A DNA stretch of 64,000 bases from an uncultured Thermoleophilia bacterium (GTDB lineage: Bacteria > Actinomycetota > Thermoleophilia > Miltoncostaeales > Miltoncostaeaceae): contig CALIKX010000047.1 of assembly GCA_938017905.1 (NCBI GenBank), positions 1 through 64,000 of the forward strand. The letters are read 5' to 3'. Each line of letters begins with the position of its first letter. Position 1 is the first letter of the stretch. The notes under the pieces were generated by a model. That model worked only from the letters and a program-made list of their open reading frames with translations. It was not told where the DNA came from and made no database searches. Shown here piece after piece: positions 1 through 64,000 of this stretch. The translations under genes were made by a program, and so were the position numbers.

Positions 1-128
1 CGGCCCGGGGGTGCGACCGGGTGATCCGCGTCGCGCGGACGGTGGCCGACCTCGCGGGCTCCGAGCGCGTCGGCGGCGATCACCTCGCCGAGGCGCTGCG
101 ATTCCGCAGTGCCGGGGCGCTCACGTGA
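1..128 (+). CDS. comM: ComM/YifB-type Mg-chelatase-like AAA ATPase, C-terminal end only
   Basis: Only the last 41 codons are present; the reading frame is codons 3-5, 6-8 and so on, ending in TGA at 126-128. The tail reads [20 protein letters not shown] and then [13 protein letters not shown], the C-terminal helical region typical of YifB/ComM proteins, where 'RVARTIADL' and 'HLAEALQYR' recur. ComM is a hexameric branch-migration helicase used in natural transformation and is very often next to dprA, as here. The TGA lies inside the GTGA start overlap of dprA, so the two are probably co-transcribed. The short length limits certainty, but motif and neighbour agree. Confidence 0.75.
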
Positions 129-1201
129 CAACCGCCGACCCAGACTGGCCCCTGGGCCTGGCGTGGCTGGCCCACGTTCTGGCGCGCGACCTCCAGCGCG
201 CAGCCCGCGAGGCCGGGGGTCCGGAGGCTCTCTGGGCCGCACGCGGAGCCCGAGAGGGCTTCCGGGCGCATGCCATGCGGGAGGAACTCGGTCGGATGGG
301 AATCACGCACGTGCCGATCACCTCCTCCGCATATCCTGACCGGTTGCGGACGATCTTCGATCCTCCATTTGGCCTGTTCGGCACAGCAGGAACGGGGTCC
401 GCGCTGCGATTGGCGCATGGGGTCCCGTGCGTGGCAATCGTCGGCAGCAGGCGGCCGACGATTGCCGGCCGACATCTGGCCCGTGCCATCGCGCGCGATC
501 TGGCGGCACGAGGAGCAGTGATCATCAGTGGCCTCGCACGCGGTATTGACGCAGCGGCCCATGAGGGCGCACTGGAGGTGGGCGGCGTGACCATTGCGGT
601 GCTCGGTTCGGGCGTCGACCGCGTGCACCCGCGACGGCACCTCGCCCTCGCGGAGCGCATCGCCTGTGGCGGGGCCGTCGCCAGCGAGTACTGGCCCGGC
701 ACGGAGCCGGCCCCGTGGAGGTTCCCCGCGCGCAATCGCATCGTCGCCGGCATGGCCGACGCCGTGGTGGTGGTGGAGGCCGCGGCCCGATCCGGCGCGC
801 TGATCACTGCCGACTTCGCCATGGAGAACGGCACCCCGGTCCTGGCGGTGCCGGGATGGCCGGGGGCGGCCATGTCCGCCGGCTGCAACGCGCTGCTGCG
901 GGCGGGTGCCGCGCTGTGCGAGGAGGCAGATGACGTCGTGGCCGAGGTGCGCCATGGCGCCTGGCGGGAGGCCCCCGTGCCCGCGGCTGCATCGGGCACC
1001 GATGCCGCCGTGCATGCGGTGGTGGCGCGTGAGCCCATCGGGGTGGACGCCGTGGTGGCCGCGACGGGGCTCGGGGCCGGGGAAGTGGCCGCTGCGCTGG
1101 CCCGGCTCGAGATATCCGGGCTGGTCGCGCGTGACCCCGGGGGGCTGTTCCGTGCCATGGCCCCGGCGCCGCCGGCGGAGCGCGGTGACGCGCGTGGCTA
1201 G
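125..1201 (+). CDS. dprA: DNA processing protein DprA
   Basis: 358 aa from the GTG at 125, which overlaps the upstream stop as GTGA. DprA (Smf) binds incoming single-stranded DNA during transformation and loads RecA. The Rossmann-like core is clear: [10 protein letters not shown], then [41 protein letters not shown], and [17 protein letters not shown]. The C-terminal 60 residues form a winged-helix region ([21 protein letters not shown]). The stop TAG at 1199-1201 shares CTAG with the convergent pafBC stop. The frame is open further upstream, but that stretch overlaps the comM end and has no DprA-like content. Identification is firm. Confidence 0.95.
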
Positions 1202-3282
1202 CGGCGTGCCCCCGCAGTGGCGTAGCGCGCAAGCAGGCGCTCGGCGTGCTCGGCCACCACGGCGCGGGTGCCGGCCGGGGTGTGAAGCACTGCCTCGCCG
1301 CCATGCTTGGTGATCTCGCGCACAAGCCATTCGTCGCTGGCATATGGGATCTCGACGATGACGGACCCGTCGGAGAAGCGCTCGGCGGATGGATGCTCCT
1401 CCGCCAGCCAGCGGGCGATGGCCGGGCTGCACCACACCGTCGCGATGTTGGCATGCGGCTCATCGGCGCCGGTCGCACCCCACGGCTGGTAGGGCACGGC
1501 CCGCACCTCGGGTCGCCGCTCGAAGTGCTCATCCACGGGCCTGGCGCCACGTATGCGGTCGAGGCGGAAGGTGCGCTGCTCGCCGGCGCGACGGCAGTGC
1601 GCCACCAGGTACCAGGCGTCGCGCGAATTCATCAGCATGTGCGGCTCGATCTCGCGCTTGGTCACCTCGCCACGCGACTCATTCCAGTAGTCGATCTCGA
1701 GCACCCGGTCCTCGCGCACTGCACGGGCCAGCATGGCGCCCACCGGCTCGCTGGCCGTCTGGACGGTCCCGAGTTCCACTCCGGTGGATGCTTCGCCCCC
1801 CACGGCCCTCTCGATCTTCGCGCGCGCCGAGCCCAGGGACTCCTCGCCCACCAGGGGCAGTCGGCCACCCACGAAGTCGAGGGCCCACAGCAGCGCCTTG
1901 GCCTCCAGCGGCGACAGGCGCGCCGGGCGGGAGAACTGGTCGCCGTAGACCTCCTTCTGGACCATCACCACGTCGCCCTCGACCTGCGCGAACAGCGCGT
2001 AGCACCCGCCACCGAAGTTGATGAGGTTGAGGAGGGTGAGGTCCTCCTCCAGGGCATCCTGCGTCAGGTTGAGCTCGGCCCGCAGTTCGGCGCACGGGAC
2101 CTCGGCCTCGTAGGACCTGCCGCATGCGGCGAGCAGGCGTGTCATGAGGGCCAGCAGGCGGGAGATGCGCTCGACGGGCACCACGCGCTCGGAGGGATCG
2201 TCCGGGGCCTCATCGGCGCCCGCGGGCTCCGGTCCGCGAGGCAGGGGCTTGGCACGCCGCCGGGGCTTGGTGGCATGGCGGGTGCGCAGCCGCTCCAGGG
2301 CCTGCGCGGTGGCCTCGCGCAGGGCCGGTGGCTCCAGTACCTCGGCCTCGTCGCCCAGGCCCAGCACCCACGAGATGATCTCCCGCTCGCCGCCGTAGTC
2401 CGTGCGGAACACCGCAGAGCCGTCGGGGCGCTCCTCCACCTGGCCCTGCTCGCCGAACATCTGGTCCACCCACCAGGTGATGGTGGGCGACAGCGCGATG
2501 ACGGCGGTGCCCACGGCGTCGGCCAGCTGCCAGGGGGCGCGGTCGCGGTAGCGCGACAGGTCCACCTCGCTCGGAGGGGGGAAGTCGTGCTCGGCACGCG
2601 TCTTGAAGGTGATGCGCCCCTCGATGCGCGACAGCCGGAAGCAGCGGAGGTCCTCGCGGTCGTGCGCGAAGCCCACCAGGTACCAGTTCCCCGCCATATA
2701 CAGCAGGCTGTAGGGGTCCACCTCTCGGTCCCCGTGGTCGTCGCGCCCGATCGAGTAGTACCGGAACCGGATGGTCTTGCGACGACTGATGGCCGACTCG
2801 ACCTTGATGAGATGGCCGGAAACCTCGGATGTATGCCGGCTGCCCAGCAGGTTCACGGCCACCGTGCGCGCGGCGTGATCGTCCAGGGGGCTGGGGCGAC
2901 CGAGCGTCAGGTGCTGCAGGGCAAGCCGCAGGGGCTCGGCGTAGGCGAACTGCCCCTCCAGCAGGTACAGGCTGGTGTGCAGCGCGCTCAGCTCGGCCTC
3001 GTCGAACTCGATCGGCGGCAGGTAGTAGTTCTCGGGCGGCATCGCGTACAGATCGCCCTGGAACGGGTCGTCGCTGGGCCGCTCGACGGCCAGCCGCAGC
3101 CCCACGCCTTCCAACTCGGAGCGATCGGAGTAGAAGCGGCGCAGGAACGCCTGCTCGCTCATCCCGCCGTAGCCCTCCACGGCCTCGTGGATCTCCTCGG
3201 CGGTGACCGGGCGTTGCTGTGCCATCAGGAATGCGACCAGCGAGAGCTGCCGCACCAGCTTGTCGTCGTCCCTCTGGCCCAA
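1198..3282 (-). CDS. pafBC: Fused PafB-PafC transcriptional regulator with two WYL domains
   Basis: 694 aa. Two tandem units, each an N-terminal winged-helix region followed by a WYL domain, correspond to PafB (about 1-350) and PafC (about 360-694), joined by a charged linker. Separate PafB and PafC form the mycobacterial activator of the RecA-independent DNA-damage response; WYL domains sense nucleic-acid ligands. Seen motifs: RRKTIRFRYYSI and LLYMAGNWYLVGFAH in half one, DRVLEIDYWNESR and MLMNSRDAWYLVAHCRR in half two. The TTG at 3282 is chosen because AAGGAG (3295-3290) lies 7 nt upstream; longer versions read into spacer and the divergent gene. A TAGCAT hexamer at 3320-3315 is a candidate -10. 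It is convergent with dprA, sharing CTAG. Confidence 0.88.
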   Translation of the reverse strand: MGQRDDDKLVRQLSLVAFLMAQQRPVTAEEIHEAVEGYGGMSEQAFLRRFYSDRSELEGVGLRLAVERPSDDPFQGDLYAMPPENYYLPPIEFDEAELSALHTSLYLLEGQFAYAEPLRLALQHLTLGRPSPLDDHAARTVAVNLLGSRHTSEVSGHLIKVESAISRRKTIRFRYYSIGRDDHGDREVDPYSLLYMAGNWYLVGFAHDREDLRCFRLSRIEGRITFKTRAEHDFPPPSEVDLSRYRDRAPWQLADAVGTAVIALSPTITWWVDQMFGEQGQVEERPDGSAVFRTDYGGEREIISWVLGLGDEAEVLEPPALREATAQALERLRTRHATKPRRRAKPLPRGPEPAGADEAPDDPSERVVPVERISRLLALMTRLLAACGRSYEAEVPCAELRAELNLTQDALEEDLTLLNLINFGGGCYALFAQVEGDVVMVQKEVYGDQFSRPARLSPLEAKALLWALDFVGGRLPLVGEESLGSARAKIERAVGGEASTGVELGTVQTASEPVGAMLARAVREDRVLEIDYWNESRGEVTKREIEPHMLMNSRDAWYLVAHCRRAGEQRTFRLDRIRGARPVDEHFERRPEVRAVPYQPWGATGADEPHANIATVWCSPAIARWLAEEHPSAERFSDGSVIVEIPYASDEWLVREITKHGGEAVLHTPAGTRAVVAEHAERLLARYATAGARR

Positions 3283-3326
3283 CCGGCCTCTCCTTCGACT
3301 GCGGCGCACTGCTGATGCTAGCCGGA
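3283..3326. promoter_or_regulatory. Divergent spacer between pafBC and the nuclease lipoprotein gene
   Basis: 44 bp. For pafBC (minus strand) it holds TAGCAT (3320-3315) as a -10 candidate and a strong Shine-Dalgarno AAGGAG (3295-3290). The plus strand of the same palindromic GATGCTAGC carries GATGCT (3314-3319), 7 nt before the ATG at 3327; it is a weak match to TANNNT and may or may not serve as a leaderless start. Confidence 0.45.
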
Positions 3327-3845
3327 ATGGGGGTGACCAGGCGCCTCCGGGGTACCCGAATTGTCGCATGTGGAGCCATGATCGCCACACTCGTGGCCGC
3401 GGGGTGCGGCGAACCGGGGGAGGGCCCCACACGGTCCGGGCGGGTGCTGAGCGTCGTGGACGGCGACACCGTCGTGGTGGCCGGGGTCGGCACGGTGCGC
3501 TACCTCGGCATCGACACCCCGGAGTTGCATCATCCCCGCCGCCCCGTGGAGCGGTATGCCGCGCGCGCGGCGGCGCTCAACCGGAGGCTCGTATCCGGGC
3601 GCACCGTGACGCTGGAGACCGATGTGGAGGAGCGCGACGCCTACGGCCGCCTGCTGGCATACGTGTACGTGGACGGCCGCATGGTGAATGCGCGGCTGGT
3701 GGCCGAAGGCGCGGCCGAGGCATTTCCCTTTCCGCCGAACACGCGCCACCGGACACTGTTCGCCCGGCTGCAGCGCGACGCCACGGCTGCAGGTCGCGGG
3801 CAGTGGGGACGCGCAGAGGGGGGCCCTCCGTGGGGCGCGCCGTAG
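3327..3845 (+). CDS. Thermonuclease (SNase-like) lipoprotein
   Basis: 172 aa from ATG 3327; ATG 3315 and GTG 3333 are alternatives. An Arg-rich start, a hydrophobic stretch and LVAAGC form a lipobox, so the protein is probably secreted and lipid-anchored at Cys-25. The rest is a staphylococcal-nuclease fold: SVVDGDTVVV, RYLGIDTPE, TLETDVEERDAYGRLLAYV and NARLVAEGAAEAF. The Arg of RYLGID, the Glu of ERDAYGR and the Arg of YGR match the three catalytic residues of SNase, so an active Ca-dependent phosphodiesterase is expected. It is divergent from pafBC. Its natural substrate, extracellular DNA or RNA, cannot be read from the sequence. Confidence 0.88.
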   Translation: MGVTRRLRGTRIVACGAMIATLVAAGCGEPGEGPTRSGRVLSVVDGDTVVVAGVGTVRYLGIDTPELHHPRRPVERYAARAAALNRRLVSGRTVTLETDVEERDAYGRLLAYVYVDGRMVNARLVAEGAAEAFPFPPNTRHRTLFARLQRDATAAGRGQWGRAEGGPPWGAP

Positions 3846-3882
3846 GGCCGGATGCCGTGCCGATGGGTTGTACGATCCGTCT

Positions 3883-4155
3883 ATGACGATCATGGAGCAC
3901 GACTACGGCATTCCGTCCGAGGATGAGCTGGCGCGGCTGGTCGGCGCCGCCACGCCCCACTTCGCGCTGCAGATCCGCGACCGCGTGGTGGCGTACCGCG
4001 CCGCACTGCCCGAGGGGCACCCCCGCCGTGCCGAACTCGATGCCCAGGTCATCCGCCTGGAGCGCCTGGCGATCGACGGCGCCGGTGGCCCCCGTGACGT
4101 GGCCGACCTCCCTCCGCGCCCCTCGCTGGAGTTGCGCGGGCGCGGCAGGTCCTAG
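3883..4155 (+). CDS. Small conserved-looking protein of unknown function
   Basis: 90 aa, MTIMEHDYGIPSEDELARLV onward. No recognised domain; it looks helical and soluble, with an Arg/Pro-rich tail. ATG 3883 is supported by TACGAT at 3871-3876 with a 6-nt gap and no Shine-Dalgarno, the leaderless pattern used across the window. The stop shares CTAG with the convergent Nudix gene. Codon usage matches its neighbours. No function is proposed. Confidence 0.7.
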   Translation: MTIMEHDYGIPSEDELARLVGAATPHFALQIRDRVVAYRAALPEGHPRRAELDAQVIRLERLAIDGAGGPRDVADLPPRPSLELRGRGRS

Positions 4156-4754
4156 GAGCGCCCGTCCCGGTCCGCGACCGCGTGCAGGATGCCGGCAAAC
4201 GTCCGCAGTATCCGGGCCGTGAGTCCCCAGACGTCCTCACCCAGGAGCGGATATCGCAGGGTCGTGATGTCCGGGTGGCGGGGGAGGCGCAGGTCGGCCT
4301 CCAGCACGTCGGCCAGCGGCACCTCCATGATCCGCGCGATCTCGGAGTCCTCCGGCGTCATCGCGGGGCGCCCCCCGGGGTGGTGCGCAACCCAGGGGCT
4401 CACGGTGAAGCCGCTGGCCATCGTCATCAGGTCGTCGAGCGGCCCGAGCACGCGGAGCGCGTCGCGGGCCACCCCGATCTCCTCCTCGGTCTCGCGCAGC
4501 GCCGCTCCGAGCAGGTCGGGATCGTGCGGCTCCAGGCGGCCGCCAGGCAGCGACACCTCGCCCTTATGATGGGCGACGGTATCCGACCTCTTGGTGAGCA
4601 CCAGGTGCGCACGGCCGTCGACGTCGTACAGGAGCACCATCACGCCGGCATCGCGTCCGGATGGATCGAGCACGACGCGCTCCCGTGTGGTGAGGGCGCC
4701 GGGCAGGAGGCCTGCGAGGTCCGCGGCGGTGGGAGTGCGGGCGCTGCTGCGCAT
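4152..4754 (-). CDS. Nudix hydrolase, CoA pyrophosphatase (NudL) type
   Basis: 200 aa. The Nudix box is complete: GGRLEP followed by REtEEEIG at about residues 71-94, with the catalytic Glu residues of the REUXEE core present. The preceding HHKGEVSLPGG matches the 'HxGEISFPGG' signature of the CoA-pyrophosphatase subgroup (NudL/Nudt7), which cleaves CoA to 4'-phosphopantetheine and 3',5'-ADP. A TACACT hexamer (4768-4763) lies 8 nt before the ATG, suggesting a leaderless transcript. Nudix family is certain; CoA as substrate is inferred from the subgroup motif. Confidence 0.88.
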   Translation of the reverse strand: MRSSARTPTAADLAGLLPGALTTRERVVLDPSGRDAGVMVLLYDVDGRAHLVLTKRSDTVAHHKGEVSLPGGRLEPHDPDLLGAALRETEEEIGVARDALRVLGPLDDLMTMASGFTVSPWVAHHPGGRPAMTPEDSEIARIMEVPLADVLEADLRLPRHPDITTLRYPLLGEDVWGLTARILRTFAGILHAVADRDGRS

Positions 4755-4792
4755 CGGCGCCGAGTGTACGCCGGGCTGACGGGCGCCCCCTC
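4755..4792. promoter_or_regulatory. Divergent spacer, Nudix gene / 226-aa gene
   Basis: 38 bp. The minus-strand -10 candidate TACACT is at 4768-4763, 8 nt from the Nudix ATG (leaderless). For the plus-strand gene I find neither a TANNNT hexamer at the usual distance nor a clear Shine-Dalgarno. Confidence 0.4.
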
Positions 4793-5473
4793 ATGAGCGG
4801 CGTACCCGGGCACCCGCCCGTGGAGGGCGCCTCGGCGGCGGCGCAGGCGGCGGCCGCCGCGGTGGCGCCGGGGCGGCCCATCGTGGGGCTCCGCGCGGTC
4901 GACACGGGCACGAGGGGGCAGGCGTGGCTGATCGCGTTCGAGGGGCCGGCATTCCTGTGCCTGGACGACGCCGGGCGTCCCGTGGCGTCGCGCATGCGGG
5001 CGTGCGACGTCGCACAGGCAGCCCTCGCGGCGGAGATCGTGGAGGAGGCCCTGGATGCCGCCGCCCTGCGCGCCATGACGGATGCCGCGGATGGTCTCGC
5101 GGCCGCTGCCGCAGGAGTGCCTCCGGCAGCGGTCGAGGCGCTGTCGCGCGCGGCAGATCACGCACGTGCGCTGGCCGAGTGGCGCGAGGCCCCGGAGCGC
5201 ACCGAGGCATCGCTCATCGCGCTGGACGCCGCGACCAGCCTGCAGGAGCGTGCGCATGCGGCCTACGCCACGTTCGTATCGCTCACCGATCCCCTGGCCG
5301 ACAGGCAGGGCGATCTCGACGCTGATGTACTCGCTGCACTCGTGGCCGCCGAGGAGGCCGCGGCGGCTGCGGGACTCGGTGCCTCACTCGGGGCGATGAT
5401 GGGGGAGGGCATGGCCGGAATCGCGGCGGCGGCGGATGAGATCGCCGCGCTGCACGTCACGCCGCTGCGGTGA
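4793..5473 (+). CDS. Ala-rich protein of unknown function
   Basis: 226 aa, MSGVPGHPPVEGASAAAQAA onward. Very Ala-rich, with a short central beta-like section (GQAWLIAFEGPAFLCLDDAG) followed by long predicted helices. No signal peptide or membrane segment. The C-terminal 17 bp of coding sequence overlap the end of the convergent aldo/keto reductase gene. I do not recognise the family. It is called a gene because it fills the gap cleanly, has normal codon bias and contains a plausible folded N-terminal segment. Confidence 0.6.
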   Translation: MSGVPGHPPVEGASAAAQAAAAAVAPGRPIVGLRAVDTGTRGQAWLIAFEGPAFLCLDDAGRPVASRMRACDVAQAALAAEIVEEALDAAALRAMTDAADGLAAAAAGVPPAAVEALSRAADHARALAEWREAPERTEASLIALDAATSLQERAHAAYATFVSLTDPLADRQGDLDADVLAALVAAEEAAAAAGLGASLGAMMGEGMAGIAAAADEIAALHVTPLR

Positions 5474-6482
5474 CCTCGGGCGCGGCTGGCGCCTCCGCCC
5501 CGTCGGGCACGTCGGGCGGCGCGAAGCCCGAGCCGACGAGGGCCTCGATCCGCGCCAGGTCCTCATCCGACAGCGGGGGCAGGCCGATCGCGCCGGTGAA
5601 CTCCACGAGTTGGTCCTCCCCGTGGATCGCCGTGACCACCGACGCCACGCCGGGACGCGACAGGCTCCAGAGGATCGCCGCCTGCCCCAGTGACCAGGGG
5701 CGCCCGGAGTCGTGCAGGAAGCCGAGGGCGTCGACGCGGGCGAGACCCTCGGCCAGCCACTCGCGCGACAGATGCGCCCGCGGGTCGCCGCGTGGGAATG
5801 TCGTCTCGCGCGAGTACTTTCCCTCCAGTAGCCCCCAGCAGTGCGGGTGGCGCGCGATCACGCATGATCCGGCGGCGTGGGCGAGCCCTGCGAGTTCCGC
5901 CCCGGGGTCGTGGCCCAGGATGCCCAGCTCCACGTCCAGCAGCGGGAAGCGGCCCTGCCGGATGAGCCGGCGGCCGTCCCCGGGGCGCGCGCCCTCCGGT
6001 ATGGCCACCCCGAACGCACGCACCGTGCCGTCTCGCACTAGTGCGTCCATCGCGTCGGCCAGGGCGTCATCCGCCAGCGCCCGTCGGGTGGGATGGTGCA
6101 GTTCGCAGATGTCGATGTGGCCGCCCAGGCGCCGCGCGCTCGCGCGCACCGCGGTGATGATGGCCTCGGGCCGGAAGTCCTGGGGCATTGTCCGTCCGGG
6201 TCGGCCCGCGTCGGCCTCGGCCCAGGCATACCCCACGCGGGTGGCGATCACCACGTGGTCGCGGCGTTCCGCGAACGCCCGGCCCAGCGCCGTCTCGGCC
6301 CGCCCCTCGCCATCGCGGTCCGCCACGTCGAAGAACGTGATTCCCCGGTCGAGCGCGGCGTGCAGCAGGCGCACGGCCTCGTCGTCGCCGTCATCGCCCC
6401 ACCACCCCGTGGCCAGCGATTCGGCGCCGAAGCCCAGTTCCGACACGCGGATTCCCGTGCCGGGGATCTCCCGGTAGCGCAT
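5457..6482 (-). CDS. Aldo/keto reductase family protein with altered catalytic tetrad
   Basis: 341 aa. The TIM-barrel AKR fold is recognisable: VSELGFGAESL, GITFFDVADRDGEGRAETAL, HVVIATRVGYA, ICELHHP, VRAFGVAIPEG, SLGQAAILWSLSRPGVASVV. The AKR tetrad is Asp-Tyr-Lys-His. Here Asp-52 and His-129 are kept, but the Tyr of 'ADxYG' is Asp-57 and the Lys of 'VIATK' is Arg-82. Hydride transfer by the usual mechanism is therefore unlikely; it may be a redox-inactive relative or use another chemistry. TAGTCT at 6494-6489, 6 nt from the ATG, suggests a leaderless start. Confidence 0.82.
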   Translation of the reverse strand: MRYREIPGTGIRVSELGFGAESLATGWWGDDGDDEAVRLLHAALDRGITFFDVADRDGEGRAETALGRAFAERRDHVVIATRVGYAWAEADAGRPGRTMPQDFRPEAIITAVRASARRLGGHIDICELHHPTRRALADDALADAMDALVRDGTVRAFGVAIPEGARPGDGRRLIRQGRFPLLDVELGILGHDPGAELAGLAHAAGSCVIARHPHCWGLLEGKYSRETTFPRGDPRAHLSREWLAEGLARVDALGFLHDSGRPWSLGQAAILWSLSRPGVASVVTAIHGEDQLVEFTGAIGLPPLSDEDLARIEALVGSGFAPPDVPDGAEAPAAPEVTAAA

Positions 6483-6513
6483 GGGGCGAGACTACGCGCG
6501 CCCCCCGACGCTT

Positions 6514-6969
6514 CTAGGCCGCGTCGCCCCCGAGGTCGTCCGCGTCGTCATCCGGCTCCAGCAGGAACTCGATCAGGTCCTCCACGGTGAAGCGCCCGGC
6601 CTGCATCGAGGCCACCAGTCCATACACGGTGGCGGAGTGGGGGCGGTCCAGGACGTAGGCACGTATGGCCTCGTTGCCGCGGGCGTCGATCTCCTCGATC
6701 GCCTGGCGTCCCACTGCCGTTGCCACCACTCCGGTGCCCTCGACATCGGCCAGCCCGGCCGCGGAGAGCGCCTTGGCGGCCGTCACGACCTCGTCCGGCT
6801 CCGCGCCGAAGCGCCCGGCCAGATCGGTGATCGACGCCCCGTCTTCATCTGCCGCCAGCGCCCGCAGGAGGAGGTAGGAGCCCGATGACAGGCCCGCATC
6901 CATCACCACCTGATCCAGCACGCCCGCGACCTCCGCGAGCAGCTGCAGGTCGTCCTCGTCCCGGCGCAC
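6514..6969 (-). CDS. Small winged-helix (MarR-like) transcriptional regulator
   Basis: 151 aa from GTG 6969. The central part SYLLLRALAADEDGASITDL, then AGRFGAEPDEVVTAAKALSA and AGLADVEG, has the layout of a MarR-type winged helix: dimerisation helix, HTH, wing. The C-terminus ends in an acidic tail after FTVEDLIEFLLEP. The GTG is fixed by TACGGT (6983-6978) 8 nt upstream; this hexamer lies inside the end of the upstream 108-aa gene, so the regulator probably has its own leaderless promoter although the genes are only 2 nt apart. Ligand and target are unknown; the MarR assignment is by pattern only. Confidence 0.65.
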   Translation of the reverse strand: MRRDEDDLQLLAEVAGVLDQVVMDAGLSSGSYLLLRALAADEDGASITDLAGRFGAEPDEVVTAAKALSAAGLADVEGTGVVATAVGRQAIEEIDARGNEAIRAYVLDRPHSATVYGLVASMQAGRFTVEDLIEFLLEPDDDADDLGGDAA

Positions 6970-6971
6970 GC

Positions 6972-7298
6972 CTAGGGACCGTACCGGTGCGCGGGGGCGG
7001 GTCGCAGGGAATCGTAGGCGGCACCCACCCAGATCCGGCCCGTCACGCCGCGGTCGTCCAGCGTCCTGAGCGCGGAGCGCACCACGCCGGGCAGCGCGCC
7101 GCGGCCCTGCGTGCGCGCCATGGTGATGGCGAAGTCGTGATCGGACTGCCCGACCGTCGGCCGGCCGTTGGCCCGGGCCAGGGCCACGCGGGCGTCCACC
7201 AGGCGCAGGGGGTCGTCCACCGTCAGGCGGCACTCCGCCACGGCCCAGTCCGGGGCGAGCTCGTCGAGGACCGCGTCGAATGAATCCGTGTAGGCCAT
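6972..7298 (-). CDS. Unknown 108-aa protein
   Basis: 108 aa, MAYTDSFDAVLDELAPDWAV onward, alpha/beta in character, with no signal peptide and no motif I recognise. A TAGCCT hexamer (7310-7305) ends 6 nt before the ATG and overlaps the stop of the upstream DUF1802 gene, so transcription probably restarts here. Partner genes on both sides are poorly characterised. No function proposed. Confidence 0.65.
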   Translation of the reverse strand: MAYTDSFDAVLDELAPDWAVAECRLTVDDPLRLVDARVALARANGRPTVGQSDHDFAITMARTQGRGALPGVVRSALRTLDDRGVTGRIWVGAAYDSLRPAPAHRYGP

Positions 7299-7307
7299 GG
7301 GCGCAGG

Positions 7308-7898
7308 CTATCCCAGCGTGTCGGCGTGCTCACCGGCCATCGGGCCCGCCGCGGCCAGGGAATCGGCCACTCCGTCCATCACCGCGGCGAACGCGTCATC
7401 GTCGATCACCGGGTCCTCTCCCGGCAGGTCGTGAACCACCTCGATCCAGCTGCGGCACCCGCGCATGTCACCGGTCATGTCCAGCCCGATGGGCGGCGTG
7501 ATCCGGTGAACCCGGGCGACGATCGCCATGAGGGGGTGGCGCGGCCTCCAGCGCAGGCGCTGTCCGGCATAGCCGTGCCCCAGCACGTGGTACGGGGCAA
7601 GGGCATCCAGCTCCGCCTGGGTGCTCACCTCATGCACGGCGGCCACGCGGCACCACGCCCGCAGGTCGATCCGGTCCGGCTCCTCGGTGACGCCGATCAG
7701 GTCCGCGTAGGCATCGCGGGCTGCGGGCACGAGCAACTCCGGGCGCTGGTGCACATGGGTGGGGAGGAGCAGGAATTCCCGGTGCGGCACGTCGAAGCGC
7801 TTCTCGCCGATGCCGCCCTTGCGCAGCATCACGACCTGCGCGCCGTCCAGCATGGCGGCGATGACGGAGGCCCATTCCTTGAGGGCGATTGCGGACAC
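7308..7898 (-). CDS. DUF1802 family protein
   Basis: 196 aa from GTG 7898. The N-terminal block AIALKEWASVIAAMLDGAQV, then VMLRKGGIGEKRFDVPHREF and LLLPTHVHQRPELL, is the characteristic DUF1802 signature ('ALKEW... LRKGGI.E...F...H..F.LFPT..HQ...L'). The biochemical role of this family is not established; conserved His, Lys and Arg residues hint at nucleic-acid or nucleotide handling. The start is supported by TACCGT (7911-7906) 7 nt upstream. A longer version from 7970 would run across the mqnE promoter and is less likely. Confidence 0.8.
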   Translation of the reverse strand: MSAIALKEWASVIAAMLDGAQVVMLRKGGIGEKRFDVPHREFLLLPTHVHQRPELLVPAARDAYADLIGVTEEPDRIDLRAWCRVAAVHEVSTQAELDALAPYHVLGHGYAGQRLRWRPRHPLMAIVARVHRITPPIGLDMTGDMRGCRSWIEVVHDLPGEDPVIDDDAFAAVMDGVADSLAAAGPMAGEHADTLG

Positions 7899-7973
7899 CC
7901 GGGGAACGGTAGCGCCCCTGGGGAGGGCCGGATGACCCTCGGGAGCGACGGCGTTCGGCGCTACGATCACCTC
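7899..7973. promoter_or_regulatory. Divergent leaderless promoters, DUF1802 gene / mqnE
   Basis: 75 bp. Minus strand: TACCGT at 7911-7906, 7 nt from GTG 7898. Plus strand: TACGAT at 7962-7967, 6 nt from ATG 7974. Neither start has a Shine-Dalgarno sequence. The spacing implies transcripts that begin at or within a base or two of the start codon. Confidence 0.6.
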
Positions 7974-9077
7974 ATGATCGACGCCATCCTGTCACGAGCA
8001 TCCGAGGGCGGGCGGATCACCGCCGACGAGGCCGTCCTGCTGTACGAGTCGGCTCCCCTCGAGGACCTCGGCGCCGCGGCCGACGCCGTGGCGCGCCGCC
8101 TGCACGGCGATGAGGTCACCTACAACGTCAACGCGCACCTCAACCCCACCAACATCTGCGTGGTGGGCTGCGGCCTGTGCGCGTTCGCCGTGTGGACCGA
8201 CCACGACCCCCGTGCATACGCCTACTCGGTGGACCAGTTGGTGGACCGTGCGCAGGAGCTGTCGGACCTCGGCATCACGGAACTGCACATCGTGGGGGGC
8301 ATGACCAAGGAGTACACCCTCGGCTACTACGAGGATCTCTTCCGCGAGCTCAAGGCCGCGCTCCCCGAGGTCTTCCTCACGGCCCTCACCGCGGTGGAGA
8401 TCGATTTCGTCGCGAAGTTGGAGCGCATCAGCGCCCGGGAGGCGCTGGAGCGCACGATGGCCGTGGGGCACGACACCATGCCGGGCGGTGGCGCCGAGGT
8501 GTTTAGCCCGCGGGTCCGTCGCATCATCGCCGACCGCAAGGTGGGAGCAGATGTCTGGCTCGACATCCACCGCGATGCGCACGAGATGGGCCTGAAGACG
8601 AACGCCACCCTCCTGTTCGGGCACTTCGAGACCCCCGCCGAGAAGGTGGACCACATGGTCCAACTGCGCGACCTGCAGGACCATGCGCTCGCGAACGAGC
8701 ACCCCGGCCGCTTCCAGGCCTTCATCCCGCTGCCGTTCCTGCCGGGCAACACCGAGTTCTCGTACCTGCCGGGTCCCTCGCGCGAGGAGAAGCTGCGCAC
8801 CATCGCCCTGTCGCGGCTGGTGCTCGACAACTTCCCGCACATCAAGGGTCACTGGGTGATGCTGGGCGAGGAGGTCACCTCCGAGGCCCTGTCCTACGGC
8901 CTGGATGACCTGTCGGGCACCCTTACCGAGGAGCGCATCGCGCACGCCACCACGGTCCAGACCCCGCTGGGGCTCACCCATGAGCGCATCCGCGAACTGG
9001 TCACGGCCGGGGGGCGCGCTCCCGTGGAGCGGGACTCCCTCTACGCGCGGGTGGCGCGGGAGCCGGTATCGGCCTAG
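7974..9077 (+). CDS. mqnE: Aminofutalosine synthase MqnE (radical SAM)
   Basis: 367 aa from ATG 7974. MqnE joins SAM-derived adenosyl radical to 3-[(1-carboxyvinyl)oxy]benzoate to make aminofutalosine, the second step of the futalosine route to menaquinone. The 4Fe-4S motif CVVGCGLC (CX3CX2C) follows LNPTNI at about residue 60. LHIVGGM, TALTAVEIDF, MPGGGAEVFSPRVRRI and TNATLLFGHFE match MqnE rather than MqnC. The leaderless TACGAT at 7962 sets the start. No other mqn gene lies in the window. The stop shares CTAG with the convergent ABC permease gene. Confidence 0.93.
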   Translation: MIDAILSRASEGGRITADEAVLLYESAPLEDLGAAADAVARRLHGDEVTYNVNAHLNPTNICVVGCGLCAFAVWTDHDPRAYAYSVDQLVDRAQELSDLGITELHIVGGMTKEYTLGYYEDLFRELKAALPEVFLTALTAVEIDFVAKLERISAREALERTMAVGHDTMPGGGAEVFSPRVRRIIADRKVGADVWLDIHRDAHEMGLKTNATLLFGHFETPAEKVDHMVQLRDLQDHALANEHPGRFQAFIPLPFLPGNTEFSYLPGPSREEKLRTIALSRLVLDNFPHIKGHWVMLGEEVTSEALSYGLDDLSGTLTEERIAHATTVQTPLGLTHERIRELVTAGGRAPVERDSLYARVAREPVSA

Positions 9078-9892
9078 GAGAGCGCCCGGCGCCGCAGGGC
9101 CATCGCCGCGCCCCAGGCGATCACCCCGCACCACGCCGCGGTCCACAGCACCGCGCCCCATGACGAGGCCGGCACCAGCACCACGTTGCCGTTGATCTCC
9201 AGTTGCGCCCCGGCCACCCCGGCCTCGGCGCGGTACTGCATGTCGCTCAGCATCGGCGAGGTGATCGCGCGGGGGAACACCAGGTACAGGGTGGTGACCA
9301 GCCCTGACCAGGCGGTGCCGATGGCGTCGGCGTTCACCGCGGCCATCAGGTTGGCCAGGGACAGGCACGAGACGTAGAGGAAGACGGCCACGATCCCCGA
9401 GGCCACGGGGCCCAGGGCCACGCTGCAGAGCGCCGCGACCACCAGCACCAGCACCATGTTCAGCAGCATGGCCAGCCCGTGGACCGCCAGCGGCCCGTCT
9501 CCGCCCTGGCCGATGATGAGCGAGCACACCGCCGCCAGGGCGATCCAGATGGCGAAGACGCCCACCAGCACGGCCAGCCGGCCCGCGATCCTGCCCAGCA
9601 TCACCCCGGGCCGCGGGGTGCCGGTGGCCACCTGCAGCCCCACCCAGCCGGCGTCGGCATCACGGTTGGCCGCGCTCGCGCCCAGCGTGGCCGCCACGGC
9701 GAGCCCCGCCACCAGGCAGACGGCCGCGGTCCATGAGCGCATGGTGTCGATGCCGGCCGCACCGTCGCGGCCGGCGGCCACCACGGCGCCGGCGATGATG
9801 ATCGCGGCCCCCACCAGCAGGAGCACCATGGGCCACCGGCGCCGGCTGATGCCGCGCGCCTCGATGCGGCCGATCACCGCCACCGGGTTCAC
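9074..9892 (-). CDS. ABC-2 type membrane protein, partner of the adjacent ATPase
   Basis: 272 aa from GTG 9892 (GTGA overlap with the ATPase stop). Six hydrophobic segments, for example WPMVLLLVGAAIIIAGAVVA, AAVCLVAGLAVAATLGA, LAVLVGVFAIWIALAAVCSL and ASSWGAVLWTAAWCGVIAWG, with a large external loop before the last. The layout fits the permease of a small ABC-2-like exporter. It ends a minus-strand operon after corA, HIT, manB, ferredoxin and ATPase genes. Substrate unknown; because the partner ATPase is degenerate, transport activity is uncertain. Confidence 0.75.
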   Translation of the reverse strand: MNPVAVIGRIEARGISRRRWPMVLLLVGAAIIIAGAVVAAGRDGAAGIDTMRSWTAAVCLVAGLAVAATLGASAANRDADAGWVGLQVATGTPRPGVMLGRIAGRLAVLVGVFAIWIALAAVCSLIIGQGGDGPLAVHGLAMLLNMVLVLVVAALCSVALGPVASGIVAVFLYVSCLSLANLMAAVNADAIGTAWSGLVTTLYLVFPRAITSPMLSDMQYRAEAGVAGAQLEINGNVVLVPASSWGAVLWTAAWCGVIAWGAAMALRRRALS

Positions 9893-10500
9893 CCGGGCGC
9901 CCCGTCCACGAGGTGCATGCTGGCCCCGAGGAGGGCCGGAAGGCCCCCGGGGTCCTTGGAGGCCGCGAGCACCGCGGCGCCGCGCGCCATGGCGCGGCGT
10001 ATCGCCGCGGTCGTCTCGGGGAACTCCCAGGGGTCGTCCAGCACCAGGAGGTCGGGCTCGCCGATGAGTGCGCACGCGAGTGAGGTGCGGCGCACGTCCT
10101 CCACCTCCAGCGATTCCACCCGCATGTCCGGCTGCTCCATCCCGGCCTCGTCGATGGCCCGTGCGGCCTCGGCGCGTCCGTGGCCGCCCAGTTCGGCGAC
10201 CATGTCCACCACCTCGCGGGCGCGCAGGCCGAACCCGAACGGCCATGACTGCGGAGCCCAGCCGATCCGCCGGAGCGTCGCGGGGTCGCCCGGGGGCGCC
10301 CCCAGCACGGTGGTGTCGCCTCCCGGCCCGGCAAGACCCAGGACTGCGCGGAGCACGCTGGACTTCCCCGAGCCCCTGTCGCCGGTGATGAGCAGGCCGG
10401 CACCCGCATGCAGGTCGATGTTCACGCCCCGCACGGCGAGTTCGCCACCCCGCTGGTACCGCACCTCGATGGCGCGGGCGCGGATGACCGGGTCAGTCAA
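9889..10500 (-). CDS. Short ABC-type ATPase with degenerate signature motif
   Basis: 203 aa from TTG 10500 (GGAG 4 nt upstream), overlapping the ferredoxin stop by 8 bp. Walker A is GDRGSGKSS (residues 40-48) and a Q-loop APQSW is visible. Walker B reads DLLVLDDP, with Asp where the catalytic Glu normally sits. The LSGGQ signature is replaced by LEVEDVRR before TSLACALIGEP, and the switch His is replaced (AASKD). ATP binding looks possible, but a normal hydrolysis cycle does not. It pairs with the downstream permease by GTGA overlap. Confidence 0.75.
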   Translation of the reverse strand: MTDPVIRARAIEVRYQRGGELAVRGVNIDLHAGAGLLITGDRGSGKSSVLRAVLGLAGPGGDTTVLGAPPGDPATLRRIGWAPQSWPFGFGLRAREVVDMVAELGGHGRAEAARAIDEAGMEQPDMRVESLEVEDVRRTSLACALIGEPDLLVLDDPWEFPETTAAIRRAMARGAAVLAASKDPGGLPALLGASMHLVDGAPG

Positions 10501-10723
10501 TCTTCTCCAGGCGGATGGCCTCCTGCGGACAGTCGTCCACGGCCTCGCGCACGGCGTCCGCGAGGGATGGACCAAGCACCTCGTCCGACGCGGACGACAG
10601 GTTGGTCTCGTCGTCCACGGTGAAGACCCCGGGCAGGCGCGCGATGCACACGCGGGTGCCCATGCACATGTCGTGGTCCACCGTGAGGCGGTACCGCTCG
10701 CCGTCGATCGTGATCTCGGCCAT
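10493..10723 (-). CDS. [3Fe-4S] ferredoxin, P450-partner type
   Basis: 76 aa. Three cysteines in the CX5C...CP pattern: C20-MGTRV-C26 and a CPQEA near residue 65, the ligand set of single-cluster [3Fe-4S] ferredoxins that feed electrons to actinobacterial cytochromes P450 and other oxygenases. VFTVDDE and DDCPQEAIRLE are typical flanks. The ATG lies 1 nt after the manB stop, and the gene overlaps the ATPase start, so it is translated within this operon. No P450 or reductase gene is in the window, so the partner is unknown. Confidence 0.88.
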   Translation of the reverse strand: MAEITIDGERYRLTVDHDMCMGTRVCIARLPGVFTVDDETNLSSASDEVLGPSLADAVREAVDDCPQEAIRLEKID

Positions 10724-10724
10724 C

Positions 10725-12077
10725 TCAACCCTCCCTGATGATCTCGAGCACCTCATCGCGCCTGCGCTCCATGTCGGCCTCCGACACGAGCGACTCGAGG
10801 TTGAGGCGCAGGAGCGGTTCGGTGTTCGAGGGGCGCACGTTGAAGTGCCAGTCGTCGTAGGCGACGGACAGGCCGTCCACCTCGGCCTGACGGCCGTCCG
10901 CGTAGCGTGCCCGAAGCCGGTCGATCGCCGCCCCGGCATCGTCCACCGTGGAGTTGATCTCCCCGGAGATGTGGTACCGCTCGCGGAGCGCCTGCACCAT
11001 CTCCGACAGCGTCTGCCCGGAGGTGGCCAGGATCTCCAGCACCATGAGCGCGGGGATCAGTCCCGAGTCGGCGTACGAGAACTCGCGGAAGTAGTAGTGG
11101 CCGCTCACCTCACCGGCGAACACGGCGTCCACCTCGCGCATCCGCCGCTTGATGAACGCATGGCCCACGCGGAACTCATCCGGCGTTCCCCCGGCCGCGA
11201 TGATGGAGTCGCGCACGGCCCAGGATGCGCGCAGGTCGTACACGACCGTGGCGGGGCCGACCCGCTCCAGGATGTGCCGTGCGAGCAGCGCCGTGAGGAA
11301 GTCGCCGGCGACGAAGCCGCCCTTCTCGTCGATGAAGAAGCAGCGGTCGGCGTCGCCGTCCCACGCGATGCCGACGTCCGCGCCATTCTCCATCACCGCG
11401 CCCTCGATGAAGGCACGGTTCTCCTCCAGTAGGGGGTTGGGCTCATGGTGCGGGAAGCGCCCGTCGGGCTCCAGGAAGCACGGGACGGCGTCGATGTCGA
11501 TGCGCTCCAGCACCGGTGGCAGGTACACGCCCGCCATGCCGTTCGCGGCATCCAGCACCACGCGCAGGCCACGGATTGCCGGGGCATCCACGAAGCCCAT
11601 ACAGCGGTCCACGAACCGGTCGAGCAGGCCGTCGTCCACCGACTCGGCGCCTGGGGTGGCCGCCGGGCCGGGCTCACCGGCCAGTGCGAGCCGGCCGATC
11701 TCCGCGATCCCGGTATCCCCCGACAGCGGCAGTGCGCCCGCGGTGACCATCTTCACACCGGTGTACGCGGGCGGGTTGTGGCTGGCGGTGATGGCCGCGC
11801 CGGCGTCGTAGCCGCCCTCGTCCACCGCGAAGTAGAGCATCTCGGTGGCGGCCAGCCCGAGCGCGGTCACATCGGCCCCGGCCGATCGCGCCCCGCGGAT
11901 GAACGCGGCACTGATGCCCGGCGACGACAGGCGCACGTCGTGACCCACCGCCACGCGGCGCGCACCGGTGACGGCGATGAACGCCCGGCCCACGTGCTCG
12001 GCGCCCTCCTCGTCGATCTGCTCGCCGTAGAGGCCGCGGATGTCGTACGCCTTGAATACCCCCGGGTCCAGGGTCAT
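10725..12077 (-). CDS. manB: Phosphomannomutase/phosphoglucomutase
   Basis: 450 aa, the normal length. The alpha-D-phosphohexomutase signatures are all present: FKAYDIRG at the N-terminus, the phosphoserine loop ITASHNPPAYTG, the metal loop WDGDADRCFF, the sugar loop GEVSGHYYF and the phosphate-binding RPSNTEPLLRLN. It should convert mannose-6-P to mannose-1-P (and probably glucose phosphates) for GDP-mannose and cell-envelope glycans. It overlaps the HIT gene stop as ATGA and is followed after 1 nt by a ferredoxin gene, an odd neighbour. Mannose versus glucose preference cannot be read from motifs alone. Confidence 0.93.
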   Translation of the reverse strand: MTLDPGVFKAYDIRGLYGEQIDEEGAEHVGRAFIAVTGARRVAVGHDVRLSSPGISAAFIRGARSAGADVTALGLAATEMLYFAVDEGGYDAGAAITASHNPPAYTGVKMVTAGALPLSGDTGIAEIGRLALAGEPGPAATPGAESVDDGLLDRFVDRCMGFVDAPAIRGLRVVLDAANGMAGVYLPPVLERIDIDAVPCFLEPDGRFPHHEPNPLLEENRAFIEGAVMENGADVGIAWDGDADRCFFIDEKGGFVAGDFLTALLARHILERVGPATVVYDLRASWAVRDSIIAAGGTPDEFRVGHAFIKRRMREVDAVFAGEVSGHYYFREFSYADSGLIPALMVLEILATSGQTLSEMVQALRERYHISGEINSTVDDAGAAIDRLRARYADGRQAEVDGLSVAYDDWHFNVRPSNTEPLLRLNLESLVSEADMERRRDEVLEIIREG

Positions 12078-12559
12078 GCGCCGAACCCCGGCCTCAGCGC
12101 GGCGTAGGTCTCCTCCAGGCTCTGCGGCATCACGCGCACGTCTCCTGTCGATGTCATGAAGTTGGTATCGCCGTTCCAGCGCGGAACCAGGTGCAGGTGA
12201 AGATGGTCCGCGATGCCTGCGCCCGCCGCCGCGCCTTGGTTCATACCGAGGTTGAATCCGTGGGGCGACATCGCCCCGGAGACCACCTCCTGCGCCATCC
12301 GCGCGAGTTCCATCATCTCAGCCCGCGCAGGGGCATCGAGGTCCGTGAGCCGGTCCACGTGCGCGAAGGGGACGACCATCAGGTGCCCGGACGCGTACGG
12401 GTAGGCGTTCAGCACGACGAAGCAGTGATCGCCCCGGTCGAGGATGAGCGCCCGGGCATCGTCGCCCAGCGCCGGTAGCTCGCAGAACACGCAGCGGGGC
12501 CCCTCGAACTCATGGTCATGCTCGGCGGACACGTAGGCCATTCTCCACGGCGCCCACAT
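12074..12559 (-). CDS. HIT family nucleotide hydrolase/phosphorylase
   Basis: 161 aa from ATG 12559 (MWAPWRMAYV, the usual start of this subgroup); a GTG at 12592 would add 11 residues and overlap the corA end. The histidine triad is HLHLHLVPRW. CVFCELPA near the N-terminus and PYASGHLMVVPF match the Ap4A-phosphorylase-like actinobacterial HIT proteins. In mycobacteria the equivalent (Rv2613c) splits Ap4A by phosphorolysis. Overlaps manB as ATGA. Confidence 0.88.
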   Translation of the reverse strand: MWAPWRMAYVSAEHDHEFEGPRCVFCELPALGDDARALILDRGDHCFVVLNAYPYASGHLMVVPFAHVDRLTDLDAPARAEMMELARMAQEVVSGAMSPHGFNLGMNQGAAAGAGIADHLHLHLVPRWNGDTNFMTSTGDVRVMPQSLEETYAALRPGFGA

Positions 12560-12582
12560 GATCTGCCTGCCGGGCGGATCCC

Positions 12583-13581
12583 CTACAGCCACGTGCGCTT
12601 GCGGAAGTACCAGAGCACGCCGCCCGCCAGCCCCACGATGATCACGAGGAGGGCGATGAACGACGCCACGCCGTGCCGTGCGAACGGGAGCCCGTCGATG
12701 TTCATGCCGTAGAAGCCCGTGATCAGCGTGAGCGGCAGGATCACCGCGGAGATGATCGTGAGCAGCGCGAGCATGTCGTTCAGCCGGTGCGTGATGACCG
12801 ACTCGTTGGTGGCCTCGAGCGCCTCGGCCACCTCCTTGTAGTTCTCCAGCGAGTCCCAGATGCGCTCGTTCTTGTCGACGATGTCGTCGAAGTAGATCTC
12901 GAGGTCCTCGGGCGCATAGCGCTGTACCGCGCGCTCCAGCATGCGCAGGGTGGGGCGCTGCGGCTTGATCACCTTGCGGTAGTTGATGATCTCCTGCTTC
13001 ACGTTCGAGATGTCGCGCACCAGCTCGCGGCTCTGGCCCTCGAAGATGGCGTCCTCGAGTGCGTCCAACTTGAAGCCGATCTTGTCGAGGATCGGGAAGC
13101 AGTAGTCGAACATCTGGTCGACGATCTCGTACAGCAGGAAGCCCGAGCCCTTCGACATGTAGTCGAACCGGGCATCGTCACGCGTCTCGCATCGCGACCA
13201 GAGCGCGGAGATCGGCTTCAGCGGCTCCTTGGGGATGGTGATGAGCAGTCCGGGGCCGATGAACACGTTCAGCTCGGTGGCCTGCAGGCGCCCGGTCCGC
13301 TTGTCGAAGCGGGGGAAGTGCAGCACCAGGAACACGTAGCCGTCGTACTCGTCGATCTTCGACCGCTGCCGGCGCCGCGAGAGCACATCCTCGAGGTCCA
13401 GCGGGTGGAAGTCCTGGTGCTCGGCCAGCCAGGCGGTCTCCGCCTCGGTCGGCTCCTCGATGTTCAGCCAGGTGAGGCCGTGGGCCTCCAGGCGCTGGAC
13501 GTCGGGCCGGTCTCGCTCAGGGGCGACCAGCGCGGAGGCCCCGCGCTTGGACGTGCGACGGATGTTGGGAAGGCTCGCCAT
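12583..13581 (-). CDS. corA: CorA-type Mg2+/Co2+ transporter
   Basis: 332 aa. The C-terminus has the two CorA membrane helices, MLALLTIISAVILPLTLITG and SFIALLVIIVGLAGGVLWYF, with the signature YGMNIDGLP between them and a basic RKRTWL tail. The large acidic N-terminal cytoplasmic domain includes the long stalk helix. ATG 13581 has GAGGGG 8 nt upstream, and a -10-like TACACT at 13637-13632 gives a leader of about 45 nt. First gene of the minus-strand operon ending at the ABC permease. Confidence 0.93.
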   Translation of the reverse strand: MASLPNIRRTSKRGASALVAPERDRPDVQRLEAHGLTWLNIEEPTEAETAWLAEHQDFHPLDLEDVLSRRRQRSKIDEYDGYVFLVLHFPRFDKRTGRLQATELNVFIGPGLLITIPKEPLKPISALWSRCETRDDARFDYMSKGSGFLLYEIVDQMFDYCFPILDKIGFKLDALEDAIFEGQSRELVRDISNVKQEIINYRKVIKPQRPTLRMLERAVQRYAPEDLEIYFDDIVDKNERIWDSLENYKEVAEALEATNESVITHRLNDMLALLTIISAVILPLTLITGFYGMNIDGLPFARHGVASFIALLVIIVGLAGGVLWYFRKRTWL

Positions 13582-13674
13582 CGTCGAGTCCCCTCGTCGC
13601 GGAAATGAACGGTGCACACGGCATCTGGAGGAGTGTATCGCGCGATCGGCCCCCGCCGGACTACTCTGCCATCC
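13582..13674. promoter_or_regulatory. Divergent spacer corA / trpF
   Basis: 93 bp. corA side: TACACT (13637-13632) and Shine-Dalgarno GAGGGG (13595-13590). trpF side: TACTCT (13662-13667) ending 7 nt before GTG 13675 with no Shine-Dalgarno, so the trp operon mRNA is probably leaderless. This leaves no room for a trp leader-peptide or T-box attenuator upstream of trpF. Confidence 0.55.
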
Positions 13675-14319
13675 GTGTTGCGCGAGCCGAGGATCAAGTT
13701 CTGCGGCGTCACCCACCCCGCGGACGTGGACATGTGCATCGGCGCCGGCGCCTGGGCGATCGGCGCCGTGATGACGCCGCACGGACCCCGCGCGCTGGGC
13801 GCCGACGCCGCACGGGTGCTGATGCGCGAGGTGCCGCAGGGCACCGAGCGCGTTGGCGTCTTCGTGCAGCCGACGGCCGATGCGGTGGCCCGGGCCGTGG
13901 ATGCCTGCGGCCTCACCCGCATCCAGGTGCATGGGGTGGATGACCCCCGCCCGCTCGCCGCCGCGGCGGGCGTGCCCGTCACCGTCGCCATCGCCCTCGA
14001 GGACGAGGCATCGATCGCGCGGGCCGATGGCGCCGACTGCGACCTCGTGCTCTTCGACGCGGCGGTGCCCGGTGCACACGGGGGCACGGGAGTCCGGGCC
14101 GATTGGGGCCTGCTCGAGCGCCGGCGCCCGGCGCGTCCCTTCGCACTGGCCGGTGGCCTCACCGCCGATGTGGTTGGTGACGCCGTGCGGCGCCTGCGGC
14201 CATTTGTCCTCGACGTGTCCAGCGGGGTGGAGGGTGCCGTCGCGGGGCGCAAGGATCCCGTGCGCGTGCGCGCGTTCGCGCAGGCGGTCCGTGCGGCGGC
14301 CATGGAGGAGGCGGCATGA
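13675..14319 (+). CDS. trpF: Phosphoribosylanthranilate isomerase
   Basis: 214 aa from GTG 13675. A TIM barrel with [13 protein letters not shown] (Cys general base at the end of strand 1), [46 protein letters not shown] and [17 protein letters not shown] (the catalytic Asp and phosphate loop). Catalyses the Amadori rearrangement of PRA to CdRP in tryptophan synthesis. Overlaps trpB as ATGA. trpC, trpD and trpE are not in the window, so the pathway genes are split. Confidence 0.92.
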
Positions 14320-15503
14320 GCGTCAACATGAGGTTCGGTCCCTATGGCGGCCGGTACGTGCCCGAGACGGTCATCGGTGCGCTGGATGAGCTGACCGAGG
14401 CCTACAAGCACTATTGCGACGACCCGGACTTCCGGAGCGAACTGGGGGTCCTTCTCGGGCACTATGTCGGCCGGCCCACGCCGCTGTACCGGGCGCGGCG
14501 CCTCGAGGAGGCCTGGGGGCTCGACGACGGCCTGTGGTTCAAGCGCGAGGACCTCTGCCACACCGGCGCGCACAAGATCAACAACGCCCTGGGGCAGGTC
14601 CTGCTCGCCCGCCGCATGGGCAAGCAGCGCATCATCGCCGAGACCGGTGCCGGCCAGCATGGCGTGGCAACCGCGACGGCCTCCGCGCTGGTCGGCCTGG
14701 GGTGCCGTGTGTACATGGGCCGCACCGATATGCAGCGTCAGCGCCTCAACGTGATCCGCATGCGCATGCTGGGCGCGGAGGTGACGCCCGTGGATTCCGG
14801 CAGCGGCACGCTGAAGGACGCCACCAGCGAGGCCATCCGCGATTGGGTGACCAATGTGGACACCACCCACTACATCATCGGATCGGCGGTGGGACCCGCT
14901 CCGTACCCCGAGATCGTCGCCGAGTTCCAGTCGGTCATCGGCATCGAGGCGCGCGCCCAGATGCTGGAGGAGACGGGCGGACTTCCGGGCACCGTGGTGG
15001 CCTGCGTCGGGGGTGGATCCAACGCCATCGGCACCTTCCGCGGCTTCATCGACGACCCGGACGTGGCGCTGGTGGGCGTGGAGGCCGGGGGCGAGGGTCC
15101 GGCCGGGCGCCATGGGGCGTCGCTCGCGCTCGGGCGGCCCGGCGTTCTGCATGGTTCGTACTCGTACCTGCTGCAGGACGATGACGGACAGGTGGCCGAG
15201 GCGCATTCGGTATCCGCGGGGCTGGACTACCCGGGCGTCGGCCCGGAGCACTCGTACCTGCGCGATATCGGCCGCGTCCGCTACGTGGACGCCACCGACG
15301 AGGCCGCCCTCTCGGCGTTCCTGGAGTGCTCCCGCCGGGAGGGCCTCATCCCGGCCCTCGAGACATCGCACGCCCTGGCGCACGTCCGGGACGCGGCATC
15401 GCAGTTGCGGCAGGCAGGTCCGGTCCTGATCTGCCTCTCGGGCCGCGGCGACAAGGACGTGGATCAGGCCGGCGCGGCCCTGGGAATCGACGCCAGTGCC
15501 TGA
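14316..15503 (+). CDS. trpB: Tryptophan synthase beta chain
   Basis: 395 aa, standard TrpB1 length. PLP Lys in [25 protein letters not shown]; the PLP phosphate loop [33 protein letters not shown]; and the C-terminal LSGRGDKDV. Condenses indole with serine. It is translationally coupled to trpF (ATGA) and overlaps trpA by 8 bp, giving a tight FBA unit that lets the alpha2beta2 complex be made in equal amounts. Confidence 0.97.
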
Positions 15504-16290
15504 GGCCGGCGCCGCGCGCCTCGAGCGCGCCTTCCGCGACGCCGGGCGTCCGCTCTTCGTCCCGTACGTGATGGGCGGCTACCCCGACCTCGACGCCAGC
15601 CGGCGCCACGCGCGGCTGCTCGCCCGCCACGCCGACATCATCGAACTCGGCATCCCCTTCTCGGACCCCCTTGCGGATGGTCCCACCATCCAGGCGGCGG
15701 GTCAGGCGGCACTGGATGCCGGCATCCGCCCATCGGACGTGCTGGCCATCGCAGACGACCTGCGCGATGGGCCGCCCGTGGTGGTGATGACCTACTTCAA
15801 CACCGTCATCGCCCACGGCGCGGCGGAGTTCATGGCCGAGGCCGCATCGCACGGCGTGGCGGGGCTGATCATCCCGGACCTGCCCGTGGACGAGGCCGCC
15901 GACATCCGTGCCGCCGCCCGCGCGGCCGGGGTGGCTCTGATCGCGCTCGCGGCCCCCACCACTGACGACGCGCGCATGCAGCAGATCGGCGCGGAGGCCG
16001 AGGGGTTCGTCTACCTGGTGGCCGTGACCGGGGTGACGGGCGGCGAGATGAGCATGGATGACCGCCTGCGCGCGCTGGCCGATCGCGCGCGGCGTCACAT
16101 CCCGGTCCCGGTGGTCGTGGGCTTCGGCGTGCGCACCCCTGAGCAGGCGGCCCAGATCGGTCAGATCGCCGACGGCGTGGTGATCGCGAGCGAGATCATC
16201 CGGCGCATCGGTGATGCCCCGGATCCCCCCGCGGCCGACGCCGCGGTGGATGCCTTCGGGGCGGGGATCGCGGAGGCGCTGGCCCGCTAG
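15496..16290 (+). CDS. trpA: Tryptophan synthase alpha chain
   Basis: 264 aa from GTG 15496. Catalytic Glu in [16 protein letters not shown] (about residue 50) and catalytic Asp in [21 protein letters not shown] and [13 protein letters not shown] form the phosphate-binding region. Cleaves indole-3-glycerol phosphate to indole. Starts 8 bp before the trpB stop. The stop shares CTAG with the convergent unknown gene, closing the trpFBA unit. Confidence 0.95.
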
Positions 16291-16787
16291 AAGGGGTAGG
16301 TGCGCATGAAGCGCAGGAGCGCGTCGATCTCCTCGTCCTCGACCGGCCGGTCCGGCGCGGGGTCGTCGATGCTCTCCAGGTACTGCATGCGCACGAGGCG
16401 CCCGAAGTCGCTGTCCCCGGAGTGCATCTCGGCGAAGGTGCCCCACCACACGAAGTCGGCGCGGCCCCCCCACGGCTGCCCGAGCGCGGCGATGACCCGC
16501 ATGGGGTCGGCACCCTCGTCGGGCACCGCCCGCACGGCCGTGCGGGTCGTCTCAACAAGGTCGTCGAAGTCCGGCCAGCTGTCGGGGTCGAGCAGGAGGA
16601 CGGGCACGACCTCCACCATGAAATCCGCCGCCTCGTCATGGTCCGCGAACCACATGAAGGTGCCGGCCCCCTGATTCGGGGGCGGCACCGGATCGCGGGA
16701 GAAGATGCCCACGGGGAACTCGCGCGGGTCGCGTGCGGTGGTGATGGCGAGCGCGCGCCCGCGGGAGAGACCAGACCATTCGTGCAT
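16287..16787 (-). CDS. Unknown 166-aa soluble protein
   Basis: 166 aa, MHEWSGLSRGRALAITTARD onward. Rich in Trp, Phe and acidic residues (TFMWFADHDEAADFMVE and RADFVWWGTFAEMHSGDSDF). No signal peptide, membrane segment or known domain recognised. Leaderless-type promoter: TACGCT (16799-16794) ends 6 nt before the ATG. Convergent with trpA through CTAG. The balanced composition and aromatic clusters make a real folded protein likely. Function unknown. Confidence 0.7.
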   Translation of the reverse strand: MHEWSGLSRGRALAITTARDPREFPVGIFSRDPVPPPNQGAGTFMWFADHDEAADFMVEVVPVLLLDPDSWPDFDDLVETTRTAVRAVPDEGADPMRVIAALGQPWGGRADFVWWGTFAEMHSGDSDFGRLVRMQYLESIDDPAPDRPVEDEEIDALLRFMRTYPF

Positions 16788-16860
16788 GGCGTGAGCGTAC
16801 CCGCAACCGCGCGCCCGGGAGCGACCGGCGCGCCGAGAGGTGGCGCTAGCATCGCGCCCC
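16788..16860. promoter_or_regulatory. Divergent leaderless promoters, unknown gene / polysaccharide deacetylase
   Basis: 73 bp. Minus: TACGCT at 16799-16794, 6 nt from ATG 16787. Plus: TAGCAT at 16847-16852, 8 nt from ATG 16861. No Shine-Dalgarno at either start. Confidence 0.55.
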
Positions 16861-18057
16861 ATGCCCCCGGCGGACACATCGGACCCCTCACGCCGCAGGC
16901 CTTCCGCGGAGGAGCGCCGGCGCGACCTCCGGCGTCGCCGCCGCAACGCACTCCTCATCCTCGTGGCCGGCGTTGCCGCCATCGCGGGGTTCGTCGTGTG
17001 GGCCGGGTCCGGTGAGGACACGGGTGCCGCGACCGACGATGTGGCGTCGGCCCCGGTGCTCCAGGTGGTGGCGCGCGCCCCCAAGCCGGTCCTGCCCGCG
17101 CCGAAGACCGCCGAGCTCGCGGTGACCGCGACCGGGGGCGACGGCCTGGAGATGCGGGTGGTCGCCACGCCGGCGGGCACCGCAGCGGTGTCCGGCCCAT
17201 GGCGCCCGGCGGCGAAGACCCTGCCGATCCCGGCCGATGTGAAGCCGCTGCTGGAGGCCGGGCCGATCCCCGGGTACGTGGAGGTGCGTGACGATTCGGG
17301 GGGCACCGCGCGCTCCACCTCGATGCTTCTGCCCCCGACCCCCGGTGACGGCACCGCGGAGATCGTCCGCTCGGTCAGCACCGCGCGCCCGTACGTGGCC
17401 CTGGTCTTCGACGACGGGTTGGACCAGCCTGCGGTGGGCCGCATCATCGACATCCTGCGGAAGCAGAAGGCGGGGGGCACGTTCTGCGTCAACGGGGTGA
17501 ACGTGAAGCTATGGACCCCTGCACTCGTGAGGACGGTGCGCGCGGCCGTCGCCGATGGCGTCATCACCATGTGCAGCCATGGGTGGGGCCACCGCACCAG
17601 CACCACGTCCAGTGAGTCCGAGGCCACGACCGACCTTGCGAACAACGCCACAACCGACCGCATGATCGGTGTGTCCAGCGTTCCCTTCTATCGCCCGCCG
17701 TACGGGGCCATCAGCCCGGGCATCGAGAAGGCGGCGGGAAAGTTGGGCTACCGCTGGATCGTGATGTGGGATGTCGACCCGTCCGACTACGAGAAGCCAT
17801 CGGTGCCCACGCTCACCCGGCGGGTGGTGGATGAGTCCCGCACGGGCTCCATCGTCGTGCTGCACGCCATCCCCACCACTGCGGACGCCCTGCCCGGCAT
17901 CCTCTCCGGGCTTCGGAAGAAGAAGCTCCGGGCCGTTACGCTGACGACCATGTTCGGAGAGCTCTCATCGGCGGCGGGCAGCGGGTCCGCCTCCACGACC
18001 ACGGTGCCGGCCACGACCGGTGGGGACGCCCCGCCGGTGCCGGGCGCGGGGGACTGA
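16861..18057 (+). CDS. Membrane-anchored polysaccharide deacetylase (NodB domain)
   Basis: 398 aa. A very basic N-terminus (RRRRNALLILVAGVAAIAG) gives a type II signal anchor. A beta-rich linker domain of about 120 residues follows, then a NodB/CE4 domain: VALVFDDGLDQ (metal Asp), FCVNGVN, SHGWGHRT (HX3H metal ligands), PFYRPPYGAISP, IVMWDVDPSDY and IVVLHAIP. CE4 enzymes remove N-acetyl groups from peptidoglycan or other glycans outside the membrane. Leaderless TAGCAT at 16847. It overlaps the next gene by 1 bp (TGATG). Confidence 0.88.
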   Translation: MPPADTSDPSRRRPSAEERRRDLRRRRRNALLILVAGVAAIAGFVVWAGSGEDTGAATDDVASAPVLQVVARAPKPVLPAPKTAELAVTATGGDGLEMRVVATPAGTAAVSGPWRPAAKTLPIPADVKPLLEAGPIPGYVEVRDDSGGTARSTSMLLPPTPGDGTAEIVRSVSTARPYVALVFDDGLDQPAVGRIIDILRKQKAGGTFCVNGVNVKLWTPALVRTVRAAVADGVITMCSHGWGHRTSTTSSESEATTDLANNATTDRMIGVSSVPFYRPPYGAISPGIEKAAGKLGYRWIVMWDVDPSDYEKPSVPTLTRRVVDESRTGSIVVLHAIPTTADALPGILSGLRKKKLRAVTLTTMFGELSSAAGSGSASTTTVPATTGGDAPPVPGAGD

Positions 18058-18788
18058 TGTCGTCGGACTGGGTGATGATCTCCGCGACGATGGTGATGTT
18101 CGTGTCGCTCTTCGGGGCGATCGGCCTGGGGATCATCGCCTGGCGTCGGCAGTCCGCGATCCGCGGGCTCCAGGCGCGTGAGCAGCACGGTCTCAGCCTG
18201 TCATCCCCGGTGGCGTCCGATCGCGTGCAGGCCCTGGCCGCGCGCAGCGGCCCGTCGCAGGGGGATGTGCCCCAGGGCACCGGCGAGGGCAACGGCGCCG
18301 CCATCGCGGTGATCGCCGCCGTGCTGGTGGTGATCGTCGCGGGAGGCGCAGCCGGCTGGTGGTTCCTCGTCCGCGATGGCGGATCGTCATCCGCTGAGGT
18401 GACCGCGCAGTTGACCAAGCCCGCCAACGGCCCACTGGGTGCCGACCCCGATGCCGTGGTGCCGGACGACCCGCCCGCCATCCAGGATCGCGCGGCGTAT
18501 ACCGTGGCCGTCCTGAACGCGAGCGGTGTGACCGGCGCGGCGCGTACGACCGTGGCCCCGAAGGTGGAGACGGCCGGCTACCGCGTGGGCGAAGTGGGCG
18601 ATGCGAACGCGCAGGACCTCGCGACCTCGGTGGTGATGTGGCGGCCCGGGTCGCAGGCCGTGGCCCAGAACGTGGCCAAGGACCTCGGCATCACCAGTGC
18701 GCCGCCGCTTGACGGCGTGGCCGTCGATGCCATCGGCGACGCCGACGTGGTGGTCGTCGTGGGCAAGGACGCGGCGACCGGGCCGTGA
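18057..18788 (+). CDS. Membrane protein with LytR C-terminal domain
   Basis: 243 aa. Two membrane segments (about 5-28 and IAVIAAVLVVIVAGGAAGWW at about 83-103), then a Ser/Pro linker and a LytR_C domain: YTVAVLNASGVTGAARTTV, then AGYRVGEVGDANAQDLATSV, QAVAQNVAKDLG and DVVVVVGKD. LytR_C domains accompany LCP wall-polymer ligases or stand alone in actinobacteria. Co-transcribed with the deacetylase, so a role in the cell envelope is inferred. Confidence 0.82.
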   Translation: MSSDWVMISATMVMFVSLFGAIGLGIIAWRRQSAIRGLQAREQHGLSLSSPVASDRVQALAARSGPSQGDVPQGTGEGNGAAIAVIAAVLVVIVAGGAAGWWFLVRDGGSSSAEVTAQLTKPANGPLGADPDAVVPDDPPAIQDRAAYTVAVLNASGVTGAARTTVAPKVETAGYRVGEVGDANAQDLATSVVMWRPGSQAVAQNVAKDLGITSAPPLDGVAVDAIGDADVVVVVGKDAATGP

Positions 18789-19654
18789 CCCCCGCGAAGC
18801 GGCTCCGCGCCCTGGCCGATGCGGATGCCCCGCTGGTGCTGCCGGGCGTGTACGACGGCCTGTCGGCCCGCCTCGCGCGTCAGGCGGGGTTCCCGGCCCT
18901 GGTGGTTTCGGGCTACTCGGTGTCGGCCGCCCGCCTCGGCCTGCCGGACTTCGGCTACCTCTCCCAGACCGAGGTGGTGGATGCCGCGCGTGACCTGATC
19001 GCCGCGGTGCCCGGCACCCCCGTGGTGGTGGATGCCGACACCGGCTATGGCAATGCCCTGTCGGCCGCCCGCACGGCGCGCCTGCTGCACGCCGCGGGCG
19101 CGGGCGGGATGATCCTCGAGGACCAGCAGTGGCCGAAGCGGTGCGGGCACATGGACGGCAAGCGCATCACCGATCGCGCGGACTGGTTGGCGAAGATCCG
19201 CGCGGTGGTGGACCTGCGCGAGGAGGGCATCGATCTCTTCCTCATCGCCCGCACCGACGCCCGCGGGGTGGAGGGGCTGGATGAGGCCATCGCCCGCGGG
19301 CGCGAGGCGGCGACGCTGGGCGCCGATGCCGTGTTCGTGGAGGCGCCCGTGGACGCCGGCGAGATGCGGCGCGTGGCGGGCGAACTCGCGGATGCCCGGC
19401 CGGTGGCGAACATGGTGGAAGGCGGCCGTACGCCGCTCATGCCCGTGCCGGAGCTCGCGGCAATGGGCTACCGGGTGGTGCTGTGGGGCATCAGCGGCAT
19501 CCTTGCCGCGGGCTACGCCCTGCGCGGAGCGTATGCGGCGCTCGCGGCGACGGGGTCGGGGCCCGATCCGTCCGCGCTCATGACCTTCGGTGAGATCACG
19601 GACGCGGTCGGGCTGCCCGACCACCGCCGCCTGGACGAGCGCTACTCCGGCTAG
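18785..19654 (+). CDS. Isocitrate lyase/PEP mutase superfamily enzyme
   Basis: 289 aa from GTG 18785 (GTGA overlap). The PEP mutase/isocitrate lyase barrel is clear: GVYDGLSARLARQAGF, VVVDADTGYGN (Mg-binding Asp residues), MILEDQQWPKRCGHMDGK (with the Cys-containing KRCGH loop), FLIARTDAR, ADAVFVEAPVD and NMVEGG. The family includes 2-methylisocitrate lyase, oxaloacetate decarboxylase and carboxyvinyl-phosphonate mutase. The catalytic Cys favours a lyase acting on 2-methylisocitrate or a related acid; no methylcitrate genes are nearby, so the substrate stays open. The stop shares CTAG with the convergent gene. Confidence 0.85.
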   Translation: MTPAKRLRALADADAPLVLPGVYDGLSARLARQAGFPALVVSGYSVSAARLGLPDFGYLSQTEVVDAARDLIAAVPGTPVVVDADTGYGNALSAARTARLLHAAGAGGMILEDQQWPKRCGHMDGKRITDRADWLAKIRAVVDLREEGIDLFLIARTDARGVEGLDEAIARGREAATLGADAVFVEAPVDAGEMRRVAGELADARPVANMVEGGRTPLMPVPELAAMGYRVVLWGISGILAAGYALRGAYAALAATGSGPDPSALMTFGEITDAVGLPDHRRLDERYSG

Positions 19655-20025
19655 CCCAGCGCCTTCGCCTTGAGCTTCTCGAACTCGGCCTGGTCGATCG
19701 CGCCCGAGTCGAGCAGGGCCTTGGCCTGCGCGATCTGGTCGGCGGGCCCGTCGCTCGAGCCCACCATCTTCTTCAACTGCTCGACGTCGTGCTGCTGCTG
19801 CTTGATCGCCCGCTGCTGCATGCCGCCGCCGCGCGCGATGAGGTAGATCAGCACTCCGAGGAACGGCAGGATGACCAGCACGACAAGCCAGCCGGCCTTC
19901 GCCCAGCCCGACAGGTCATGACTGCGGAAGAGGTCGATCAGGACGTTGATGAGGATGACGATGAACATCACCCACACGAACACCACGAAGGTCGTCCAGA
20001 GGACGTCCCAGAAACTCCAGTCCAT
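19651..20025 (-). CDS. PLDc_N and SHOCT domain membrane protein
   Basis: 124 aa. Two hydrophobic segments (TTFVVFVWVMFIVILINVLI and AGWLVVLVILPFLGVLIYLI) form a PLDc_N-type (phospholipase D N-terminal-like) hairpin without any catalytic domain. A charged linker with QQQ leads to a C-terminal SHOCT motif, QIAQAKALLDSGAIDQAEFE. SHOCT domains are short helical oligomerisation modules found in many bacterial proteins. Shine-Dalgarno GGAGGG at 20036-20031. Function unknown. Confidence 0.85.
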   Translation of the reverse strand: MDWSFWDVLWTTFVVFVWVMFIVILINVLIDLFRSHDLSGWAKAGWLVVLVILPFLGVLIYLIARGGGMQQRAIKQQQHDVEQLKKMVGSSDGPADQIAQAKALLDSGAIDQAEFEKLKAKALG

Positions 20026-20164
20026 CGTTTCCCTCCAGGGATGACATCGCGCCCCGGCCGGGGCGCGGGGCGAACCCTACCGCCGCATCCCGCGCGCGAC
20101 GGTGGGGTTTCTCCTACAGACGGTAATAGGATGCGGGCCAAACCACCCCCGGATCGGAGATGCC
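20026..20164. promoter_or_regulatory. Divergent spacer, SHOCT gene / OsmC gene
   Basis: 139 bp. OsmC side: -10 candidate TAGGAT (20127-20132) and Shine-Dalgarno GGAG (20156-20159), giving a leader of about 25 nt. SHOCT side: Shine-Dalgarno GGAGGG (20036-20031). The GC block CCCCGGCCGGGG (20052-20063) is a perfect 12-bp palindrome between the two; its role is unknown. Confidence 0.4.
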
Positions 20165-20665
20165 ATGAGTGATGACAACGTCCACGAGGTGCGTGTTCAC
20201 CTGACGCGCGAGCAGGCCCCCATCCGGAAGGCCCGGCTGGAGATGACCGGCACCGACGTGACGTTCGGCGTCCCGGGATGGCAGGGCGAGCACTACGGGT
20301 TCCCGCCCGGGTCCGTGCCCGAGCACCCCGGCACCCTCGACTACCTCGTGGCGTCAGTCGCCGGCTGCCTCATCGGCACCTTCGGCGGCACGCTGAAGGC
20401 CCGGGGCATCACCGCGACGGGCGACGACCTGGTGGCCGACGCCATCGGCGAGGTGGTCGTTGACGACGACAACGTGCTGCGCCTTCGCCGCATCATCGTG
20501 CGCTACACGCTGCGGGCGGCCCCCGGGCATCGCGAGGCGGCCGAGCGCTGCAATGCCATCCACGCGCACCACTGCCCCAATGCCCGGTCCGTGGCGGCGG
20601 CGATCGACATCGTCACCGAGCTGGACTTCGTGCCGGTGGGCGACCCAGAGGGGGCAGCAGCATAG
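20165..20665 (+). CDS. OsmC-family protein
   Basis: 166 aa. The OsmC/Ohr fold is shown by TLDYLVASVAGCLIGTFGGT (first Cys), then RRIIVRYTLRAAPGHREAAE, and HHCPNARSVAAAI (second Cys). The pair of cysteines that reduces organic hydroperoxides in Ohr/OsmC is conserved, so a thiol peroxidase role is likely. It has a conventional Shine-Dalgarno GGAG 5 nt from the ATG and a leader, unlike most first genes here. It is convergent with the tRNA-Asn gene 25 bp downstream. Confidence 0.87.
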   Translation: MSDDNVHEVRVHLTREQAPIRKARLEMTGTDVTFGVPGWQGEHYGFPPGSVPEHPGTLDYLVASVAGCLIGTFGGTLKARGITATGDDLVADAIGEVVVDDDNVLRLRRIIVRYTLRAAPGHREAAERCNAIHAHHCPNARSVAAAIDIVTELDFVPVGDPEGAAA

Positions 20666-20690
20666 GGGAAATGTGGCCCTGAGCAGGCAA

Positions 20691-20762
20691 CTCCTCGGGT
20701 AGGACTCGAACCTACAACCCTCCGGTTAACAGCCGGATGCTCTACCATTGAGCTACCGAGGA
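20691..20762 (-). tRNA. tRNA-Asn (anticodon GTT)
   Basis: A 72-nt cloverleaf on the minus strand. The 7-bp acceptor stem TCCTCGG/CCGAGGA is perfect; the D-arm is GCTC AATGGTA GAGC; the anticodon arm TCCGG CTGTTAA CCGGA carries GTT; the T-arm is GTAGG TTCGAGT CCTAC. The discriminator base is G and no CCA is encoded. A TAGACT hexamer (20781-20776) 13 nt upstream may be its -10; it overlaps the stop codon of the upstream methyltransferase gene. Confidence 0.97.
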
Positions 20763-20778
20763 TCGGCGAGGCGGGAGT

Positions 20779-21462
20779 CTAGAGGACGACCGGCGCGTTG
20801 TGGCCCGCCGGTGGCGGGCCGAACCGGTGCACGTGCACGATCGGGCCCGCCTCGTCCACCCGGCCGGCGACGGGCACCTCCTCGCGGACGTACCGCCACC
20901 CCGCGCGCTGCATGCCCTCGATGAACGGGCGGGCATCGGGGCGCCGCGGATCGGCGATGATCACCTGCGTGCCCGGGCCGCACATGCGGGGGATCAGGGC
21001 CGCCAAGGCCACGCCGTTCCGCGCCTCGTAGAGGATGTCCGCGCCGATGACGAGGTCGTAGGGGGCATCCGCGAGCACCTCAGCGGGCGGATCGCGCCAG
21101 TCCATCACCTCGGCGCGCATGTCCAGACCCAGGTTCGCCGCGTTCCAGCGGCTGAAGGCGATGGCCGCGGGGTACCAGTCGGTGGCAAGCGCCGTGGCTC
21201 CGCGCATGGATGCCACCATCGCGCCGGTGCCGATCCCGCCGCCCAGTTCGATCACCGAGCGGCCCCGGAGGTCCATCGCTGCGAGCAGGTTGCACAGCAC
21301 GCGCCCGCTGGGCCAGATCTCGGCCCAGTAGGGCAGGCGCTCGTCGTCCGCGAACTCGGCCTCGTCGATGAGGTCCTCGGCGGACGGCGGTCGGCGGATG
21401 CGAAGGGTGGTGGCACCCGCGGGGATCTCTTCCCACACGGCACGTGGATCATCGGGATGCAC
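20779..21462 (-). CDS. Class I SAM-dependent methyltransferase
   Basis: 227 aa from GTG 21462. The SAM-binding motif I is VIELGGGIGTGAM, preceded by LPYWAEIWPSGRVLCNLLA, a stretch typical of the METTL21/Nnt1-like protein-lysine or nicotinamide methyltransferase group. ATDWYPAAIAFSRWN is motif II and DLVIGADILYE is the post-II motif. Substrate unknown. TACGCT (21476-21471) ends 8 nt before the GTG, indicating a leaderless transcript. Confidence 0.83.
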   Translation of the reverse strand: MHPDDPRAVWEEIPAGATTLRIRRPPSAEDLIDEAEFADDERLPYWAEIWPSGRVLCNLLAAMDLRGRSVIELGGGIGTGAMVASMRGATALATDWYPAAIAFSRWNAANLGLDMRAEVMDWRDPPAEVLADAPYDLVIGADILYEARNGVALAALIPRMCGPGTQVIIADPRRPDARPFIEGMQRAGWRYVREEVPVAGRVDEAGPIVHVHRFGPPPAGHNAPVVL

Positions 21463-21534
21463 GGCCCGTCAGCGTAATCGGCCGCAGGGGCGCTATAGTC
21501 CCCGGCCGTCCGATCCCGAGGAGACTTCTTCCGC
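21463..21534. promoter_or_regulatory. Divergent promoters, methyltransferase / acidic zinc-ribbon-like gene
   Basis: 72 bp. Minus: leaderless TACGCT at 21476-21471. Plus: TATAGT at 21494-21499, the closest match to a consensus -10 in the window, followed by a leader of about 29 nt with Shine-Dalgarno GAGGAG (21518-21523). Confidence 0.55.
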
Positions 21535-21921
21535 ATGAGCGACGAGACCGAGCAGGAGACCACCGAGGCCCCGGAGGCCGAGGCCGCCGTGGCCACCGAG
21601 GACGCCCCGGCTGACGAGGCCGCCGTCGAGGTCGAGGCCGTTGTGGAGGAGGTCATCGAGGAGGGGACCCCGGCCGAGGAGTACGAGGTCGAGGAGGTCG
21701 CCACCGGTCCGCGGGCACGCGAGGGCCTCGCCACGCTGTACCTGTGCGAGCGGGGTCACCGCACGCTGTCGATCTGGAGCGCAGCGCCCACCACGTGCCA
21801 CGCCCCGATCTCCAGCCGCGAGGAGTGCGGGCGACCGGTGTACCACTCAACCGAACTGCCCGAGCAGGTCCAGAAGGCGCTCAACCCGCTGAAGGCGTCG
21901 AAGAAGAGCTCGAAGGGCTGA
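21535..21921 (+). CDS. Acidic protein with C-terminal Cys/His zinc-ribbon-like segment
   Basis: 128 aa. The first 60 residues are almost entirely Glu, Ala, Val and Thr (net charge strongly negative, probably disordered). Residues about 65-105 contain LYLCERGHRTLSIW, TTCHAPIS and EECGRPVYH, four Cys/His clusters that could bind one zinc; the end is Lys-rich (KASKKSSKG). The shape, a disordered acidic tail plus small zinc module, suits a nucleic-acid or RNA-polymerase-associated factor, but I recognise no family. A near-consensus TATAGT and a Shine-Dalgarno suggest good expression. Confidence 0.7.
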   Translation: MSDETEQETTEAPEAEAAVATEDAPADEAAVEVEAVVEEVIEEGTPAEEYEVEEVATGPRAREGLATLYLCERGHRTLSIWSAAPTTCHAPISSREECGRPVYHSTELPEQVQKALNPLKASKKSSKG

Positions 21922-22018
21922 CCCCTCCCGTTGGCGGCCGGGGCCCCGGAACGGCGCCTGCGATCCGCCTTCGGTTGCGCCCCTCGCGTGGTGCCGCAGC
22001 TACTCCGGGCCCAGACGA

Positions 22019-23824
22019 TCAGGTGACGGTCGTTCCCTCCGTCATCTGCTCGGCGCGCCCGACCATGCGCTCCATCTCGCTGAAGCCAGGGTCCCAGCAC
22101 GCGGGGTCGGCGAGGTCCACTCCCAGCGGACGCAGCAGGTCGGCGGGCGCGGCCGAGCCGCCTGCGGACAGGAACTCCAGGTAGCGGCCCACGAAGGCGT
22201 CGCCGTCCTCGCGGTAGCGCGCGTACAGCGCCAGGGTCACGAGGTGCGCGAACACGTACGCGTAGGTGTAGAAGCGCGTGGAGATGAAGTGGGGGATGTA
22301 TGACCAGCCCAGGCGGTAGCCATCCGGGATCTCCATGGCATCCCCGTAGTAGGCGGCGTTCCGCGCCAGCCAGAACCCCGACAGGCGCTCGTCGGTGAGG
22401 GTGGCGCCCTCGGCCCGTGCGCGGTAGGCGTCCTGCTCGTAGCGGGCCAGCACCGTCTGGCGGAACACGGTGGCAAACGAGCCCTCGACGCGCTCGCACA
22501 CCAGTGCGGTGCGCGTGGCCTCGTCCTGCTCGGTGGCCATGAGGTGGTCGAAGGCGATCAGCTCGGCGAACGTGGAGGGCACTTCGGCCAGGGCCAGCCC
22601 CGTGTGGAACGAGAGCGCCGTCTGGCGCTCTGCCGACAGCGTGAAGTGCATGCCGTGGCCCAGCTCATGCGCGAGGGTCATCACGTCGTCCATGCGGTCG
22701 GTGTAGTTCATGAGCATGTACGGACGTGCGTCCTGGGCGACGGACGCGCAGAAGGCCCCGCCGCGCTTGCCCGCCCGCGGCTCGGCATCGATGCGGTCCT
22801 CGCTGAAGAAGCCCCCCGCGATGTCGCCGATGCGCGACGAGAATGAACGGAATGAGGCGTCGATGATCCCCCGCGCCTCGGTCCACGGGACCGCCCGGGC
22901 CTCGCCCAGCGGCGCGTACTGGTCCGCAAGGTGCAGCCGGTCCAGCCCGAGCAGGCGGGCCTTCACGCCGAACCACCGCTGGGCCAGCCCGTAGTGGGCC
23001 TCCACGGCCGACATCATGGCCTCGATCGATGGGCCGGGCACCTCGTTGCGCAGGTGGGTCGGGTCCATGGGGTCGTCGTAGTCCCGTAGGGCGTCCATGG
23101 CGAGGCGGTCACCCACGAGGGTGTCGTAGCAGTGCGCGAGCGTGGGGGCCTCGGGGCCGAGCGCGCCGTACAGGGCGTCCAGCGCACCCATCCGGATGCC
23201 GCGGTCGGGGTTGCGCACGCATGCAAGCAGGCGGTCGATGGTGTGCGGCTCGGGCCCCTCGCCCGAGTCGAAGTCCGCCTCGAGGGTGGACGTGATGCGT
23301 CCGAACAGGGTCTGCCAGGCGCTGCTCGCGGCGGGGCTGCGCTCGGCCAGCATCCGCTCTTCGGGCTCGCTGAGGGTGTGCCGGCGGAAGCGGCGGGTCG
23401 AGAGCAGGTGGTGGCGGTCGGCCGCCACCTCAGGGGCGTTCGCCAGCTGCTCGGCGAGCGGCTCATCCAGCTCCAGCCACTCGAGCTCGAAGAACCGCAG
23501 CGCGTTCGCCGCTTCCACCATCGACCGGTCCATCAGGCCGTTCAGGTCCTGGTTCTCGGTGTCGGTCACGTCCACCGATTCCCGCAGCGACGCATAGGAG
23601 TGCAGGCGTCCCAGTTCGTTCTCGATCCGGGCGAGCTCGGCGAGTGCCGCGGCAAGGCCCGGGCCATCCATGGCGGCCACGGTGCCGCGGTAGCGTTCGC
23701 CGAAGGCGTGGCAGTCGGCCAGCGCCGTGGCCAGGCGTGCCCGGCAGTCATCTGCAGAGGCGCAGAGGGGGGAGAGGTCCCAGTGGATGCCCTCGGCGCG
23801 CGGTCCCGTACCTGTGGTCGTCAT
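22019..23824 (-). CDS. pepF: M3 family oligoendopeptidase, PepF type
   Basis: 601 aa, normal for PepF. The zinc site is LAHELGHGMHF (HEXGH with the downstream Glu in SFHTGLALAEVPSTFAE). MLMNYTDRMDDVMTLAHE and GYRLGWSYIPHFISTRFYTY are typical of the clade. It is a cytosolic peptidase cutting oligopeptides of about 7-17 residues. TAACGT (23837-23832) lies 7 nt before the ATG and just after the stop of the upstream PHP gene, so it probably has its own leaderless start. The 97-bp spacer downstream contains the palindrome CCGGGGCCCCGG (21938-21949) and nothing else seen. Confidence 0.93.
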   Translation of the reverse strand: MTTTGTGPRAEGIHWDLSPLCASADDCRARLATALADCHAFGERYRGTVAAMDGPGLAAALAELARIENELGRLHSYASLRESVDVTDTENQDLNGLMDRSMVEAANALRFFELEWLELDEPLAEQLANAPEVAADRHHLLSTRRFRRHTLSEPEERMLAERSPAASSAWQTLFGRITSTLEADFDSGEGPEPHTIDRLLACVRNPDRGIRMGALDALYGALGPEAPTLAHCYDTLVGDRLAMDALRDYDDPMDPTHLRNEVPGPSIEAMMSAVEAHYGLAQRWFGVKARLLGLDRLHLADQYAPLGEARAVPWTEARGIIDASFRSFSSRIGDIAGGFFSEDRIDAEPRAGKRGGAFCASVAQDARPYMLMNYTDRMDDVMTLAHELGHGMHFTLSAERQTALSFHTGLALAEVPSTFAELIAFDHLMATEQDEATRTALVCERVEGSFATVFRQTVLARYEQDAYRARAEGATLTDERLSGFWLARNAAYYGDAMEIPDGYRLGWSYIPHFISTRFYTYAYVFAHLVTLALYARYREDGDAFVGRYLEFLSAGGSAAPADLLRPLGVDLADPACWDPGFSEMERMVGRAEQMTEGTTVT

Positions 23825-23834
23825 GCCAGCGACG

Positions 23835-24671
23835 TTAGCCGAGGGCCGCCGCCAGGAGGCGGTCGACCGTCTCCACCGGTAGCGGCGGGTCGCCCGTGGC
23901 CCCGGGGTGGTGCGGGCTGCTCGGGCGGTGATAGTCGGATCCCCCGGATGGGATCAGCCCATACCGGCGGGCCAGCGCGCCGTAGGCCGCGAACTGGTCG
24001 GGCGTGTGCTCGGGGCGGTGCACCTCGATGCCCACCAGCCCGGCGCGCTGGAGGCGCCCCACGAACGGGTCGAGGTGCGCGGCGTCCAGCCTCAGCGTCG
24101 CCGGGTGCGCAAGAACGGGCGCCCCGCCCGACTCCCGCACCAGCGATACCCCCTCCTCCACGGCGAGGCCATCGGAGCCCACGTACGCCGGTTGGCCGTC
24201 GCCGAGGTACAGATCGAATGCCTCCGCTCGCCCGTCCACGTGTCCGGCCCGGATGAGGGCCTCGGCGATGTGGGGGCGCCCGAGGGGTGCTCCTGCCGCC
24301 CCCTCCACCACATCGTCCCAGTCGAGTGCGACCCCCATCTCGTTCAGGCGGTCGACCATCTCCCGCGCCCGCTGCACCCGCTTCTCGCCGAACCCTGCGA
24401 TGAGGCCCGCGAGCGGCTTCGGGGCGGGCTCGTCGAAGTAGCCCAGCAGGTGCATGCTGCCGTGCGGCACCTTGATCGACAGCTCGATGCCCGGAATCAC
24501 GCGGACGCCGATGGCACGGCCGGCCGCTGCCGCCTCGGCGACCCCGGCCATGGTGTCGTGGTCGGTGATGGCCAGCACCTCCACGCCGCGCCCGGCGGCG
24601 TACTCGACGAGCTCAGCGGGGTCGTGCTCACCGTCGGAGCGGTTGGTGTGGGAGTGGAGGTCGTGCGCCAT
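23835..24671 (-). CDS. PHP-domain phosphoesterase, TrpH/RNase AM type
   Basis: 278 aa from ATG 24671. PHP metal motifs in order: HDLHSHTNRSDG, ITDHDTMAG, PGIELS, APVLAHP and SGGSDYH. The arrangement with an inserted helical region (FGEKRVQRAREMVDRLNEMG) matches the YciV/TrpH group, whose members act as 3',5'-nucleotide bisphosphate phosphatases and 5'-3' exoribonucleases on short RNAs. TACCGT (24686-24681) ends 9 nt before the ATG and overlaps the -10 of the divergent SUI1 gene. Confidence 0.88.
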   Translation of the reverse strand: MAHDLHSHTNRSDGEHDPAELVEYAAGRGVEVLAITDHDTMAGVAEAAAAGRAIGVRVIPGIELSIKVPHGSMHLLGYFDEPAPKPLAGLIAGFGEKRVQRAREMVDRLNEMGVALDWDDVVEGAAGAPLGRPHIAEALIRAGHVDGRAEAFDLYLGDGQPAYVGSDGLAVEEGVSLVRESGGAPVLAHPATLRLDAAHLDPFVGRLQRAGLVGIEVHRPEHTPDQFAAYGALARRYGLIPSGGSDYHRPSSPHHPGATGDPPLPVETVDRLLAAALG

Positions 24672-24700
24672 GGGGCGGCGACGGTACCATCGGCCATGCA
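24672..24700. promoter_or_regulatory. Shared palindromic bidirectional -10, PHP gene / SUI1 gene
   Basis: Only 29 bp separate the two start codons. The palindrome GGTACC (24683-24688) is the overlap of two -10 hexamers: TACCAT on the plus strand (24685-24690, 10 nt from ATG 24701) and TACCGT on the minus strand (24686-24681, 9 nt from ATG 24671). Both transcripts would be leaderless or nearly so and would compete for the same melted bubble. Confidence 0.55.
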
Positions 24701-25039
24701 ATGGGACGCATTCGACGGCAGGGGGACGGCAACGCGAAGGCCGTCTACAGCACCGATGGCGGTCGCATCGACGACCGCGGTGGCCCGGCGCCCTCTCCCG
24801 GTGCGGGCGATGGCATCGTGCGGGTCTCGCGGACCAGCGCCGGGCGTCGCGGGAAGACCGTCACGCTGGTGACGGGCCTGCCCCCGGGTGAGCTCGGCAC
24901 CATCGCGAAGGAGCTCAAGCGACTGTGCGGATCCGGCGGCGCGGTGAAGGACGGGGTGGTCGAGGTGCAGGGTGACCACCGCGACGCGGTTGCGGCCCAC
25001 CTGGGACAGCGCTTCCGCGTGAAGATGGCCGGGGGGTAG
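24701..25039 (+). CDS. yciH: SUI1/eIF1-like translation factor (YciH)
   Basis: 112 aa. A Gly/Arg-rich N-terminus is followed by the SUI1 fold: VRVSRTSAGRRGKTVTLVTG, LPPGELGTIAKELKRLCGSG, GAVKDGVVEVQGDHRD. Bacterial YciH resembles eukaryotic eIF1 and affects start-codon fidelity and stress translation in E. coli, but it is patchily distributed. In a genome that appears rich in leaderless mRNAs, an initiation-fidelity factor is a notable companion. An out-of-frame ATG at 24696 precedes the real one. Confidence 0.92.
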   Translation: MGRIRRQGDGNAKAVYSTDGGRIDDRGGPAPSPGAGDGIVRVSRTSAGRRGKTVTLVTGLPPGELGTIAKELKRLCGSGGAVKDGVVEVQGDHRDAVAAHLGQRFRVKMAGG

Positions 25040-25052
25040 GCCCCCGGGGCGG

Positions 25053-26600
25053 TCACCGCCGTTCGATTGCCAGGCGCTGCCCGGTCGCCCGGGTAAACAC
25101 ACCGGCCTCCTGGCGCGCCGACCACATGGCCACGTCGATGTCCCCGTCGGCCGTGAGCCACAGCGTGACGAGGTCGCCATCCCGGGCGCACTCGATCCCG
25201 GTGACGGCCCGTGCCCGGCCAACTTCCAGCTGCTCGGCGATGCGCAGGAACGCGGCAAGGCGCAGTATGCGCTCCTCATCGCGGGCCTTGAGGATCGCCC
25301 CGAGGGGCCCGGCGGACTGGATTCTCTTGCGATGTGCCCGCACCAGTTGCGCGATGATCACCAGTTCGCGATGCCGGAACCCCGGCAGGCCGGCATTCAG
25401 CACCAGGTAGTGGCCGTGCTTGTGGTGGTCGTTGTAGTCCACCAGCGTGCCGACGTCGTGCAGCAGTGCCGCGCTGGCAAGCCACTCCCGCTCGCGCGGA
25501 TCACCGTCGTGCACGCCCAGGCGCGCCAGGCCGTCGAAGATCGCCAGCGCGAGCCGGGCAACGTGCTCGCAGTGGGGCCTGTCGTAGCCGTACACCTCCG
25601 CCAGGTCGCGCACGCTCGTGGCCCGGACATCCTCCACCAGCGGTGGCTCGGCGGGCGCGAGAAAGGCCTCCCAGAACACCCCCCACCGCAGGCCCTCGGC
25701 GCATACCTCCACGCGGTCGATCTCGGCGACGTGCATGAGGGCATCGAGCACGACGGCGCCGGCCAGCATGATGTCGGCGCGATCGGCCTTCAGCCCCGGA
25801 ATGCGCTTGCGCTCGCGGCGCGGCAATCCGGCCATCCGGTCGATCAGGTCGCCCAGGGCATCACGACCCATGAGGTAGCCGTGCACCTCCCCCAGGGGGT
25901 ACGAGGCGGCCTTCTGCGCCATCGCCGCCAGGGTCCGCACCGCTCCCCCCATGGCCACCAGCCGCCCCGCCCCGGAGATCCACGGGTCCCGGTGGAATGT
26001 GTCGAGCGCGTGGCGCCGAAGGGCCTTGATGTCGTCGCGCGCCGCGATGTCACCGGCGAGGAAGGCATCCGTCATGCGCACCGCTCCGAGGGGCGCGCTC
26101 ATCGATCGGGCGAGCAGGCGGTCGTCCACGCGGCCCACCTGGATGCTGCCGCCGCCCAGTTCGGCGATGAGGCCGTCGGTCAGCGTGGTGCCGTTGACCG
26201 CCCCGAGGTAGCCATACCGGGCCTCCTCCTCCCCCGTGATGATGCGTGCCGGAAGGCCGGCCCCGGTGATGGCGTCGAGCACCTCATCGCCGTTCGGTGC
26301 GTCACGGATGGCGCTGGTGGCCACCGCCCGCACCTCATCGATATCCGATCCGCGGCAGAACCCCGCGAACAGCCGGGCCACCCGCGCAGCCCGCGCGCAT
26401 GCCTCCGGTCCGATGGGCGCCCCCGGCGGGGTGCCCTCCGTCAGTCGCACCACCTCCCGCACCTCATCCACGAGGCGGAATGGTCCGCCGGGGGCGTACT
26501 CGAACACGACCAGCCGGAATGTGTTGGAGCCCAGGTCCACCACGGCCAGGCGACGCCGCCCGCCCGTCGTGGCGCCGGGCCGCGGTACCCTAGGTCCCAT
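25053..26600 (-). CDS. ppx: Ppx/GppA phosphatase with C-terminal HD domain
   Basis: 515 aa from ATG 26600. The ASKHA-fold phosphatase part has VVDLGSNTFRLVVFE, ATSAIRDAPNGDEVL, ITGEEEARYGYLGAV and AELGGGSIQVG. The C-terminal HD region has LLHDVGTLVDYNDHHKHGHY. These enzymes hydrolyse polyphosphate and/or pppGpp. The start is uncertain: the ATG overlaps the divergent ATG as CATG, and a candidate -10 TAGGGT (26592-26587) lies inside the first codons, so GTG 26543 or 26540, beginning at VVDLGSN, is a serious alternative. Confidence 0.88.
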   Translation of the reverse strand: MGPRVPRPGATTGGRRRLAVVDLGSNTFRLVVFEYAPGGPFRLVDEVREVVRLTEGTPPGAPIGPEACARAARVARLFAGFCRGSDIDEVRAVATSAIRDAPNGDEVLDAITGAGLPARIITGEEEARYGYLGAVNGTTLTDGLIAELGGGSIQVGRVDDRLLARSMSAPLGAVRMTDAFLAGDIAARDDIKALRRHALDTFHRDPWISGAGRLVAMGGAVRTLAAMAQKAASYPLGEVHGYLMGRDALGDLIDRMAGLPRRERKRIPGLKADRADIMLAGAVVLDALMHVAEIDRVEVCAEGLRWGVFWEAFLAPAEPPLVEDVRATSVRDLAEVYGYDRPHCEHVARLALAIFDGLARLGVHDGDPREREWLASAALLHDVGTLVDYNDHHKHGHYLVLNAGLPGFRHRELVIIAQLVRAHRKRIQSAGPLGAILKARDEERILRLAAFLRIAEQLEVGRARAVTGIECARDGDLVTLWLTADGDIDVAMWSARQEAGVFTRATGQRLAIERR

Positions 26601-27315
26601 GTCCACCGGACCCCTCGATCCCCCCGGCGTCGGCGAGTCCGGCGAGGCCCTGGCGCCCATCGCCCCGCGCCACCTCGCATGGCCCGCGCACTTCGACATG
26701 GCGGGGGACGTCGAGTCCGCGTGGGACCGCGTGCTCGCCGCACGTCCCGCGGCGGAGCGACGCACCCTGCTGCGCGCTGATGCCTTCGCGCGCGAAAGAC
26801 ACGAGGGGCAGACCCGCCGTGGCAGTGACACCCCCTACTGGCTGCACCCCGTGCGCGTGGCCATGGGCCTCGTGCAGTGGGGGGTGGTGGACCGCGATGT
26901 GCTGGTCGCCGCGCTGCTCCATGATGTGATCGAGGACACCCTCACCACGCCCGGCGAGATCCGCGCGGCGTTCGGACCGCGGGCCGAAAGCCTGGTGGTA
27001 TGGCTCACGGCGCCGGATGCGCGCGTGATGGGCGCTGCCGTGAGGGGCTACTACCGCCGTCTTCTCGAGCAGGGCCCCCCGGATGCGCACCTCCTCAAGA
27101 TCGCAGATCGCTCGGACAACCTCCGGAGCATCCAGGCACTCGTCATGCGGACCGGTGACACCCACCGCAGGTGGGCGTCGGCATACCTGAACCGCACCCA
27201 GTGGCAGGTGCTGCCGCTGGCGGCCCACGCGCCGTCGCGGGCGCGGGTGGCCCTGGTCACGGCGATGGCGGACCTGGCCCCGCTCGTGGACCCGGGCGCC
27301 TTCACCGAGCCCTAA
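26599..27315 (+). CDS. HD-domain protein of the RelA/SpoT hydrolase type
   Basis: 238 aa. A stand-alone HD domain: ARERHEGQTRRGSDTPYWLH with its metal-site His, VAALLHDVIEDT (the HD pair) and KIADRSDNLRSI (the last Asp). No synthetase, TGS or ACT domain, so this resembles a small alarmone hydrolase (MESH1-like) that would remove pyrophosphate from (p)ppGpp. The gene is divergent from a Ppx/GppA gene, whose product can act on pppGpp. TACCCT (26586-26591) lies 7 nt before the ATG (leaderless). Confidence 0.82.
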   Translation: MSTGPLDPPGVGESGEALAPIAPRHLAWPAHFDMAGDVESAWDRVLAARPAAERRTLLRADAFARERHEGQTRRGSDTPYWLHPVRVAMGLVQWGVVDRDVLVAALLHDVIEDTLTTPGEIRAAFGPRAESLVVWLTAPDARVMGAAVRGYYRRLLEQGPPDAHLLKIADRSDNLRSIQALVMRTGDTHRRWASAYLNRTQWQVLPLAAHAPSRARVALVTAMADLAPLVDPGAFTEP

Positions 27316-27400
27316 CGCGGCCACCACGCGCCCCCCTCGGTCGCCCCGGTTGGATTCACCGCAGATGAGGTGGGTTCCAGCGGACATCGGGGAGGAGATC
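27316..27400. other. Spacer before the small Cys-rich gene
   Basis: 85 bp between the HD-domain gene and the ATG at 27401. It holds a very strong Shine-Dalgarno GGGGAGGAG (27388-27396 region) but no obvious -10 hexamer, so the small gene may be read from the upstream gene's transcript. Confidence 0.4.
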
Positions 27401-27574
27401 ATGGGCGCCGTCATCGACATCGGGAGCCGGGAGGTGGTCGACGTTGACCGCGTCACCGCTCTCCTGGACCGGTTGGAGTGGAGGCTCGACGAGCCGTGCT
27501 CCGTGCCGGGGTGCTCCCACGATGGTGGGTGCTGCGGTCAGGCCGGCCAGCACGAGTTGACGGCCGCCGCCTGA
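27401..27574 (+). CDS. 57-aa Cys-rich small protein
   Basis: MGAVIDIGSREVVDVDRVTA, then LLDRLEWRLDEP and a C-terminal metal-site-like cluster CSVPGCSHDGGCCGQAGQH: four Cys and two His in about 20 residues. The ATG has a near-perfect Shine-Dalgarno (GGAGGAG, 4 nt away), the strongest in the window, which argues that it is really translated. It follows the alarmone-hydrolase-like gene by 85 bp. Possible roles are a zinc-binding regulator or metal carrier; nothing recognised. A longer reading from 27350 lacks a ribosome site. Confidence 0.65.
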   Translation: MGAVIDIGSREVVDVDRVTALLDRLEWRLDEPCSVPGCSHDGGCCGQAGQHELTAAA

Positions 27575-27600
27575 TCCCCCGCGGGTCCGGGGGGCGTCGC

Positions 27601-27629
27601 GCGCCGGGGCAGGGCTCCGCCCCAGGCGC
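27601..27629. terminator. GC hairpin between convergent genes
   Basis: The 90-bp gap (27575-27664) between the Cys-rich gene and rnd holds a hairpin: GCGCC-GGGGC, loop AGGGCTCC, GCCCC-A-GGCGC, a 10-bp stem with one bulged base. There is no T-run on either side. Its place between convergent stops suggests a bidirectional terminator. Confidence 0.4.
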
Positions 27630-27664
27630 CGGCGCCCCCCGTTGCATGCCCGGCTCCGGCCGGG

Positions 27665-28852
27665 TCAGTGTCCGGGCAGCGTGATCTCGGCCAGGTAGGG
27701 CGGCTCGGCGAGCGGTGCGATGCCCAGGCGCCCGGCGGCGAGGTCGCACAGTGCATTGCCCGCCACTTCCCGGCGCCATCCGCGGCCCAGCGGATGGGCA
27801 TCGGTGTCATCACCGGTGAGCACGCAGGCGAGGAACCGGTCCACGTCGTCCCGCGTCGCCACCAGCGTGGGCGCGAGGTCCACCGCGGCCGCGCGGCCGG
27901 TGAGCAGGATCTGCGCAAGCGGCGTGAGGGTGTCCAGTCTGGCCTGCACCCGTGGCGGGGGTGGCGGCCCGAGGGCAAGGGGCGGATCTCCGTCGCCCTC
28001 ATCCATGGCGTGGATGAGGCCCTCCGCCTCGCGCTCGCGCATGGCCGAGGGGACGCCGCGCTCGTCCAGCAGCGCCGCAGGGCCGGCAGGGCGCCGCCGC
28101 GCGATCTCCAGCAGCGTGCGGTCAGGCAGCAGCCAGCCAACGGGACGGTCACGACGGCGGGCCTCCATCTCGCGCCACGCGGCCGCCCGCCGCAGCACGG
28201 CGCGTTCGCGCGGCTGGAGCCGGCCCTGCCCCTTTACCTTGCGCCACGCCTCGAAGGGGTCGGGGGCAACGCGGGCGTCGGGGCCGTAGCGCCGGTGGTG
28301 CTCTTCGATCACCCACTCGGTGCGGCCCAGGGCATCTGCCCGTGCCATCAGCCCATCCACCAGCGCGAACAGGTGGGCCACGTCGCTGGCCGCGTAGTCG
28401 AGTTGCGCACGCGTGAGGGGCCGCCGCGACCAGTCGGAGTAGCCCTCGGTCTTCGCGACCTTGATGTCGAGCACACGCCCGAGCAGGGCGCCCAGGCTCT
28501 GCCCGGCGCCGAGGCCCACGAAGCCGGCGATGAGTTGCGAGTCCAGCAGCGTCGCCGGACGGACGTCGAAGGCCAGCGCGAACAGGGTGAGGTCGGCGCT
28601 GGGCGCGTGCATCACCACCTCGACGGCGGGGTCGGCGAGCAGGGCGGCGATCTGGTCGAGCGGCGCGCCGGCGATCGGATCGACCAGCGAGATGCGGTCC
28701 TCCACGGCCACCTGGGCCAGGCACGGGATGGGCGCATAGGTGCGCTCCCAGAGGAACTCCACGTCGAGGGCCATGCGGCCGGCGGCCCGGGCGTGCCCGG
28801 CAAGGGCGGTGACGGCCTCTGGCGTGTCGAGGATCGTGGCGTTCGTTCTCAC
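27665..28852 (-). CDS. rnd: Ribonuclease D
   Basis: 395 aa from GTG 28852. DEDD exonuclease motifs: MALDVEFLWERTYAP (Exo I), VEVVMHAPSADLTLF (Exo II), and SDWSRRPLTRAQLDYAASDV (Exo III, DEDDy type with Tyr). The first HRDC-like domain begins near residue 205 (LQPRERAVLRRAAAWREMEA), and a second helical region follows. It trims the 3' ends of stable RNAs. It shares a palindromic promoter region with the divergent ABC-F gene; TAATCT (28866-28861) is 8 nt from the GTG. Confidence 0.9.
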   Translation of the reverse strand: MRTNATILDTPEAVTALAGHARAAGRMALDVEFLWERTYAPIPCLAQVAVEDRISLVDPIAGAPLDQIAALLADPAVEVVMHAPSADLTLFALAFDVRPATLLDSQLIAGFVGLGAGQSLGALLGRVLDIKVAKTEGYSDWSRRPLTRAQLDYAASDVAHLFALVDGLMARADALGRTEWVIEEHHRRYGPDARVAPDPFEAWRKVKGQGRLQPRERAVLRRAAAWREMEARRRDRPVGWLLPDRTLLEIARRRPAGPAALLDERGVPSAMREREAEGLIHAMDEGDGDPPLALGPPPPPRVQARLDTLTPLAQILLTGRAAAVDLAPTLVATRDDVDRFLACVLTGDDTDAHPLGRGWRREVAGNALCDLAAGRLGIAPLAEPPYLAEITLPGH

Positions 28853-28872
28853 TGCGCCTAAGATTAGGCACA

Positions 28873-28875
<3 letters not shown>
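28850..28875. promoter_or_regulatory. Palindromic bidirectional leaderless promoter, rnd / ABC-F
   Basis: A 26-bp inverted repeat, CACTGCGCCTAA-GA-TTAGGCACAGTG, with 11 of 12 arm positions matching. Its two ends are the GTG start codons of the two genes. The centre TAAGATTA contains overlapping -10 hexamers: TAAGAT on plus (28859-28864) and TAATCT on minus (28866-28861), each 8 nt from its start codon. No Shine-Dalgarno other than a possible AGG. It can be read as one symmetric promoter or as a dyad operator. Confidence 0.65.
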
Positions 28876-30752
<1,877 letters not shown>

Positions 30753-30756
<4 letters not shown>

Positions 30757-31406
30757 CCGGGCTGGGACCGGGTGACCGCGAGTTCGCGCAACTTGCATCC
30801 ATGTCGGAGGCCGTGGAGGTGCTCGCGGGCGCCGAACTGCCGGAGGCGGACCTGTCGGGCGCCATCGGGATCGTATCGGTGGGCCGCCTGGCCGTCGTGG
30901 TGGATGCCGAGGCCGGGCGCAGCCGTACCATCGCGTTGCTGCAGGAGGGGGATGCGCTGGCACTGCCCGAGGGCGGTTGGCCGGGCGCGCCCGGCGCGCG
31001 GGTGCGCGCCGCCATCGACGCCGAGGTGCTGGTGCTGGCGCGCCCCTTGGATGAGGTGCTGTGTGCTGACGCCACGCTGGGGACGTGGTTGCTGCGGGCG
31101 CTGGCGGCCGCGGTGGCCGATCGCGAGTTGTCGGTGGCAATCGCCCTGGAGCCCCGCCTGGAGCGACGCCTCGTCCTGAAGCTGCGCCAGCTGGCCGACC
31201 GGTGGGGCAAGGTGACGCCGGAAGGGGTGCGGCTCGACCTGCGGGTGACCCATCAGGAACTGGCCGACATGATCGGCGGCGCGCGGGAATCGGTAACCGT
31301 GGCGCTGGGCCGGCTGCAGGACCAGGGCGAGGTGATCGTGCGGCGCCGGACGGTGATCCTGCGCCGCATGGATGATCAGGGGCGCGTGGCCACCGAGACG
31401 GCGTAG
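30753..31406 (+). CDS. Crp/Fnr-type transcriptional regulator
   Basis: 217 aa. An N-terminal cNMP-binding-like beta roll (about 1-115, without the usual phosphate-binding RxA signature I would expect for cAMP) leads into a long dimer helix and a Crp-type HTH: LKLRQLADRWGKV, DLRVTHQELADMIGGARESV, TVALGRLQDQGEV, IVRRRTVILRR. Probably binds DNA as a dimer. Translationally coupled to the ABC-F gene, so it may control that unit or the neighbouring ergothioneine genes; both are guesses. Its 3' end overlaps egtD by 31 bp. Confidence 0.83.
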
Positions 31407-32392
31407 CGGCCGTCCGCATCCTCGTGCCATGACGCGGGCACCAGGCCGGCGTCGGCGTAGAGCGCCTCGACGCCCGCGCGCGTGAACTTGCACGAGATCT
31501 CCGTGCGGATGGTGGAGCCGGCCTCGATGGGCACGACGATGCCGAGCCCCGCAATGGACCACTTGAGGTCGCGGCGTGCGCGGAGGTGCATCTCGACCCG
31601 CGAGGCGCGTGCGTTCCAGCGCGCGACATGTGCGAAGTCGCACGGGTCGGCGTCACCGGCGAAGGCGTGGTTCACGTGCCGGACGATGTTGCGGTTGAAC
31701 TCCGCCGTGACGCCCTCGGCGTCGTCGTAGGCCCGCACCAGCACGTCCGGGTCGTGCGCCAGGTCGGTGCCCAGCAGCAGCGCGTCGCCGGGGCGCATGA
31801 GGCGCGACAGGCGGCGCATCATCGACCTGCGCGGCGCGGGTTCGAGGTTGCCGAGCGTTCCACCGAGGAACGCCACGAGCCTCCTGCCATCCGCCGGGCG
31901 GCGGGGGATCCGCGGAAGGTGGCGCACGAAGTCGCCGGCGATCCCATGCACGCGGGTGCCGGGGTACGCCGCCGCGATGTCGGTGGCGCTCGCCGCGATC
32001 ACGCCGGGGCTGACGTCGAAGGGAACGAAGCGCGTCAGCGTGCCCGCCCGCTCCATGGCGTCGAGGATCGCGCGCGTCTTGCGGGCGGCCCCGGAGCCGA
32101 TCTCCACCAGTTCGGTGGGGGAGTGGGCCGCCACGATGGAATCCATGTGCGCGTGCAGGATCTGCTGCTCCGCACGGGTCTGGTAGTACTCGTCGAGATC
32201 GGTGATGCGCACGAACAGTTCGCACCCCGCATCGTCGTAGAACCAGCGCGGGGGGATCGTGGGCCGCGGTGCGGTGAGCGCGCGGCGCAGCTCATCGGCC
32301 GCCGCCGCGTCATCCCCGGCCGCCACATGGCAGTCAAGGCGCCAGGGAAGGACCTGGCGCGTGCGCGTGGGGGATGCTGCACGCGCGGTCAT
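31376..32392 (-). CDS. egtD: L-histidine N-alpha-methyltransferase EgtD
   Basis: 338 aa from ATG 32392. Matches EgtD (DUF2260): PPRWFYDDAGCELFVRITDL, EYYQTRAEQQIL, LVEIGSGAARKTRAILDAM (SAM-binding), FVPFDVSPGVI, GTLGNLEP, LLGTDLAHD, YDDAEGVTAEFNRNIVRHVN. It trimethylates histidine to hercynine, the first step of ergothioneine synthesis. Overlaps the egtB stop as ATGA. No egtA, egtC or egtE nearby. Confidence 0.95.
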   Translation of the reverse strand: MTARAASPTRTRQVLPWRLDCHVAAGDDAAAADELRRALTAPRPTIPPRWFYDDAGCELFVRITDLDEYYQTRAEQQILHAHMDSIVAAHSPTELVEIGSGAARKTRAILDAMERAGTLTRFVPFDVSPGVIAASATDIAAAYPGTRVHGIAGDFVRHLPRIPRRPADGRRLVAFLGGTLGNLEPAPRRSMMRRLSRLMRPGDALLLGTDLAHDPDVLVRAYDDAEGVTAEFNRNIVRHVNHAFAGDADPCDFAHVARWNARASRVEMHLRARRDLKWSIAGLGIVVPIEAGSTIRTEISCKFTRAGVEALYADAGLVPASWHEDADGRYAVSVATRP

Positions 32393-33690
32393 GCGGCGTC
32401 CCAGGCCAGGCGGAGCCCGGCGAAGATCTGCCGGCGCTGGGGCAGGTCCCAGTTGCGGAAGGTGGTGCGCGCGGCAACCTCCTGGGTGGCCCATGACCCC
32501 CCGCGCAGCACGCGGTACCCCTCGCGGAAGAAGGGCTCGGCGTACTCGCGGTACGGGAAGGCGCGGAAGCCGGGGTAGCCGTGGAATTCCGTGGACGTCC
32601 ACTCCCAGACGTCGCCGAGCATGTGCGCGCATCCGCTGGCGGCGACGCCGGCGGGATAGGCGCCCACGCGGGCCGGACGGAACGACGATTGCCCAAGGTT
32701 CGCACGGCCATCCGCGGGATCGTCGCCCCACGGCGCCCGGGCCCCGCACGCGGATGCCGGGTCAGGCCGTGCCGCGAACTCCCACTCGTCCTCCGTGGGC
32801 AGGCGCGCTCCCGCCCAGCGGGCATGCGCCTCGGCCTCGTGGAAGGACACGTGGCAGAGGATCTCCCGCGGGTCGAGCTCCTCTGCCCGGCCGAACCACG
32901 TACGTGTCCACGTGTCACCGCCGTGGTGATGCCAGTGCAGCGGGGCGGTGATGGCCTCCCGTTGCCGCCATTCCCATCCCTCGGTGCTCCAGTGCCGTGG
33001 GTCGTCGTACCCGCCGTCATCGATGAACGCGAGGTGGCGCCCGATGGTCACCGGATTGCGGTCGATGCGGAACGGGGCGACCCTCCGCTCATGCGGGGGC
33101 TGCTCGCAGTCAAGTGCACCGGCACCCGGCGCCGCTCCCATCACCAGCGTGCCGCCGGCGACGTCGACGGGATCGGCCGCGAGGCCCGTGCCATCGCCGT
33201 CCGGGAGCGGCAGGGCGGTCGGCGCGTATGCGCCGGCGGGCATGAGCTGGAGCGTCTGGAGGAGCGTCTCGTCGTGCTGGGCCTCATGCTGGGCGACCAT
33301 GTGCCACACGAAGCCCCCGGCGGTGAGTTCCGGTCCGTCGTCCGACAGATCGGCATGCGCGAGGACCTCCATCGCGCGACGGCGGACGTCCGCCATGAAC
33401 CGGAGCGACTGGTCGGCATCAAGGATGCGCATGTCGCCGCGCACGGCCCGCGGGGTTTCGAAGGCGTCGTACGTGGCCTGCAGGTCGGGGTGCAGGGGTG
33501 CGGCATCCGAGAGCCGCGTGACGAGCCACAGTTCCTCATATGCGGCGATGTGCGCGAGGTCCCAGGCCGGTGGGCTCATGATGGGGGCGGGGGTGCGCGT
33601 GACCCACGCATCGTCGAGGGGGGCAATGAGGGCCAGGGTGCGATCGCGCACCGTGCCGAGGGCGTCGGCGATGGCGGTAGGGGATGCCAT
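32389..33690 (-). CDS. egtB: Ergothioneine synthase EgtB (hercynine oxygenase)
   Basis: 433 aa from ATG 33690. The N-terminal DinB-like domain carries the iron His ligands: DLAHIAAYEELWL and QHEAQHDETLLQTLQLM (HX3H). The C-terminal FGE-sulfatase domain has FRIDRNPVTIG, CHVSFHEAEAHARWAGARLP, TEDEWEFAAR, GDVWEWTSTEFHGYPGF, and VLRGGSWATQ with TFRNWDLPQRRQIFAGLRLA. It joins hercynine with gamma-glutamylcysteine or cysteine via O2. The start lacks a clear -10 or Shine-Dalgarno (AAGGTGG just upstream is the best candidate). First of the egtBD pair. Confidence 0.95.
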   Translation of the reverse strand: MASPTAIADALGTVRDRTLALIAPLDDAWVTRTPAPIMSPPAWDLAHIAAYEELWLVTRLSDAAPLHPDLQATYDAFETPRAVRGDMRILDADQSLRFMADVRRRAMEVLAHADLSDDGPELTAGGFVWHMVAQHEAQHDETLLQTLQLMPAGAYAPTALPLPDGDGTGLAADPVDVAGGTLVMGAAPGAGALDCEQPPHERRVAPFRIDRNPVTIGRHLAFIDDGGYDDPRHWSTEGWEWRQREAITAPLHWHHHGGDTWTRTWFGRAEELDPREILCHVSFHEAEAHARWAGARLPTEDEWEFAARPDPASACGARAPWGDDPADGRANLGQSSFRPARVGAYPAGVAASGCAHMLGDVWEWTSTEFHGYPGFRAFPYREYAEPFFREGYRVLRGGSWATQEVAARTTFRNWDLPQRRQIFAGLRLAWDAA

Positions 33691-33740
33691 GGAGCCACCT
33701 TGCCCGATCCCCGGGGCGGGCGCATCCCCGTCGGGCCGTG

Positions 33741-33769
33741 CGTGGCACCACTTTGTGAGTGGGGCCACG
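33741..33769 (-). terminator. Hairpin downstream of gltB
   Basis: A stem-loop with 11 of 12 stem positions paired: CGTGGCACCACT and AGTGGGGCCACG around loop TTGTG. It starts 13 nt after the gltB stop on the minus strand and lies before egtB in the 92-bp gap. There is no U-tract, as is common for actinobacterial terminators. It probably insulates egtBD from gltB transcription. Confidence 0.6.
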
Positions 33770-33782
33770 TTCGGCCGGGCGG

Positions 33783-36700
33783 CTACTCGGTGGAGAGGTT
33801 GGGGTCCGCCTGCTGGGTGACCGGGTGGATCGCCACGAAGTGGTCACCGGGCGTATCGATGAGCGTGTCCAGGCGCGCGGCCTCGGCATCCTGGCCGGAT
33901 GCCGCCAGGGCCTCGCGGTAGGCGCCGAGGAGCTCGGCCACGTTCATGGCGTCCTCATCGCCCTCCTCGATCGCCACGATGCTGACCTTCGCAGCCTTTG
34001 ACAGGCGGCGCCGGATGGCGGCCTCGTCGAGGTTCCAGTCGTCGTCCTGACGCACGTAAACCACGCCGCCGGTCATCCCGGAGCACAGCCAGGGGCCGGG
34101 ATCGCCCAGCACCACGGCGCGGCCGCCGGTCATGTACTCGAACGCGAAGCCCTTGCAGTTCGCCCGGGCGCCCAGTGCGCCGATGCGGTCGTCGATCGGC
34201 CCGTCGGGCTCGCCGCCGAGCACCATGTCGGCACCGGAAAGGCGGATGCCCGCGCGCGCGTCCGCATCGCCCTGGATGAGGAAGAGACCGCGTGATGCCC
34301 CGTAGGCGAAGGACTTGCCCACGTGCCCACCGACCCACTCGCCGGAGTCGGAGAGGGCCTTCAGCACCTGCACCTCGCCTCCCAGGGAGCACTTGCCCAC
34401 GCCGTCCTGCGCGCCACCCGTCACCCGGATGCGCACGCCCTCCACGTTGAAGGCGGCCAGTCCGGACCCGGTGGCCGCGCCATCGGTGAACCGCAGGTCC
34501 ACCAAGGTGCCCGCATGGCCCTCCGGGGCGGTCTCGGCCACCTTCGCCGTGAGTCCCTCCGGCGTGTGCAGGCCCGTGCGGGCCCGTGCGATGACCCCGG
34601 CGAGGTCGGTGCCGAGGTTGCGGTCGCGCGCCGTCAGGTCCCTCTCCTCCACGGCGAGCACTGTCGCGGCCTCGAGGGCCTCCTGCGCGGCGTCCGGCGC
34701 CCGGTGGGGCGGGGGAGGCGCGAAGGGGCGGAAGTACCGCTCGCCGTTGTCGTGGGCGCCCAGCGTGCGGTCCCGCGTAGGCGTGAGGAGGCCGTCCAGG
34801 TCCATCTCGGAATGGTGCGAGATCTGCGCGAGCCTGTCCGACTGGCCGACGAGTTCCTGCACGTCGTCCACGCCCATCTCGCCGGCGATGCGCCGCATGG
34901 CCTCGCCCATCTCGGTGAAGTAGCGCATCAGGGCCTCGACGGCGGGCTCGTACACGCGGGGCACGAAGCGCTTGAGACCGCGGTGCTGGGCCTCCTCCTC
35001 GTCCATCTGCGTGGCGATGCCCACATGGCAGGTATCCAGCTGGCACCCGCGGCAGATCGTGCAGCCGATGGCCACCATGGATGCGGTGCCGAACCCCAGG
35101 CGGTTGGCCCCCAGGCAGATGAGCTTGATGGCATCCGCGGCAGTGCGGAGGCCGCCGTCCGCCCAGATCTCCACGCGGTCGCGGATTCCGGCCTCCACGA
35201 GCGCATGGTGCGCCAGCACCGTGCCGATCTCGCACGGAAGGCCTGCGCGGCGCAGGGCGTGAAGGCGCGCGGCGCCCGTGCCGCCGTCGAACCCGGAGAG
35301 CGTGAGCACGTCCGCCCCCGCCTTGGCGATGCCGACGGCGATCGTGCCGATGCCCGGCACCACGGGGACCTTCACGATCACCTTGGCGTACGGGTTGGCC
35401 GTCTTGAGCTCGTCGATGAGCTGGGCGAGGTCCTCGATCGAGTACAGGTCGTGGTTGTTCGAGGGGCTGATGAGGTCCGAGCCGACGGTGGCGTTCCGCG
35501 CCGCCGCGATGGCCTCGGTCACCTTGGAGCCGGGCAGGTGCCCGCCCTCGCCGGGCTTCGCGCCCTGGCCGATCTTGATCTCGATCCACTCCGAGGCGTT
35601 CATCAGCAGCGACGACACCCCGAATCGGCCGGATGCGATCTGCACGCCGCGGTGCTTCGGGTACTTGCCGTACATGTCGCGGATCTCGCCGCCCTCGCCG
35701 TTCATGCACAGCATGTCGGCCCGGAAGGCGGCCTCGGCGTAGGCCCGGAAGGGCGTCTCGCCCTGGCTGCCGAACGACATCGACGAGATGACGTAGGGCA
35801 GGTCATGCTCGCCCACGCGGCTGGAGACCCGGCCGGCGGGGATGCGCTCGCCCTCGGGCGCCAACTGCACGCCGATGGCATGGCGCAGGGCGACGGGCTG
35901 GTCGTCCTCCAGCGCCTGGCAGGTCTCCGCGAACTCCTCGTAGCCGCGCTCGCTGTTGGCGACGCGCGCAAGCGCCTTCCACACCTTCGGGTACATGCGC
36001 GGCAGCTTCACCTTGCCGCCGCCGTCCTCGCCGGCGCGGATCACGCGCCCGTGCTCGGCCAGCACATCCAGGCGGTCGAAGTCCAGGCCCCGGCCCTCCG
36101 AGGCGCAGAAGCCCGGGATCCCCAGGATCTCCAGGACCTCGGGAGCGATGCCGATGGCTGACACGAGCCGCCCGTAGCCCCGGATCTCGTGGATCCCAAG
36201 GGTCGAGAGCACCTTCTCGAGACCCTTCTGGAGGCCCTCCAGCAGGCGTCCCGCCGCGGCCTCGGGCTCGGGCGATCCGTCCACTGCCTGCTCGACCATC
36301 GCATACGGGCACACGGCGTTGGCCCCCACGCCGATGGCCACCACGATGTCGTGCACGTTGCGGATGCCGACGGCCTTCAGGACCACGCTCACGCGGCGCC
36401 GCAGCGCCACGCCGTCCTCGTCGAACTCCTCGCGCAGCGCCTTATCCACCGCGGCGACGGCCAGGTGGGGGTCGCAGACGCGCTGCTGGGACGTCGCCAG
36501 GCGATCCTCGAGCACGAGGATCTCCGCCCCAGCGCGCACCGCGTCGATCGCGGCCTCGCGCAGGCGCGCAATGTGCTCGCGCGTGGAGTGATCCGTCGAG
36601 AAGTAGAGGGGGAGGCGCGCGTAGCGGTCGGCCCATGCCGCCTCGACGTCCTCCATGACCGCGACGCCCTGGCCGGCGGCCACCCGCCGGAGCTCCGGCA

Positions 36701-38399
36701 GACTCACCTGCACGCCGGGGCGCATGGCGCCCAGGATGATCGGCATGCGCAGTTCACAGCGCTGCGGCGGCTCGGGCTCCACGCCCTCGATCGGCGGGCG
36801 CCGGCCCAGCACCACGCGCGTGGAGAAGTGCTCCACCTCGCGCTCGCGGTCGATTGCGGGGTTGGTGACCACGGCCACCGTCTCCTGCAGGTAGTCCGAG
36901 ATCGGGAGCGGCACGGGGGACAGCGGGCCGAGTGGGCCGTCCCACCCCAGCGATCCGATGGGCTCGGCGCCGCGGTCGGCATGGAACTGCACCTGCTGCT
37001 TGTCGCCGTCGATCCAGCCCGCCGAGGCGAGGAGGTCGGCGAGGGGCGTCTCGGCCACCTCGGCCGGGGACGTGCTCCAGTCGCCGCCCACGGGCTCGAG
37101 GCCGCCTGCGAGCCGGGCGCGGGCCTCGCGGTGGGGCAGGCCGCCCCGCGCACTGGCGCGGGCGTGGACCTCCCGCTGCACCTCGGGGTAGGTGAGCACC
37201 CGGGGTGCCCCTCCCTCGCCGGTGACGAGCGCCACCTTCTCGCCGGGGGCGAGCGGACGCGGATCCGCGGTCAGCTCATGCACGGGGACGATCCCCGGCT
37301 CGGACGACGCCACGTACATGTCTGCGGTCTCCACCCACCACAGCGGCCGGAGGCCAAGGGCATCCACCGAGAACACCATCTCGTCATAGGCGCGCGCGGC
37401 GAGCGCAACCGGACCCTGGGCGTAGGGCCCCCAGGCCTCGCGGTAGTGCACGTACAGGTCCTGCAGGTCGGTCGGCAGCCGGTGCACCTCGCCGAGGATG
37501 GGCGGGAATGCGAACTCGACGGCCTCCATGAGCGAGAGCCGCTTCTCGAAGATGAGGCCCTCGAGCAGCCGGTTGAGGTCCTGCGAGTCGGATCCGTCCC
37601 GCGTGATGGGGAGCCCCAGCTGGCGGCACTGCTCGCGCAGCTGCGCGATGGTGTTGATCTCGCCGTTGTGGCCGAGGATGGCGAACGGCTGCACGCGGCT
37701 GAAGGTGGGGTAGGTGTTGGTGGAGTACCGGTTGTGCGCGATGACCCGCGACGATCCGAAGGTGGGCTCGGCGAGCTCGGGGTAGAAGGCCGGCAGCACC
37801 ATCGGCTGGCCCAGCACCTTGTACACGCAGTCATTCGCCGAGAACGAGGCCACATGGCAGGTGAGGTCCTGCTCGATTGCCACCATCGCCCGGTAGCACT
37901 CGCGGGAGGCCGTGCCGGCGTCTCCGGCCAGGAGCGCCAGCTGCCAAAAGACCGGCGGATTCTCCGCGGCGCGGGGCCCGAGGGCCGAGCGGTCGGTGTC
38001 GCCCTCGCGGCTGATGAGGACCTCGAGACCGTGGAGGCGCGCGATGTCGATGAGGCGTGGCAGCTCGGCGTCGGCCTCGGCCGCGCCCTCGAAGAAGACG
38101 TGCGCGATCACAAACCGCGGGTCCTCGGCGAGCGCGGGGTCCAGGCCGGCCTCAGCCAGTCGCGCGGCCCAGAGCGGACGGGGGATGTCCACCTGAAGTC
38201 CGGAGCCGTCACCCTCCCCGTCCACGCTGCCGGCGCGGTGCACCATCATGTCGAGCCCGAGCAGCGCGCGCTCGACGATGTCGTGGCTGGGGAGGCCGTC
38301 CCGGGTTGCGAAGGCCGCGAGTGCGCAGGCGTCATGCTCCTGGAGCTCGGGTAGGCCGGGCGGAGGGGTCGTCGCGAACGGCGCAGGCGTCGTCGTCAA
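33783..38399 (-). CDS. gltB: Glutamate synthase large subunit
   Basis: 1538 aa from TTG 38399 (Shine-Dalgarno GAGAGG 6 nt upstream). Class II glutaminase domain (about 25-420) opening at Cys-25 in EHDACALAAFA, exposed by propeptide removal, with MMVHRAGSVDGEGDGSGL and FAILGHNGEINT. Central domain, then the FMN barrel: ISSMSFGSQ, MNGEGGE, IKIGQGAKPGEGGHLPG, LISPSNNHDLYSIEDL, LTLSGFDGGTGAARL. The [3Fe-4S] ligands CTICRGCQLDTCHVG keep CX5CX4C. A C-terminal beta-helix domain follows. It makes glutamate from glutamine and 2-oxoglutarate. The usual 'CG(V/I)' after the nucleophile is CAL here. No gltD in the window. Confidence 0.95.
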   Translation of the reverse strand: MTTTPAPFATTPPPGLPELQEHDACALAAFATRDGLPSHDIVERALLGLDMMVHRAGSVDGEGDGSGLQVDIPRPLWAARLAEAGLDPALAEDPRFVIAHVFFEGAAEADAELPRLIDIARLHGLEVLISREGDTDRSALGPRAAENPPVFWQLALLAGDAGTASRECYRAMVAIEQDLTCHVASFSANDCVYKVLGQPMVLPAFYPELAEPTFGSSRVIAHNRYSTNTYPTFSRVQPFAILGHNGEINTIAQLREQCRQLGLPITRDGSDSQDLNRLLEGLIFEKRLSLMEAVEFAFPPILGEVHRLPTDLQDLYVHYREAWGPYAQGPVALAARAYDEMVFSVDALGLRPLWWVETADMYVASSEPGIVPVHELTADPRPLAPGEKVALVTGEGGAPRVLTYPEVQREVHARASARGGLPHREARARLAGGLEPVGGDWSTSPAEVAETPLADLLASAGWIDGDKQQVQFHADRGAEPIGSLGWDGPLGPLSPVPLPISDYLQETVAVVTNPAIDREREVEHFSTRVVLGRRPPIEGVEPEPPQRCELRMPIILGAMRPGVQVSLPELRRVAAGQGVAVMEDVEAAWADRYARLPLYFSTDHSTREHIARLREAAIDAVRAGAEILVLEDRLATSQQRVCDPHLAVAAVDKALREEFDEDGVALRRRVSVVLKAVGIRNVHDIVVAIGVGANAVCPYAMVEQAVDGSPEPEAAAGRLLEGLQKGLEKVLSTLGIHEIRGYGRLVSAIGIAPEVLEILGIPGFCASEGRGLDFDRLDVLAEHGRVIRAGEDGGGKVKLPRMYPKVWKALARVANSERGYEEFAETCQALEDDQPVALRHAIGVQLAPEGERIPAGRVSSRVGEHDLPYVISSMSFGSQGETPFRAYAEAAFRADMLCMNGEGGEIRDMYGKYPKHRGVQIASGRFGVSSLLMNASEWIEIKIGQGAKPGEGGHLPGSKVTEAIAAARNATVGSDLISPSNNHDLYSIEDLAQLIDELKTANPYAKVIVKVPVVPGIGTIAVGIAKAGADVLTLSGFDGGTGAARLHALRRAGLPCEIGTVLAHHALVEAGIRDRVEIWADGGLRTAADAIKLICLGANRLGFGTASMVAIGCTICRGCQLDTCHVGIATQMDEEEAQHRGLKRFVPRVYEPAVEALMRYFTEMGEAMRRIAGEMGVDDVQELVGQSDRLAQISHHSEMDLDGLLTPTRDRTLGAHDNGERYFRPFAPPPPHRAPDAAQEALEAATVLAVEERDLTARDRNLGTDLAGVIARARTGLHTPEGLTAKVAETAPEGHAGTLVDLRFTDGAATGSGLAAFNVEGVRIRVTGGAQDGVGKCSLGGEVQVLKALSDSGEWVGGHVGKSFAYGASRGLFLIQGDADARAGIRLSGADMVLGGEPDGPIDDRIGALGARANCKGFAFEYMTGGRAVVLGDPGPWLCSGMTGGVVYVRQDDDWNLDEAAIRRRLSKAAKVSIVAIEEGDEDAMNVAELLGAYREALAASGQDAEAARLDTLIDTPGDHFVAIHPVTQQADPNLSTE

Positions 38400-38531
38400 G
38401 TGAGGCCTCTCAAGTGGAGTGGTGATTGCCGGCGCGGCACCAGGCGTCGGCCAGCCGGGGGATAGTGAAGCCGTCCGGCCCCTCACTGTCAACGGGTTGA
38501 ATGCCCCGGTTCGCGGCTACCATGGCCGCGC
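38400..38531. promoter_or_regulatory. Divergent promoters, gltB / rhomboid gene
   Basis: 132 bp. The gltB side has a perfect -35 TTGACA (38492-38487), 17-bp spacer, and TTCACT (38469-38464) as -10, giving a leader of about 58 nt with Shine-Dalgarno GAGAGG (38411-38406). The rhomboid side has TTGAAT (38497-38502), 15-bp spacer, and TACCAT (38518-38523) 8 nt from GTG 38532 (leaderless). The two -35 regions lie 4 bp apart, so polymerase binding may interfere. Confidence 0.6.
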
Positions 38532-39398
38532 GTGATCGACGACGCCCGCGACCCCGAGCCGACGGAGGACCGGTGCCACTGGCATCCGGATCGCCCGACG
38601 CTCATCTCGTGCTCGTCATGCGGCACTCCCATCTGCCCCGATTGCGCACGCGAGGCGGCCGTGGGGCTGAAGTGCCCCGACTGCGCGGGCGGGCCCCGCC
38701 CTGGTTCGGTGGGAGACCGCGCCCGGCGGCTGGACCTGGGCATGCGCTCCGGTGGCGCGCCGCTCACAGTAGGGATCATCGCCGTGTGCGTAGCGGTGGC
38801 GATCGTCGAGCTGGCGCAGGGGGTCACGATCTCCGGGGCGAACGCCGGCATCGCGGTGGACCTGGGCCTTTACGGACCGTTCGTCGCGGATGGCCAGTGG
38901 TACCGCATCATCACATCGGCCTTCGTGCACGCCGGCCTGATCCACCTCCTGTTCAACATGATCGTGCTGTGGTGGCTGGGCGGTGCGCTGGAGCGCTATG
39001 CCGGCACGACGCGCTTCGGGGCGATCTACCTGGCCAGCGTCGTCTGGGGAGCTGCGGGCGCGCTGCTGCTGGCTCCCGACGCCCTGACGGTGGGGGCCTC
39101 GGGTGGCATCTACGGCCTCATGGCGGCGCTGCTGGTGCTCGAGCGCCAGCAGGGGATCGCGCTCCTGGGCTCGAGCGTGGGGGTGTTCCTGCTGCTGAAC
39201 CTCGCGATCACCTTCGTGATCCCGGGCATCTCCATCGGCGGCCACCTGGGCGGGCTGCTCGGGGGCTTCCTGGCTGCCCTTGCGCTGTCGGCGCTGGGCC
39301 GCGGCCACATGGCCTACGGCCGGCTGGCCCCCGCGGTGGTGGCGGCGATGGCGGGCGTGCTGATCGGCGGGTTCGCGCTGGCGGTGGTGGTCGCCTAG
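38532..39398 (+). CDS. Rhomboid family intramembrane serine protease with zinc-finger N-terminus
   Basis: 288 aa from GTG 38532. Residues about 14-55 carry CHWHPDRPTLISCSSCG, CPDC and CPDC, a B-box-like zinc module common on actinobacterial rhomboids. Six or seven membrane helices follow, with FVHAGLIHLLFNMIVLWWL, the nucleophile in VGASGGIYGLMAALL (GXSG) and the base His in SIGGHLGGLLGG. The Ser-His dyad is intact, so it should cleave within membranes. Substrate unknown. Stop shares CTAG with the M42 gene. Confidence 0.92.
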   Translation: MIDDARDPEPTEDRCHWHPDRPTLISCSSCGTPICPDCAREAAVGLKCPDCAGGPRPGSVGDRARRLDLGMRSGGAPLTVGIIAVCVAVAIVELAQGVTISGANAGIAVDLGLYGPFVADGQWYRIITSAFVHAGLIHLLFNMIVLWWLGGALERYAGTTRFGAIYLASVVWGAAGALLLAPDALTVGASGGIYGLMAALLVLERQQGIALLGSSVGVFLLLNLAITFVIPGISIGGHLGGLLGGFLAALALSALGRGHMAYGRLAPAVVAAMAGVLIGGFALAVVVA

Positions 39399-40435
39399 GA
39401 GCCATCGAGCAGGCGGTGTGCCTCCTCGATGAGGGCGATGGTGAGGTCCACCGCGGCGTCCACGTCGCCCGGGTGACAGGCCTCGACACTGGTGTGCACG
39501 TAGCGCGTGGGGATGGAGATGCAGCCGGCGATCGCCCCGCGCCCGCTCATCTGCAGGCTGGCGGTGTCGGTGCCCCCCTTGTTCGACACATGCAGTTGAT
39601 GCGGAATCCCCCGTTCCTCCGCAAGGGCGATGAGCAGGTCCACCAGCCCCCGGTGCCCGATGGCGCTGGCGTCCATCACGCGGATCGCGGCGCCCTCGCC
39701 GAGCCGGGTGGAGGGCCCGCTGGCGGGCGTGCCGGGACCGTCGTCCGCCGGGCAGGTATCGATGGCCACCGCGATGTCGGGTGCGATCCGGTGCGTGGCC
39801 GTCCGCGCCCCGCGGAGCCCCACCTCCTCCTGCGCGGTGGCCGTGGCGTGCAGTTCCATCGGCACCGGTCCCGTCGCGCGCACGGCCTGGAGCATCACGT
39901 ACACGCCCACGCGATCGTCCAGTGCCTTGCCAGTGACGAGCTCGCCCACCTCGGCCAGGCGACGCACGCGCGAGGCCACGTCACCGGGCCGCACGACCTC
40001 GCGCGCGCGGTCGCCCGGTAGCCCGAGGTCGATCGTGAGGTCCTCCATCTTCGGGGCCTTGCCCCGCGCTGCGGCGTCCAGCAGGTGCACCGGGGTGGTC
40101 CCCACGATGCCCGGCACGTCCTGCGCGCCGTGGATCAGCACGCGCTGGCCCACCAGCGTGCGCGCGTCCCAGCCCCCGAGGGGGACGAACGAGGCGAAGC
40201 CGCGGTCATCGACATGGGTGATCATGAGCCCGATCTCATCCATGTGGGCGGCCAGCATGAGGCGCCCCCTCGACGTGCCGGCCGCGGCGCGCACGCCGTC
40301 CAGGCACCCCATCGCGAGGTCGTCGACGCGGTCGGTCGTCTCGCCCAGGTGCCGTCGCACGATCTCCCGCACCCGGTCCTCCGCTCCGGGCGGGCCGGAT
40401 GCCTCGGTGAGTTCGGCGAGCAGGGCAGAGTCCAT
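39395..40435 (-). CDS. M42 family metallo-aminopeptidase
   Basis: 346 aa. The two-zinc M42 site is visible: LAAHMDEIGLMI, KALDDRVGVYV, ATAQEEVGLRGART, VAIDTCPA and PTRYVHTSVE. The inserted domain (GKAPKMEDLTIDLGL) is typical of the glutamyl-aminopeptidase/TET group, which forms dodecamers and trims peptides in the cytosol. It follows a small membrane-protein gene by 16 bp in a three-gene minus-strand unit. Confidence 0.9.
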   Translation of the reverse strand: MDSALLAELTEASGPPGAEDRVREIVRRHLGETTDRVDDLAMGCLDGVRAAAGTSRGRLMLAAHMDEIGLMITHVDDRGFASFVPLGGWDARTLVGQRVLIHGAQDVPGIVGTTPVHLLDAAARGKAPKMEDLTIDLGLPGDRAREVVRPGDVASRVRRLAEVGELVTGKALDDRVGVYVMLQAVRATGPVPMELHATATAQEEVGLRGARTATHRIAPDIAVAIDTCPADDGPGTPASGPSTRLGEGAAIRVMDASAIGHRGLVDLLIALAEERGIPHQLHVSNKGGTDTASLQMSGRGAIAGCISIPTRYVHTSVEACHPGDVDAAVDLTIALIEEAHRLLDGS

Positions 40436-40451
40436 CAGGCAGCCGTTCCCA

Positions 40452-40847
40452 TCAGGCTCCGGCCCCCGCGGTGTCGTCGGCGAACGGGTCGCGGATGGCC
40501 CACAGCGCGAGGTTCGCGGCCACGAGCGTGACGAGCCCGGGGATCAGCCAGATGCCGCCGCACGCGAGGAAGCCCCCGCAGCCGCCGATGTAGAGGAGCG
40601 TGCTGCCCAGGGCCGGCGACCGCCGGACCACGATCGCCCCTCCCACCGTGACGATGGCCATGAGGAAGGCAACGGCGCCGGCCCAGCCCCCGGTGCGGTA
40701 GTCGAAGGTGTAGAAGATGCCCCCGAGCGAGAAGGCATCGATCGCCACGAAGGCGGCGAGCACGCTCAGCACGGCGCCCACCCCGCCGATGACGGCGCAG
40801 GCGGGGCGCAGGTGCTGCTGCAGCGAGGCCACCCGGCCGGTGCTCAT
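40452..40847 (-). CDS. Small four-helix membrane protein of unknown function
   Basis: 131 aa from ATG 40847 (ATGA overlap with the oxidoreductase stop). Hydrophobic segments: ACAVIGGVGAVLSVLAAFVA, GGWAGAVAFLMAIVTVGGAI, and the double segment LLYIGGCGGFLACGGIWLIP plus GLVTLVAANLALWAI. Only short polar ends. No family recognised. Probably co-translated with the upstream quinone oxidoreductase gene. Confidence 0.7.
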   Translation of the reverse strand: MSTGRVASLQQHLRPACAVIGGVGAVLSVLAAFVAIDAFSLGGIFYTFDYRTGGWAGAVAFLMAIVTVGGAIVVRRSPALGSTLLYIGGCGGFLACGGIWLIPGLVTLVAANLALWAIRDPFADDTAGAGA

Positions 40848-41857
40848 CCGCAGTCGAGGACGAGCTTGCCGAAGTGCAGGCCCGCCTCCTCGCGTGCATG
40901 GGCCTCCGCGGCCTCGGCGAGCGGGCGCACGGTGTCGATGACCGGGGTCCAGTCCTGTGCATCCACGGCGTTCAGCAGCGCGCGGAACTCGGCCGGGCTG
41001 CCCATGGTGGTGCCCAGCAGGCCCACCTGGCCGAGGGTGACGGGACGGACCATCATCTCCACCTTGGCCCCGCCCGTGCCGCCGAATACCACCACGCGTC
41101 CGCCGGGAGCGCAGGAATCGATGCTGCCCGCCCATGTAGAGCCGACGGAGTCGATCACCACATCCACGCCACCGCCGTTGGCCTCCTTCACCGCCGCGGG
41201 CCAGTCGTCGCCGGCCGTGGCGTAGTTCACGCCCGCGTCGGCGCCGAGGGCCGCCGCCCGCTCGAGCTTCTCGTCGGATGATGAGGTCACGACTACGCGG
41301 CAGCCGGCCGCCTTGGCCAGGTTGAGGGCGAAGGTGGCGACGCCGCCGCCGATGCCGATGACCAGCACCGTCTCGCCGGGGCGCGCCTGCCCCCGCGTGA
41401 ACAGCGCCCGCCATGCCGTGAGCCCTGCCAGCGGCAGCGCGGCGGCCTCGTGCCACGAGAGGCGCGCGGGCTTCGGGAACACGTTGGCCGCGGGGATCAC
41501 GATCTGCTCGGCGTAGGTGCCCTGGTCCGGGCCACCGAGGATCCGGAAGCCCCGGCCGGGCGCACGCTGGTCATCCCCCCAGGAGAGCGAGGGCAGGATG
41601 ATGACTTCATCGCCCTCCGCGACCCCGGTGACCCCGGCGCCCACCGCGTGCACGACCCCGGCACCGTCGGAGCCCGGCGTGAGAGGCAGGGGCACCTTCG
41701 CGACGCCCTTTCGCACGAAGATATCGCGACGGTTGAGCGCCGCGGCCCGCAGGGCCACCACGACCTCACCGGGTCCGGGCTGCGGGTCGGGGACGTCCTC
41801 GAGCACCAGGACCTCGGGCCCCCCGGGCTCGTGCATGCGGATCGCCTTCAAAGCCAT
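40844..41857 (-). CDS. MDR-family quinone oxidoreductase-like protein
   Basis: 337 aa. Medium-chain dehydrogenase fold: MHEPGGPEVLVLEDVPDPQP, AAALNRRDIFVRKG, PGSDGAGVVHAVG, LSWHEAAALPLAGLTAWRAL, VLVIGIGGGVATFALNLAKA (NADPH-binding Rossmann loop), GVDVVIDSVGSTW. The catalytic and structural zinc cysteines of alcohol dehydrogenases are absent, so an NADPH-dependent quinone or enone reductase is the better call. Classic Shine-Dalgarno AGGAGG (41865-41860) and -10 TAACCT (41891-41886). Confidence 0.88.
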   Translation of the reverse strand: MALKAIRMHEPGGPEVLVLEDVPDPQPGPGEVVVALRAAALNRRDIFVRKGVAKVPLPLTPGSDGAGVVHAVGAGVTGVAEGDEVIILPSLSWGDDQRAPGRGFRILGGPDQGTYAEQIVIPAANVFPKPARLSWHEAAALPLAGLTAWRALFTRGQARPGETVLVIGIGGGVATFALNLAKAAGCRVVVTSSSDEKLERAAALGADAGVNYATAGDDWPAAVKEANGGGVDVVIDSVGSTWAGSIDSCAPGGRVVVFGGTGGAKVEMMVRPVTLGQVGLLGTTMGSPAEFRALLNAVDAQDWTPVIDTVRPLAEAAEAHAREEAGLHFGKLVLDCG

Positions 41858-41908
41858 TTCCTCCTGTGGGAGTCGGTGGTGGGTGAGGTTACCCGCACGC
41901 CGTGGTGG

Positions 41909-43027
41909 TCAGCCGGATGGGCGGGTGGCGTCGAGCATGGGCGCGATCGTCACGTCCACGCCGTCGCGGCGCCATGCGACCGTGGTGGCCCCGGTCGCAT
42001 GGCCGATCGGCTGCCCCGCGGTGACGGCGACGCCCTCGCTGATGCCGGGTTCGTAGGAGGCCAGCGGACTCATGCCGATCACGTCACGTCCCGGTCCCTG
42101 CACCCAGAACCCGATGCCCGCGGAGGCGTCATCGGCCGCGGCCCGGCGGAGCGTGCCGGTGATGGGAGCGACCACACGGGCACCGGGTGCCGAGGTGATT
42201 GTGCTGCTGCCCTGCCCGCCGGGCGCATGGCTCAGGGGCGAGCCCTCCGGCGGTGCGATGGGGAAGGCAAAGCCCGCCAGAACCGCGGGTGCGCCGGTGC
42301 GGGGATCGCCGCCGCCGGTCGGCCCGGAGCCGGTCGTGACCGGCGGCCTGCCGCCCCACATCACCACGACGCCGGGGCCATCAGTGGGCGTGACCGCGGG
42401 AATGACCGCGGGGACCGCTGCAGCGCCGGGTGCGGCGGGAGCCGCGGTGGCCCCGGCGGGCGCGCATGCGGGCGAAGCATCCTGCGCCGACGCCTGGATG
42501 GGGCGACCGGGGTCGCCCCCGAGGGTGGTGAAGAAGGCGGACACGCCCGACGGCCATGCGCCATTCAGCCCTCCCGGGTCGTTCGCGGCGCCGACGGGTG
42601 CCCACCGCGCACCGATCTGCGGGATCGTGACCAGGCCATCGCCGGCGTAGCGCGCGAGCGTGCGCGCGGCCATCGCGATGGCATCCGACTCGTCATCGAA
42701 CGCGATGCCGGGCCCGAGGCCGAACGGATTGCGGATCGCCTGGGCAGGCCCATAGGTCTCGAGCATGGTCTCGTGCGCCGCGATGGCGACCAGAGCCCGC
42801 GGGTCGATGTCGTTCGCGAGGCCCTCCCGCACGAAGGTGGCTCCGTCACCGGCCAGCGGGCTGCCGGCCGCGGCCAACTGCGCGTCGAGTGCGCGGGCGT
42901 CGGCCTGCCCCGTGCATCGCAGGGAGTCCGCCCACGTTCCGGCCGACCCGCCGGCGGCGGCGACCAGGACGATGCCGGCCGCCACGAGGGCGACCCCGGC
43001 AATGCGCACAGGGCGGAGAGGCGTCAT
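41909..43027 (-). CDS. Secreted wall-associated protein with lysozyme-like and inactive M23-like domains
   Basis: 372 aa. N-terminal signal segment IAGVALVAAGIVLVAAAGGS. Residues about 55-170 resemble a glucosaminidase/lytic-transglycosylase fold: FVREGLANDIDPRALVAIAA, HETMLETYGPAQAIRNPFGL, with Glu in HET as a possible acid. A long Pro/Ala/Gly linker leads to about 100 residues with an M23-like pattern (GARVVAPITGTLRRAA, ISEGVAVTAGQPIGHA), but the zinc ligands HX3D and HXH are missing. Leaderless-type TATGGT (43041-43036) 8 nt from the ATG. Likely binds or cuts peptidoglycan. Confidence 0.65.
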   Translation of the reverse strand: MTPLRPVRIAGVALVAAGIVLVAAAGGSAGTWADSLRCTGQADARALDAQLAAAGSPLAGDGATFVREGLANDIDPRALVAIAAHETMLETYGPAQAIRNPFGLGPGIAFDDESDAIAMAARTLARYAGDGLVTIPQIGARWAPVGAANDPGGLNGAWPSGVSAFFTTLGGDPGRPIQASAQDASPACAPAGATAAPAAPGAAAVPAVIPAVTPTDGPGVVVMWGGRPPVTTGSGPTGGGDPRTGAPAVLAGFAFPIAPPEGSPLSHAPGGQGSSTITSAPGARVVAPITGTLRRAAADDASAGIGFWVQGPGRDVIGMSPLASYEPGISEGVAVTAGQPIGHATGATTVAWRRDGVDVTIAPMLDATRPSG

Positions 43028-43080
43028 GCGCCGCCACCATAGCCGCGTCGCCCGGCGCCGTCACCGGATAGCGTGGCAGC
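43028..43080. promoter_or_regulatory. Divergent leaderless promoters, wall protein / small membrane protein
   Basis: 53 bp. Minus: TATGGT (43041-43036), 8 nt from ATG 43027. Plus: TAGCGT (43069-43074), 6 nt from GTG 43081. No Shine-Dalgarno on either side. Confidence 0.5.
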
Positions 43081-43266
43081 GTGTCATCCCCGGGATCCCC
43101 ATCGCGCGCGGTGGCCATCACCATGATCGTGCTGACGGCACTGGCCTTCATCGGCGTGCTGGTTGGCCTCGCGATCGGGCAGGTGGCCGTCGCCGGGGCA
43201 TCGGGCCTCGTGCTCGTGCTGCTCTGGTTCGTACTGCGCGCCATCCAGAAGCGCGGCGATGCCTAG
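43081..43266 (+). CDS. 61-aa two-helix membrane protein
   Basis: MSSPGSPSRAVAITMIVLTA, then LAFIGVLVGLAIG and LVLVLLWFVLRAIQKRGDA: two hydrophobic helices with a short loop and a basic cytoplasmic end. GTG 43081 has the leaderless hexamer TAGCGT 6 nt before it. Stop shares CTAG with the VKOR gene. No function recognised; the promoter pattern and CTAG overlap argue that it is a real gene despite its size. Confidence 0.65.
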   Translation: MSSPGSPSRAVAITMIVLTALAFIGVLVGLAIGQVAVAGASGLVLVLLWFVLRAIQKRGDA

Positions 43267-43688
43267 GTCGTGAGGTCCCCGGCCCGCACCACGCGGGCGA
43301 CCGCCACGGCGAGGGCGAGGAGCATCACCACGAGGCTGGCCATGCACCACGGGCAGATGGCCTCGATGAGGAAGAGCTCGGCGTACAGCAGCCAGAGCGA
43401 GAAGAGCACGCCGCCCACCGAGGTGACGAGGCCGAGCAGCCGGCCCCAGAAGCCGGGGATGAGGGCCGATGTCAGCATGAGGGCGTACGTGATGAACCCG
43501 AGGTACGACAGCGACACGCCGAAGATCTGGGCGTATTCGGAGTTCTGCACGGTCGCGCAGCCGCCGCCGATGACGCATGCCGGGGATCCGCCGGTCAGGC
43601 GTTCCCACGAGAGGTAGCCCGTGATCCCCAGCCCGAGCACGGCGAGGACGCCGTGCGCGATGCGCAGGGCGCCCGCGCTGGAATTCAG
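43263..43688 (-). CDS. Vitamin K epoxide reductase (VKOR) family protein
   Basis: 141 aa if started at CTG 43688, which overlaps the dsbA stop as CTGA and has GAGG 7-10 nt upstream. The first ATG/GTG/TTG in frame (GTG 43640) would cut off half of the first helix LRIAHGVLAVLGLGITGYLS. The loop cysteines (ACVIGGGC) and active-site CPWC are present on a four-helix bundle, with SLSYLGFITYALML between. Bacterial VKOR reoxidises DsbA using (mena)quinone, and the neighbouring gene encodes that DsbA partner. Confidence 0.85.
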   Translation of the reverse strand: MNSSAGALRIAHGVLAVLGLGITGYLSWERLTGGSPACVIGGGCATVQNSEYAQIFGVSLSYLGFITYALMLTSALIPGFWGRLLGLVTSVGGVLFSLWLLYAELFLIEAICPWCMASLVVMLLALAVAVARVVRAGDLTT

Positions 43689-44377
43689 CGGACCGCCTCG
43701 ATCGCCGCGAGCACCTCGTCGGCATCCTTGGCGCCTGCGATGACCTCCTTGCCGCCCGGCCCGGTGATGATGAACGTGGGCGTGGCGTTCACGCCGTTCG
43801 CGGTGGCCCGGTCGGCGACGGCGAACAGCTGATCGCCGGAGGCGTCACCGGAGCGCGCCGTGTTCCAAGCCGCCGTGTCCAGGCCCGGGGTGCTGCCGGC
43901 GATACCGGTCAGGAGATCCTCCGTGACCCACCCCTTGTTCTCCTCGCCCTGGTTGGCGTAGAGGATCTCGGTGAAGGCGAAGCCGCGGTCCTGCTCGGCC
44001 GCCGCCGCGATGGCGATGGCGGCAGTGGAGGAGTCGGGGCCGAGGAACGTGAGCGGCTCGATGATGAGGCGCGCCGTGCCGTCCGTGACCGGCCCCGCGA
44101 TCACGGCCGGGATGATGTCCTCGCTGGCCGACTTGCACACCGGGCACTGCGGGTCGATGAACTCGCGGACCGTCACCGGTGCGCCGGGCTTCCCGATGGC
44201 GAAGCCGTCCTGCGGCAGTCCCTTGGTGAGGGCCACCACCGCGTCGGCCCCCCGGATCTCGGAGGCCGTGGGTTCAGACGACGAATCGCCCCCGGAGACG
44301 CTCACGACGATGAGCGCGACCACGATGGCGACGACCGCCACCACCGCCCCGCCGATCAGCCATCCATTGCGTGACAC
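43685..44377 (-). CDS. Membrane-anchored DsbA-like thiol oxidoreductase
   Basis: 230 aa from GTG 44377. GGAGGG (44390-44385) is 7 nt from this GTG but only 1 nt from the ATG at 44383, so the GTG is preferred. An N-terminal anchor (WLIGGAVVAVVAIVVALIVV) leads to a thioredoxin fold with CPVC in REFIDPQCPVCKSASEDIIP and the cis-Pro in VNATPTFIITG. This matches the mycobacterial DsbA/DsbF-type oxidases that insert disulfides into exported proteins and are recycled by VKOR. Confidence 0.9.
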   Translation of the reverse strand: MSRNGWLIGGAVVAVVAIVVALIVVSVSGGDSSSEPTASEIRGADAVVALTKGLPQDGFAIGKPGAPVTVREFIDPQCPVCKSASEDIIPAVIAGPVTDGTARLIIEPLTFLGPDSSTAAIAIAAAAEQDRGFAFTEILYANQGEENKGWVTEDLLTGIAGSTPGLDTAAWNTARSGDASGDQLFAVADRATANGVNATPTFIITGPGGKEVIAGAKDADEVLAAIEAVR

Positions 44378-44440
44378 GCGCATGCCCTCCGGTGTTGCCT
44401 CCGTCGCCCGCTGCCACGGACGACGGCATCATCGCACGAA

Positions 44441-44977
44441 TCAGGAGAGGTCGAAGCCCATCTGTCCGGTCGTGCCCGTCTCCCCGTTCGCGTCCATCGG
44501 CGCATCGGTCGCTTCGGCCGTTGCGGCGGCATCCTGGGCCAGCCGGTCCGCGCGCTCGTTGAGGTCGTGCCCGGCGTGCCCGCGTACGAGGGTGGGCGAT
44601 ACCGAGTGGTGACGGGCGATCTGCACCAGGAGCCGTTCCCAGAGGTCGCGATTGGCGACGGGCTTCTTCCCCGCCGTGCGCCACCCGCGGCGCTGCCACC
44701 CGCCCAGCCAGTCGTCGGTGATCGCCTTCGCGAGGTACGACGAATCGGTCACCAACTCCACGGCCGAGCCGTCGGGTGCCGCGGCGAGGCCCTCGATCGC
44801 CGCCATGAGCTCCATCCGGTTGTTGGTGCTCGGTGCCTCGGCCCCCGTGATCACCACCTCTGACCCATCGGGCGCGATGACGATGGCGGCCCATCCGCCC
44901 CGGGACGCGTCGGTGCCGTTGCCGGAGCACGCCCCGTCGGTGACGACCAGCGTGGAGGGTGGGTGGCGATGGGTCAT
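44441..44977 (-). CDS. rnhA: Ribonuclease HI
   Basis: 178 aa. Catalytic residues in order: VVTDGACSGNG (Asp), NNRMELMAAIEG (Glu), LVTDSSYLAKAI (Asp) and RGHAGHDLNERADRLA (His and last Asp). The basic handle WLGGWQRRGWRTAGKKPVANRD is present. A C-terminal extension of about 35 residues is low-complexity. It removes RNA from RNA-DNA hybrids. TATGCT (44991-44986) is 8 nt before the ATG, indicating a leaderless mRNA. Confidence 0.94.
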   Translation of the reverse strand: MTHRHPPSTLVVTDGACSGNGTDASRGGWAAIVIAPDGSEVVITGAEAPSTNNRMELMAAIEGLAAAPDGSAVELVTDSSYLAKAITDDWLGGWQRRGWRTAGKKPVANRDLWERLLVQIARHHSVSPTLVRGHAGHDLNERADRLAQDAAATAEATDAPMDANGETGTTGQMGFDLS

Positions 44978-45053
44978 GGCTGGTCAGCATAGATGCGACT
45001 TCCGGTTCCGTGAGGCACCCGCGTGCGCGCGGGGTCAGCCTACGGTCGGCGGG
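44978..45053. promoter_or_regulatory. Divergent leaderless promoters, rnhA / prepilin peptidase
   Basis: 76 bp. Minus: TATGCT (44991-44986), 8 nt from ATG 44977. Plus: TACGGT (45041-45046), 7 nt from GTG 45054. Confidence 0.55.
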
Positions 45054-45662
45054 GTGGAGACGATCATCCTCCTCACCGTGCTGGTGCCGGTGGTGGTGAG
45101 CGACCTGCGCGCGCGGATCATCCCCGACGCGATCGTGGTGCCCGCCGCCGTGGCGGTCACGGTGGCCGCCATCGCCGCGGGTCGTCCGTGGTGGGGGCCG
45201 CCCGCCGCAGCCGCGTTGGTGGGCGGCGTTGTGCTCGTGCCGGCGCTCGCGCACCCTGATGGGATGGGCATGGGGGACGTGAAGCTGGCCGCCCTCATGG
45301 GTGCCGCCCTCGGTCCATCCGGGGGACTCGCGGCCCTGCTCGCCGGATTGCTGGCTGCCGCCGCCTGGGGTGCTGCCGTCGCGCGGGTGCGCGCGGTGCG
45401 GATATCTACCGTGGTGTTGCCGCTCGCGCCATTCCTGGCGGCAGGCGTCCTGGTGGTGGTCGGTCCGGGCGCGTTCCTACACTCGGCGCATGGAGCAGGC
45501 CCTGGTGACCACCCTCCGGCCGGCGCGGCCCTACGACCTGCGACTGTCGGCGGGAGGGACGGCCGGGGGCACCCGCCGGTGGCAGGGGGCCGTGCTGGCC
45601 CTCGCGCTCATGAGCCCGGCGGGCCCCGCGCGCGCGGCGGTGCGCCAGCGCCACGATGGTGA
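45054..45662 (+). CDS. Prepilin peptidase-like (A24) membrane protein
   Basis: 202 aa from GTG 45054. Membrane aspartyl protease motifs SDLRARIIPD and GMGMGDVKLAALMGAALG supply the two catalytic Asp residues, in five or six helices. There is no N-terminal methyltransferase domain, so this is the short TadV/CpaA-like form that processes Flp-type prepilins. The recognisable domain ends near residue 145 (LAPFLAAGVLVVVG); the last 58 codons are low-complexity and overlap the next gene by 173 bp. No pilin genes are in the window. Confidence 0.8.
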   Translation: METIILLTVLVPVVVSDLRARIIPDAIVVPAAVAVTVAAIAAGRPWWGPPAAAALVGGVVLVPALAHPDGMGMGDVKLAALMGAALGPSGGLAALLAGLLAAAAWGAAVARVRAVRISTVVLPLAPFLAAGVLVVVGPGAFLHSAHGAGPGDHPPAGAALRPATVGGRDGRGHPPVAGGRAGPRAHEPGGPRARGGAPAPRW

Positions 45663-46368
45663 CCTTGAGGCGGCGGTGCGGGCGACGGATCCGGAGGCGG
45701 CCCTCGACGCCCTGCGCTTTGCCCTGGCGGTGGATGTGGACCACGCCCCGTTCCTGCGCATGGCTCGCCGTGACCCGCGCATGGCGGCGGTAGGGGTGCG
45801 ACGCAACGGGTACCGCCCCGCCCGCCGCGGGTCGGTGGCGCAGTCGGTGATCGCCGCGGCCTGCGGGCAGCTGGTGACCGGGGGCGAGGCGGCGCGGATG
45901 GAGCGCGCCATCGTCGCGATGGCATCGCCGCGGCTGGATGACGGCCTGCGCCTGCCGCCCACCTCGGAGGCCCTGGCGGGGCTCGCCCCCGCGCGGGCGG
46001 CATCCTGCGGCCTTGCCGCGCGTCGCGCCGGCGCCATGACGCGCCTTGCCCGGGGCATGGACGTGGAGCGCCTTCATGCGGCATCCACGGACCAGATGAC
46101 CGCCCGGCTGGTGCGGGAGCCCTGGCTTGGCCCCTGGAGCGCCGGGATGGTCGGCACCTATGGCCTCGGCCGCATGGATGCCCCGGTGATCGGCGACCTC
46201 GGCCTCATGCGCATCGTGGCCGCGGAGACCGGGCGCTGGCCCGAGCCCGATGAGACGCGCGCGCTGGTGGATCACTACGGGGCGTGGAGCGGGCTGGCGA
46301 GCGCCTACCTGCTGATGCACCCGCTGGCCCGCGTGGCGCGTCCGGCCCGTGCCCATCGCGCGGCCTGA
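45490..46368 (+). CDS. AlkA-like DNA-3-methyladenine glycosylase
   Basis: 292 aa from ATG 45490. An N-terminal AlkA-type beta domain (RPARPYDLRLSAGGTAGGTR) is followed by the HhH-GPD core: VAQSVIAAACGQLVTGGEAA, LLPPTSEAL-like region, LARGMDVERL, LGPWSAGMVGTYGLGRMDAP with the catalytic Asp in VIGDLGLM. It excises alkylated bases. TACACT (45478-45483) inside the prepilin-peptidase gene, 6 nt before the ATG, gives it a private leaderless promoter. The overlap with the upstream gene is 173 bp. Confidence 0.85.
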   Translation: MEQALVTTLRPARPYDLRLSAGGTAGGTRRWQGAVLALALMSPAGPARAAVRQRHDGDLEAAVRATDPEAALDALRFALAVDVDHAPFLRMARRDPRMAAVGVRRNGYRPARRGSVAQSVIAAACGQLVTGGEAARMERAIVAMASPRLDDGLRLPPTSEALAGLAPARAASCGLAARRAGAMTRLARGMDVERLHAASTDQMTARLVREPWLGPWSAGMVGTYGLGRMDAPVIGDLGLMRIVAAETGRWPEPDETRALVDHYGAWSGLASAYLLMHPLARVARPARAHRAA

Positions 46369-46413
46369 GTCCCCGGCGGGCGACGGGGTCCGGAGCGGTA
46401 TGCTGCCCGCCGC

Positions 46414-47574
46414 ATGGCGCTGACCTACCGAACAGCCGGCGAGTCCCATGGTCCGGCCCTCACCACGATCATCGAGGGCCTGCCCGCCGGCCTGCCGCTG
46501 TCCCCCGATGACATCGACGCCGACCTGGCGCGGCGCCAGCTGGGCTACGGACGCGGGGGCCGCCAGAAGATCGAGACCGATCGCGTGCAGGTGACGGCGG
46601 GTATCCGGCATGGGCGCACGCTGGGCAGCCCGGTGGCACTGATGGTGATGAACCGGGACTTCGCGAACTGGTCGGAGGACCGCATGGCCATCTGGGAGCC
46701 GGCGTCGGACGTGGATCCGATCACGCTGCCGCGGCCCGGCCACGCCGACCTCGCCGGAATGCAGAAGTACGAGACCGACGACCTGCGCAACATCCTCGAG
46801 CGCGCGAGCGCCCGTGAGACGGCGGCGCGGGTTGCCGCGGGCGGCGTCGCCAAGGCCCTCATCCGCCGGTACGGCATGGAGGTCCGGAGCCACGTGGTGC
46901 AGGTGGGGCCCGAGCAGGCCCCCCTGCGCGACGACCTGTCCCTCGCGGACTTCGACGGCGTGGATGGCAGCCCCGTACGCGCCCTCGATGGCGACGCATC
47001 TGACCGCATGCGGGCCGCCATCAAGGCCGCGGGGCAGGACAGCGACACGCTCGGCGGCATCTTCGAGGTGTGGGTATTCGACCCGCTTCCGGGCCTGGGG
47101 TCGCACGTGAGCGGGGAGAGCCGGCTGGATGGGCGGATCGGCCAGGCCCTGCTGGGGATTCAGGCCATCAAGGGCGTGGAGATCGGCGCGGGCTTCGAGC
47201 TCGGCCGCATCCGTGGCAGCGCGGCGCATGACGAGATCTTCTGGACCGAGGACCGCGGATACCACCGTCGCACCAACCGCTCGGGTGGCCTTGAAGGGGG
47301 GATGACCCATGGGGCCCCTCTCGTGGTCCGTGCGGCCATGAAGCCCATCGCCACCCTCAGCCGTCCTCTGGCCTCTGTGGATGTGCAGAGCAAGGAGGCC
47401 ACCGCCGCGTTCAAGGAGCGCTCGGACATCTGCGCCGTGCCGGCCGCCGCCGTGATCGGCGAGGCCGTGGTTGCCTTCGTCCTCGCCCAGGCACTGGTCG
47501 AGAAGTTCGGTGGCGACTCCGTGGCCTCCCTCGATGCCGCCGTGGATCGCTACCGCGCGGTCCTGGCGCGCTAG
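46414..47574 (+). CDS. aroC: Chorismate synthase
   Basis: 386 aa. Family signatures GESHGPALTTIIEG, DLARRQLGYGRGGRQKIE, GSPVALMVMNRDFANW, PRPGHADLAGMQKY, RNILERASARETAARVAAG and NRSGGLEGGMTHG. It uses reduced FMN to convert EPSP to chorismate. TATGCT (46399-46404) ends 9 nt before the ATG with no Shine-Dalgarno, so the long shikimate/EF-P/ACC operon probably starts with a leaderless cistron. Confidence 0.97.
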   Translation: MALTYRTAGESHGPALTTIIEGLPAGLPLSPDDIDADLARRQLGYGRGGRQKIETDRVQVTAGIRHGRTLGSPVALMVMNRDFANWSEDRMAIWEPASDVDPITLPRPGHADLAGMQKYETDDLRNILERASARETAARVAAGGVAKALIRRYGMEVRSHVVQVGPEQAPLRDDLSLADFDGVDGSPVRALDGDASDRMRAAIKAAGQDSDTLGGIFEVWVFDPLPGLGSHVSGESRLDGRIGQALLGIQAIKGVEIGAGFELGRIRGSAAHDEIFWTEDRGYHRRTNRSGGLEGGMTHGAPLVVRAAMKPIATLSRPLASVDVQSKEATAAFKERSDICAVPAAAVIGEAVVAFVLAQALVEKFGGDSVASLDAAVDRYRAVLAR

Positions 47575-47582
47575 GCGTGGGC

Positions 47583-48107
47583 ATGGAGCGCTGGGTCGCG
47601 CTCGCCGGCTACATGGGGGCGGGCAAGTCGACCGTGGGCCGTCGCACCGCCGACCTGCTGGGCGCGCAGTTCCTCGACGTGGACGACCTCGTCGAGGCGC
47701 ACGCGGGGCAGTCGATCCCCGAGATCTTCGCGCAGCGCGGCGAGCTGTGGTTCCGTCGGACCGAGGAGGACCTGATCCGCGAGAACCTGGGGGCTGACCC
47801 CGGTGTGCTGGCCCTCGGCGGAGGTGCCCTGGGCAGCAGGCGCACCCGTGATCTGCTGGGCCGCACCGCATGGGTGGCGTGGCTGCGCATCGACCCGGCA
47901 CTGGCGTGGGATCGCGTGGGCGGACGCCCCGGTCGCCCGCTCGCGCTGGACCGCGACCGCTTCATCCGCCGCGCCGCCGAGCGCGAGCACGTGTACCGCG
48001 AGGCCGCCGACGTGATCCTGGATGCGGCGCTGCCCCCCGACGAGGTCGCCCGCGATCTCGTGGACTGGATCGGTGGCGGTGGCCCGGATGAGGAGCGGGC
48101 GGGATGA
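47583..48107 (+). CDS. aroK: Shikimate kinase
   Basis: 174 aa from ATG 47583 (AGG 7 nt upstream; GTG 47577 is possible). P-loop GYMGAGKSTVG, shikimate-binding DVDDLVEAHAG, IFAQRGELWFRRTEEDLI, ALGGGAL and the lid GGRPGRPL. Phosphorylates shikimate at O3. Overlaps aroB as ATGA. Confidence 0.95.
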   Translation: MERWVALAGYMGAGKSTVGRRTADLLGAQFLDVDDLVEAHAGQSIPEIFAQRGELWFRRTEEDLIRENLGADPGVLALGGGALGSRRTRDLLGRTAWVAWLRIDPALAWDRVGGRPGRPLALDRDRFIRRAAEREHVYREAADVILDAALPPDEVARDLVDWIGGGGPDEERAG

Positions 48108-49201
48108 GCACGGTGGCTCCCGAGCCGGTCCTGCGCGCGCAGATCGGCGCGCGCACCGTGCCGATTCACCTCGGGGCCGGCGTCCTCGGTGCCGTCGGGC
48201 CCGTGCTGGCGGCTGCCGCAGAGGGTGACGGCGTGTTCGTGGTGGTGGACGATGGCGTCCTGCCCGCGGGCGAGCAGGTCGCGGCGTCGTGCCGTGATGC
48301 GGGGATGCGCGTGCATGTCGAGGCCGTGCCCGCGGGCGAGGCCTCGAAGAACCTGGGCGAACTCGAGCGCCTTGCCCGCGCCGCTGCGCGCGCGGGCATC
48401 CGCCGCCGGGACGCCGTGGTGGCAGTGGGCGGCGGCGTGGTGGGTGACCTGGCGGGCTTTCTGGCGGCCTCGTACCAGCGCGGTGTGCGACTGGTGCAGG
48501 TTCCGACCACCCTCCTCGCGATGGTGGATTCCGCCCTCGGCGGGAAGACGGGCGTGGACCTCCCGGAGGGGAAGAACTACGTGGGCGCCGTGTACCAGCC
48601 CGAGGCCGTCGTGATGGACCCCGTGGTCCTTGGCACGCTCCCGGCGCGCGAACTGTCATGCGGCTTTGCCGAGGTCGTGAAGTACGGGCTGCTCGTGGGC
48701 GGCGACCTGATGGAGATCGTCGCCGCGTGGCCTGAGCTGCCCGGCCCGGATGATGCCCTGGCCGACCTGATCCGGCGCTGCGCCGAGTGCAAGCTGGAGG
48801 TCGTGGCCGAGGACGAGATGGACCTCGGCCGCCGCGCGATCCTGAACCTCGGCCACACGGCGGGCCATGGCATCGAGGCCGCGGGGGGGTATGACCTCTA
48901 CCACCACGGTGAGGCGATCTCGCTGGGCCTGCTGGCGGCCCTGCGGGTGAGCGAGCGGGAACTCGGGCTCGATCCCACGTGGCGCCGGCGTACGGCGGAC
49001 ACCCTCGGGAGGCATGGTCTTCCGGTGACCCTCGATCCGTCGGTGGACGTCGACCAAGTCATCGAGATCATGGGCCGCGACAAGAAGTCCGATGGCCGCG
49101 CCCTGAACATGGTCCTCCTGCGCGCGCCGGGGGATGTCCTCACCCACCAGGACCCCGATCCGGCCGTTGTGCGCGCGGCCGTGGAGGAGCTCGTTCCATG
49201 A
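48104..49201 (+). CDS. aroB: 3-dehydroquinate synthase
   Basis: 365 aa. NAD-binding and metal motifs: VVAVGGGVVGDLAGFLAASY, RGVRLVQVPTTLLAMVDSAL, GGKTGVDLPEGKNYVGAVYQ, VVKYGLL, NLGHTAGHGIEAAGGY, HGEAISLGLLAA, DKKSDGRALNMVLL. Zinc ligands (Glu, His, His) present. Converts DAHP to 3-dehydroquinate. Its stop and the aroQ start overlap as ATGA. Confidence 0.96.
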   Translation: MSTVAPEPVLRAQIGARTVPIHLGAGVLGAVGPVLAAAAEGDGVFVVVDDGVLPAGEQVAASCRDAGMRVHVEAVPAGEASKNLGELERLARAAARAGIRRRDAVVAVGGGVVGDLAGFLAASYQRGVRLVQVPTTLLAMVDSALGGKTGVDLPEGKNYVGAVYQPEAVVMDPVVLGTLPARELSCGFAEVVKYGLLVGGDLMEIVAAWPELPGPDDALADLIRRCAECKLEVVAEDEMDLGRRAILNLGHTAGHGIEAAGGYDLYHHGEAISLGLLAALRVSERELGLDPTWRRRTADTLGRHGLPVTLDPSVDVDQVIEIMGRDKKSDGRALNMVLLRAPGDVLTHQDPDPAVVRAAVEELVP

Positions 49202-49632
49202 TCACGATCGCCCTTCTGCATGGACCGAACATCAACATGCTGGGCCGCAGGCCCTCGCAGCACTACGGCACGCTCACGCTCCCGGAACTCGAGTCCCAGG
49301 TGCGGACGTGGGGTGCGGAGCGCAACATGCGTGTGGGCACGTTCCAGACGAATCACGAGGGCGCATTCCTGGAGCACGTGCACGGCCTGGCCGGTGCGGT
49401 CGATGGGGCGATCGTGAACCCCGGTGCGTGGACCCACTATCAATACTCCGTCCGCGATGCGCTTGAGGTGATGGGCGCGCCCTTCGTGGAGGTGCACCTG
49501 TCCGACGTGAATGCGCGCGAGGACTTCCGCCGCGTGTCGGTGGTGCGCGACATCGCCCTCGCGACCGTCTCCGGGAAGGGGCCCGAGGGCTACCGCGAGG
49601 CCCTCGACCTGCTGGCCGCGGAGATTGCGTGA
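49198..49632 (+). CDS. aroQ: Type II 3-dehydroquinate dehydratase
   Basis: 144 aa. Motifs of the dodecameric type II enzyme: LLHGPNINMLGRRPSQHYG (with the catalytic Tyr), QTNHEGAFLEHVH, IVNPGAWTHYQYSVRDAL, VEVHLSDVNAREDFR (catalytic His). LHGPNINML replaces the more usual LNGPNLNLL. Acts directly after AroB in the shikimate pathway. Overlaps pepP as GTGA. Confidence 0.93.
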   Translation: MITIALLHGPNINMLGRRPSQHYGTLTLPELESQVRTWGAERNMRVGTFQTNHEGAFLEHVHGLAGAVDGAIVNPGAWTHYQYSVRDALEVMGAPFVEVHLSDVNAREDFRRVSVVRDIALATVSGKGPEGYREALDLLAAEIA

Positions 49633-50699
49633 GCATCACCGCGCGCCACGGGCGCATTCGCGAGGAGTTGCGCGGGCAGGGGCTCGACGCGCTCGTCGTG
49701 ACCAATCTGGTCAACATCCGCTACCTGAGCGGCTTCGTGGGCTCCAACGGCGTCCTGGTGGTGGGGCCGGAATCCCTCGTGCTGCTTACCGATTCGCGGT
49801 ACGCCACCGCGGCGCGCGACCAGGTGACGGATACCGACGTGGTGATCGCCGGCCGCGACCTGCTGGACCGCCTGGCCGAGGTGGTGCCGCGTGGGCGCGT
49901 GGGCTTCGAGGCCGAGGACGTCACCGTGGCCCGTCGCGACCGGCTTGCGGCGCGGCTGGAGGGGGTGGACCTCGTCTCCACGGCGGGGATCGTCGAGGGG
50001 CTCCGCGTGGTGAAGGAGCCCGGCGAGATCGACCTGATCCGCGACGCCACGCGCATCGCGGATGCCGCTCTCTCAGGGCTCATCACGCGCGGCTTCGCCG
50101 GGCGCACCGAGGCCCGGGTGGCCTGGGATCTCGAAGGGGCGATGCGCGAGGCCGGGGCCGAGGGCGCGAGTTTCGACATCATCGTCGCCGGGGGCGCGCA
50201 TGGCGCGCTGCCGCACGCCGTGCCCCGTCCGGTCGTCGTGCCCCCCGACGCCCTGGTCGTGGTGGACATGGGTGCCCGGGTGGATGGATACGCCTCGGAC
50301 TGCACGCGCACCCTCTGCACCGGTACGCTCTCGCCCGCGCTCGAGGAGGCCTATGCGGTGTGCCTCGAGGCCCAGCGCGCGGCCCTCGCCGCCTGCCGGC
50401 CGGGAGTCCACTCGGGGGACCTCGACTCGGTTGCCCGGGGGATCATCGCGGATGCCGGCCTCGGGGAGCACTTCGGCCACGGCCTCGGGCACGGGGTGGG
50501 CCTCGACATCCATGAGCGCCCGTGGCTTCGGCAGGAGGGCGGGGAGGTGCTGGAAACCGGCATGGTTGTGACGATCGAACCGGGGATCTACCTCGAGGGG
50601 GTCGGCGGGGTGCGCATCGAGGACCTGGCCGTCGTCACCGATGACGGGTGCGAGGTGCTCACCGGCGTGCCGACCGACCTGACCACGACGACCATCTAG
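49629..50699 (+). CDS. M24 Xaa-Pro aminopeptidase/dipeptidase
   Basis: 356 aa from GTG 49629. A creatinase-like N-terminal domain (LVVTNLVNIRYLSGFVGSNG) and a pita-bread catalytic domain with all metal ligands: VVVDMGARVDGYASDCTRT (two Asp), FGHGLGHGVGLDIHE (His), MVVTIEPGIY (Glu), GVRIEDLAVV (Glu). It sits between aroQ and efp, the same place as in many Gram-positive genomes. Whether it prefers Xaa-Pro peptides or dipeptides is not readable. Confidence 0.92.
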   Translation: MSITARHGRIREELRGQGLDALVVTNLVNIRYLSGFVGSNGVLVVGPESLVLLTDSRYATAARDQVTDTDVVIAGRDLLDRLAEVVPRGRVGFEAEDVTVARRDRLAARLEGVDLVSTAGIVEGLRVVKEPGEIDLIRDATRIADAALSGLITRGFAGRTEARVAWDLEGAMREAGAEGASFDIIVAGGAHGALPHAVPRPVVVPPDALVVVDMGARVDGYASDCTRTLCTGTLSPALEEAYAVCLEAQRAALAACRPGVHSGDLDSVARGIIADAGLGEHFGHGLGHGVGLDIHERPWLRQEGGEVLETGMVVTIEPGIYLEGVGGVRIEDLAVVTDDGCEVLTGVPTDLTTTTI

Positions 50700-50708
50700 G
50701 AGCGGGCC

Positions 50709-51269
50709 GTGGGGGCCATCAGCAGCAACGACCTGAAGAACGGATGGGTGCTCGACATCGACGGGGAGCTCGTGTCCGTCGTGTCGTTCCAGCACGTCAA
50801 GCCCGGCAAGGGCGGCGCGTTCGTCCGTACCAAGCTCAAGGGGCTGGCCAAGGGCAACGTGGTGGACAAGACGTTCCGCGCGGGCGAGAAGCTCGAGCGG
50901 GTCACCACCGAGACCAAGAACATGCAGATGCTCTACGAGGACGGCGATGCCTTCGTCTTCATGGACTCGCAGACCTACGACCAGATCTCCGTCCCGAAGG
51001 AGGCGATCGAGGCGGTCGACCTGATCGCACCGAACTCCGAGGTGCAGGTGCTGTTCGTGCGCGATGCCCCCTTCCGCGCCGAGCCGCCGGCGTCGGTCGA
51101 GCTGGCCGTGGCGCAGACCGATCCGGGGGTGAAGGGCGACACCGTCTCGAACGTGACGAAGCCCGCCACGCTGGAGACCGGCGCGACCGTGAACGTGCCG
51201 CTGTTCGTGAACGAGGGTGACCGCATCAAGGTGGACACCCGTACCCGGGAGTACGTGAGCCGAGCATGA
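50709..51269 (+). CDS. efp: Translation elongation factor P
   Basis: 186 aa from GTG 50709 with AGGAG 6 nt upstream, overlapping the pepP stop. KOW-like domain I with the tip loop [19 protein letters not shown]; the modifiable residue is Lys-34. Domains II and III follow ([49 protein letters not shown]). Relieves ribosome stalling at polyproline. No modification enzyme is in the window. Overlaps the accB-fusion gene as ATGA. Confidence 0.97.
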
Positions 51270-53011
51270 GCACAGACGCCTCCGAGACCGCAATCGGACT
51301 GGTCGACGTCACGCTGCGCGACCTGGGCACCCCGCCGTGGGGGGCCCGGATCGCGCCCGATGACCTGGGAGCTGCCGCGGCTGCGCTCGCACCCGTGGGC
51401 GCCCGCGTGATCGAGGCGATCGATCCGGCCGCCGCCCGCGCCTGCATGGACGGGCGCACCGAGAGCCCGCTGGACCGCCTGCGCGTGGTGGCGCGTCACG
51501 CCGGGGGCGCGCGCCTCGGGATCGTGGTGACGGGCCGCACCCTACTGGGGGAGGTCCCCGTGGGCGCCGGCGTCGCCGCGCGCCTAGTGGCGTCGGCCGC
51601 CGCCAGCGGCGCGGCGCGCGTGCGCGCCTACGACGCCCTGAATGATCCGGATGCACTCCGCGGTGTCGCCGAGGGCGCGCGCGAGGCCGGGATCGACTTC
51701 GTCCCCACGCTGGTGCTCGGCCCGGTGCCGGACGCCGATGACGCGCGCTGGGTGGAGGAGGCTCTCGCGCTGTCGCAGTTGCCGGGTGCGACGTCGCTGT
51801 GCATCTCGGACTTGGGCGGCAACCTCACCCCGGTCGCCATGGGCCTGTTGGTGGGCAACGTCACCGCGCGGTGCCCGTTGCCCGTGGAGGTGTCGCTTCG
51901 CGCCACCGGTGGGCTGGCGTCGATGTCCGCCCTGAGCGCGGCGCTGGCCGGCGCGCATGCCATCCACGCATCGGTGGGCGCGGCGGCCCTCGTCGCCGGG
52001 CGCCCGTCGGCCGAGGCGTTGTACGTGGCGCTCCATGGGGGCGACCGGGAGTTCGACGTCGACGTCCCCGCGCTGGAGGAGGCGGGACGGGTGCTGTGGC
52101 CGCTGGTGGCGCAGGAGCGGGTGCGCCGTGCGGCCGAACTGGCCGGCGGGCCCCAGTTGCAGTTGCCGCCCGACCTGGCCGCCGGGCTGCTGGCGCGCCT
52201 CGCCCGGCAGGGGCTGGCGGCGCGTGCCCATGAGGCCGCCGATGAGTGCGCCGCCGTGTGCCGCGACCTCGGCGGTGTCACCTTCGCCCCACCGGTAGGG
52301 GAGGCCATTGTCGCCCAGGCCGCCCGGCATGTGGTGGACGGCGTGCGGTGGCGCGAGACCACGCCGGCGCTGGCGGACGTGGCCCTCGGGGCGCGCGGCC
52401 GCCTGCGGGTGGACGTCTCGGAGGATGCGCTGGCCGTGGCCCGTGGCGCCGGGGGTACCGGCGAACCGGCCGAACTGGCCGCCGTGCTCGCGGATGCGCC
52501 CTCGGACGTGTCGGAGGAGGATGCCGTCATCCTCGCGCAGTTCCCCGAGGCGGGGCGCCGCCTCGTCGACCGTCGTCGGTCCCTCGCGGCCGAGGAGGCC
52601 GGCGACGAGGGAATGGCGATCGACCGCGGCCTCATTGAGGCGCTGGTGCAGGTGGTGGAAGGCGCCGGGCAGTCGGAGGTGAGCGTCGAGGTGGGTGGCG
52701 CTCGCGTGACGGTGCGCCCCGCGGTGGCTGCCGCAGCGGCGGCACCCGGTGCGGCAGCCGCGCCGGCGGACGACGGCATCCGGGTGGAGAGCCCGATGGT
52801 GGGCACGTTCTACGCGGCGCCCAATCCGGACTCCGAGCCCTTCGTGAAGGTGGGCGACCGGGTGGTACAGGGCCAGGTGCTCTGCATCATCGAGGCGATG
52901 AAGATCTTCAACGAGATCACTGCCGAGAGGGCGGGCACGATCACCGAGATCCCCGTGGGCAATGCCGAGCCTGTCGAGTTCGGCCAGACGCTGTTCGTGC
53001 TGGCGCCGTGA
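51266..53011 (+). CDS. accB: Biotin carboxyl carrier protein AccB fused to a degenerate carboxyltransferase domain
   Basis: 581 aa. The C-terminal part is a normal Acc[21 protein letters not shown] and [12 protein letters not shown] (about 455-500), an Ala/Pro linker, then [20 protein letters not shown] and EAMKIFNEI with the biotin Lys-546. The first ~450 residues follow the pyruvate-carboxylase/OadA/5S carboxyltransferase plan: [73 protein letters not shown]. The metal Asp-19 is kept, but the carbamylated Lys of CIKD is Ser-181 and the HXH pair is Ser-210/Arg-212. It is therefore probably a structural relic or scaffold. Coupled to efp (ATGA) and accC (GTGA). Confidence 0.85.
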
Positions 53012-54372
53012 AGCTGCTCGTCGCCAACCGCGGGGAGATCGCGGTCCGTGTCATCCGCACCGCGCGCGAGCTGGGCATCCCGACCGTGGCCGTCTACTCG
53101 ACGGCCGATGCCCAGACGCCCGCCGTGGAGATGGCCGATGAGGCCGTGTGCATCGGGCCCCCGCCGGCCCGGGAGTCCTATCTGGACGTGCGCAATGTGA
53201 TCGGCGCCGCTGAGGTGACCGGCTGCGATGCCGTTCACCCCGGGTACGGATTCCTCTCCGAGAATCCTGAGTTCGCCACCGAGTGCGCGCGCAACGGCAT
53301 CCGCTTCGTGGGGCCGGCCCCCGAGGTGATGCAGCGCATGGGCGACAAGATCGAAGCCAAGCGCGCTGCTGTCGAGGCGGGTCTGCCGGTGCTGGGCGGA
53401 TCCGATGGTCCGGTGACCGACCTGGAGATCGCCCGCGCCGCTGCGGAGAGCGCGGGCTATCCCGTCCTCCTCAAGGCCTCGGCCGGCGGCGGCGGGCGCG
53501 GCATGCGCCGCGTGGAGGGTCCGGATGAACTTGACCGCGCGTTCGAGAACGCCGCGCAGGAGGCCCTGGCGGCGTTCGGCGATGGCTCCCTCTACGTGGA
53601 GAAGCTGCTCGAGGGCGCGCGCCACGTGGAGGTGCAGGTGCTGGCCGACGGCCTGGGTGGCGTGCTCATCGTGGGCGACCGCGAGTGTTCGATCCAGCGT
53701 CGTCACCAGAAGGTGGTGGAGGAGGGCCCTGCGCCCAACCTGCTGGACAGCACCCGTGAGGGGCTGCATGCCGCGGCGGAGCGCGCCTGCCGCGCGTGGG
53801 GGTACAAGTCGGCCGGCACGCTGGAGTTCCTCGTGGACGCCGCGGGCGACTTCTACTTCCTCGAGCTGAACGCCCGCCTGCAGGTGGAGCACCCGGTCAC
53901 CGAACTGGTGAGCGGCATGGACATCGTCGCCGAGCAGCTGCGCATCGCCGATGGGCAGGTGCTGTCGCGCACGGGGCGCATCGCGCCGAACGGCCACGCC
54001 ATCGAGTGCCGTGTGAACGCGGAGGATCCGGCGTTCGACTTCCGGCCCGCGGCCGGCCGCCTGGGCACGTTCCATCTGGCCGCCGGTCCCGGCGTGCGCG
54101 TGGACACGTTCTGCCGCAGCGGCGGCTACGTGCCCCCGTACTACGACTCGCTCATCGCGAAGCTGTGCGTGTGGGCGCCCGACCGTCCCCGTGCCGTCGC
54201 GCGGATGCGGCGCGCACTGGGCGAGAGCGTGGTGGAGGGGGTTCCGACGACGCTGCCGCTGCTCGAGGAGATCTCGCAGGAGGAGGTCTTCATATCGGGC
54301 CGTTACACCACCTCATACCTGGTGGAGCGCGCCGCCCACCTGCCGTCGCTCGGCGGTGGGGGCGGCCGGTGA
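53008..54372 (+). CDS. accC: Biotin carboxylase
   Basis: 454 aa from GTG 53008. [55 protein letters not shown], the ATP-grasp glycine loop [55 protein letters not shown] and [12 protein letters not shown]. Carboxylates the biotin of the AccB fusion just upstream; GTGA overlap suggests coupled synthesis. Carboxyltransferase AccA/AccD genes are elsewhere. Confidence 0.97.
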
Positions 54373-54788
54373 TGTCCTCCGCGGTGTCGCGCCGTGAGGC
54401 GCGACGGCAGGCAGTCGTCCTCCTGTACCAGCGCGATGTCACGGGGCTGCCCGTGCCCGAGCTGGTGGAGAACGCCCTGCGGGCGGGCGAGCACGCGGAC
54501 GACCCTTTCACGCGTGGCCTGGTGGCAGGCGTGGAGGCCGACCTGGACGCATTGGACGCCCGGGTCTCCGCGGCGGCGACGGGGTGGAGCGCGGACCGGA
54601 TCGCGCCCCTCGAGCGCAACATCCTGCGCGTGGCTGCCTACGAGATTCACGCCGGTGAGGTGCCGGTCCCGGTCGTGATCGACGAGGCCGTCGAGATGGC
54701 GAAGAAGTGGTGCGGCGCAGAGGCCCCGGGCTTCGTGAACGGCGTGCTCGGGCGCATCGCGCGCGAGCAGGCGGGGGAGGCGGCATGA
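54372..54788 (+). CDS. nusB: Transcription antitermination factor NusB
   Basis: 138 aa from ATG 54372 (1-bp overlap with the accC stop); GTG 54369, giving a GTGA overlap, is equally possible. All-helical NusB: SRREARRQAVVLLYQRD, ATGWSADRIAPLERNILRVA, AAYEIHAGEVPVPVVIDEAV, EMAKKWCGAEAPGFVNGVLG. Binds boxA RNA with NusE/S10 for rRNA antitermination. Its position after accBC is typical. Confidence 0.95.
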   Translation: MSSAVSRREARRQAVVLLYQRDVTGLPVPELVENALRAGEHADDPFTRGLVAGVEADLDALDARVSAAATGWSADRIAPLERNILRVAAYEIHAGEVPVPVVIDEAVEMAKKWCGAEAPGFVNGVLGRIAREQAGEAA

Positions 54789-55048
54789 GCGCCCGCGAGG
54801 AACTGGAGCGCGCGACACGCCGGCTGGAGGAACTCGCGCAGCGCATTGCCGACGCCGCCGGGCGGCCGGCATCCGAGGTGGAGGAACTCGCGCGCCAGGC
54901 ATCGGACCTCTCCGCCGCGGTCGCGGGCATCATCCCGCGCGCAATCGCCGAGGCCGAGGAGGATGCGCGACGTGATGTGCCGCGCATCGGCGATCCGGCC
55001 GAGCCGGCGTTCGTGCCCGACGGCCTGTCGGAGGACGAGCCGGCCTAG
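54785..55048 (+). CDS. Small coiled-coil protein of unknown function
   Basis: 87 aa, MSAREELERATRRLEELAQR onward. The first 70 residues are Ala/Glu/Arg heptads (EVEELARQASDLSAAVAGII), then an acidic Pro-rich tail. ATGA overlap with nusB and CTAG overlap with budA. It has loose similarity in style to XseB but lacks its conserved motif. Last gene of the aroC operon. Confidence 0.65.
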   Translation: MSAREELERATRRLEELAQRIADAAGRPASEVEELARQASDLSAAVAGIIPRAIAEAEEDARRDVPRIGDPAEPAFVPDGLSEDEPA

Positions 55049-55824
55049 TCGCCGTGGCGCGTCTCGGCGCGCTCGATGCCGGCCCTCATGGCGGCATCCG
55101 CCGTACGGAGTTCCACTCCGGGCGGGAGTTCCACGTGCACCTCGTCCGCGGCGTCGAGCCATGCGGCACCGTCCGCGATGTCGGCCACCAGCACGTGGCC
55201 GCCGGTGGAGGCATCGCGGGCCATGGCATGCAGGTGCCACCCCGGCACCTCGAGCCCGGCGGCCTGCGCGGGGAAGCGGAAGCCCACCACGATCGCCTCG
55301 ACATCGGTGACATCCCACTCCACCTGCCGCTGCACCACCTCGTCGAGCGGTGGATATGGGGGGTGCTGCCGGGGCACGCTGCGCAGGCGCAGGCGGTCGA
55401 AGCGCCCCTCCATGCGCACCGCGGACACCGTCGCGGGCGCGAGAGCATCGAGCCGCGCCAGGAGGGCCTCGTGGGGGAGTGCCCGGAGGGGCGTGGGGGC
55501 ACCGGGTGAGAACGGGGTGACGACGGCGAATGGCGTGGTGGTCGCGGGGTCGACCGGCGCAAGCGTGCCGTCGACACGACCCACCCGTGCGACGCCGTCC
55601 ACCACGATCAACTCGCCATCCAGCCCGCACAGCGTCCCGAGTCCGAGATCGCCGTGGGCGAGTACCTCCCCGACGGTCATGTCGCCGTCGTACCGGGCGT
55701 CCATGAGGGCGGTGACGGTGGACGTCTGGAACAAATGATGGGCACCTGCGAGGTCCGCGGAGGCGCCGCGCCGGTCCTCCGCGACGATGTGCAGGGCCCG
55801 GACCAGATCGGGATCGATCGCCAT
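55045..55824 (-). CDS. budA: Alpha-acetolactate decarboxylase
   Basis: 259 aa. Clear family signatures: LFQTSTVTALMDARYDGDMT, VGEVLAHGDLGLGTLCGLDG, ELIVVDG, and the zinc His cluster in GWHLHAMARDASTGGHVL with a further conserved Glu/Arg region. Converts (S)-acetolactate to acetoin, either as overflow metabolism or to drain excess acetolactate from branched-chain amino-acid synthesis. No acetolactate synthase or butanediol dehydrogenase is nearby. CACACT 7 nt before the ATG is a weak -10 match. Confidence 0.9.
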   Translation of the reverse strand: MAIDPDLVRALHIVAEDRRGASADLAGAHHLFQTSTVTALMDARYDGDMTVGEVLAHGDLGLGTLCGLDGELIVVDGVARVGRVDGTLAPVDPATTTPFAVVTPFSPGAPTPLRALPHEALLARLDALAPATVSAVRMEGRFDRLRLRSVPRQHPPYPPLDEVVQRQVEWDVTDVEAIVVGFRFPAQAAGLEVPGWHLHAMARDASTGGHVLVADIADGAAWLDAADEVHVELPPGVELRTADAAMRAGIERAETRHGD

Positions 55825-55883
55825 GTCCTGCAGTGTGCCCGCTCGCGGCCCGGATCCGCCGCGGCCGCCGTATCATCGGAGGC
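55825..55883. promoter_or_regulatory. Divergent spacer budA / dxs
   Basis: 59 bp. The dxs side has TATCAT (55871-55876), 7 nt from GTG 55884, which decides that start over ATG 55896: GGAGG at 55878-55882 is too close to the GTG and too far from the ATG to act as Shine-Dalgarno. The budA side has only CACACT. Confidence 0.5.
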
Positions 55884-57779
55884 GTGGACGACACGATGCG
55901 TGACTACCCACTGCTCGCCGGCCTCGAGGGCCCGGCACCCCTCCGCGACATGGACGCCGAGCAACTTGAGGCACTCGCCGGTGAGATGCGGCGGGCGATC
56001 ATCGACACGGTATCGCGCACGGGTGGTCACCTGGGGTCCAGCCTCGGCACGGTGGAGCTGAGCATCGCGCTGCACGCGGAGCTCGAGTCCCCGCGTGACC
56101 GCATCCTCTGGGACGTGGGGCACCAGGCCTACGGGCACAAGCTCCTGACCGGGCGCCTCGGCGACTTCGCGACGCTGCGGCAGTACGAGGGCATGTCCGG
56201 GTTCCTCCGCCGCGAGGAGAGCGCGCACGACGTGATGGGCGCCGGGCACGCCAGCACCAGCATCTCCTACGCCGTCGGGCTGGCCGAGGCCATGCGCGTC
56301 ACCGGCAGGCGCGACCGCCGCATCGTCTCGGTGATCGGCGACGGCGCGATGACCGGCGGCATGGCATACGAGGCCATGAACCAGGCCGGCCACCTGGGCT
56401 CCCCCCTCACGGTGGTGCTGAACGACAACGGCATGAGCATCTCGCAGAACGTCGGGGCCGTGGCCGGGGCGCTGCAGAAGGCGCGGCTCGACCCCACGCT
56501 CACGCGTGTGCGCACCGAGATCGAGCGCGGCCTCGGGAGGATCCCGGGGATGCACGACCTCGGCAACTCGCTGTCCAATGCCACCAAGGCCCTGTTCGTG
56601 CCGGGCCAGCTCTTCGAGGCCCTCGGGTTCGCGTACATCGGGCCCATCGATGGCCACGACATCCGGGCCATCCGGCGTGCGCTGCAGCGGACGGCCGATT
56701 CCGACAGGCCGGTCCTCCTGCACGTGCACACCGACAAGGGGCGCGGCTACGGTCCGGCCGAGGAGGACGGCGAGGCGATGCATGGCTCCGGGCCCTTCGC
56801 CGTGGAGAGCGGGCGCGCGGCGCGACCCGCACCGCCGGGCCCGCCCTCCTATACCGAGGTGTTCGGGACGTCGCTGGTGCGCGAGGCGGAGGCCGATCCA
56901 CGGGTGGTGGGCATCACCGCCGCCATGCTGAAGGGCACGGGCATCAACCACATGCTCGCGCGCTTCCCGGAGCGCACGTACGACGTGGGAATCGCCGAGC
57001 AGCACGGCGTGGTATTCGCCGGCGGCCTCGCGATCGCCGGGTACCGCCCGGTCTGCGCGATCTACTCGACCTTCCTGCAGCGCGCGTTCGACCCCATCGT
57101 CCATGACATCGCCCTTCAGGGGCTGCCCGTGGTGTTCGCCATCGATCGCGGTGGCCTGGTCGGGGACGACGGCCCAACCCATCACGGCGTGTTCGACATC
57201 GCCTACCTGCGGCCCATCCCCGGCATGGTGCTGATGGCGCCGATGGACGAGGCGGAGCTCGTGCACATGCTCCACACCGCCCTCGCCATCGATGGTCCAT
57301 CGGCAATCCGCTATCCGCGTGGGGCCGGGACCGGCGTGGCGCTCCCGGCGCGGCCCGAGGCCCTGGAGGTGGGACGCGGCGAGGTCCTCGCGGAGGGTTC
57401 CCGCGTGGCCATGGTGGGGTACGGCTACGGCGTGCAGGTGGGACTGGACGCAGCCGGCATCGTCTCCGAGGCGCTCGGCGTACGGCCCACGGTGGTGAAC
57501 GCGCGCTTTGCGAAGCCGCTTGACGTCGAACTGCTGGAGGACCTCGCGCGCACGCACGAGGTGGTGGTGACCATCGAGGACCACGTCCTCGAGGGCGGCT
57601 TCGGCAGCGCGGTCCGCGAGGCAATCGGGGGGATCGGTGCCCATCTGGTGCACGTCGGCATCCCGGACCGGTTCATCCAGCACGGGCGCCGCGACCTGCT
57701 GCTGGCCGAGGCCGGGGTGACGCCGTCCGCCGCCGCCCAGGCGGCACTCGCGGCCACCGGCGCGCATCTGGCGCACTGA
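55884..57779 (+). CDS. dxs: 1-deoxy-D-xylulose-5-phosphate synthase
   Basis: 631 aa from GTG 55884 (leaderless TATCAT upstream; ATG 55896 is the alternative). TPP-enzyme motifs: SRTGGHLGSSLGTVELSIAL, WDVGHQAYGHKLLTGR, GAGHASTSISYAVGLAEAM, VIGDGAMTGGMAYEAMN with VLNDNGMSIS (GDG...N TPP/Mg site), GPIDGHD, HTDKGRGYGPAE, the pyrimidine domain with DVGIAEQH, and the C-terminal VTIEDHVLEGGFGS. Entry enzyme of the MEP isoprenoid pathway; isoprenoids also feed the menaquinone side chain. Confidence 0.96.
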   Translation: MDDTMRDYPLLAGLEGPAPLRDMDAEQLEALAGEMRRAIIDTVSRTGGHLGSSLGTVELSIALHAELESPRDRILWDVGHQAYGHKLLTGRLGDFATLRQYEGMSGFLRREESAHDVMGAGHASTSISYAVGLAEAMRVTGRRDRRIVSVIGDGAMTGGMAYEAMNQAGHLGSPLTVVLNDNGMSISQNVGAVAGALQKARLDPTLTRVRTEIERGLGRIPGMHDLGNSLSNATKALFVPGQLFEALGFAYIGPIDGHDIRAIRRALQRTADSDRPVLLHVHTDKGRGYGPAEEDGEAMHGSGPFAVESGRAARPAPPGPPSYTEVFGTSLVREAEADPRVVGITAAMLKGTGINHMLARFPERTYDVGIAEQHGVVFAGGLAIAGYRPVCAIYSTFLQRAFDPIVHDIALQGLPVVFAIDRGGLVGDDGPTHHGVFDIAYLRPIPGMVLMAPMDEAELVHMLHTALAIDGPSAIRYPRGAGTGVALPARPEALEVGRGEVLAEGSRVAMVGYGYGVQVGLDAAGIVSEALGVRPTVVNARFAKPLDVELLEDLARTHEVVVTIEDHVLEGGFGSAVREAIGGIGAHLVHVGIPDRFIQHGRRDLLLAEAGVTPSAAAQAALAATGAHLAH

Positions 57780-57829
57780 CGCGCGCCTGCGCGCCTGCGG
57801 CATGACGGCCCGCGGCTAGCATCCCCGGC

Positions 57830-58627
57830 GTGGCGCGCCAGCGACTCGACGCCGCGCTGGTGGAGCGCGGCCTGTTCCCCTCCCGCGCACGCGCGCAGGC
57901 GGCGGTGATGGCCGGGCGCGTGCGGGTGGATGGCCGCGCCGACGTGAAGCCCGGGCTCCAGGTGGCCGACGACGCGGACGTGCAGGTGGACGCCGGCCCC
58001 GAGTTCGCATCGCGTGGCGGGCTCAAGCTGAGCCATGCGCTCGACCGTCTGGGCGTGGACGTGGCGGGCGCCCACGCCGTGGATGTCGGCGCTTCGACCG
58101 GGGGCTTCACCGATGTGCTCCTCCAACGGGGCGCGGCCGACGTGATCGCCGTCGATGTCGGATACGGGCAACTTGCATGGGCACTGCGCGAAGACCCCCG
58201 CGTGGACGTACTGGACCGCACGAACGCCCGGTCGCTCGAGCCCGCCATGCTGCCCCGCACGCCCGACCTGGCCGTGATGGACGTGTCGTTCATCTCGTCG
58301 TCGCTCGTGTGGCCGGCGGTGGCGCGCTGCCTCGCTCCCGCGTACCGTGCCCTCGTGATGGTGAAGCCGCAGTTCGAGGTGGGCCGCGAGGGCGTGGGCT
58401 CCGGGGGCGTTGTGCGCGATCCCGCGCTGCGCCGCGACGCCGTGCGCGGGGTGGCGGTGGCGCTGGAGGCCACGGGGGCCCGTATCGCCGGCGCCGCCGA
58501 CAGCGGCACGCCCGGACCGAAGGGCAACCGCGAGGTGTTCCTGCTGGCGCACGGCCCCGGGTTTCCCGATCCCGGGGTGGACGTGCAGGCCGTCGTGGAT
58601 GCGGCCGTCGCCGAGGGCGCGGGATGA
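57830..58627 (+). CDS. tlyA: TlyA family rRNA 2'-O-methyltransferase
   Basis: 265 aa from GTG 57830 (TAGCAT 57817-57822, 7 nt upstream). N-terminal S4 RNA-binding domain (RLDAALVERGLFPSRARAQA, VRVDGR) and an FtsJ-like methyltransferase: ASRGGLKLSHALD, AVDVGASTGGFTDVLLQRGA, LAVMDVSFISSSLVWPAV, MVKPQFEVGREGVGSGGVVR. In mycobacteria TlyA methylates 16S C1409 and 23S C1920 and determines capreomycin sensitivity. ATGA overlap with nadK. Confidence 0.93.
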   Translation: MARQRLDAALVERGLFPSRARAQAAVMAGRVRVDGRADVKPGLQVADDADVQVDAGPEFASRGGLKLSHALDRLGVDVAGAHAVDVGASTGGFTDVLLQRGAADVIAVDVGYGQLAWALREDPRVDVLDRTNARSLEPAMLPRTPDLAVMDVSFISSSLVWPAVARCLAPAYRALVMVKPQFEVGREGVGSGGVVRDPALRRDAVRGVAVALEATGARIAGAADSGTPGPKGNREVFLLAHGPGFPDPGVDVQAVVDAAVAEGAG

Positions 58628-59514
58628 CCCCCCCGCATACCCCGATCTCCGAGGAGGCCGGCACCCGCGCCGAACGCGTGCTCATCCTCACGCACGGCGC
58701 TGCCGAGGTGACCGCGGGGGTCATGCCCACGCTGCTGTCGATCCTCGATGCGCGCGGCGTGGAGGTGGCCGCCACGGCCGAGGAGGCGGCGAAGCACCCG
58801 GCCCTGGCGGAGCGGGCCATCATCGAGCCCACGGACCTGCGCCCGGGCGGGGTGGACCTGGTGCTGGTGCTGGGCGGCGACGGCAGCATTCTGCGGGCGC
58901 TGTCCCGTGAGGCCACCACCGGCGCACCCGTGCTGGGGGTCAACTACGGGCGCGTGGGGTTCCTGGCCACCATCGAGCAGTCCGACCTGGAGCGCGGGCT
59001 GGGTCGCGCACTGGATGGCGGCTACGTGACGCTGGGTCTGCCGTCGCTCAAGGCCGAGTGGAGCGAGGGAACGCTGCAGGCGGTGAACGACCTGGCATTC
59101 CTGCGCGGTGGCGAGTCGCGCCTGGCCGACCTGTCGTACAGCGTGTCCGGCGAGCCGGTGGCCACGGTGCGGTGCGATGGCCTGATCTGCTCCACGCCGG
59201 TCGGTTCGACCGCCTACAACCTCGCCGCCGGCGGCCCCACGGTGTCGTGGCGGGTGAAGTGCTTCGTGCTGTCGTTCATCGCAGCCCACCACCTCGACAC
59301 CCGACCGCTGATCCTCGCCGCGGATGAGCGGCTCACCGTGACCAACTCCGCGATCGTGGGTGATTGCGACGTGCTGGCCGACGGCGTGCGCATCGCGGCT
59401 CTCCCGCCCGGACGGTCGATAACCGTGGGCCTCGGGGGCGAGGAGGTCCACCTCGCGATCTTCCCCGAGTCGTCGTTCTTCCGCCGGTACCGGGAGAAGT
59501 TCGGGCGCCCATGA
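58624..59514 (+). CDS. nadK: NAD kinase
   Basis: 296 aa. GGDG motif in LVLVLGGDGSILRALSREA, then VNYGRVGFLATIE, VNDLAFLRG, DGLICSTPVGSTAYNLAAGG and DGVRIAALPPG. Phosphorylates NAD to NADP. The tlyA-nadK-recN order is conserved in many Gram-positive bacteria. The region SWRVKCFVLSFIAAHHLDTR stands in place of the more usual LTPIxPHSL segment. Confidence 0.94.
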   Translation: MTPPHTPISEEAGTRAERVLILTHGAAEVTAGVMPTLLSILDARGVEVAATAEEAAKHPALAERAIIEPTDLRPGGVDLVLVLGGDGSILRALSREATTGAPVLGVNYGRVGFLATIEQSDLERGLGRALDGGYVTLGLPSLKAEWSEGTLQAVNDLAFLRGGESRLADLSYSVSGEPVATVRCDGLICSTPVGSTAYNLAAGGPTVSWRVKCFVLSFIAAHHLDTRPLILAADERLTVTNSAIVGDCDVLADGVRIAALPPGRSITVGLGGEEVHLAIFPESSFFRRYREKFGRP

Positions 59515-59533
59515 ACCCGGGGGCCCAGCCGGC

Positions 59534-61228
59534 GTGATCCGCGAGATCGAGATCCGGGACCTGGTGGTGATCGAGCGGGCGCACATCGAGCCCGCGCCGG
59601 GGCTGACGGCCATCACGGGTGAGACGGGGGCGGGCAAGACCGTGGTGGCACAGGCGCTGGGCCTGCTGGCCGGTGCGCAGGCCGACCCGCGCGCAGTGCG
59701 GCCGGGGGCGCCGCACGCCCTGGTGCAGGCCGTCATCGCGGTGCCCGACGGCTTCTGGGATGCGCTGGATGAGGACGACCCGGCCCTGCAGGTGCGCGAG
59801 CTCGCGGACGACCCCCGCGAGGTCGTGGTGGCCCGGAGGGTGCCCGCCGAGGGCCGGGCGCGGGCACTGGTGGACGGCCAGGTGGCCTCCCGCGATGGCG
59901 TGGCGGCATTCGTGACGGCACTGGTGAGGTTCTCGGGTCAGCACGACCAGCGGCGGCTGGTCGGCCCGGCGGCCCAGTTGGCCGTCCTCGATGCCTTCGC
60001 CGGCGCCGAGGCCGTGTCCGCCGCCGCCCGTCTTGCTGCCCTGCGGCGCGACCTGGCCGTGCTCACGCGCCGGGTGGAGGATGCCCGTGCCGGCCGCGAG
60101 CGCGCGGAGGCCGAGCGCGGTGCATTGGAGGCGCTCGTGGCCGACGTCGACGAGGTCGCACCCGATCCCGCCGAGGAGCAGGCGCTCCGCACGGAACGCG
60201 AGCGGCTGGTGCATGCGGGGCGCCTCGCCGAGGTCGCCGCCCTCGCCATCGCGCTGCTGGACGGCGATGGGGCGGGGGAGGGCGGCGCGGTCACCGCCGC
60301 CGGCCGCGCCATGCGGGCGGTGGGGGACGCCGCGGAGCTGGATCCCTCCCTGGATGCGGTACGTGACGACCTCGCCGCGGGAGAGGCGGCCCTGCAGGAG
60401 GCCCTCATCGGGGTGCGCCGCTATGCCGACGACCTGGGCGCCGAGCCGGGCCGGCTCGAGTGGGTGGAGGAGCGGCTGGAGAAGTACTCCACGCTGTCGC
60501 GCCGGTACGGGCCGGGCACCGACGAGGTGCTGCGCCGGGCTGCCGCCGCCCGGGACGCCCTGGCGGCGCTCACGGCGGGCGATGCCGGTGGCGACGGCCT
60601 GGCGGCCGAACGCGACGCCCTGGCGCGTGATGGCGCGGAACTCGCCGCCGTGCTGCACGGGCTGCGCGCGGCGGCCGCGCCGCGCCTGGCGTCCCGCGTG
60701 CAGGAGGAGCTCGCCGACCTCGCCATGCCGGGCGCGGCGCTGCGCATGGAGGTGCATGCCGACGGGGCGGAGGTGCCGCGCGACCGGGTGACCCTGATGA
60801 TGCGGGCGAACCCCGGGCTGCCCGAGGCCCCGCTGGCCGAGGCCGCATCGGGCGGTGAGTTGTCGCGGGTGCTCCTGGCACTGCATCGCGTCGCCGCAGC
60901 CGCGGAGCCCGGCGTTGCATGGGTGTTCGACGAGGTGGATGCGGGGATCGGCGGCGTCACCGCATCGGCGGTCGGCGCGCGCCTCGCCGACATGGCGATG
61001 GGGCGCCAGGTGGTGGTGATCACGCACCTCCCACAGGTGGCGGCCGCGGCGGACCGCCACTACCGGCTCGTGAAGGGGACGGCGGAGGACGGGCGCGCGA
61101 TCACCACCATCGAGGCCGTGGAGGGCGAGGCGCTCGTGGATGAGATGTGCCGCATGCTCGGCGCCGAACCCACCGATGGCGCCGCACGCGCCCACGCGGC
61201 GGAACTCCTCGCGCGGCGCGCGGGGTAG
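59534..61228 (+). CDS. recN: DNA repair protein RecN
   Basis: 564 aa from GTG 59534. SMC-like ATPase: IREIEIRDLVVIERAHIEPA, Walker A GETGAGKTVVAQALGLL, RFSGQHDQRRL, two coiled coils (about 150-230 and 280-400), signature AASGGELSRVLLALHR, Walker B VFDEVDAGIGG and ITHLPQVAA. Acts early in double-strand-break repair. A shortened coiled coil compared with long RecN forms. Nineteen bp after nadK. Confidence 0.95.
   Translation: MIREIEIRDLVVIERAHIEPAPGLTAITGETGAGKTVVAQALGLLAGAQADPRAVRPGAPHALVQAVIAVPDGFWDALDEDDPALQVRELADDPREVVVARRVPAEGRARALVDGQVASRDGVAAFVTALVRFSGQHDQRRLVGPAAQLAVLDAFAGAEAVSAAARLAALRRDLAVLTRRVEDARAGRERAEAERGALEALVADVDEVAPDPAEEQALRTERERLVHAGRLAEVAALAIALLDGDGAGEGGAVTAAGRAMRAVGDAAELDPSLDAVRDDLAAGEAALQEALIGVRRYADDLGAEPGRLEWVEERLEKYSTLSRRYGPGTDEVLRRAAAARDALAALTAGDAGGDGLAAERDALARDGAELAAVLHGLRAAAAPRLASRVQEELADLAMPGAALRMEVHADGAEVPRDRVTLMMRANPGLPEAPLAEAASGGELSRVLLALHRVAAAAEPGVAWVFDEVDAGIGGVTASAVGARLADMAMGRQVVVITHLPQVAAAADRHYRLVKGTAEDGRAITTIEAVEGEALVDEMCRMLGAEPTDGAARAHAAELLARRAG

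Positions 61229-64000
<2,772 letters not shown>

Follow-up and report, generated by a model that had tools for sequence, protein, structure and literature searches.

Genes and palindrome at the rnd/ABC-F junction

Two divergent genes are separated by a 20-bp gap in the window, the term used here for the whole 64-kb stretch of DNA that was analysed. On the negative strand lies an rnd-like gene (27665 to 28852, GTG start) with 3'-5' exonuclease and HRDC domains of the ribonuclease D type (PF01612, PF00570); against TIGR01388 it scores 252.9 bits, under the cut-off of 298.95. On the positive strand lies the gene for a ribosomal-protection-like ABC-F ATPase (28873 to 30756, GTG start), scoring 383.8 bits against NF000355 (cut-off 380). 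The start of the ABC-F gene is placed at the first GTG since codon 3, also GTG in the window, is GTA or GTT in most relatives. The nearest named match to the ABC-F protein is from a Gaiellales MAG (51% identity), and homologs from named genomes are too distant to inform comparison of the junction. A Crp-type regulator gene (30753 to 31406, positive strand) lies downstream and overlaps the end of the ABC-F gene.

The gap, 28853 to 28872, is the entire intergenic region. It sits within an imperfect 26-bp palindrome that takes in both start codons, CACTGCGCCTAAGATTAGGCACAGTG at 28850 to 28875, comprised of two 12-nt arms with one mismatch around a GA centre, the two ends being the GTG codons of rnd and of the ABC-F gene. 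At its middle is a symmetric core, TAAGATTA (28859 to 28866; general form TAANNTTA), containing two interleaved predicted -10 hexamers with a 4-bp overlap: TAAGAT on the positive strand for the ABC-F gene (28859 to 28864) and TAATCT on the negative strand for rnd (28861 to 28866), each 8 nt before its GTG. In coordinates, letters and spacing, both the palindrome with its terminal start codons and the overlapping hexamers are as the original prediction had described them.

Inverted repeats of this quality are unremarkable. Shuffled 64-kb windows contain a mean of 1.0 repeats of the 12+2+12 type with at most one mismatch, and the real window has another at 437 besides the one at 28850 to 28875, so the palindrome by itself is no evidence of function, and the idea that it is a statistically rare object can be dismissed. 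Separately, at 434 to 465 two 12-nt arms (GCAATCGTCGGC...GCCGACGATTGC) form a perfect inverted repeat around an 8-nt spacer.

Leaderless-type promoters in the genome

Gene calling covered 630 kb of the genome that the window belongs to, the window included, and used a home-made caller with a simple codon model that picks starts without reference to promoters; the resulting statistics leave out G020 and G007, training on the latter being poor. Of the 631 genes, 92 have a TANNNT hexamer ending 6 to 9 nt upstream of the start codon, against an expectation of about 8. By spacing, 31, 27, 23 and 11 genes carry it at 6, 7, 8 and 9 nt respectively; none of the 631 called genes carries it at 0 to 5 nt, and beyond 10 nt counts are near background. 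Both hexamers of the rnd/ABC-F gap, at 8 nt, fall within this peak. Among the 92 TANNNT promoters no clear information was found at the positions expected for a -35 element. Where the neighbouring gene is divergent, 28% of genes have a leaderless-type promoter; for genes that closely follow another on the same strand the share is 7%. Just 2% of ordinary promoters have A immediately 3' of the hexamer, which places the shared A of the core outside the normal consensus.

Conservation of the junction in relatives

Matches to rnd were found in 39 of 42 genomes of the family, one of them weak and partial; G002, with no rnd match, is uninformative, its ABC-F gene running off the contig end. In total 34 junctions with the ABC-F gene adjacent and divergent were compared, all from one family and including the window and a near-copy of it (L003). 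Every one has TANNNT 6 to 9 nt ahead of both start codons. On the ABC-F side the spacer is exactly 8 nt in 32 of the 34, while on the rnd side it ranges over 6 to 9 nt. The hexamers overlap by 4 to 5 bp in one shared core in 29 junctions, all with gaps of 19 to 21 bp; these cases are not independent, the genus sequences being related. Alignment of the junction in relatives, proposed as a check in the original prediction, recovers the core symmetry in 29 of 34 rnd/ABC-F pairs, the other five being split.

Two forms of core occur. TAANNTTA, whose hexamers share 4 bp, is that of L020 and most of the window's genus; L010 and six further genera have TANNNTA, with 5 bp shared. In switching form the core retains the bases that define the two hexamers. 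Start codons differ between junctions (GTG, ATG, TTG), making the GTG/GTG mirror of the window incidental, and the outer base pairs of the palindrome are complementary about equally often within and between sequences. Only the putative promoter core, then, is conserved, the outer arms and the GTG/GTG symmetry drifting. The earlier idea of the 26-bp palindrome as the unit is not supported, as just 7 to 8 bp are kept and some relatives start with ATG or TTG.

The alignments also bear on the notion that the symmetry is fortuitous, each gene having a conventional promoter inside the other's coding region and the arms of the palindrome being Shine-Dalgarno-like AGG sequences. About one palindrome of such quality per window is indeed expected, and AGG does stand 4 nt ahead of each GTG in the window. 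However, AGG is missing from that position in L019, L020 and other genera, where both TANNNT hexamers remain, and chance symmetry accords poorly with a site that occurs once per genome and always at the rnd/ABC-F junction (below). The arms can be discounted as ribosome-binding sequences, AGG being unconserved in relatives, and the explanation as a whole is exceedingly improbable. Placement and conservation of the candidate promoter are not chance.

The pattern CAY-N6-TAANNTTA-N6-RTG has one site each in 14 of the 42 family genomes (13 genus members and G028), in every case at the rnd/ABC-F junction, and occurs in 4 of 257 further genomes of the class. A reversed-pattern control gave no matches in the 42 family genomes; the same control is unsuitable for TANNNTA, as it seems to favour coding sequence. 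The predicted site is single-copy and specific to the rnd/ABC-F pair. With one site per genome, an operator of a regulon was rejected.

Bases flanking the core raise another reading, in which a bidirectional promoter is additionally controlled by a regulator reading GCCTAA-NN-TTAGGC, a sequence present in much of the genus. Across the 13 genus junctions with a 20-bp gap that were compared, C6 and G15, beside the core, do not vary, and a regulator overlapping the promoter could likewise account for core conservation. Yet L020 and other genera have different flanks, ordinary promoters of the window's genome have only a weak preference at the flanking positions, and no candidate regulator for GCCTAA-NN-TTAGGC was identified. 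Such added control is improbable on present evidence.

Split junctions and the Crp-type gene

Five junctions have wider gaps: 41 bp in L007, 30 in L024, 85 in L158, 83 in L022 and 75 in L023. In all five the symmetry is lost and each gene keeps its own TANNNT-N7/8-RTG; the ABC-F hexamer is then followed by G or T, the A or TA serving the opposite-strand hexamer having gone. In G029 (L223, L028), where some 2 kb separates the two genes, the ABC-F gene has TACCCT-N8-GTG with G after the hexamer, and rnd has TAGATT-N7-ATG. On the rnd tree, split junctions fall in at least three separate positions, and no fewer than three gains or losses of the split state are needed. These separate hexamers are the strongest argument that the core is a pair of -10 elements rather than an operator.

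An operator, for example for the Crp-type protein, had been offered in the original prediction as an alternative. On such a reading the palindrome would bind a dimeric regulator, e.g. the downstream Crp-type protein, which would repress or activate both genes. The near-perfect symmetry in the window favours this, as does the position of the Crp-type gene overlapping the end of the ABC-F gene, an arrangement conserved in part of the genus only; moreover G014, whose junction (L007) has lost the symmetry, also has no close Crp ortholog. Against it, the outer arms are no more complementary within sequences than between them, the operator-like site is present once per genome, and the 26-bp palindrome contains no half-sites resembling TGTGA-N6-TCACA, its conserved core being TAANNTTA or TANNNTA. 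The core is also found without an intact adjacent Crp-type gene. G007 (98% complete) keeps it with no Crp ortholog, the best match being 30% identical and located elsewhere; in G001 the Crp-type gene is a remnant with two stops; and in the other genera sharing the core, Crp matches sit on separate contigs or well away from the pair. Because the core outlasts the gene in these genomes, the Crp-type gene does not explain the palindrome, and a Crp-type operator is very improbable.

Remnants of the Crp-type gene with two in-frame TGA codons are seen in two genus members (G001:C18:2290-2490 and G002:C137:1996-2196). Together with its absence from G007, they suggest that the gene is under loss.

A second predicted shared promoter core in the window

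A PHP-type gene (23835 to 24671, negative strand), putatively assigned from its sequence motif, diverges from a SUI1-domain gene (24701 to 25039, positive strand) across a gap at 24672 to 24700. Within the gap lies a second predicted shared promoter core, ACGGTACCAT (24681 to 24690), in which two back-to-back -10 hexamers share TA. The form ANNNTANNNT, with varying N, is kept in all 16 genus members having an adjacent and readable PHP/SUI1 pair, the window included, and in a member of another genus (L202/L252) the core takes the TANNNTA form. The putative PHP/SUI1 core shows the same principle as that of rnd/ABC-F in another known overlap geometry. In a sample of divergent pairs with gaps of at most 80 bp from the window's genome, a leaderless-type hexamer is present on both sides in 9 of 31, for example in L141 (~15518), L127 (~7856), L140 (~14261) and L155 (~1028). 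The next negative-strand gene, starting at 23824, has a leaderless-type -10 of its own, TAACGT (within 23824 to 23840), its TAA doubling as the PHP-type gene's stop codon.

Proposed mode of action

Taken together, the 20-bp gap is very probably one symmetric bidirectional -10 promoter giving rise to two predicted leaderless or near-leaderless mRNAs. The 8-bp core TAAGATTA would present two overlapping TANNNT hexamers, one per strand, to which RNA polymerase carrying the housekeeping sigma factor could bind either way round, without a recognisable -35 element. Transcription would start on each GTG or no more than about 2 nt from it, and the products, mRNAs for RNase D and for the ABC-F ATPase with 5' ends that do not overlap, would both undergo leaderless translation. 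The predicted distance between the divergent start sites is 17 to 21 bp. Core conservation and spacing in relatives support the minimal symmetric bidirectional promoter originally proposed, its two mRNAs being predicted leaderless or near-leaderless; the 8-nt spacing would also allow a leader of 1 to 2 nt and is equally compatible with leaders of 0 to 2 nt.

The core would hold one polymerase at a time, and mutual exclusion with some regulatory consequence may follow. That polymerase must choose a direction, as first suggested, does follow from steric overlap of the hexamers; bidirectional promoters of this class in E. coli, however, show little competition at basal activity (PMC12825309), so the effect need not matter in practice. 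A broader proposal is that this lineage maintains -10 promoters shared between start codons as a device, the forced alternation of polymerase between strands holding the ratio of two RNA- or ribosome-related proteins (RNase D and ABC-F; PHP-type and SUI1) where no 5' leader is available for other regulation. This is conceivable, though we regard it as unlikely.

Comparison with known systems

Leaderless promoters of other Actinobacteria resemble those predicted at rnd/ABC-F in having TANNNT near the start codon and no conserved -35. In M. tuberculosis, leaderless promoters carry a TANNNT -10 of this kind, 26% of genes with a primary transcription start site are leaderless, and closely juxtaposed divergent promoters have been noted (PMC3898074). 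The divergent pair prpD/Rv1129c produces two leaderless mRNAs from start sites 120 bp apart (1254630 and 1254510) (PMC3898074) and, unlike the rnd/ABC-F core, has no shared -10. In the open-licence literature searched, no case is described of one -10 common to two leaderless genes.

Another related class is that of bidirectional promoters whose nearly symmetric -10 is used on either strand (Warman et al. 2021, summarised in PMC12825309 and PMC10268837). As in rnd/ABC-F, overlapping -10 elements lie on opposite strands. According to these summaries, a distance of 18 bp between start sites is commonest, 10 and 23 bp also being common (PMC12825309, PMC10268837). The TANNNTA core of L010 and six other genera has the 18-bp geometry of the class, with -7T and -11A reciprocally paired, whereas the TAANNTTA form of the window is offset by one base, which would give 17 bp by arithmetic when the last T of the hexamer is taken as -7. 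Small variations in geometry are, as summarised in PMC12825309, accepted within the class. ANNNTANNNT of PHP/SUI1 fits its 23-bp geometry. Overall, start-site spacing in the class is 7 to 25 bp, compared with the 17 to 21 bp predicted at rnd/ABC-F.

In contrast to the class as described, the predicted rnd/ABC-F promoter makes up the entire 20-bp gap and yields two leaderless coding mRNAs. With no leader, no ribosome site and no separate promoters, it would be near the smallest layout possible for two opposite genes. Since relatives carry fused and split versions of the pair, they offer a natural experiment on how sharing a promoter affects two products, both their ratio and their noise, effects hitherto studied mainly in E. 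coli. To the symmetric -10 class the junction adds family-wide conservation and splitting upon gene separation, and judged from sequence comparison it is best read as an unusually compact variant of known bidirectional promoters.
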